DNA from: a virus
Direction: 5' to 3' (one strand)
Virus record (IMG/VR): IMGVR_UViG_3300049216_000418
Span: 1 to 22,559 of that record
Length of the DNA: 22,559 nt
This document shows positions 1-22,559 of this stretch, one piece after another. Under the pieces are notes generated by a model. It was not told the origin of the DNA, made no database searches, and was given only the letters and a program-made list of their open reading frames with translations. The position numbers were made by a program, and so were the translations under genes. Within the stretch, counting starts at the first letter, position 1, and each line of letters begins with the position of its first letter.

Positions 1-192
1 TCTTGGATCAGACCATGAATCCATTATCTCTCGCTGATATGGTGCCCTCTCTGTATGCCATTTGCCTGGCTCTGCGCTTGACTCATTGCTCAAGGCTCTG
101 TATGCATCTGCCCACTGACTTATTTTAATTTGAGGCTTTGGAGATAAAACTTTTAAAGCCTCAAGTAAGGCCGTTATTACAGCTTCATTCAT
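1..192 (-). CDS. Phage terminase large subunit, GpA-like (5' part only)
   Basis: This is the N-terminal 64 codons of a gene that runs off the left edge of the window. The reading frame starts at an ATG at 190-192, preceded by a GAGGAGG-like Shine-Dalgarno sequence, and overlaps the stop of the upstream Nu1-like gene by 8 bases. The visible protein contains ISQWADAYRALS followed by EPGKWHTERAPYQREIMD. That is the opening signature of lambda GpA-type terminase large subunits, in which the Ser/Ala-Glu-Pro-Gly-x-Trp stretch precedes the adenine-binding and ATPase core. The family is the packaging motor: it cuts concatemeric DNA and translocates it into the prohead using ATP. The ATPase and nuclease motifs lie outside the window. 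Its place directly after Nu1-like genes supports the call. The ORF is too short to appear in a long-ORF screen. Confidence 0.85.
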   Translation of the reverse strand, partial: MNEAVITALLEALKVLSPKPQIKISQWADAYRALSNESSAEPGKWHTERAPYQREIMDSWSDPR

Positions 193-700
193 CTTCTAAA
201 ACCTCCTCAATAGCAGAATCTTTATCATCACTTGATGTTTCTTCTGTGTTACATAACCTAGGATCAAATTCTTGTAACTCTAGCAAAGCTTCGTTTAGTA
301 GACTTGTCTGTATCTGCTCAATCTCTTTTAAATCATCTAGATTAACCAGCATGGGTGCTGATCTGTAGGGTATAGCAAGAATACTTGCTCTGAATTTCAG
401 CAGCATGTCAGACCAGATGGCTACAACTTGATCTGTTGGCAGTGATTCCTTATTAGTAGCTTTTATCTTTAGCGATAGCTGCTCACACTTAAGTTGTAAA
501 AGCTGCTCTCGAGCTTTATCTTCGGGTTTCTCAGAGAGCTGACTCTGTAAGTGTTTGATGTAACCTTGAACACAACTAGGTAGATGATATTTGCCATTCT
601 CTGGCTTTGGAATTATGCCGTCTCGTGCTAACTGCTGTACTCTCCGTGCAGTTCTGTTAAATAGCTTCGCAATAACATTTACTGGATACATATTGGACAT
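185..700 (-). CDS. Terminase small subunit, Nu1-like (full-length copy)
   Basis: About 171 residues. Nu1-type small subunits bind the packaging site (cos) through a winged helix-turn-helix and hand the DNA to the large subunit. The first 50 residues hold the DNA-binding part, with VIAKLFNRTARRVQQLARDG followed by IIPKPENGKYHLPSCVQGYI, a MerR/Nu1-like helix-turn-helix and wing. A Lys/Glu-rich helical region follows, then a segment around LLKFRASILAIPYRSAP that resembles the Nu1 oligomerisation region. The tail is acidic (EETSSDDKDSAIEEVLEDE). I chose the ATG at 700 over the upstream ATG at 724 because GAGGTGAG sits about 5 bases before it; the upstream gene ends at 703, 2 bases away. The stop overlaps the start of the terminase large subunit gene, which implies translational coupling. 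Confidence 0.8.
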   Translation of the reverse strand: MSNMYPVNVIAKLFNRTARRVQQLARDGIIPKPENGKYHLPSCVQGYIKHLQSQLSEKPEDKAREQLLQLKCEQLSLKIKATNKESLPTDQVVAIWSDMLLKFRASILAIPYRSAPMLVNLDDLKEIEQIQTSLLNEALLELQEFDPRLCNTEETSSDDKDSAIEEVLEDE

Positions 701-702
701 AC

Positions 703-1104
703 TCACCTCATGTATTTTGTACAATCTAAGGGAGTTAACTCCGCAAGTGCTTCTTCTATTAGCTGGCGCATAAATCTTTCAACTTCACTTCTGTCTTTCA
801 ATCTACCGCAAAGACCAGCAACTCTATAAGGTATCTGAAGCATTTTGATACGGAATCTGATAATTTTATCCTTCATATCGAATATAATTTCATCTATAGG
901 CACAAGATCGCCAAGTGAGGAATTTGCTTTGCTTGCTAGATGTTCGTTTGCTAGATATTTGTTATAAGCTTTTATGCACTCGTCGATATCGTATTCTCCA
1001 CGTTCACCAGTTGGCACAACTAATTCTTCAGTTAGGTACTCTAGTTCTGTTGCTGTTATTCCAAGTGCTGCTGTAATGATTTTTTTATTGAATGTAATAG
1101 TCAT
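703..1104 (-). CDS. Diverged Nu1-like terminase small subunit paralog
   Basis: About 133 residues when started at the ATG at 1104. The open frame extends upstream to 1233, but that extension resembles nothing in the neighbouring Nu1 copies, so I prefer the internal start even though its Shine-Dalgarno is weak. The architecture matches the next gene: an N-terminal helix-turn-helix-like part (ALGITATELEYLTEELVVP, then GERGEYDIDECIKAYNKYL), then a C-terminal part with IIRFRIKMLQIPYRVAGL, equivalent to LLKFRASILAIPYRSAP in the 185-700 product, and a closing EEALAEL helix. It is thus a second, diverged Nu1-type protein. Whether it also works in packaging, for example by forming mixed oligomers, cannot be read from sequence. 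Confidence 0.65.
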   Translation of the reverse strand: MTITFNKKIITAALGITATELEYLTEELVVPTGERGEYDIDECIKAYNKYLANEHLASKANSSLGDLVPIDEIIFDMKDKIIRFRIKMLQIPYRVAGLCGRLKDRSEVERFMRQLIEEALAELTPLDCTKYMR

Positions 1105-1162
1105 AGTTTTGTCATTGTTAGGTTGATAAAAACGGTGACACACCGCACAGGCTATTCTGTTG

Positions 1163-1345
1163 CTATTCTGAAGCATTGCCTTTTCTGCCCTGCAAATATT
1201 TGATGTAGCCAGTAAGACAACCAACGATATCATATTTGCCGTCTTTCGGCTTTGGTATTATGCCGTCAGCAGATAACTGCTGTACTCTGCGCCGTGTGAC
1301 GTTGAGCAGCTTTGCAACGATATGGGCGGGTTGTTTAACTGGCAC
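1163..1345 (-). CDS. Short Nu1-type helix-turn-helix protein (truncated paralog)
   Basis: 60 residues from a GTG start at 1345 that overlaps the end of the methyltransferase gene by 11 bases. Almost the whole protein matches the DNA-binding domain of the 185-700 product: HIVAKLLNVTRRRVQQLSAD followed by GIIPKPKDGKYDIVGCLTGY corresponds closely to VIAKLFNRTARRVQQLARDG and IIPKPENGKYHLPSCVQGYI. It ends shortly after the wing, so the oligomerisation and large-subunit-binding part is absent. It may be a stand-alone DNA-binding protein competing for or regulating the packaging site, or the decaying front end of a duplicated Nu1 gene. I found no continuation of the homologous C-terminal part directly after its stop codon. 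Confidence 0.55.
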   Translation of the reverse strand: MPVKQPAHIVAKLLNVTRRRVQQLSADGIIPKPKDGKYDIVGCLTGYIKYLQGRKGNASE

Positions 1346-2579
1346 TGCGATCTGTTGTTATCTGTCCGAATGTTTTATCACCCAGAGTAACCGATTTGCC
1401 TGTAAACTCTTGCCATCTCTGTATGATTACGTCGCAGTACTTTGGATCAAGCTCGATGGCTCTGCAGATACGATTTGTCTTCTGACATGCAATCACAGTA
1501 GAGCCAGAGCCACAAAAGCTATCTAAGACGATGTTACCTGGTTTGCTTGAGTTCTCAATGGCTTGGGCTACTAGCTCTACTGGTTTCATGGTGGGGTGCA
1601 GAGTGCATGCATCTGTCTTATTGAAAGACCAGAGATCTGATTGATCTCTCGCACCACACCAGAAATGTTTTTTGTCCTTTGGCCAACCGTATAGCATGAC
1701 CTCGTACTGTCTTTGATAGTCACTGCCACCTACACAAAAGTGACTCTTGCCCCATACGATAAAGGTTGACCAGTAGCCACCTGCTTGCTCAAACGCTCTG
1801 TGTAGGGTGTCGAGTTCAGAAGAAGCCATAAAGATGTAAATGGCACCCTTGCAATGAGTTATCAGATGTGTACTGACCGTGTGTAGAAATTCATAGAAGC
1901 CAGATTGAAGATTGTCGTTGAGTATATCCCGCTGCCCTAATTTATTTGCTCGTGTGAGTTGCTGAGCCGTTAAACTACCACGATAGTCTACGTTGTAGGG
2001 CGGGTCTGTGAACACCATGTCTGCAGCAACACCATCCAGGAGCTTGGCATAAGACGCAGCATCTAGCGCATCGCCACAGAGTAGCTTATGCTGGCCAAGT
2101 ATCCACAGATCACCCAGACGAGATGTTGGGACAATGGGCGTTGCAAGTGCCGATTCTTTATTTGCCATTGGGTCTTTTAGTAGCTCTTCTTCAAGTAGGT
2201 CCTCTAATTCGTAGAAATCAAAGCCAGTGAGTTCTAAATCAAAGTCAGCTGCTCTCAATTCTTCTAGCTCTATCTTCAGCAGCTCGTTATCCCAGTCTGA
2301 CTCTTGGTGAGTTCTATTGTCAGCCAGGCGGTATGCTTTTATTTGAGCCTTGGTCAAGTCAGTTGCTATGTGTACTGGCACTGATTTTAGTTCAAGCTGT
2401 CGTGCTGCAAGTAAGCGGGTGTGGCCTGCTATCACTGTCATCTGTTCATCTACCACGATAGGTTGTCTGAATCCGAACTCCTTGATAGACGCCGCTACTT
2501 TGGCTACTGCTATCTCATTGTTTCTTGGATTGCGAGCATAGGGTATTACACGCTCAATTGGCACGTGAGTGACTTGCAT
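1335..2579 (-). CDS. ParB-like nuclease domain / DNA methyltransferase fusion
   Basis: 414 residues. Residues 1-100 form a ParB/Srx-like domain: PIERVIPYARNPR at the start, and GHTRLLAARQL at about 52-62 in place of the usual GERR box. The rest is a beta-class amino-methyltransferase of the N4/N6 type: the catalytic DPPYN motif is at about 192-196 and the AdoMet-binding motif VLDSFCGSGST at about 351-361, near the C-terminus, an order typical of beta-class enzymes. It should transfer a methyl group from AdoMet to adenine N6 (or cytosine N4) at a specific site. No restriction endonuclease gene is adjacent, so it is probably an orphan phage methylase, for example for protection against host restriction or marking of packaging DNA. 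It lies directly upstream of the Nu1 genes. The initiator ATG at 2579 has no strong Shine-Dalgarno. Confidence 0.9.
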   Translation of the reverse strand: MQVTHVPIERVIPYARNPRNNEIAVAKVAASIKEFGFRQPIVVDEQMTVIAGHTRLLAARQLELKSVPVHIATDLTKAQIKAYRLADNRTHQESDWDNELLKIELEELRAADFDLELTGFDFYELEDLLEEELLKDPMANKESALATPIVPTSRLGDLWILGQHKLLCGDALDAASYAKLLDGVAADMVFTDPPYNVDYRGSLTAQQLTRANKLGQRDILNDNLQSGFYEFLHTVSTHLITHCKGAIYIFMASSELDTLHRAFEQAGGYWSTFIVWGKSHFCVGGSDYQRQYEVMLYGWPKDKKHFWCGARDQSDLWSFNKTDACTLHPTMKPVELVAQAIENSSKPGNIVLDSFCGSGSTVIACQKTNRICRAIELDPKYCDVIIQRWQEFTGKSVTLGDKTFGQITTDRSAS

Positions 2580-2644
2580 AACGTTATTGGTGTTGCGTTA
2601 AGAAAATATTGTTTTACGACAGATGCAATGACCTGCCTAAGTTC

Positions 2645-2753
2645 AATCTTTGCTGTGTTTATTGAGCTCAGAAGCAATAACGAAATGGGTAATAAGGGGC
2701 TCAAGTATAATTTTTGCCGTGTTTATTGAGCTCACCAACATTTAAAACGAAAT
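2645..2753. repeat. Imperfect direct repeat upstream of the methyltransferase gene
   Basis: Two copies of a roughly 45-55 bp sequence lie at about 2645-2690 and 2708-2753. Both contain GTGTTTATTGAGCTCA preceded by TTTGC and followed by AACGAAATG (plus-strand reading). The copies differ by a few substitutions and a small gap. They sit 70-190 bases upstream of the methyltransferase start, so they may be regulatory binding sites, or a duplicated piece of a lost gene. Each contains a SacI-like palindrome, GAGCTC. Confidence 0.5.
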
Positions 2754-2910
2754 GCATTAATGGCCTTTCGTTCCTTCCGCGCCTTATGGTTATTGGGACG
2801 GCAGGCGGTCGGCGAAATAGGTGTGAAAAATCGCTGTCGCTAGCAAAAGCATGAGCTGTGGGGGTTCGCCCCTTATGTGCGTAGGAAGGACCCGCATTTT
2901 TGCTGAAAAG
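2701..2910 (-). other. Start-less open frame in a compositionally distinct stretch
   Basis: From 2910 down to the stop at 2701-2703 the minus strand is open for 69 codons, encoding for example KGRTPTAHAFASDSDFSHLF and FRRPPAVPITIRRGRNERPL, but no ATG, GTG or TTG is well placed with a Shine-Dalgarno. The DNA between about 2765 and 2895 looks richer in G and C than its neighbours. It includes a short hairpin, GGGGTTCGCCCC at about 2860-2872, which has no T-run and so is not a good terminator. It could be a gene remnant imported from elsewhere or a non-coding segment. I have a vague, unverified impression of similarity to enterobacterial prophage intergenic sequence. Confidence 0.3.
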
Positions 2911-3001
2911 TTAATCGCCTAAAAATCATGCGTTTTCTTGTTTCGATCTTTGAGTATAGTTTTGAACCAATACACTCCATACTACCATACTTTTGTCTCA
3001 T
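2873..3001 (-). CDS. Small basic ORF at the end of the mini-ORF chain
   Basis: 42 codons from an ATG whose last two bases and following A form the stop of the preceding mini-ORF (an ATGA junction). The product is basic (MRQKYGSMECIGSKLYSKIE, then a KRMIFRRL stretch). I recognise no domain. The only reasons to list it are the exact ATGA junction and its place in a series of stop-start overlaps; the codons could also be open by chance. Confidence 0.3.
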   Translation of the reverse strand: MRQKYGSMECIGSKLYSKIETRKRMIFRRLTFQQKCGSFLRT

Positions 3002-3123
3002 GTATTACCCCTACAGATATTGCATTTATTGCATTTATTACCGCCATTCAGAGTGTCAGCTATCCTGTTAAGCGGAGCATAGTTCTCGATCAATATACCC
3101 CATAATATCAGAAAATATCTCAC
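2998..3123 (-). CDS. Mini-ORF, repeat unit 3 of the overlapping array
   Basis: 41 codons from a GTG start that overlaps the stop of the previous unit (GTGA). The product begins with a short hydrophobic stretch (MRYFLILWGILIENYAPL) and ends in NRIADTLNGGNKCNKCNI with tail CRGNT. The last 20 residues match the C-terminus of the DUF6362-like protein at 3364-3669. Compared with the first unit it has Ala for Thr in the middle and Cys for Tyr near the end. It closes with ATGA onto the next small ORF. Function unknown. Confidence 0.4.
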   Translation of the reverse strand: MRYFLILWGILIENYAPLNRIADTLNGGNKCNKCNICRGNT

Positions 3124-3245
3124 GTATTACCCCTATAGATATTGCAATTATTGCATTTATTACCGCCATTCAGAGTGTCAGCTATCCTGTTAAGCGGAGC
3201 ATAGTTCTCGATCAATATACCCCATAATATCAGAAAATATCTCAC
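3120..3245 (-). CDS. Mini-ORF, repeat unit 2 of the overlapping array
   Basis: 41 codons, GTG start overlapping the stop of the first unit by 4 bases, and its own stop overlapping the next GTG. Same product as its neighbours except NKCNNCN in place of NKCNKCN and Ala for Thr in the middle. The two Cys residues, spaced CxxC, are preserved in all units, which could be a metal or redox pair, but nothing else supports that idea. Confidence 0.4.
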   Translation of the reverse strand: MRYFLILWGILIENYAPLNRIADTLNGGNKCNNCNIYRGNT

Positions 3246-3367
3246 GTATTACCCCTATAGATATTGCATTTATTGCATTTATTACCGCCATTCAGAGTGT
3301 CAGCTATCCTGTTAAGCGGAGTATAGTTCTCGATCAATATACCCCATAATATCAGAAAATATCTCAC
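3242..3367 (-). CDS. Mini-ORF, repeat unit 1 of the overlapping array
   Basis: 41 codons, starting at a GTG that overlaps the stop codon of the DUF6362-like gene (ACGTGA), so ribosomes finishing that gene could re-initiate here. The N-terminus is hydrophobic (MRYFLILWGILIENYTPL). The C-terminal part, RIADTLNGGNKCNKCNIY, repeats the end of the upstream protein (KIADGLNGNKCNKCNIY). It appears to descend from duplication of that gene's 3' end. Whether a protein is made is untested. Confidence 0.4.
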   Translation of the reverse strand: MRYFLILWGILIENYTPLNRIADTLNGGNKCNKCNIYRGNT

Positions 3368-3669
3368 GTGTTACCCCTATAGATATTGCATTTATTGCAT
3401 TTATTACCGTTCAGACCGTCAGCTATCTTAGTGAGTGCACGCTTCAACATGCGATCACCTGTGGCGTGGCTGATGTTAAACTCCCAACAGATTGCTTTCC
3501 AAGGCGTTTTGGCTGCCCGTCTACAGATCAACTCTCTTTCCTTGATGGAAACGTGCGTCATCCATTTAGCAACTTCCACCAATCTGTAGGGTTGATTTGG
3601 CCTTGCCAGGCCTGCGTGAATGTACTCTAGTACTGACTCCGATGTATGTCTTGTCTGTGCTTGTATCAT
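3364..3669 (-). CDS. DUF6362-like phage protein, short paralog
   Basis: 101 residues; ATG at 3669 with AGAGGT upstream, 1 base after the stop of the gene before it. It is a shortened relative of the 3671-4063 product: WMTHVSIKERELICRRAAKT followed by PWKAICWEFNISHATGDRML parallels WMQWVTVLERKLIWMRAAKT and PWKIICQELG. The region looks like a helix-turn-helix, and I associate it with the family annotated DUF6362, common in alphaproteobacterial prophages next to terminase and resolvase genes. The function of that family is not known to me. The N-terminal part seen in the longer copy (LRKLPSVRVQGYFNSWP) is missing. The C-terminal tail, NGNKCNKCNIYRGNT, lies within the 122-bp repeat and is copied three more times downstream. 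Confidence 0.65.
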   Translation of the reverse strand: MIQAQTRHTSESVLEYIHAGLARPNQPYRLVEVAKWMTHVSIKERELICRRAAKTPWKAICWEFNISHATGDRMLKRALTKIADGLNGNKCNKCNIYRGNT

Positions 3670-3670
3670 G

Positions 3671-4063
3671 TTACCTCTTTTGATTGTTTAACTGTGTACT
3701 GATCTTGCCAAGCCCGCGCCTCCACTTGCGCCAAGCAGTGACGTGGTTGCGCTCACCCAGCTCCTGACAAATTATTTTCCATGGCGTCTTGGCCGCTCGC
3801 ATCCAGATTAGTTTTCGCTCCAGAACTGTCACCCACTGCATCCAAGTAAGCGTTTCTTCAAGACGAGAAATTGCATCTGGTGTGGCCAATATTTTAGTGG
3901 GGCGAGTCTCCATGAGCATTAGTTCCTGAGGTGTGTGTACAATGCCAGGCCAGGAATTAAAGTAGCCCTGTACTCTCACTGATGGCAGCTTACGTAATGT
4001 TAGAATGGATTCATAAAAACTATCTTCAACAAACTCTGGTGTACGGTCGGTGTGATTATGCAT
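3671..4063 (-). CDS. DUF6362-like phage protein
   Basis: About 130 residues from the ATG at 4063, which overlaps the end of the resolvase gene by 8 bases. The frame is open further upstream to 4192, but that part lies inside the resolvase gene and has no family character. The protein has the features I associate with DUF6362: FVEDSFYESILTLRKLPSVR and VQGYFNSWPGI near the start, then WVTVLERKLIWMRAAKTPWK and a helix-turn-helix-like HVTAWRKWRRGLGKI near the end. In alphaproteobacterial phages this type sits between replication and packaging genes. The C-terminal part suggests DNA binding; a regulatory or packaging-related role is inference only. Confidence 0.75.
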   Translation of the reverse strand: MHNHTDRTPEFVEDSFYESILTLRKLPSVRVQGYFNSWPGIVHTPQELMLMETRPTKILATPDAISRLEETLTWMQWVTVLERKLIWMRAAKTPWKIICQELGERNHVTAWRKWRRGLGKISTQLNNQKR

Positions 4064-4580
4064 GATGTGGTATGGATTGGTTGAGTTGGATGGGTTGATT
4101 AAGTTGCGGCTTGCGTGACTGTTGCTTGTGTAAAGCGAGATGCAGCAACGCCAGTGCATCTGCTTCGTTGTCGTCACATGGATCGTGGCCAAGAGCTTTC
4201 ACGCTTGCTATCACATCATCTTTGCTTGCATTGCCTTTGCCGGAAATGAAGAGCTTGATTGTGCCAACTGGTACGCCAATGTAAGGAATTCTGTAGCGCT
4301 CGCACAGTGCCGTTAGCTGGCTCAAGAATCCACCGTATGCATGAGCAGCATACGTGCCTTTATGACTATGCACCTGCTCGAAATACACAGCATCTATCTT
4401 GCGTGCACATCTCAAATATGCCTCCAGCCAACGCGCAAAATGCCAGTAGCGTTTGCCTATGCCGTCCTGTTTGTGGCAATCAAAATGTGCAGTACCGCTT
4501 GTGATGTGGCCGTCTTTGTGTAAAGCCCAGCCGGTGCGGGTGCCAAGATCCAAGCTGAGTATCGTCTGTAAGTTATTCAT
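4056..4580 (-). CDS. RuvC-like Holliday junction resolvase (phage type)
   Basis: 174 residues. The RNase H-like fold is marked by SLDLGTRTGWAL at the N-terminus (Asp11), YFEQVHSHKGT (Glu68) and DPCDDNEADALALLHLAL (Asp137 and Asp141), giving the expected acidic catalytic set. VGTIKLFISGKGNASKDDVI is typical of the RuvC family, in which Lys residues help bind the junction. Such enzymes cut four-way junctions or branched replication intermediates with divalent metal; in phages this clears DNA before packaging. The ATG at 4580 has GAGGAC about 6 bases upstream. The last 20 residues (QLNQPIQLNQSIPHHA) are low complexity. It is in one unit with the DUF6362-like genes, and its stop overlaps the next start. 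Confidence 0.85.
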   Translation of the reverse strand: MNNLQTILSLDLGTRTGWALHKDGHITSGTAHFDCHKQDGIGKRYWHFARWLEAYLRCARKIDAVYFEQVHSHKGTYAAHAYGGFLSQLTALCERYRIPYIGVPVGTIKLFISGKGNASKDDVIASVKALGHDPCDDNEADALALLHLALHKQQSRKPQLNQPIQLNQSIPHHA

Positions 4581-4911
4581 GGTGTCCTCAAATTGTGTAT
4601 TGCATTGGTTAAAGTTAGTGCTATGATGGAGATGTTTGCTTCATCATGTGAGCAAGGTGTATGCTCAGAAGTAAGATAGGCTCTAAAACGTCCGCAAATG
4701 GCCCTGGAAAACGTGAATCTCGGTGTCCAGCTACCATGAGCTCTCACACCCAAAATGCTTTCTAATGCCTTTAAAATGACTTCTCACTGATTTTGTAAAA
4801 TTGACTCTCGTCTGTAAATCCTTCATTGCGTCCTAAAAAATTAGTGTTATAAAATGTGGCGGGTGAGTATCTGAGGCCAACAAACCTTGTAACTCTGCTC
4901 ACCCATTTTCT
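4581..4911 (-). other. Intergenic stretch with two doubtful short ORFs
   Basis: No recognisable gene lies between the resolvase and the small RepA-tail gene. Two short minus-strand frames exist. One starts at an ATG at 4826 after AGGA and runs 31 codons to 4731 (MKDLQTRVNFTKSVRSHFKG at the start). The other is open from the 4750s to a TGA at 4577-4579 that overlaps the resolvase ATG; its only possible starts are TTG or GTG, and it encodes for example RAHGSWTPRFTFSRAICGRF. The ATGA junction of the second is suggestive but not enough to call a gene. Confidence 0.3.
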
Positions 4912-5169
4912 TTACTCAGGCCGTCTGCAATCAGCACACTCAATCTCGCGCCACTTGCCATCAACTTTATTGATGTATTTGGACTCAATTGGTGCACCGT
5001 TCGCAACATCAAATCCCAGTCTTCTCACACCGGTATTTGGATCGGGCTCAGTTAGGGTAACGATGGTTGCATTGCAGCCAGCATAAGTTTGTCGCAGCTC
5101 ATCCCGTATAGCGGATTCTTCTGCAGCAAACTTTGCCTTAATCGTTGCTTCTTCGTTGTGATTTAACAT
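4912..5169 (-). CDS. Stand-alone copy of the RepA-like ATPase C-terminal module
   Basis: 85 residues; ATG at 5169 with GAGGT about 5 bases upstream. The segment VRRLGFDVANGAPIESKYIN followed by KVDGKWREIE lines up with the C-terminal end of the ATPase at 5403-6242 (LIFELRNGKPIATKNIEL, VEDKWGEV) and of the primase-helicase (LVFELRDGDEPIAPKYVRKI, NGSWREVE). No Walker motifs are present, and a helical N-terminal part (EEATIKAKFAAEESAIRDEL) replaces the ATPase core. It may be a partner that binds the same target as the ATPases, or what remains of a third ATPase gene. That it keeps a good ribosome site and an intact frame argues against simple decay. Confidence 0.55.
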   Translation of the reverse strand: MLNHNEEATIKAKFAAEESAIRDELRQTYAGCNATIVTLTEPDPNTGVRRLGFDVANGAPIESKYINKVDGKWREIECADCRRPE

Positions 5170-5181
5170 ACGTACCTCAAG

Positions 5182-5406
5182 TTAAAGTAATGCCCATTGT
5201 TTCCTCTTTAGAAGAAAGATCGTCGGGTTTATAGGTAGCCAATGAACTGAGCTATTGCAGTATTTCCTTGTGAGGTTTTGTATTCCTGCAATCGCCCGAC
5301 GGGTTAGTATCTGCAGCAATAACTTGCCACCAGAATTTGAACGGTGGGCGATCGAATTAAGACCACCCACCACAGCCGTTAGTGTTTTTCGACAAAACAT
5401 CTTCAT
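5182..5406 (-). CDS. Small ORF, unknown (doubtful)
   Basis: 74 codons; its ATG overlaps the stop of the ATPase gene (ATGA), and it ends 12 bases before the next start. The product (MKMFCRKTLTAVVGGLNSIA at the start, KRKQWALL at the end) is basic and resembles no family I know. Another minus-strand frame over the same bases reads FDRPPFKFWWQVIAADTN between stop codons and looks at least as protein-like, so the interval could be a degraded gene. I list the ATGA-coupled frame with low confidence. Confidence 0.3.
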   Translation of the reverse strand: MKMFCRKTLTAVVGGLNSIAHRSNSGGKLLLQILTRRAIAGIQNLTRKYCNSSVHWLPINPTIFLLKRKQWALL

Positions 5407-6242
5407 GCTGCTTTACGACCTTTTGTTGATACGAGATTGTGACCTGTGTCTGTCTCACCAACTTCACCCCACTTGTCCTCAACCAGCTCGATATTTTTGG
5501 TCGCAATCGGCTTGCCGTTACGTAACTCAAATATCAACTGATAGTTCTCTGAGTCGAGCTCAGGCTGATGCATGATGACACAACTGGAGTAGTGATCGCG
5601 CAATATATGCTGATTGTGTAAACCTTGCACTGCGTCATTCTCCATCTCTTCTTGCGTCAGATGATCTGATTGATGAACCAGAATGACGCCAGTATTAGGG
5701 TTTGTGCCACGAAGCTCGTTCACACCAGTCTCTAGGAAAGTTTGCAGAGCACTGTCAAAGCTGACACCTTCACCAAATTTCAACACGTTATACAGCGGAT
5801 CAATAGCAATGATGTCCACTGGATGCGAGCCAAAACGACTGTGGATAGACTTGAGTGCAGCTTCTATGCCTTTTGAATCAAACTCTGCTGATGTTACAAA
5901 AACAGCCAGATTCTCACGCACTTGCGGCAAATCAAGCTTTACTCTTTCCATCCTTTCCCGCACATAATGATCGTTGTTGTCTAAGTCTGCTTGGAAATAA
6001 ACCACCTTGAGTGGACGAGGAGCCGTCATTCCAAGAAACGATTTGCCAGCTGCCATGTGCATGAGCCAAGAGAGCATCAGATAACTTTTGTACATCTTGG
6101 GACTGCCACTGAATACAAGCAGCCCACCTGGTGTTAGTACACGTGGTGCAATGATGTCTTCTGGCCTCACGTCATTGAGTGCATCTGCCATGTTATAAAG
6201 TGGTTGGATTGGTAGTGTCTTAACGTTTGTTGTTTTAGTCAT
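5403..6242 (-). CDS. RepA-like / AAA_25 P-loop ATPase
   Basis: 279 residues. It belongs to the RecA-fold group of replicative helicase-like ATPases (RepA of RSF1010, Pfam AAA_25). LTPGGLLVFSGSPKMYKSYL holds the Walker A at about 46-53, in which the usual Gly before Lys-Ser is Tyr; I believe a YKS variant exists in this family, so activity is not excluded. Walker B is PVDIIAIDPLYN at about 141-152, followed by VILVHQSDHL, the sensor-like histidine strand. The C-terminus has the FELRNGKPIA module. It is a paralog of the ATPase half of the primase-helicase and lacks primase domains. It probably acts on DNA during phage replication, perhaps as helicase or loader. AGGTAA sits before the ATG, overlapping the stop of the upstream ORF. 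Confidence 0.8.
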   Translation of the reverse strand: MTKTTNVKTLPIQPLYNMADALNDVRPEDIIAPRVLTPGGLLVFSGSPKMYKSYLMLSWLMHMAAGKSFLGMTAPRPLKVVYFQADLDNNDHYVRERMERVKLDLPQVRENLAVFVTSAEFDSKGIEAALKSIHSRFGSHPVDIIAIDPLYNVLKFGEGVSFDSALQTFLETGVNELRGTNPNTGVILVHQSDHLTQEEMENDAVQGLHNQHILRDHYSSCVIMHQPELDSENYQLIFELRNGKPIATKNIELVEDKWGEVGETDTGHNLVSTKGRKAA

Positions 6243-6246
6243 AAGG

Positions 6247-6933
6247 TTACCTAATTAAATGCCCTATAACCTCTCCTGGTTGATACAAAACCGTCAGGCA
6301 ATGGAGAGTGCCTAAGAGCTTGCAATGCTGTTGCAACTGCCTGACGTTATTCCGATTTGCGTCTAGGGCAAACCTTGGGAATTTCTTGATAGATGCGGCT
6401 CTGGTAGGCTGTATTGCCTGCAAAAAAGCTACAGCTTGAATTGTTGTGCTTTGCTGCCTTGAGAAGATTTGTTTTGCAGCTGGTAATGATAGACCGCCTA
6501 TCCTACGGTGATTTAGTTCTGAGTGAGACGGTGAGTCTTGAGAAGTCCAGCTGCAGAAAAATTTCTTTTGATTCTTGAGTTGATATTTTTTTTCTAACAT
6601 TCCCCCAAACACCAGAAATATCTTTTGTAAACATTGAGTGAGAACACCAAGTGTCTCTCTCATATGTTTACATATGGGGGTTGAGTTGGGGACTAGGGTA
6701 TATGCCTGAGACCTTGATAATAAAGGGATTGATGGCTGTCCCTCAAATTTTTTTCTCAATTGAGCGTGAGGGACTAGTCCAACCCTTGATAATAAAGGCA
6801 CCGAAGTCAGTCCCTCATTTTTTCTCCCAATTTGAGGATGAGGGACTTGGAATTTGCAACAAACCCCGTGAATATTAGGTTTGTAGTTCCCCCTCGTCGT
6901 GAGGGACTCATTTGCGGTGAGGGACTCAATCAT
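6247..6933 (-). CDS. ORF of unknown function overlapping an origin-like repeat cluster
   Basis: 228 codons. The ATG overlaps the primase-helicase stop (ATGA), and the stop overlaps the Shine-Dalgarno of the next gene, which favours a real gene. However, the first 75 codons lie in DNA that is repetitive in its own right (72-bp repeats, 6712-6855), giving a duplicated peptide (VPLLSRVGLVPHAQLRKKFE, then IPLLSR). A Phe/Lys-rich stretch follows (QKIFLVFGG, KNQKKFFCSW). The C-terminal 80 residues look more like protein: SLPAAKQIFSRQQSTTIQAV and RNNVRQLQQHCKLLGTLHCL. The true gene may start at an internal Met at about 6600, leaving the repeats outside it. I recognise no domain. Confidence 0.4.
   Translation of the reverse strand: MIESLTANESLTTRGNYKPNIHGVCCKFQVPHPQIGRKNEGLTSVPLLSRVGLVPHAQLRKKFEGQPSIPLLSRSQAYTLVPNSTPICKHMRETLGVLTQCLQKIFLVFGGMLEKKYQLKNQKKFFCSWTSQDSPSHSELNHRRIGGLSLPAAKQIFSRQQSTTIQAVAFLQAIQPTRAASIKKFPRFALDANRNNVRQLQQHCKLLGTLHCLTVLYQPGEVIGHLIR
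6712..6928. repeat. Cluster of 72-bp direct repeats and TGAGGGAC dyads (candidate replication origin)
   Basis: Two 72-bp units begin at 6712 and 6784 with CCTTGATAATAAAGG. Each contains a dyad whose arms are GTCCCTCA and TGAGGGAC: 6738-6745 with 6767-6774, and 6810-6817 with 6839-6846. Between the first pair lies the palindrome CTCAATTGAG (6755-6764). Two further TGAGGGACTCA copies follow at 6900-6910 and 6918-6928, 18 bp apart. That makes six copies of the eight-base core, four in one orientation and two in the other. The cluster sits immediately downstream of the primase-helicase stop. Repeated binding sites with hairpin potential beside a replication gene are typical of phage and plasmid origins; this is an inference from arrangement. 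Confidence 0.55.
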
Positions 6934-9107
6934 AGCTTTTCTTCATTAAAATATTGCCAGGTTTTTTTATCTTCCAACGGTAAAATTTTGCCGCTTTTTC
7001 TGCACTTAAAATGGGTCGGTTCTACGTCGTGAGTATGCGATATTGTGTTCCCTGTTTCCTTGTTGAGAGTCGTGACAATGTATTTCATGTTCTCAACACA
7101 TAGGTAGCCGTGTCCACCATGGGTAGGATCTGCAAGATCGTAGTTAGAGCAGCCATCATTGAGAAACCTGACATATCCGTCAGTAGCAAGCACGTTAAGC
7201 TTTCTGCGCACTGTTTCTGGGCTTCCAAGACCAGAGCTACAGTTGCTAAATGCCTCACAAAACTGATTCATTGTGTAGATGTTGCCCTTACTTGCTTCGA
7301 AACGAATTAATTCCAAAATGACGTCTTTTTTTCGTCTGTTCTCAGCATCTATCTTGCAGCCGTGTTCTTGATTGATTAGCCTCTGTGAAGCATGCTCAAC
7401 TTCACGCCAGCTGCCGTTTATTTTGCGCACGTACTTGGGCGCAATAGGTTCGTCCCCATCTCGCAATTCAAATACTAGCTTGCGATCTGGTAGCGTTGGA
7501 TCAGGTCTGTACATCAAAATGCCTGTTGAAAAATATCCATGTAAGGCACTCGCTCCAGACAAAGCTTGAAACCCATTTTCTTCTAGCTGTTCTAAGTCAA
7601 CCTTTTTAGTGTGATGCACAAGTATGTTAGCTGCTTCTGAATTTACCGAATCTCTGAGCACATCTATCCTCTCTTGCAAGAATGTTTTCATTGCACTGTT
7701 GTCGTTTTCCGTCCTATCATGTTTGCCTCCGTCAAATACATAACGCATAGGATCAATTGCTATGACATCTACAGCATCATCAAAATGGTAAAGAATCGTA
7801 CGGCGCATCAGCTCTATGCCATTTTTATCCAAAGTGATTTTCATGTGTGGAGTGAAGAAGAGGTTTTGTCTAGCCAGAGACACAAGCTCAGATCCTACAT
7901 TCATGCTCTGTATTGTGCGCTGTATGCGTTTGCAAATAGCGTGATATCTGACCTCCACCTGTATGTACGCAATCTTAAGTGGCCTGGATGTTTTCATGCC
8001 AAGAAATTCAAGACCCATAGACATGTGCGCAAGCCAAGCAAGCAAAAAGTCGCTCTTGCCTGTCTTGGGTGCACCACCTATAACACACAGTCCGCCTGGT
8101 GTTAATATGCTTGACTTAACCAAATCATCTGGGCCAGGATCTGTTTTATCTAATGCGTGCCCAGTACCGTACATAGTAACAATACTAGGCAACGCAAATG
8201 TTTTATTCTGTAACAGTGCGGCAATATTTTCTGATTCAGCAACGGCGTCTGCAGCATCCCATTTTTTAGGCTTATCTTTTGGTATCTGCAAAATTGAGAC
8301 AGAGTGCATGCGCTCTTTTTTGAGCTTGTCCGCTACTAACTGTGCATACTTCTTGCCTGCTTCATCATTATCCGGCCATATCAGCAGTTCTTTTTTATAC
8401 AAAGGTAACCAGTCTGTTTTATCTATAGGCGCGTTAGCACCATTCATAGCAGTTGTGGCGCATATGCCAGCGTCAATTAGGGCCTGAGCCGCTTTCTCCC
8501 CTTCTACTAGCACTACAGTTTGAGATGCTTTGATGCCTGGCAAATTGTATAGAGGTCTTGGCTCAGGTGGGTGCTTTTGGCCGGTTTTCACATCATAGGG
8601 GAAGAATTCTTTGCCACAGTCAGTGTCGTACCTGCTAACAATTGTTATAGGGTTGCCTTCAACGTCTGTGTACGTCCACTTCCCTGCAAGCACACGCTTA
8701 GATGACTGTGCTTTGCTTGATATAGATGTCGGCATTGATTGCGTTGATGATGCAGGTGACACTGCTGATGGACGATCTGGTACACCTAGCCATTCACACA
8801 TAGATGAAAATACCGCCTTGAAATCCCGCTTCACGTCTAACCCTTTTGCAGCAGCCCAGAGACTAAAGATGTCGCCTCCTTTTTTTTCTGCAAGGTCATG
8901 CCACATGCCAGTCTTGGGCCCTGTGAGCTGCACAACTAAGCTTCTGCCTGCATCTCCACGGACATTGCCTACATGAAACTCTTTTTTGTCGACTGTGCCC
9001 TTGGGTAATATGTGCTTCAGCCCCAAAGACAACTTACTGTGCATAAGCTGTCTTACATGCTCCTTGTACTCTCTGTTTCGTGTATGAAAGTTTTGCCTGT
9101 CAGTCAT
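6930..9107 (-). CDS. Primase-helicase: Toprim domain plus RepA-like ATPase
   Basis: 725 residues. Residues 1-110 form a primase-type N-terminus (GMWHDLAEKKGGDIFSLW at about 68-84) without the Cys/His zinc ligands of CHC2 primases. A Toprim domain follows: LVEGEKAAQAL at 200-210 (Glu203) and WPDNDEAGKKYA at 244-255 (Asp246, Asp248). Next is a RecA-fold ATPase with Walker A GGAPKTGKSD at 344-353, Walker B DVIAIDP at 447-453 and ILVHHTKK near 498. The C-terminus holds the FELRDGDEPIAPKY module and a winged-helix-like segment (GSPETVRRKLNVLATDGYVR). The protein should both lay primers and unwind DNA at the phage fork. The start is firm: TAGGAGG lies 8 bases before the ATG and overlaps the stop of the SSB-like gene. 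The origin-like repeat cluster lies just beyond its 3' end. Confidence 0.88.
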   Translation of the reverse strand: MTDRQNFHTRNREYKEHVRQLMHSKLSLGLKHILPKGTVDKKEFHVGNVRGDAGRSLVVQLTGPKTGMWHDLAEKKGGDIFSLWAAAKGLDVKRDFKAVFSSMCEWLGVPDRPSAVSPASSTQSMPTSISSKAQSSKRVLAGKWTYTDVEGNPITIVSRYDTDCGKEFFPYDVKTGQKHPPEPRPLYNLPGIKASQTVVLVEGEKAAQALIDAGICATTAMNGANAPIDKTDWLPLYKKELLIWPDNDEAGKKYAQLVADKLKKERMHSVSILQIPKDKPKKWDAADAVAESENIAALLQNKTFALPSIVTMYGTGHALDKTDPGPDDLVKSSILTPGGLCVIGGAPKTGKSDFLLAWLAHMSMGLEFLGMKTSRPLKIAYIQVEVRYHAICKRIQRTIQSMNVGSELVSLARQNLFFTPHMKITLDKNGIELMRRTILYHFDDAVDVIAIDPMRYVFDGGKHDRTENDNSAMKTFLQERIDVLRDSVNSEAANILVHHTKKVDLEQLEENGFQALSGASALHGYFSTGILMYRPDPTLPDRKLVFELRDGDEPIAPKYVRKINGSWREVEHASQRLINQEHGCKIDAENRRKKDVILELIRFEASKGNIYTMNQFCEAFSNCSSGLGSPETVRRKLNVLATDGYVRFLNDGCSNYDLADPTHGGHGYLCVENMKYIVTTLNKETGNTISHTHDVEPTHFKCRKSGKILPLEDKKTWQYFNEEKL

Positions 9108-9119
9108 ATCAATTGCCTC

Positions 9120-9815
9120 CTAAAAATTGTTGTTCCATTCAGGCAAAGCATCTTCAAGTAAAGCATCACTACCTACTACACTTTGCATGGGTGTAGATGC
9201 TGGTACTTGGGTTACTGGTACTTGGGTTGCTGGTACTTGGGTTGCTGGTACTTGGTTTACTGGTGCTTTGTTTGCCGATGCTTTGATTGCAGATGGTTGT
9301 CCCAACGATGCTTTAGAAGCTATAGAAGCTGAGTAATCTTCGTCATCAATCGTGAGTGCTCTTTTGATGACATTGCGTTCCTTCCCATCTCTCACCTCAA
9401 CGTCAATGAGTGCCAGAAATTCTACGCCATCAAGGTCTGCAAATGAGTTAACCTTACATGCGTTTCTTGCGTGCGAGCTTTTATCAAACAACCCCACGCC
9501 ATGAACTGAGCACATTATGCTCTTAGCGAAATCTTTTCCCATTTCCCCCCACTTTGGCCCTTTCTCACTGTGCAAGCCAAGCATGCCCCATATGTTGCGG
9601 CGTGCATACTCCCCCTCCACAACCACAAACTTTAGCTTGAGATAAACGGAGCCACTGTCTGGGTTTCGTGTAGCAAAGCCACCTGTCCAACCGCGCTCAG
9701 GGTTGTTGTAGCCACCTGGTTCGATAGTCATAAAAACCTTGGCCTTCGTACCCATTGGTATCAGGCTGTACTCAGGCTTTAGTTGTTCTTCTATTGTGTC
9801 AAAGTTCCATATCAT
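9120..9815 (-). CDS. Phage single-stranded DNA-binding-like protein
   Basis: 231 residues. The N-terminal 150 residues look like a beta-rich OB-fold type protein of the kind found in phage replication modules: YSLIPMGTKAKVFMTIEPGG, SVYLKLKFVVVEGEYARRNI and VEFLALIDVEV with NVIKRALTIDDEDY. A Pro/Ala/Gln-rich linker follows with four near-repeats of VPATQ (about residues 188-206). The tail is acidic and ends in aromatic residues (DALLEDALPEWNNNF), like SSB tails that recruit replication partners. Its position between the AAA ATPase and the primase-helicase, with an ATGA overlap upstream and a TAGGAGG junction downstream, fits a role in coating ssDNA. The call rests on context and general shape; no diagnostic SSB motif is visible. 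Confidence 0.6.
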   Translation of the reverse strand: MIWNFDTIEEQLKPEYSLIPMGTKAKVFMTIEPGGYNNPERGWTGGFATRNPDSGSVYLKLKFVVVEGEYARRNIWGMLGLHSEKGPKWGEMGKDFAKSIMCSVHGVGLFDKSSHARNACKVNSFADLDGVEFLALIDVEVRDGKERNVIKRALTIDDEDYSASIASKASLGQPSAIKASANKAPVNQVPATQVPATQVPVTQVPASTPMQSVVGSDALLEDALPEWNNNF

Positions 9816-10732
9816 ATAGTTACCTCGTTGTTGATTGTTGTGGTTGAATTGGTGACTAAATCTGCGTCACCTGCAGTCGTAAATTTGTGAGCTTCTGTTT
9901 GCTGCTCTGCTACATGCTGCTCTTCTTTAGGCTTAGTGACCGTACCTTTAATCTTCGCCATCAGCTTGCCCAAATGGGGCGGTTCTACTTGCGACAGACG
10001 ACCAGAGCGATCTTTAGCTGGATAGCCGTATTCATTGATGGTTTGGCAGATGAAAGCTCTGACAGGCTTACCGGTGCTTGACTTAATCTCAGCCATAGTG
10101 ATGACTTCATCTACAATCCCTGGTAGCTCTAGCGCGGTCTTGCTGCCTTCTAACTGTAGTGAGTAGATGCGACGTCCAAATTCATCTAGCTTCTCGTCTA
10201 GAATGCCAATGAACCAGATGTTTTTATTGCGTGTATGCTGCAGGTGAGTCAGCCAGCCAAGCATCTCATGACCCTGCAAGCCATATGCCCCGCGTGTATC
10301 GTACTTACCTGACTTCTCGCTAAATGCTTGCGGCTGGCCTTTGCACCATTGAAAGCAGAGCCGTGACGCCACTGTGATGCTGTCTACGAATATGGTCTCG
10401 TATTTATCAATTACAGCTTTATCAAGGCGTTTGCATACCGCAGCATAATGTGCATTGCTGTAAAACTGGTCATCTCTCAAAGCTGGGTTTGGCCCACTGA
10501 TCAATGCTGCCAGATCGCGGCACTCTTGCCATGTGCGTGGTCTAATGGTGTCGCCTTGCCAGCTTTCTACGGCTAGCGCACCTGCTTCCAAGTCAAAAAA
10601 CAGAGTGCCCTCAGCTGGTAATGTATGCAGCAGTGACGTCTTGCCTATGCCGCTTTTGCCAAATATGCAGCCGGTGATGCCTTTGGTTTCTTGTATGCGC
10701 TCTGCCGCGCTGATAATTTGTAGTGTACTCAT
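9812..10732 (-). CDS. Phage nucleotide-binding AAA/RecA-like ATPase (AAA_24, Sak4-like)
   Basis: About 306 residues from the ATG at 10732, whose ATGA overlaps the stop of the preceding gene; GAGG lies about 8 bases upstream. The longer frame to 10780 lies within that gene and is not needed. Walker A is GITGCIFGKSGIGKTSLL (GKSGIGKT at about 25-32) and Walker B is YETIFVDSITVASRL (about 111-125). Further family marks are LFFDLEAGALAVESW, the DTRGAYGLQGHEMLGWLTHL stretch, and IWFIGILDEKLDEFGRRIYS. The type is common in temperate phages as a nucleotide-binding protein related to the Sak4 group, thought to help single-strand annealing with an SSB. The neighbouring SSB-like gene agrees with that. 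The C-terminal 40 residues are Thr/Gln-rich and poorly conserved in appearance. Confidence 0.85.
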   Translation of the reverse strand: MSTLQIISAAERIQETKGITGCIFGKSGIGKTSLLHTLPAEGTLFFDLEAGALAVESWQGDTIRPRTWQECRDLAALISGPNPALRDDQFYSNAHYAAVCKRLDKAVIDKYETIFVDSITVASRLCFQWCKGQPQAFSEKSGKYDTRGAYGLQGHEMLGWLTHLQHTRNKNIWFIGILDEKLDEFGRRIYSLQLEGSKTALELPGIVDEVITMAEIKSSTGKPVRAFICQTINEYGYPAKDRSGRLSQVEPPHLGKLMAKIKGTVTKPKEEQHVAEQQTEAHKFTTAGDADLVTNSTTTINNEVTI

Positions 10733-11292
10733 AGTCTTGCCTCTTCTTCTGTTTTCATTGCTATTACCCCGTTTATCCAACGTAGCGCGAGTAGTACTTG
10801 CTCTCTTTTCGCTCTCAAGTCTTGTTGAGAACGCTTAAGCAACTCACCTACAGGTGTATGGAGCAGTTGGTTTAATGCTGCTTGTCCTACTCTGTCTCCT
10901 TTTGACGCATGCGTTTTAGTCACCATGGGCTTGGCTTTGGGCCTCAAGATACGTGCTGTAAATGTGTTCAGCTTTGCTCTTTCCTTTGCTTTGTCGCGTG
11001 CAGCAATTTTCTTAAGTGCTGTAAGCGTTTCTTGTTCGATGTCTTCATCCTCCATAGCTTTTTTCCTAGCTTTTCTTGCTTCGTACTCTGATTCTTCACG
11101 CTGTTTTATTTCTATTGCGGCGTCCAAGCAGGCGATCACAAACCTCTCGTTCTCCCGCTGCCGTTCAAGAACTTCAGGTGAGAACTCCATCAGCTCACCC
11201 ACAGAGCCGTAAAACAGATCTGTTAAATGCGTGGACGAGCTCTTACAGTTTGGTGTTTTAGTGGTTTTGGGTGTGTTCATTTTTTTGCTCAT
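10729..11292 (-). CDS. Coiled-coil phage protein with internal duplication, unknown
   Basis: 187 residues, highly charged. The N- and C-terminal thirds are related: LTDLFYGSVGELMEFSPEVL with ERQRENERFVIACLDAAIEI (about 23-62) matches LNQLLHTPVGELLKRSQQDL with RAKREQVLLALRWINGVIAM (about 140-180). Between them lies a Lys/Glu/Arg-rich helix (YEARKARKKAMEDEDIEQET). Short proteins with one such VGELL-type unit are, as I recall, common near the ATPase gene in alphaproteobacterial prophages; their role is unknown to me. This is the first gene of the replication operon, 48 bases downstream of the 49-bp promoter/operator-like element at 11341-11389. Its stop overlaps the AAA ATPase start (ATGA). Confidence 0.7.
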   Translation of the reverse strand: MSKKMNTPKTTKTPNCKSSSTHLTDLFYGSVGELMEFSPEVLERQRENERFVIACLDAAIEIKQREESEYEARKARKKAMEDEDIEQETLTALKKIAARDKAKERAKLNTFTARILRPKAKPMVTKTHASKGDRVGQAALNQLLHTPVGELLKRSQQDLRAKREQVLLALRWINGVIAMKTEEEARL

Positions 11293-11340
11293 TAGATTAA
11301 CAATCTCTTAAACTTTAGGTGGCTTCAGCAAACTTTTGCT

Positions 11341-11389
11341 CTATAATTGTATTTATTAAGGATACGATCAAAAATTTGCAGAAAATCTT
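11341..11389 (-). promoter_or_regulatory. Promoter/operator-like element upstream of the replication operon
   Basis: Read on the minus strand, this 49-bp block matches the block at 14068-14116 at 46 of 49 positions. It begins AAGATTTTCTGC and ends AATAAATACAATTATAG. A -35-like TTGATC and a -10-like AATTAT or TTATAG lie 17-19 bp apart, so the block may span a whole promoter. CGATCG or TGATCG in the middle could be part of an operator. It lies between the stop of the sigma factor gene and the first replication gene. Confidence 0.65.
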
Positions 11390-11408
11390 TTAGAATATTT
11401 TTCTGCCG

Positions 11409-11924
11409 TCACAAATAACTGTAAAATCCGCGTTTACGCAAATAGGCTCTGAGCCTTTTCAGCCAGAGGTATAAGGTGCTATGTGGAACGTTAGTTAAGC
11501 CGGATGTCTCATACACATTGTGAACCCTGAGATGCACCAAAAGTGACGCCAGCGGTTCGGGCATGCAGCGGGAGACTTTATCCAAATCTACGCTCAAACA
11601 AATACTGTTTGTTGGGTCGTAATAAACTTCATTTGCCCACTCTGACACACACATACCTCTGCCTCGCTTTTCAGTCTGTAGTTTCTCAATTATGTTCTTC
11701 GCTTTGTTACTCAAGACATAAGATACAAATGTGCTTAGTCTTCCCTTTTCTCTGTCGTAGGCATCCATGCTCTCAAGTATTGCCAGCATAAATTCTTGCT
11801 CCAGGTCTGCTCGCTCCATAGATGCCCTTACACTTAATTGCCTCATTAACTTGCTTGCTTGGTAACTCACTTGTGTGACTATTTTTTGGTCAATTCCTTC
11901 GTAGTTGTTTGAGTATTTTTTCAT
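11409..11924 (-). CDS. Sigma-70-like RNA polymerase sigma factor (phage)
   Basis: 171 residues, small for a sigma factor. Region 2 is visible at about 37-90: RADLEQEFMLAILESMDAYD followed by REKGRLSTFVSYVLSNKAKN, with the expected acidic start, aromatic core and a basic end (KLQTEKRGRG). A region 4-like helix-turn-helix lies near the C-terminus (GLTNVPHSTLYLWLKRLRAY). Such factors redirect host RNA polymerase to phage promoters. The gene ends 20 bases upstream of the 49-bp element that drives the replication operon, which makes that element a candidate target. It is separated from the LuxR-type gene by the hairpin at 11985-12003, so it probably has its own promoter. No strong Shine-Dalgarno precedes its ATG. 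Confidence 0.72.
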   Translation of the reverse strand: MKKYSNNYEGIDQKIVTQVSYQASKLMRQLSVRASMERADLEQEFMLAILESMDAYDREKGRLSTFVSYVLSNKAKNIIEKLQTEKRGRGMCVSEWANEVYYDPTNSICLSVDLDKVSRCMPEPLASLLVHLRVHNVYETSGLTNVPHSTLYLWLKRLRAYLRKRGFYSYL

Positions 11925-11984
11925 GACATTTTTACTTAATTGGTTAAACGTATGGAAAATGGTAGGCGGTTTTTTAGGAGCAAA

Positions 11985-12003
11985 AAGACCAATCTTTGGT
12001 CTT
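11985..12003 (-). terminator. Hairpin terminator downstream of the LuxR-type gene
   Basis: Perfect 8-bp arms AAGACCAA and TTGGTCTT enclose a 3-base loop. On the minus strand the stem is followed directly by a T-run (TTTTTGC); on the plus strand a T6 run lies a few bases after it, so it may work in both directions. It would end transcription of the LuxR-type gene about 190 bases after its stop and isolate the sigma factor gene. Confidence 0.65.
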
Positions 12004-12191
12004 GATTTTTTAAAAAAGCTTGATAGGCCAGCAGAATTATGCGCAGAAACAAATTGGCGTTTTAGTTAGTGTTCATAAAGGCTCATGGCATATTTTTAGT
12101 AACAGGACAAAAGCATCCGATCCAAGTGCCAATCAAATTTAAGATGTGCGCAACAGAGTCTTCTTAGATAAAAAATGCACAGCGTAGTTTT

Positions 12192-12974
12192 TTATCTGCG
12201 TATGAGTAAATCTGTGCGCTGATTTGCTCTATAACACTGTCCGCCTTTGTCTTGTATGCTTTTTACATGCATCCTTACCGCGTTAGGACTCCAGCCAAGC
12301 AACTGAGCAATACGATCTGGAGAAACTCCATGACGCCAAAGAAGATATACCATGCGCTCTTTCTCTCCTATGTCGTCTGTCCCAAGTTCTGTTGCAATTA
12401 CCGCCCTTTGAAAATTGCGTTGCTCCTCCAGACGTTGCCCAGCAGGTTCCGTGAAATCAGAGCCAAGCTTAAACTTAAATAGCTCTTTGCTTGTTGATTT
12501 TGTGGGCAGATACAACAACGACCTAATGCGCTTATAAAAGCACCATGTAAGCCTTAGAATTTCATCCTTCATACTGAGATAAAAGTCCTGCATATCAACA
12601 TTATCTAAGCCAGTACCAAGACCAAGAAAGTCTCCATAGCTGTAGCCTCCTGGGATAGCAAGTGTGATCCCGTACCATTGGTTGTTTTTATGAAATGCCT
12701 CCATATTTTCATTTTGTGGCTTCGGCGGCCAACAAAAAAATTTGCACCAGTCATTGAGACCGGTAAAATTTCTGTCACCAAAAATAACGCCCCTTTTTAC
12801 TTTTGATAGGTCAGATATAAGTTGTGTGTTGTTACATATCGGATAGAAATGCCCATCATAGAAAGCCCTTATAAAATAAAGCTTTGATTTAGTCAGTGTT
12901 TCCAGATGTCTGGCAATTTCATTAAATATAGGCATAGTTTGTTTTACTTTATTCATAGCTTCTAAATCACTCAT
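12192..12974 (-). CDS. LuxR-type helix-turn-helix transcriptional regulator (solo)
   Basis: 260 residues from the ATG at 12974, with AAGAGG 5 bases upstream; a GTG at 12980 is a less likely start. The C-terminus is a LuxR-type helix-turn-helix: EKERMVYLLWRHGVSPDRIA followed by QLLGWSPNAVRMHVKSIQDK. The N-terminal 180 residues form a sensor-like domain (YFIRAFYDGHFYPICNNTQL, GLNDWCKFFCWPP, ITLAIPGGYSYGDFLGLGTG) resembling LuxR solos of amoeba-associated bacteria rather than classical acyl-homoserine-lactone receptors. No LuxI-type synthase is nearby. It may sense a host or neighbour cue and feed it into phage control, or be a host gene carried within the element. A 9-bp AT-rich inverted repeat (12167-12175 with 12188-12196) spans its stop codon. 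Confidence 0.7.
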   Translation of the reverse strand: MSDLEAMNKVKQTMPIFNEIARHLETLTKSKLYFIRAFYDGHFYPICNNTQLISDLSKVKRGVIFGDRNFTGLNDWCKFFCWPPKPQNENMEAFHKNNQWYGITLAIPGGYSYGDFLGLGTGLDNVDMQDFYLSMKDEILRLTWCFYKRIRSLLYLPTKSTSKELFKFKLGSDFTEPAGQRLEEQRNFQRAVIATELGTDDIGEKERMVYLLWRHGVSPDRIAQLLGWSPNAVRMHVKSIQDKGGQCYRANQRTDLLIRR

Positions 12975-13156
12975 AACCACCTCTTTGTTGCGTTAAACTA
13001 GCGAGGCTTTTGAGCTCAGTTGCTTGCGCTCATAAGGCACGCAAATCCAATTATTATGAGCTTGTAAAGAGGTGAAGAAAATCGCAGAATTTCAGTTTAT
13101 TAACGGCCGCGATCTCTACCGTTGGTTCAAACTTTGAAGAAGGGCGAAGAAGTTAG

Positions 13157-13219
13157 TGTCATTTCTCATATAAAATCCCCCACTAATTCTCACTAAAAAT
13201 CCCCCACCCTGAGAGGTGG
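13157..13219 (+). mobile_element. Possible IS21-type insertion sequence end (remnant)
   Basis: TGTCATTTCTCATAT is followed by two copies of AAAATCCCCCAC (13172-13183 and 13196-13207, 24 bp apart) and then a small dyad CCACC-CTGAGA-GGTGG (13204-13219). Ends starting TGT with repeated internal terminal sequences are a feature I associate with IS21-family elements. No istA or istB gene is present, so it would be a relic. It lies in the 12975-13276 gap between the LuxR-type gene and the unknown 13277-14002 gene; I see no coding sequence in that gap. Confidence 0.3.
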
Positions 13220-13276
13220 AAATTAGCAGTGCGTGAAGAGAGGTTAAGATGCAGATAATTACACAGCTGCAAGAAT

Positions 13277-14002
13277 CTATTTTATAGCAATATAACGATC
13301 AAGAGACGGCATCACATATAACATGTAGTCAAGTATCGTGTACCTTCCTTTTGATTCCAGACACGAGTAATGGCCTATTAACCAGCCTATTTGCACTGCA
13401 GTCTGGTTAATCACGTATATAATTTGGTTTGACACATCATTCTTTTTATTCTGCTCTATGTTTTTTTCTACAGCAGCTCTAACCCAAGGAATAAAAAACG
13501 AATCTAGAGAAGAAAGCAGTCGCGGCTTCTTGCTCTCTTTATAATTAGCCTCAAGTGCATTCATGACCTTGTCTATAGCTTCACAAAGATTAAGTGTGCG
13601 ATCCACAATAAATCCAGGCGTAGTGTTTCTCAGTTTATTCAGGTTTTCTATTGCTGTTTTTTCAGCTCCAAGATGCAAGGGATATTTAGCAAGCAGATCA
13701 TACACGTAGTCTGATTGCATGCCTATCAGATCTTGTATGTCAGGTCTTAGCTCAGCCGCTTTTGTTTCACCCAAAGTAGCCATAACAAAAAATCCTAAGT
13801 AAGAGGACAGATAGCCTATCATAAGCCTGGTAGTCGCCAATAGACTCGCCTCAGATAATCTTGGCTGTAGCGAGACAATACATTCAAACAGGTTCTGTTC
13901 TACAGCAGCTTCTAGTATGAGAAAAGATCCGTCACTATTGAGTTGTGTGTAATCTACACCGTCCAGCATCTTAAAAGTAGTAGGCCAACTTTTTCTTTGC
14001 AT
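13277..14002 (-). CDS. Unknown helical protein
   Basis: 241 residues, ATG at 14002 with only a weak AGAAG upstream. No family recognised. It looks like a soluble, mainly helical protein: LILEAAVEQNLFECIVSLQP, SEASLLATTRLMIGYLSSYL and RPDIQDLIGMQSDYVYDLLA are amphipathic or hydrophobic helices, and the C-terminal third has KNDVSNQIIYVINQTAVQIG. Two moderately hydrophobic segments (MIGYLSSYLGFFVMATLG near residue 60; IGWLIGHY near 205) could touch a membrane, but neither is a clear span. It is the first minus-strand gene, divergent from the repressor at 14136, the place where lambdoid phages keep early or accessory genes. No signal peptide. Confidence 0.6.
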   Translation of the reverse strand: MQRKSWPTTFKMLDGVDYTQLNSDGSFLILEAAVEQNLFECIVSLQPRLSEASLLATTRLMIGYLSSYLGFFVMATLGETKAAELRPDIQDLIGMQSDYVYDLLAKYPLHLGAEKTAIENLNKLRNTTPGFIVDRTLNLCEAIDKVMNALEANYKESKKPRLLSSLDSFFIPWVRAAVEKNIEQNKKNDVSNQIIYVINQTAVQIGWLIGHYSCLESKGRYTILDYMLYVMPSLDRYIAIK

Positions 14003-14067
14003 AGTCGTCTTCTGCGATTTGAATCATTCTTTATTGCACTAAAAAGACACAGATTACAAGCGACAAG

Positions 14068-14116
14068 AAGATTTTCTGCGAATTTTCGATCGTATCCTTA
14101 ATAAATACAGTTATAG
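14068..14116 (+). promoter_or_regulatory. Promoter/operator-like element upstream of the repressor gene
   Basis: Plus-strand twin of the block at 11341-11389 (46 of 49 bases identical), ending 19 bases before the repressor ATG. It contains CGATCG in the centre and AATAAATACAGTTATAG at its downstream end, where a -10-like TTATAG can be placed. Position and orientation relative to its gene are the same as in the other copy, as expected for a promoter with a shared operator. Autoregulation by the repressor is the simplest model. Confidence 0.65.
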
Positions 14117-14135
14117 GCAACAATTAGGTAAGCAT

Positions 14136-14699
14136 ATGAATATTTTAGACTGCACACACACCCAAACTGACCACCACCTGCTCAACGGCAAAGCGCGCAT
14201 AGACAGCACTGCTGCAGAGATCAATAAGATAAATACGCCAAAAACATCCGTTGTCTTACGCGAGCTTCTGTTTGCACACAAACTCAGGCCATACGATCTG
14301 TCTAAGGCTTTGAATATTCCAAATCAAACAATACACCAGCTGCTGAATAAACCGGTGCTCTTTCCCAGAATCTCTACGCTTCTGCCAATCGCGAAGTTTT
14401 TCAAAATTACAATCAGTCAGTTGATAGGAGAGGAGCACTTGGATGCCAAGAAACAAACTGAAGATGAAGAGCTTGAGGCACTGTACGCGCCTGGTGTTTG
14501 GAACCACGAGTTGTTTGCGGAGTGCACCCAATGCGTAGTTAAGTTGCTTGAAAAGTACAACATGTCGCCCAACGATAAGCTTGCCACCAAGCTGGTATGT
14601 GACACCTACGCCTTTTCATTGCGTCGCACCCAATCAGCCTTAGATGAGGTATTTGCTGATTGGCAGGTTTCCCAGTATGCAAGTACTATTAGAAAATGA
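14136..14699 (+). CDS. XRE-family (Cro/CI-like) phage repressor
   Basis: 187 residues; AGGTAA precedes the ATG. A helix-turn-helix of the XRE type spans about 38-98: SVVLRELLFAHKLRPYDLSK, ALNIPNQTIHQLLNKPVLFP and STLLPIAKFFKITISQLIGE. The order of helices and the closing ISQLIGEE match Cro/CI-type domains. The remaining 85 residues are helical, and I see no S24 peptidase Ser/Lys pair, so induction would not be through LexA-style self-cleavage. The first 25 residues (HTQTDHHLLNGKARID) resemble the start of the next gene's product. The gene has the 49-bp element upstream, shared with the replication operon, and its stop overlaps the next ATG. It is the likely lysogeny regulator. Confidence 0.75.
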   Translation: MNILDCTHTQTDHHLLNGKARIDSTAAEINKINTPKTSVVLRELLFAHKLRPYDLSKALNIPNQTIHQLLNKPVLFPRISTLLPIAKFFKITISQLIGEEHLDAKKQTEDEELEALYAPGVWNHELFAECTQCVVKLLEKYNMSPNDKLATKLVCDTYAFSLRRTQSALDEVFADWQVSQYASTIRK

Positions 14700-14980
14700 G
14701 CATAGACATAGACGGCCCACACTCGTACACAGACCCCCGCCTACTCACAGGTCAGGCCAGAATCGAAGAGATTGGACGACTACTTGCATTGGGCATTTTG
14801 CGCCTGTACAAACGCCAACAAGCCGCATGTGCAACCCCCAACGAGCCGAGAGACAGCATGGGCTCGCGGCCACAGTGTCTCCGAATTGGCGCAGTCGGAA
14901 AAATAAATGCACTAAATGCCAAAAAATACAAAAAATGCACTAGACAAGGGGCCGTTTCGGAGCGAACATCCGACCATTAA
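14696..14980 (+). CDS. Small phage protein of the repressor operon, unknown
   Basis: 94 residues, ATGA overlap with the repressor gene. The conserved-looking part is N-terminal: SYTDPRLLTGQARIEEIGRL followed by LALGILRLYKRQQ. I associate short proteins with this LALGILRL-type helix with the recombinase region of alphaproteobacterial prophages. The rest is basic and of low complexity (INALNAKKYKKCTRQ). The first 27 residues share H-x-x-TD-x-x-LL-x-G-x-ARI with the repressor N-terminus, so the two may bind a common partner. Function unknown. Confidence 0.6.
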   Translation: MSIDIDGPHSYTDPRLLTGQARIEEIGRLLALGILRLYKRQQAACATPNEPRDSMGSRPQCLRIGAVGKINALNAKKYKKCTRQGAVSERTSDH

Positions 14981-14996
14981 TTAATAAGGTAGATGT

Positions 14997-15719
14997 ATGA
15001 CACACAACATGAAACTTACAAACGCTAGCACAACACTAGAAAACGCACCAGAGCACATGCTTGCACTATGGGAAAGACGCATACCAAGCAGGCAAAAACC
15101 AATCATCCTAACCGCACAAAGAAGTATAACCCTGAAAGTGCTGTTTAAACATGTGTTTCTCTCGAAACTAACAGGGTGGGAATCTTTTATAGACTTGATT
15201 CACCACTGCAACGGCTATCTGTCAGGCAAGCATTCTTGTTTGTCTGACGGGGAGTTCTTTGACTGGGCCATTACCCCTAACAACTGCTTGGATGTAATGA
15301 ATGGCGTTTATCTAGAAGAGAAAACGAAACTTATCAAAGCAAAAAACATGATAACGCTCCCTGAGCTGTCAGATAAACTCTCTGCTGCAATGGCAGAGGA
15401 GGCAGGCAAGTTATCTGCATCTGCACCCAGCAAAACGACACAAAACGAGCTACAGAAGGCACTAACCACAGCAAAACAATGGTGGGAGCGACTTTTCAGC
15501 AACGGTGTCGCGCAATACGTCCCTGAAGAGCATCGCCCACCTTTAGTTGAGCTGTGCAACCTCTTGCGCCTGAACTTTCTAGCACCAAGCATACAGCAAG
15601 CCATAATAGACGGTACGCAGCCTGCCACTATGACACTGGAGCTGATACAAAAGCGATTTCCAAAGTCATTCGATGAGCAGCTGGTACACTTTGGCTTTTC
15701 GCAGCACTTAAATCACTGA
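14997..15719 (+). CDS. Paralog family member 1, fused to a recombinase-type C-terminal module
   Basis: 240 residues; AAGGT lies upstream of the ATG. Residues 22-107 carry the module shared by four genes here: LALWERRIPSRQ, then GWESFIDLIHHCNGYLSG, then FFDWAITPNNCLDVMNGVYL. Residues about 150-235 are of a different origin: KALTTAKQWWERLFSNG and LLRLNFLAPSIQQAIIDGTQ to FDEQLVHFGF correspond to the C-terminal tail of the serine recombinase at 19116-19841 (KALAKAWHWQKLLEDG, SPRIKRAILDGTQP, KQSKHFGF). The first module is reminiscent of tails of phage and plasmid replication proteins (W-F-I-S-FL-G then a Trp and G-x-Y). The fusion suggests an accessory factor touching the integration machinery; that is inference. 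Confidence 0.7.
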   Translation: MTHNMKLTNASTTLENAPEHMLALWERRIPSRQKPIILTAQRSITLKVLFKHVFLSKLTGWESFIDLIHHCNGYLSGKHSCLSDGEFFDWAITPNNCLDVMNGVYLEEKTKLIKAKNMITLPELSDKLSAAMAEEAGKLSASAPSKTTQNELQKALTTAKQWWERLFSNGVAQYVPEEHRPPLVELCNLLRLNFLAPSIQQAIIDGTQPATMTLELIQKRFPKSFDEQLVHFGFSQHLNH

Positions 15720-15726
15720 GGTGAAT

Positions 15727-16239
15727 ATGACTGACAAAGCAAAAAGAAAACAAGACAACGTCGCTGCACTAGAGGCAATAAAAGAAAGAAACATCAACGA
15801 AACTGTACAACGGTTGTTACCTATCTGGGAGAAACGTATTCCAGCTCTGCCGTCTGAAAAGCTATACCCACTAACAAGAAGAGAGAAGGTTCAGCTGCAG
15901 CATGTGTTTAGAATTGTATTTCGTGCCAACATAGACCTTTGGTCAAAGTTTGTTGATATGATAGCCGAAAGCGATTTCTTGATGGGTAGATATAAACACT
16001 CTGATCTCCCTAGCCGCTTTGGTCGCGTGAAGCTAAGCTGGGTTCTCATGCCGGAAAACTGCTTGCTGGTAAAAGCTGGCGCGTACTCAAATGACAACTT
16101 CGATGAGAGTTCTGTTTTAGGTTGTGGTTATTATGGTGGCTATCTAACTCCAAGTGATCTTGCAATCTCCATGAAGGATGAGCTTGATGAGTACGGTGAG
16201 GATGGTGGGTCTGTATCTCTCTTCAGAATAAAGAGGTAG
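15727..16239 (+). CDS. Paralog family member 2
   Basis: 170 residues. I start at the ATG at 15727, which has GAGGTG 5 bases upstream, rather than at the GTG at 15721, which overlaps that ribosome site. After a charged helical leader it shows the shared module at about 30-120: LLPIWEKRIPALPSE, LWSKFVDMIAESDFLMGRYK, and LSWVLMPENCLLVKAGAY. Of the four copies it has the clearest SDFLMGR and PENCLLV signatures. The C-terminus (GCGYYGGYLTPSDLAISMKD, then an acidic run) is unique. It lies 7 bases after the previous gene. Function unknown. Confidence 0.65.
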   Translation: MTDKAKRKQDNVAALEAIKERNINETVQRLLPIWEKRIPALPSEKLYPLTRREKVQLQHVFRIVFRANIDLWSKFVDMIAESDFLMGRYKHSDLPSRFGRVKLSWVLMPENCLLVKAGAYSNDNFDESSVLGCGYYGGYLTPSDLAISMKDELDEYGEDGGSVSLFRIKR

Positions 16240-16242
16240 GCC

Positions 16243-16614
16243 ATGAACAACAACATAACCAATATACCCAGCAGCATGTTACAAGTATGGGCGTTTGCAA
16301 TGTCTATGGATCGCAGTTTGAGTTTGAGCCAAAAAAGAAAAGACGCGCTGAATTTTCTATTTACCAACGCGTTTAATTCAAGCCTACAACAGTGGGAACA
16401 CTTTGTTGATCTTCTAGGTGACAGCGAGTTTTTACAGACAAGGTTTTCTAAGCGCGGCCAGCTTTTTGATTGGGCCATCACACATAGAAATTGCTTGCGA
16501 ATTCTGAATTGCGTTGGTACAGCAGAATATATAACGCATGACCTTGCTCAGAGATTGGTGGCTGAAGCTGCAAAAGAAAAGAAGAGCGAATCGCAATCAG
16601 TGAGTCTTGTATGA
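16243..16614 (+). CDS. Paralog family member 3
   Basis: 123 residues; AGAGGTAG before the ATG overlaps the previous stop. Shared module at about 12-92: MLQVWAFAMSMDRSL, QWEHFVDLLGDSEFLQTRFS, and LFDWAITHRNCLRILNCVGT. The RIP motif of the other copies is replaced by AFAM. It ends with a short charged tail (EAAKEKKSESQ). The stop overlaps the ATG of the next ORF. Confidence 0.65.
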   Translation: MNNNITNIPSSMLQVWAFAMSMDRSLSLSQKRKDALNFLFTNAFNSSLQQWEHFVDLLGDSEFLQTRFSKRGQLFDWAITHRNCLRILNCVGTAEYITHDLAQRLVAEAAKEKKSESQSVSLV

Positions 16615-16871
16615 AACACAAAGCGATATACACAGCAGCCGGAATGAGTTCTAGCCAAAACACAAAAACTCACGCTGAAAGTACGCTTTGCGAAAGCGTT
16701 TTGCCACTGACAAATGTTTGGCATGAATTGCCGTTGAACCGAGACCACTGCTCGGATGAGCGGCATTTTGAGCTTGCAAAAAATTCGTACTTGTGGTACG
16801 GTTGTTTAAAGGTGTTGAAATTCATGGCTGGAAATAAAAAAGCCCGAAGTTTTTACACCTCAGGCTTTTAG
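16611..16871 (+). CDS. Small ORF ending inside a terminator, unknown
   Basis: 86 codons, with an ATGA overlap to the preceding gene. No family recognised. The middle part (VWHELPLNRDHCSDERHFEL) is protein-like, but the last 12 codons (NKKARSFYTSGF) are read from the terminator hairpin at 16838-16869. That can happen in a real last gene of an operon, or show that the frame is open only by chance or by fusion to the terminator. There is no resemblance to the four-paralog family. Confidence 0.4.
   Translation: MKHKAIYTAAGMSSSQNTKTHAESTLCESVLPLTNVWHELPLNRDHCSDERHFELAKNSYLWYGCLKVLKFMAGNKKARSFYTSGF
16838..16869 (+). terminator. Rho-independent terminator closing the repressor operon
   Basis: Arms AAAAGCC (16838-16844) and GGCTTTT (16863-16869) form a 7-bp stem that can extend through G-C and A-T pairs toward a TTTTAC loop. 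The A-run and T-run flanking it make it likely to work in both directions. It separates the repressor operon (14136-16871) from the recombinase operon starting at 17020. Confidence 0.65.
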
Positions 16872-17019
16872 AAGCATCGACTAAGATACTTACTTTGGCA
16901 AGATTTATCTTAGTTGAAACCTTCTAAAAAGTCAAACGGTTCTTGATGGGGCAAAGCGCAAATCAGTATAGCGCAGCTCTATCCAGAATCATGTTGTTTA
17001 ACTTTAGAATGATAAAACT

Positions 17020-17379
17020 ATGAATGATTACAAAATAAAACATAATTCAAACATTCCAAATCTAATGCTGGAAATATGGGAAAGCCGAATACCCACAAAT
17101 TCTCCATTAGCTCCAACTCCAAAGAGAAAAGCCGCCCTGGAATTGCTCTTTACCCACGTATTTAGCTCTAGCTTATCACGCTGGGAAGCATTTGTTGATT
17201 CCATAGCCATTAGCGAAGTGCTGATACTCAAAGCCGTTAAGGCTTGTGACTCTGGCAAGTCCGGTGAATTTCTGAACTGGGCTATCAAGCCTGAGACATG
17301 CTCGACTATTTTAGCGGGTGTCTACGAAGAGGTAGGTGACGAACTAGCAGATTCTGCTGGCACGGAAGAAACGTCATGA
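17020..17379 (+). CDS. Paralog family member 4, first gene of the recombinase operon
   Basis: 119 residues. Shared module at about 15-103: LMLEIWESRIPTNSPL, RWEAFVDSIAISEVLILKAV, and FLNWAIKPETCSTILAGVYE. The tail is acidic. The ATG has no visible Shine-Dalgarno. An 11-codon frame (MLFNFRMIKL, 16991-17023) ends with a TGA overlapping this ATG, so it may be translated by coupling from a leader peptide. The stop overlaps the DUF2924-like gene (ATGA). Unlike the other three copies it lies beyond the terminator at 16838-16869, so it would be co-expressed with the recombinase. Confidence 0.65.
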   Translation: MNDYKIKHNSNIPNLMLEIWESRIPTNSPLAPTPKRKAALELLFTHVFSSSLSRWEAFVDSIAISEVLILKAVKACDSGKSGEFLNWAIKPETCSTILAGVYEEVGDELADSAGTEETS

Positions 17380-17888
17380 CAGCTCAACTCCCCACTCCCA
17401 TGACCACTAACGTGACAGCTCCCATGCCCACTCCCGCAACAACACCAAATGATGCAGTGCTACAGCGGCTAGTAGCACTACGCAATATGGACATGGCTGG
17501 CCTACATACCACATGGCGGGATCTGTACAAGTGTGATCCACCTAAAAGCTCCAACGCCCCTTATCTGATAAAGCGTCTGAGCTACCGTATTCAGGAGCTG
17601 GTGTATGGTGGCGACACTGCAGAGACCAAAGCGCGACTTGAAGAGCACGCCAAACGCTACTTTGGTGGCAGCAAACACAAGCTTCACCCTGCCCTATCAG
17701 CTGGCACAATACTCACGAGAGAATACCAAGGCGTGGAGCACCAGGTTGCAGTGTTGGACGAAGGCACATTTCAGTACAACGGCTGCAAGTATAGAAGCTT
17801 GTCAGCGATAGCAAAATACATCACCGGCACGAACTGGAATGGGCGGGTATTTTTCGGTGTCATACAAAGAGCAGCTAAAGCATCATGA
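17376..17888 (+). CDS. DUF2924-like protein, recombinase partner
   Basis: 170 residues. The order of motifs fits DUF2924: RLVALRNMDMAGLHTTWRDL, YLIKRLSYRIQELVYGGDT, then a beta-rich C-terminal half with LSAGTILTREYQGVEHQVAV, FQYNGCKYRSLSAIAKYITG and TNWNGRVFFGV. The C-terminal part is the basic, DNA-binding-like segment with the Asn-Gly-x-x-Phe-F ending. In alphaproteobacterial elements DUF2924 genes are usually directly upstream of a large serine recombinase, as here (ATGA overlap with 17885). A role as accessory or directionality factor is plausible but not shown by sequence. The first 30 residues are Pro/Thr-rich and probably flexible. Confidence 0.8.
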   Translation: MTAQLPTPMTTNVTAPMPTPATTPNDAVLQRLVALRNMDMAGLHTTWRDLYKCDPPKSSNAPYLIKRLSYRIQELVYGGDTAETKARLEEHAKRYFGGSKHKLHPALSAGTILTREYQGVEHQVAVLDEGTFQYNGCKYRSLSAIAKYITGTNWNGRVFFGVIQRAAKAS

Positions 17889-19150
17889 ATAAATCAGTCA
17901 CAACACATACTGCTAAGCCAAGCATCCCAACCACCGTCACTCCCAAAGTACGCTGTGGCATCTACGGACGCACATCCACAGAAGAAGGCCTGCAATCTGA
18001 ATTCAATTCGCTAGATGCTCAAGAGCTATGTTGCACCAAGTACATAGAAATTCAAAGACATGAGCACTGGTCTCTAGCGGGCATATACATAGACGCTGGC
18101 TTTTCTGGCGGCAACACTGACAGACCGAACCTAACGCGGCTCATTGCAGACGTTAAGGCTGGGCTACTTGATGTAGTGTTAGTCTACAAGATAGATCGTC
18201 TATCCCGCTCTCTGATAGACTTTCTGAATCTGCTGAAATTATTCGAACAGTACAACGTGGCTTTTGTATCAGTCACACAGCAGTTCAATACGACAACTCC
18301 CCTTGGCAAGCTTACCCTCAACATCATGGCGAGCTTTGGCGAGTACGAGCGGGAGATCATACGAGAGCGTACGCGTGACAAGTATACCGCATCCAGGCAA
18401 AAAGGTATGTGGATGGGCGGGCGTGCACCGCTTGGCTATGATGTGTTAGACAAGAAGCTGGTCGTCAATGAGCGTGAAGTTGCAACTGTACGGCTTATAT
18501 TTGCTGAGTTCATCAAGACAAAATCCGTTAAGCAATTGGTGATTTGGCTCAGAGAACAGGGCATCAAGAACAAAAACGCTATAGTTGGTACTGAGAGTAC
18601 TCGTGGTAGTGGTGACAGCTGCTATACACCTGCATCTATTCGTACTATTCTCAATAACGCTTTGTATATTGGCAAGGTGTCTCATAAAAGTACAATGTAC
18701 GATGGCCAGCAGCAAGCCATAATCTCAGACGAAGTCTGGCAAGCAAGCCGGCGTGTTATGCAGGTGGCACCCAGAGAAAGAGCCGGTATCACAAAGCGCA
18801 AAGTACCGTCTGTGCTAGCAGGTCTGCTCAAATGCGGCGGCTGCAACAGTGGAATGACACCAGCTTATACGAAAAAGAGAAATGGCAAGCTTTACCGATA
18901 TTACGTGGCAGATGCTCATATCAAAGCTAAGTGCGTCAACTGCCCGATAGGGCATCTGTCAGCACCGGAGATCGAAGGTGCCGTGTTGCAGCAATTACAG
19001 CAGATAGTACGGACGCCAGAGCTGGTAGTGCAAGCGTGGCAGAACGTGAAGGCGTCGCAGCAGGTTAATGCTTGTCAGACCAAACGCGGTGTCCCGATTC
19101 AAATGAGAAAACATAATGCAAATGAACATGAGAACCCAGCCCATATCTGA
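17885..19150 (+). CDS. Large serine recombinase (integrase), N-terminal and central part
   Basis: 421 residues. The resolvase catalytic domain covers about 22-175: GIYGRTSTEEGLQSEFNSLD holds the nucleophile Ser31; GFSGGNTDRPNLTRL, VYKIDRLSRSL (Arg105, Arg108) and FNTTTPLGKLTLNIMASFGE complete it. The recombinase domain follows (KGMWMGGRAPLGYDV onward, to about 290). The zinc ribbon has Cys317, Cys320, Cys350 and Cys353 (LKCGGC and KCVNCP). These enzymes integrate or excise circular DNA through a covalent serine intermediate. In the family, a coiled coil and C-terminal tail normally continue in the same polypeptide; here the frame stops after a non-homologous tail (QMRKHNANEHENPAHI), and the expected continuation lies in the overlapping ORF 19116-19841. 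Confidence 0.88.
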   Translation: MNKSVTTHTAKPSIPTTVTPKVRCGIYGRTSTEEGLQSEFNSLDAQELCCTKYIEIQRHEHWSLAGIYIDAGFSGGNTDRPNLTRLIADVKAGLLDVVLVYKIDRLSRSLIDFLNLLKLFEQYNVAFVSVTQQFNTTTPLGKLTLNIMASFGEYEREIIRERTRDKYTASRQKGMWMGGRAPLGYDVLDKKLVVNEREVATVRLIFAEFIKTKSVKQLVIWLREQGIKNKNAIVGTESTRGSGDSCYTPASIRTILNNALYIGKVSHKSTMYDGQQQAIISDEVWQASRRVMQVAPRERAGITKRKVPSVLAGLLKCGGCNSGMTPAYTKKRNGKLYRYYVADAHIKAKCVNCPIGHLSAPEIEGAVLQQLQQIVRTPELVVQAWQNVKASQQVNACQTKRGVPIQMRKHNANEHENPAHI

Positions 19151-19841
19151 AGAGCAAATAAGGCATACGCTAAGCTGTATAGATTCTGTATGGCAAGAGC
19201 TGTTTCCGGTAGAGCAAGAGCGGCTATTGAAGACAGTCATAGATGAAGTAATCGTGCAGACGGATCATCTTGAGCTGAGACTCAAAATTGATGGCATGCT
19301 GCATGCGACCGGTGGAGCTGGTGGAAATGGAGTGGCTTGTGCTGGTGGTAGGGCTGGAGCTGGCGGGAATGAGGTAGATGGTACAGGGTTGCGTGATCAA
19401 AAAGACGCAAATCAAACCACAAATACCGTCGCGTCTATAAAAATACCGTTTAGCTTCAAACATAATGGCCAACGTAAGCTGATTAGCGTGAAGAATGGAG
19501 CAGAGAATTCGGAAGAGAGCGTGCGTGCGAACGTGCGAGATAGCCTGCGCCAACCTAATTGCGACAAGGCGTTGCTGAAGGCTCTCGCAAAAGCGTGGCA
19601 CTGGCAAAAGTTGCTTGAGGATGGGAAGTTCAGCAGTGCCAATGCACTCGCCAAGAAGTATCGGCTCAACTGCTCTGATGTGTGCCGGATTATGAAGATG
19701 AACCAGCTTTCACCAAGAATTAAGCGGGCGATACTCGACGGAACTCAGCCAAGGACCATGAGCATGGAGGCGTTTAAGAAGCCTTGGCCTGATGATTGGG
19801 GAAAACAGAGTAAGCATTTTGGCTTTGAGCAGCAGCAGTAA
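19116..19841 (+). CDS. Serine recombinase C-terminal part in a separate frame
   Basis: 241 residues. It overlaps the preceding ORF by 35 bases in the +1 frame. The N-terminus (ISEEQIRHTLSCIDSVWQEL and FPVEQERLLKTVIDEVIVQT) is what usually follows the zinc ribbon in this recombinase type. A Gly/Ala-rich insert (about 64-91) follows, then VASIKIPFSFKHNGQRKLIS, and a C-terminal module: KALLKALAKAWHWQKLLEDG, SANALAKKYRLNCSDVCRIM and LSPRIKRAILDGTQP to KHFGF. Either the recombinase is split into two polypeptides translated by coupling from the ATG at 19116, or a programmed or accidental frameshift between 19107 and 19150 joins them. The same C-terminal module is fused to paralog 1 at 14997-15719. 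Confidence 0.75.
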   Translation: MQMNMRTQPISEEQIRHTLSCIDSVWQELFPVEQERLLKTVIDEVIVQTDHLELRLKIDGMLHATGGAGGNGVACAGGRAGAGGNEVDGTGLRDQKDANQTTNTVASIKIPFSFKHNGQRKLISVKNGAENSEESVRANVRDSLRQPNCDKALLKALAKAWHWQKLLEDGKFSSANALAKKYRLNCSDVCRIMKMNQLSPRIKRAILDGTQPRTMSMEAFKKPWPDDWGKQSKHFGFEQQQ

Positions 19842-20263
19842 CTTGAGCAGACCTAACCTGAACAGACTTAAGAGCAAGGTAGACTAGCCCAAGAAATAGT
19901 AGCACTTTTGCCTTTGCTATTGATTGTCATTGAAAGTTTGAGATGGGCCTGCTACTAAGGGCCTGACAGAAAAGGAGTTTCACAAGCCAAATCTGCATAA
20001 TGGGTAAGAGGTGCAGAAACACCAGGCATTATGACGTCATGTCCACGTGAAGCTGTGAGACTTATTCTTTGAAAGGCCCTTACAGTCATTAGCGGCGATG
20101 TGGATGGCAACGACAAAAAGGTGATACCAGAGGTGAAGTGCAGGTGCTTGGATTATACTTGCCTTCTAAAAGCAACAATTATACATTGGGGTTTTTTTAA
20201 TTGGTTGCGCATTGAGAGAAACAATGTATTCATTGTAAGTAGAAGTTTAATTAGAGAGGTTTT
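19842..20263. other. Intergenic region, probable phage/host junction
   Basis: No convincing coding sequence on either strand. The region holds a 10-bp perfect palindrome (ATGACGTCAT, 20031-20040) near CACGTG, and an 8-bp inverted repeat (AAGGGCCT at 19957-19964 with AGGCCCTT at 20074-20081), each arm followed by ACAG or GACAG. Since the serine recombinase is the last phage gene and surface-protein genes begin at 20264, the attachment site probably lies here; serine integrase sites have short cores and cannot be recognised from one end. Confidence 0.4.
20221..20236 (+). promoter_or_regulatory. Inverted repeat in the leader of the FG-GAP gene
   Basis: ACAATG-TATT-CATTGT is a perfect 6-bp dyad 28 bases before the ATG and just upstream of the AGAGAGG ribosome site. 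It could be an operator or a small leader hairpin. A T7 run at about 20192-20198 precedes it without a hairpin of its own. Confidence 0.35.
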
Positions 20264-21832
20264 ATGACATTTCCTGCAGTATTTAATGTAGGTACATCGC
20301 TTAACGGTACCAACGGGTTTCAACTAACTAGTACAACATACTATTTTGGATATTCTATAGCATCGATAGGCGATTTCAATGGGGACGGGGAAGCGGATAT
20401 AGTGATTGGCACAGAATATTCTATAGTATATGTAGTCTATGGTAGTAACAACATATTTGTAACCCCTTTTGACGTAGATTCATTGCTCAACGGTACCAAC
20501 GGCTTTAAACTCACTAGCACAAGTAATTATTTTGGACTTTCTGTAGCATCAGCTGGAGACTTTAACTGTGATGGAAAGGCTGACATAGTAATAGGTACGT
20601 CAGACTGGGCTAACAGCGCATACGTAGTCTATGGTAGTAACAACATATTTGTAACTCCTTTTGATGTAGATTCATTGCTTGACGGTACCAACGGCTTTAA
20701 ACTCATTAGCACAAGTAATTATTTTGGCCAGTCTGTAGCATCAGCAGGTGACTTCAATGGTGATGGAAAAAATGATATAGTGATCGGCACAGAGTATTCC
20801 ACTGCATATATAGTCTATAGTAGTAAAAATATGTTTGTTAATCCTTTCGATGTAGATTTATTGCTTAACGGCACTAATGGATTCAAACTCACTAGCACAA
20901 CCGGTTATTTTGGGATGGTGGTAGCATCAGCCGGAGATTTCAATGGAGACGGAAAGGCTGATGTCGTGATCGGCACCGCTTATTCTGTGGACACAGCATA
21001 TATAATCTATGGTAGTAACAGGGCGTTCGCTAGCCCTTGTGATGTAGACTCATTACTCAACGGCACTAACGGCTTTAAACTCACGAGCACAAGCTCCCAA
21101 TTTGGGTTCTCTGTAGCATCGGCTGGCGATATCAATGATGACGGAAAAGCTGACGTCATCATTGGAACATACGATGGTGCCGCTTATGTCATCTATGGTA
21201 ATAACAGTGAGTTTGCGAATCCATTTAATGTGGACTCATTGCTTAACGGTAACAACGGCTTCATACTCACCAGCGCTACTAGCAGTTTTGGTGACTCTGT
21301 AGCTTCCGCTGGAGATATTAATACTGACGGAATACCAGACATAGCGATAGGTGCATCTGCATCTAATACAGCTTATATTATATATGGCAATAAAAGCGGG
21401 TTTGGGAATCCATTTAATGTGGATTCATTGCTTGACGGAAACAACGGCTTTCAACTCGAGAACTGTGGCACCTATTGCGGCAATTCTGTAGCATCAGCTA
21501 TAGATTTCAATGGTGATGGGGAAACGGATATCCTGATCGGAGCACCAGGTTCTAACGTAGCTTCTGTCATCTATGGTCCCCGTGTTGGGAACACTATTTA
21601 TATTAACTCTTCTGGTGTATTTTTTGGTACGCCAAGAAATGATACCTTCTTTATTAACGCCACTGGAGATGTCACAATTACAGGTGAAGGTGGATATGAT
21701 ACTTATGTTGTATACGAACGCACTAACTTAAACATTACATTTACTGATTTCGACACAGGGCAAGATCAAATAAGGTATATGCCTATCGGAAGCTGCCCAA
21801 GTTTCAATAATACAGAAGTAACATACTATTGA
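20264..21832 (+). CDS. FG-GAP repeat beta-propeller protein (integrin-alpha-like)
   Basis: 522 residues; AGAGAGG precedes the ATG. Seven repeats of 62-64 residues begin at about 14, 76, 140, 202, 266, 328 and 391, each reading N/D-G-x-N-G-F, then YFG-x-SVASAGD, a calcium-loop motif (DFNGDGKAD, with variants DINDDGKAD and DFNGDGETD), VIG, YVVYG and PFDVDSLL. Seven blades is the number in an integrin-alpha propeller, so a closed propeller is likely. All seven loops keep the acidic ligands. The C-terminal 75 residues differ (FGTPRNDTFFINATGDVTIT, GGYDTYVVY, ITFTDFDTGQDQIRY) and recall RTX-type ends, suggesting type I secretion; there is no N-terminal signal peptide. A surface adhesin for host cells is the likely role. 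It may be a host gene or phage cargo. Confidence 0.82.
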   Translation: MTFPAVFNVGTSLNGTNGFQLTSTTYYFGYSIASIGDFNGDGEADIVIGTEYSIVYVVYGSNNIFVTPFDVDSLLNGTNGFKLTSTSNYFGLSVASAGDFNCDGKADIVIGTSDWANSAYVVYGSNNIFVTPFDVDSLLDGTNGFKLISTSNYFGQSVASAGDFNGDGKNDIVIGTEYSTAYIVYSSKNMFVNPFDVDLLLNGTNGFKLTSTTGYFGMVVASAGDFNGDGKADVVIGTAYSVDTAYIIYGSNRAFASPCDVDSLLNGTNGFKLTSTSSQFGFSVASAGDINDDGKADVIIGTYDGAAYVIYGNNSEFANPFNVDSLLNGNNGFILTSATSSFGDSVASAGDINTDGIPDIAIGASASNTAYIIYGNKSGFGNPFNVDSLLDGNNGFQLENCGTYCGNSVASAIDFNGDGETDILIGAPGSNVASVIYGPRVGNTIYINSSGVFFGTPRNDTFFINATGDVTITGEGGYDTYVVYERTNLNITFTDFDTGQDQIRYMPIGSCPSFNNTEVTYY

Positions 21833-21848
21833 CCATGAAGGCAAAATC

Positions 21849-22448
21849 ATGCCACCAACACAAACTGTGATCACTGCTACATGTTATCCAGTTAGCAGCA
21901 TTTTACTACCGCACAATCTGACAATGACTTTTTTGGGAATTTCTAATCCCAATCAGGTGCTAGTTGATTGTCATACAGAAACTATAACTCAAACTAAGAG
22001 CGATACTGAACCACCAACAAATACTATAACACGCTATCCAGTTATTAGCATTTTACTACCGCACAATCTGACAATGACTTTTTTGGGAATTTCTAATCCC
22101 AATCAGGTGTTAGTTGATTGTCATACAGAAACTATAACTCAAACTAAGAGCGATACTGAACCACCAACAAATACTATAACACGCTATCCAGTTAGCAGAA
22201 TCTCACTACCTCATAACCTGACAATGGCTTTTTTGGGGGTCCGTGATACTGATCAGATATCGATTGATTGTAATACGGAAACTGCAACTCACACCGGCAA
22301 CAGTACTATGTCACTAACGCAACAGTTAACCTCAACTATAAACAGCACTAACACACCTTCATATATACGCACACTATCAGTTACCCAACCTCCTCCTTGC
22401 TTCAGTAAGTATCCAGAAACATTAGATACATTCAGCGGCTCCCGCTAG
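21849..22448 (+). CDS. Repeat protein of unknown function next to the FG-GAP gene
   Basis: 199 residues; GAAGG lies 8 bases before the ATG and 17 bases separate it from the FG-GAP gene, so they are probably co-transcribed. Three 50-residue units follow each other: YPVSSILLPHNLTMTFLGIS then NPNQVLVDCHTETITQTKSD, a near-identical second copy, and a diverged third (YPVSRISLPHNLTMAFLGVR, QISIDCNTET). Each has one Cys. Linkers are Thr/Pro/Asn-rich (TEPPTNTITR), and the C-terminus is Ser/Thr/Pro-rich, like extracellular stalks. No signal peptide or transmembrane segment is visible. I recognise no domain; the composition and neighbour suggest a secreted or surface protein. Confidence 0.65.
   Translation: MPPTQTVITATCYPVSSILLPHNLTMTFLGISNPNQVLVDCHTETITQTKSDTEPPTNTITRYPVISILLPHNLTMTFLGISNPNQVLVDCHTETITQTKSDTEPPTNTITRYPVSRISLPHNLTMAFLGVRDTDQISIDCNTETATHTGNSTMSLTQQLTSTINSTNTPSYIRTLSVTQPPPCFSKYPETLDTFSGSR
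21885..22334 (+). repeat. 150-bp in-frame tandem repeat, three units
   Basis: Units begin at 21885, 22035 and 22185, each starting TATCCAGTTA. By my reading the first two differ at only three positions, so one arose by recent duplication; the third is clearly diverged, mainly in its second half. The period is a multiple of three, so unit number can change without breaking the reading frame. Confidence 0.92.
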
Positions 22449-22559
22449 CGATATAGCCCACATAGCATAAAATTTTATGCAAAGGCCACCCGATCCAGGT
22501 TTTACTGGCTAAATTTTGATGGGTGTGTATACAAATCAGGTTATCAGTGTCAGAGAGTA

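Follow-up and report, generated by a model that had tools for sequence, protein, structure and literature searches.

A candidate iteron origin beside a primase-helicase gene in a family of proteobacterial prophages, and the helix predicted to read it

A group of short direct and inverted repeats lies directly behind a primase-helicase gene in a viral genome, and the question is whether it is the replication origin on which this protein acts. The DNA is IMG/VR record IMGVR_UViG_3300049216_000418, positions 1 to 22,559, and this whole stretch of 22,559 bases is called the window. A sequence-only reading had proposed an origin, and comparison with relatives strongly supports this by the place of the array (136/158 loci), the co-variation with a protein helix, the IHF sites in the gaps and the confinement of the core. 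We estimate the probability at about 0.88 that positions 6661–6926 are a (pro)phage replication origin, whose iterons the adjoining primase-helicase binds with its C-terminal winged helix.

The repeats and their neighbourhood

The eight-base core TGAGGGAC occurs six times in the window, all within 6738–6925 and nowhere else: 6738(-), 6767(+), 6810(-), 6839(+), 6900(+) and 6918(+). Dinucleotide shuffles of the whole window gave a mean of 0.33 copies and at the most 2, and six were reached in 0/100, which bears out the six copies first reported. Read as nine-base words on the strand of the initiator gene or its opposite, five sites are exact AGTCCCTCA and one is TGTCCCTCA (Table 1), and at one mismatch AGTCCCTCA has only two extra, isolated sites in the window, at 2566 and 14474. 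The array begins 3 bp past the stop codon of the Toprim + AAA_25 primase-helicase. The end nearest to the gene is the direct pair spaced by 18 bp, followed by two units, 6712–6775 and 6784–6847, which are spaced by 72 bp and 77% identical over 64 aligned nt; each has the 15-mer CCTTGATAATAAAGG at its start and one inverted pair. The repeats with their common element, the 18-bp pair formed by the last two cores, and the position directly after the primase-helicase gene had all been described correctly by the sequence-only reading. It had also seen hairpin potential in the dyads, and here we came to another view. The spacing of the core had been named as something to check in relatives, and the spacing of the inverted pairs is not kept there; the hairpin reading was therefore rejected, and the dyads seem rather to be binding sites in pairs. 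A hairpin is found consistently only past the array.

Table 1. Features of the window around the candidate origin
Feature	Position	Strand	Basis or remark
Primase-helicase (initiator) gene, 725 aa	6930..9107	-	Pfam AAA_25 2.6e-18, Toprim_2 4e-7; RSF1010 RepA profile match; AlphaFold2
Winged-helix DNA-binding part, aa about 585-672	7092..7355	-	AlphaFold2 and fold matches
Recognition helix with flank, aa 629-643, SPETVRRKLNVLATD	7179..7223	-	aa 630, 631, 634 co-vary with iteron
Iteron 1, AGTCCCTCA	6918..6926	-	
Iteron 2, AGTCCCTCA	6900..6908	-	18 bp from iteron 1
Iteron 3, AGTCCCTCA	6839..6847	-	inner dyad
Iteron 4, AGTCCCTCA	6809..6817	+	partner of iteron 3
IHF-like element, CCTTTATTATCAAGG on minus strand	6784..6798	-	in iteron-free gap; site one mismatch from WATCAANNNNTTR
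Iteron 5, AGTCCCTCA	6767..6775	-	outer dyad
Iteron 6, TGTCCCTCA	6737..6745	+	partner of iteron 5
Second IHF-like element, same 15-mer CCTTTATTATCAAGG	6712..6726	-	
Hairpin CATATG-TTTA-CATATG past last iteron	6661..6676		read from sequence; most relatives have a hairpin there
RuvC-like resolvase gene	4056..4580	-	PHROG 159, 2.2e-30

The window has three IHF sites at one mismatch in 260 bp (P = 0.008), and the CCTTGATAATAAAGG elements in the gaps account for two. Among 68 distinct regions of relatives the exact IHF consensus was found in 21 (shuffles: mean 1.0, max 3), and where these sites are listed they mostly lie in iteron-free gaps of about 47–55 bp. A hairpin after the last iteron had z < -2 in 63% (offset 0) and 78% (+20) of the 68 regions. 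DnaA boxes (TTWTNCACA) were seen in 0/68 regions with 2.3 expected, an absence that fits self-initiation yet removes one usual mark of an origin. GC skew, another check that had been suggested, has no clear extreme or turn at the array in the window.

A 228-aa open reading frame, 6247–6933 on the minus strand, overlaps the repeats. A tblastn search of the loci gave it no relative (best E = 3.6), and for this reason it is probably not a gene. Scans of the window matched no Rfam family and found no tRNA. The module genes of the window are a sigma-like factor, Sak4/AAA_24, AAA_25, a RuvC-like gene, a ParB-methylase and a small terminase, and this set resembles the replication module of Wolbachia phage WO. 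By gene order, the RuvC-like gene comes next after the origin in relatives L002 and L003. Between origin and ruvC the window has a second AAA_25 gene (5403–6242, minus), with 34% identity to initiator aa 309–570 and 38–41% to the ATPase part of other relatives, and a third fragment (4912–5169, minus; 40% to aa 524–576); relatives such as L002 have neither. Further repetition was observed at other places in the window. Four consecutive ORFs on the plus strand at 14997–17379 (14997, 15721, 16243, 17020) have a similar start, MLxxWExRIP...F...W..FVD, adjoin a large serine recombinase and look like a tandem family. Three adjacent ORFs lie at 185–1345 on the minus strand; the first and third have a common N-terminal motif, RRVQQL..DGIIPKP..GKY, and the first matches the terminase small subunit. 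At 20264–22448 (plus) an ORF of FG-GAP-like repeats is followed by one with near-identical internal repeats.

The initiator has Toprim primase and ATPase/helicase in one chain, as judged by its Pfam domains, and Toprim E202, D246 and D248 and ATPase K351 and D452 are invariant in 13 proteins. The best profile match to a solved structure is RSF1010 RepA (1g8y, E 3.2e-4), at profile positions 321–518, in the ATPase part. The AlphaFold2 model of aa 571–725 has a C-terminal winged helix (pLDDT 86.6), and helix aa 630–643 is present both in this model and in that of the full-length protein. Structure matches of the C-terminal model to winged helices are weak (Z up to 6.6), Foldseek gave no match at E <= 0.001, and P4 alpha is absent among the structure matches listed, which excludes nothing. 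A search with the C-terminal peptide of the window found only two contigs that were already known. Relatives of the protein are rare in phages, with 4 of 50,697 records in the phage collection covering at least 80% of it; one scan of bacterial genomes gave at least 80 relatives of near full length.

Arrays in relatives and the recognition helix

Relatives were found at 160 loci or more in two scans and were in the main close to full length. The loci come from viral contigs and from genomes whose titles are mainly those of Alpha-, Beta- and Gammaproteobacteria. At least 100 bp downstream were available in 158 of 168 loci, and here the commonest 8-mer was counted in the next 450 bp. It occurred four times or more in 136/158 loci and had a shuffle P <= 0.02 in 143/158; with near-duplicate loci merged, this was 126 and 133 of 147 distinct proteins. 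A top word with at least four copies was seen at the gene end in 1/158, upstream in 1/148, at +900–1350 in 0/126, and downstream of other ORFs (at least 200 codons) in 9/1358. Exact core 8-mers numbered 822 within 500 bp downstream as compared to 78 in the remaining 1.39 Mb. In the 68 distinct regions the array had a median span of +21 to +211 past the stop codon and a median of 9 iterons. The top word had three copies or fewer in 22/158 loci, some of them cut contigs or relocated or weak arrays, and L041, L043, L104, L202 and others are unexplained.

The words themselves differ. Conservation of the core had also been named as a check, and the core varies between relatives; place, register and organisation are what is kept. 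The window has AGTCCCTCA, relatives L160 and L002 have CAGTTGGCA and CAGTTTGG, respectively, and in the interval from the primase gene to its neighbour L002 has CCAAACTGGA, AcaML1 CCGTCAGACC and WOVitA1 AAGTTGGCA. In L200 (Sansalvadorimonas) repeats of CAGTTTTC type, at about 7878–8061, begin within the initiator gene, at its 3' end. In L042 (AcaML1) the CCGTCAGACC repeats, at 6245–6385, are downstream of a protein with the same Toprim half and a D5_N/DUF5906 helicase half. Words unusual for the family follow the initiator in L348 (GAGGACGA, eight copies) and in L205 and L206 (AGCAACTC, near-palindromic GAGTTGCTC, ten copies).

Pairs of TGAGGGAC also occur elsewhere, inverted in 35 stretches and direct in 29, none of them with this C-terminal domain. 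Nine loci have at least four copies in 400 bp; three of these are initiator-like genes of another kind, and in the remainder the copies seem to be coding or low-complexity repeats. In the three, the word is arrayed inside a gene that starts with an apparent helix-turn-helix (L010 3389–3452, L015 801–938, L037 4579–4734), a lambda O-like layout carrying the word of the window. In L015 and L037 the copies have the 18-bp spacing seen in the window and are followed by a gene for a P-loop ATPase.

The consensus words of 141 loci fall into one register, [C/A]AG-NNNN-CA, with a variable centre; examples are CAG-TTGG-CA, CAG-ATTG-CA, AAG-AATC-CA and CAG-TTTG-GA, and in the window AG-TCCC-TCA. Position 2 is A in 140/141 loci and position 3 is G in 141/141, a constancy which is partly by construction, because the register search itself sought AG. 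These 141 of the 168 loci were the co-variation set. Left out were loci with less than 100 bp downstream, with a top word below three copies or P > 0.05, or with no clear register, as well as L042, L098 and L172; for L199, L133, L046, L048 and the window the register was assigned manually.

Mutual information between the variable bases and the protein columns (similarity-weighted, Neff 47) placed aa 630, 634 and 631 as the top three of about 705, and these residues are at the start of the recognition helix (aa 630–643) of the C-terminal winged helix. Since kinship alone can yield such signals, a tree was made from aa 1–575 only, and co-occurring changes were counted across 705 columns. On the tree aa 634 comes first of the 705: the core changes on 41 branches, and 18/22 of the changes at aa 634 fall there. 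Third and sixth place go to aa 630 and aa 629, base 7 is best matched by aa 631, and 13/15 top columns are within aa 571–725. Taken singly, bases 4, 5 and 8 have their best column outside the helix, and bases 1, 4 and 9 are not best explained by it. A link between base 5 and aa 590 was strong by mutual information, but it was absent on the tree and was therefore dropped.

After collapsing, 48 unique helix/core pairs remained. R631 together with R634 goes with G6 (16/17 vs 0/31 others), N634 with T6 (11/11), S/T631 with C/T7 (9/9 vs 4/39 others) and D631 with G8 (4/4 vs 1/44 others). The word of the window is alone in the 141-locus set, its helix/word pair has no second example there, and its acidic E631 is not accompanied by G8. 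The nearest helix gave the exact word for 57% of the 141 loci and the ATPase and Toprim halves for 14–16% with N-terminal identity >=75% removed, a comparison that handicaps the N-terminal halves because their close relatives are removed; at <0.9 identity the ATPase half reached 0.65 vs 0.69 for the helix. On the co-variation, the C-terminal domain is predicted to bind the repeats.

Later scans gave 28 further proteins, none of which had been used in the co-variation set. Where the seven helix residues were already known, the expected word was present in 13/15, in 12 as first choice (the misses were L234 and L251); most of these 15 are closely related to loci of the co-variation set. Where the residues were new, the exact word was matched in 1/13. 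The link between D631 and G8, which was stated before the new loci were fetched, held in 7/7 new D631 proteins, one of which, L331, carries its word just three times. Of the seven, one is a fragment, and the other six differ in their N-terminal part and align to the family only from the ATPase on. As the link holds despite these different N-terminal parts, the comparison indicates that the word belongs to the winged helix and not to the whole protein. L327, L330 and L347 also have a different N-terminal part, and no array was seen in them.

Holospora is a further case. Loci L137, L203 and L063 have no repeats downstream of the initiator gene, which in L137 is directly followed by a gene on the opposite strand. 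Instead, a cluster of seven AGATTT sites is found some 7.6 kb upstream, directly ahead of the start of a RuvC-like gene (MENILALDLGTQTGWALL in L137, read at length in L203), and the relocated array also has a hairpin. The Holospora helix, QHSIRDR, is nearly the NHSIRDR of loci with the word CAGATTTC. This fit is an agreement and not a blind prediction, because the cluster was found before the word was compared.

Origin or another signal

The array position, the common register, the co-variation of the recognition helix, the IHF sites in relatives and the hairpin come from the comparison of loci; binding, melting, priming and use of the origin in the cell are what we infer. Initiator molecules would bind the direct and inverted AGTCCCTCA iterons through aa about 630–634, and an IHF/HU-type protein would bend the gaps at the TATCAA elements. 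The AAA_25 ring, of RSF1010-RepA type, would then assemble and open the DNA, and the Toprim half would lay primers, perhaps at the hairpin past the array.

Plasmid iteron arrays can serve control, and this array might likewise be an operator or a copy-control (incompatibility) site, at which the same protein represses the operon or limits replication, with the true origin elsewhere. One promoter-like match in the region speaks for this, but such matches are not above shuffles (1 vs 1.3), and the array is downstream of the gene and not at the promoter of the operon. The near confinement of the core to one place (822 against 78 copies), the Holospora array that moves with ruvC and not with the initiator gene, and the company of IHF sites and a hairpin also argue against this reading, which we find improbable. 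Less probable still is a transcription terminator or a signal at the RNA level after the primase gene, with the dyads as hairpins. Terminator-like matches in the region are indeed above shuffles (4 vs 0.6) and one is within the first repeat unit, but that one is on the plus strand, opposite to the primase transcript. Moreover, the dyads vary in their spacing, many iterons stand in direct orientation, base changes track the DNA-binding helix, and there is no Rfam match. That the repeats are a functionless local duplication in a spurious ORF is the least credible explanation. The 72-bp tandem duplication accounts for part of the repetition, and the overlapping 228-aa ORF has no relatives, but the duplication makes neither the inverted pairs nor the 18-bp pair, and arrays of other words at the same place in 136/158 relatives already contradict it.

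If the repeats are an origin, a wider picture can be drawn, which we offer tentatively and at somewhat less than even odds. The loci would be a widespread family of prophage replicons in Proteobacteria with a readable protein-DNA code, in which the origin word is set by some five residues that begin one helix. The words would diversify freely, the origin could move, as in Holospora, if the word fits, co-resident prophages would be compatible by word, and the hairpin would be the primase's own priming site. Given such a code, origins would be predictable from the protein sequence alone, including that of WO; for this Wolbachia phage, whose host cannot be grown freely, a candidate origin is predicted at about 20370–20558 of HQ906662.1. 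The comparison gives a concrete candidate for origin and initiator in a prophage family almost absent from the phage collection. The natural series of matched helices and iterons is useful for finding out how DNA is read by winged helices, and the pairs are material for replicon sets without cross-talk.

Comparison with known systems

The organisation had been described as matching no origin that could be named, but it can be named: it appears to work like P4 alpha/ori and SaPI Rep/ori. The ATPase/helicase of P4 alpha is of superfamily 3, whereas that of the window is of the AAA_25/RSF1010-RepA type, and the window protein is for this reason not of the P4 alpha family proper. IHF sites in the gaps and the hairpin on the ruvC side are features of the window's family, unlike P4 alpha. 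The likeness is in the domain plan: passages of PMC4234260 describe alpha as a primase of Toprim type that binds the P4 origin repeats through its winged helix, and both proteins join Toprim-type primase, helicase and a winged helix, which in the window protein is predicted to bind origin repeats.

SaPI Rep is a helicase, and the iterons that its C-terminal domain recognises lie right behind its own gene (excerpts of PMC7581432, citing Ubeda 2007). The same source describes SCCmec Cch2, and the likeness to both is in iterons that directly follow a helicase gene and, as is predicted for the window, are read by the C-terminal domain; this placement, which SaPI Rep-ori requires, was found in the 136/158 loci. 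In the excerpts SaPIs encode a separate primase, and SaPI Rep is without a fused Toprim primase (PMC7581432). In the window, by contrast, a single chain combines primase, RecA-type ATPase and winged helix.

RSF1010 is similar in the ATPase, which is related in sequence to RepA (the 1g8y match above), and in having iterons plus hairpins, and RSF1010 oriV has hairpin primase sites. RepA, RepC and RepB' of RSF1010 are three separate polypeptides in the account excerpted from PMC4234260, whereas the functions in the window are not split in this way.

Phage WO has a similar set of genes, with sigma factor, AAA_24, AAA_25/RepA, RuvC and methylase, and its relatives are the best matches in the phage database. 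WOVitA1 has AAGTTGGCA iterons and an exact IHF site downstream of RepA; its core differs from that of the window, and its RepA has another version of the ATPase. The available portion of the phage WO taxonomy paper (PMC9203015) does not mention 'iteron' and discusses only the origin of the host chromosome. A literature search with six strings of the family's words gave no related match, and, judged by titles and abstracts, no account of this family's origin was recognised.

Geminivirus Rep is a rolling-circle Rep, a protein unrelated to the initiator described here, and geminiviruses are ssDNA viruses of plants. Only the evolutionary pattern is alike: close relatives have different iterons, and the residues that give specificity were deduced by comparison (passages of PMC12548392). 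Origins whose iterons are recognised by a fused primase-helicase are known from earlier systems, and what would be new here is an ATPase of the RSF1010-RepA type in that role.

Follow-up and report, generated by a model that had tools for sequence, protein, structure and literature searches.

Four small proteins related to the C-terminal domain of phage replication initiators, encoded beside the repressor and integrase genes of a virus record

Four genes of a temperate phage, known from an IMG/VR virus record and here called A to D, encode what by sequence comparison is a true four-copy family of paralogues, and the module that they share is well supported by profile searches as an un-named C-terminal domain of phage O-like replication initiators. 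In those initiators the domain ends a longer protein that has a DnaB helicase gene next door, whereas in A to D it stands alone, four times, beside a repressor and an integrase. It is the stand-alone amplification and the placement that are unusual, the domain itself being known. We tentatively read the four proteins, with a probability of about 0.4, as helicase-recruitment domains without their DNA-binding half, which would compete with or modulate initiator-dependent replication. Throughout, "the window" means the whole stretch of DNA that was analysed, 22,559 bases in length; its relevant features are collected in Table 1.

Table 1. Positions of the four module proteins and neighbouring features in the window
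Feature	Coordinates	Strand	Remarks
Protein A (240 aa)	14997..15719	+	Module ~15042-15332; C-terminal recombinase-accessory-like domain ~15414-15716; BLASTP matches to B, C, D and ORF 19116-19841
Protein B (170 aa)	15727..16239	+	Module ~15808-16086, then low-confidence tail of ~50 aa
Protein C (123 aa)	16243..16614	+	Module ~16255-16515
Protein D (119 aa)	17020..17379	+	Module ~17050-17346; first gene of recombinase operon
Cro/C1-type HTH repressor	14136..14699	+	Heads the operon holding A-C; Pfam HTH_26, E 2e-7
Hairpin between the two operons	16838..16869	.	Terminator-like on minus strand; consensus match only
DUF2924 protein	17376..17888	+	4-nt overlap with D; Pfam PF11149, E 1e-40
Large serine recombinase (integrase)	17885..19150	+	Pfam Resolvase, Recombinase and zinc ribbon; phrog_95 integrase, E 8e-105
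Recombinase accessory (small-subunit type) protein	19116..19841	+	phrog_14161, E 2e-32; C-terminal domain duplicated in A
Toprim + AAA_25 primase-helicase of the element	6930..9107	-	Opposite strand

Results

The initial annotation had described four ORFs with a common module, and both its coordinates and the homology proved correct. BLASTP aligns all six pairs, with identities of 26-41% over 91-145 residues and E values between 7e-11 and 3e-22. The four share a homologous module of ~90 residues, and against 500 shuffles, none of which scored as high, the pairs reach Z values of 17-32. No fifth copy was found in the window. The length of B is counted from an ATG, a GTG start at 15721 being likewise open. 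Besides the start methionine, 12 alignment columns are invariant (in A numbering L22, W25, L46, F50, F54, W61, F64, D66, L75, G85, W90 and C97), and W25, W61 and W90 are the three invariant tryptophans of the module. The three motif blocks by which the family was originally recognised hold as majority patterns but not as invariants: the S-x-FL block is replaced by FIDLIHHCNGYL in A, the third block of D closes with ETCS rather than NCL, and in C most motif residues are changed, with WAFAM in place of W-x-x-RIP and no G-x-Y. The copy closest to the initiator domains is B. In all four proteins the module starts 4-30 residues from the protein start, and there is no N-terminal DNA-binding domain in the same polypeptide.

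Gene positions and gaps also confirmed the operon layout, with A, B and C accompanying the repressor and D leading the recombinase run. In the first operon the repressor is followed by a 94-aa ORF, A, B, C and an 86-aa ORF, consecutive genes lying -4 to +16 nt apart. After these come 148 nt with the hairpin ahead of them, and then D, which opens a second operon (D, DUF2924, recombinase, accessory protein) with 4-nt overlaps as far as the recombinase. The genes for A to D adjoin a repressor and a recombinase, not a DnaB helicase gene, and neither a module-bearing initiator nor a DnaB was recognised elsewhere in the 22,559-base window. The replication genes, including that of the Toprim-AAA_25 protein, lie on the strand opposite to A-D. 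A second copy of the recombinase-accessory domain, missed in the earlier description, is present in A: the last ~80 residues of A repeat, in diverged form, the end of ORF 19116-19841 (36%, E 9e-18, BLASTP), and A matches phrog_14161 at E 1e-9. The first 35 nt of the accessory ORF (19116-19150) are shared, in another frame, with the end of the recombinase ORF, and in a related element, L046, the recombinase is 40 residues longer and is followed by a short accessory ORF. By eye, the repressor (14136-14240) and the 94-aa ORF (14696-14790) start alike with TDxxLLxGxARI, a possible partial duplication.

A likeness of the module to the C-terminal ends of replication proteins had been suspected from the letters alone and was borne out by profile search. 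The replication initiation family phrog_19658 matches A (E 1e-7), B (E 2e-5) and C (E 2e-4), and B also matches phrog_22470 (E 2e-4) and phrog_10469. The earlier description of the family as undescribed therefore stands in part: the domain is not undescribed in kind, because it is a member of PHROG replication-initiator families, but searches of A-D against Pfam and NCBIfam gave no credible model for the module, and we found no solved structure related to it by sequence. Two weak hits, one of C to the MvcA insertion domain (E 0.007, under Pfam's cut-off) and one to a Tn916 excisionase (E 0.35), were judged to be chance. With B as the query, tblastn reached the ends of Pseudomonas "primosomal protein I"/replication proteins (E down to 8e-4), whereas C and D gave no match against phages even at E 5. 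A DnaB-type helicase lies immediately downstream of this gene in the phage records read, and the N-terminus of the phage module proteins is HTH_36 or DUF1376 where Pfam recognises one. Among viral contigs, a scan gave 80 module loci, in all of which the module forms the end of the ORF (two of these ORFs lose their start to a contig end), and DnaB follows within 700 nt downstream in 88/88 loci when 8 more are added; these 88 include many near-identical phages, and grouping at 85% identity leaves ~20 distinct modules. Pattern scans for close relatives (alignments A2 and A4, and protein A alone) returned none in viral or genome contigs.

Comparison of profiles with profiles links the window copies to two sets of initiators, at E 3e-13 for the phage domains and E 5e-20 for domains from Rickettsiales. 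The sets compared share no sequences, a comparison with B on both sides having been set aside, and leaving B out altogether still gave E 1e-8 (phage) and 1.5e-15 (Rickettsiales). Column-shuffled controls and the DnaB_2 domain gave no signal.

The closest sequences to the window copies are the Rickettsiales initiators, in which the module occupies the middle of the protein, with a winged-helix-like part on one side and, in 5/8 of those scanned, the Pfam domain DnaA_N (DnaA domain-I-like) on the other. A profile built from the window copies alone matches these proteins best (L200 at E 1e-14, many others at 1e-9 to 1e-7), and of 174 genomes from the order to which a Candidatus Jidaibacter record belongs, 34 contain the module. 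It is found there in two contexts, beside DUF6362, which also occurs in the window (3671-4192), and beside F-type tra genes. The latter would fit the Rickettsiales amplified genetic elements, in which DnaA_N genes are present in 10-23 copies in Orientia (PMC10732058). These initiators are multi-domain proteins of 300-640 aa, and where their module is duplicated the copies lie within one protein, unlike the separate A-D; such tandem modules were seen in L247 (3996-5726) and in contigs C288, C295 and C333 of genome G1127. At L250 (4962-6154), directly upstream of F-type tra genes, a winged-helix ORF overlaps an ORF with the module and DnaA_N, which is either a frameshift or a natural split initiator.

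That the stand-alone cluster is unusual, as first proposed, agrees with our searches, since no second case was found in ~1,400 genomes, 106 related recombinase loci or the viral contigs. One candidate for a shorter stand-alone copy, L125, the one short frame among the 80 viral-contig loci, was rejected because it is a frame-split initiator. The stand-alone form is nonetheless not proven unique, because PHROG 24933 (127 aa) may contain short module proteins elsewhere. The suggestion of conserved synteny with DUF2924 and serine recombinases did not survive: with their flanks included, 0/106 related serine recombinase loci carry the module. The nearest relative by primase (48%), L046, has DUF2924, recombinase and accessory genes and no module, and L047, another related element, likewise lacks it.

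In a 72-row tree the four window copies are joined with support of 97/93 on a long stem, B being basal, although the tree has few columns and long branches. The four copies form one supported clade and therefore descend from one ancestor, having multiplied by duplication within the lineage of the element. In 6/6 pairs the third codon position is the most changed and the second the lowest or equal lowest, and synonymous positions are saturated among A-D, which together suggest old duplicates that have been maintained as proteins. The strong divergence of the copies had been taken to imply distinct retained functions; the codon-position pattern fits maintenance as proteins, but does not imply a distinct function for each copy. 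The four-copy multiplicity is also less special than it appears, the 22.6-kb record containing at least three further duplicated gene pairs: 185-724/703-1233 (26%), the DUF6362 genes 3364-3669/3671-4192 (48%), and a stand-alone AAA_25 protein (5403-6242) against the helicase part of the Toprim-AAA_25 protein (34%). Judged from these comparisons, duplication and domain shedding are found throughout the record. Its right end (20264-22448) encodes an FG-GAP/integrin-like repeat protein of 522 aa and contains an ORF with Thr-rich repeats; both are probably cargo or flanking host DNA.

AlphaFold predicts D as a six-helix domain, with pLDDT >90 over residues ~10-100, and gives a similar all-helical model for B with a low-confidence tail. 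Fold searches of the PDB gave no credible match. A BFVD search with D and B returned, among other neighbours, phage initiators, DUF1376 proteins and replisome organizers, with probabilities of 0.8-1.00 but modest E values (0.003-1.3) and TMq (0.4-0.6). For B, chain Z of 9oa1, a DnaB-lambda P complex, heads the VIA rows (Z 4.0, rmsd 4.9, 85 aligned), but a protein of Borrelia that is unrelated ties with it; sequence gives no backing to this hint of a lambda P helicase-loader fold, HMM and hhalign comparisons showing no signal. We also compared the module with the DnaD/DnaB C-terminal domain (Pfam DnaB_2, PF07261), likewise all-helical and found at the end of helicase-loading proteins and of initiators from Gram-positive phages: hhalign gave a probability of <1%, there was no Pfam match, and no DnaD/DnaB_2 chain appeared among the Foldseek/VIA rows. 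The phage O-like initiators (PHROG 345, 5810, 10469, 19658 and 22470; Pseudomonas phages) have the same C-terminal domain by profile, and are predicted-structure neighbours with modest scores.

Discussion

The adjacency to DnaB in phages and the fusion to DnaA_N in Rickettsiales point to helicase recruitment, and we infer that the domain ordinarily brings the replicative helicase, or the loader of that helicase, to the origin. DnaA domain I binds DnaB and helps to load it in E. coli, the one species for which this contact is established (PMC5448010). Freed from the DNA-binding half, A-D would bind the same partner without an origin, and could compete with or tune the initiator-dependent replication of phages and conjugative elements that share the cell or superinfect it, the four diverged copies perhaps matching different initiator or helicase surfaces. 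Such a role would be dominant-negative and of an immunity type, acting from the prophage. A partner-binding half kept, a DNA-binding half lost and co-expression with a repressor together suggest the layout of a dominant-negative modulator, and the placement in repressor and integrase operons, with the replication genes on the other strand, supports a competitor. Against this, no DnaB that the proteins could regulate was recognised in the element itself. The proposed role resembles that of ORF104 of phage 77, a small phage protein that inhibits helicase loading; the likeness is one of function, and the target of ORF104 is the DnaI loader (PMC4887207). Known anti-phage defence families, as represented by PADLOC profiles, gave no match for A-D at E 0.1 or better.

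Taken further, competition at the helicase would make the cluster a previously undescribed prophage immunity strategy, in which amplified, origin-less helicase-recruitment domains from mobile-element initiators are co-expressed with the repressor and keep competitors, whether phages or conjugative elements, from replicating by acting at the initiator-helicase step; one of the proteins would also be linked to the integrase machinery. We regard this fuller claim as rather unlikely as it stands. If it holds, the result would be an exclusion mechanism directed at helicase recruitment.

The main rival, which we hold to be doubtful but worth serious attention, is that D, and A through its accessory domain, are directionality or accessory factors that bind to the serine recombinase and switch its activity from integration to excision or back, with a possible coupling of excision to replication. 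The co-transcription of D with the recombinase, at the head of a DUF2924-recombinase run with 4-nt overlaps, and the fusion in A of a copy of the recombinase accessory domain point to recombination and so against competition for the helicase. By description, A-D also resemble the recombination directionality factors (RDFs) of serine integrases, phage proteins of small size that are encoded close to int or take part in replication: those of Bxb1 (gp47) and phiC31 (gp3) have a second function in phage replication, and the genes of some small RDFs (58-110 aa) are no more than 1-2 ORFs away from int (PMC5311408). However, recombinase synteny is not conserved for the module, which is missing from all 106 related recombinase loci, L046 included, and excision factors would leave the four copies, or B and C, unexplained.

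It is less probable still that A-D are separate-subunit helicase recruiters for the element's own replication, with the module acting in trans alongside a phage DNA-binding protein. The identity of the domain with initiator ends would suit such a role, and initiators can be split, as at L250. However, A-D sit with the repressor and integrase and outside the replication operon, which is on the opposite strand; the element encodes a Toprim/AAA_25 primase-helicase of its own; and the related elements L046 and L047 do without the module. A-D might instead be initiator-gene relics in decay, multiplied because the genome is prone to duplication and now without a role. The three other duplicated pairs would agree with this, as would the loss from C and D of the FLMG/NF residues conserved in relatives, but relics are improbable given four intact ORFs tightly packed in operons, third codon positions that are the most changed, fold-core tryptophans that are kept and a confident fold prediction for D.

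Whether they serve as competitors for the helicase, the reading that we prefer, or in excision, the stand-alone proteins provided by nature can be used directly to search for the partner of the domain, and would reveal whether the end domain of an initiator can be turned into a replication blocker or an excision factor. Initiators of phages and of Rickettsiales share the domain, yet it has no name in Pfam or NCBIfam; in the Rickettsiales mobile-element initiators (L199-L264) it is the Pfam-unnamed domain between the winged helix and DnaA_N, for which a new Pfam entry seems due.
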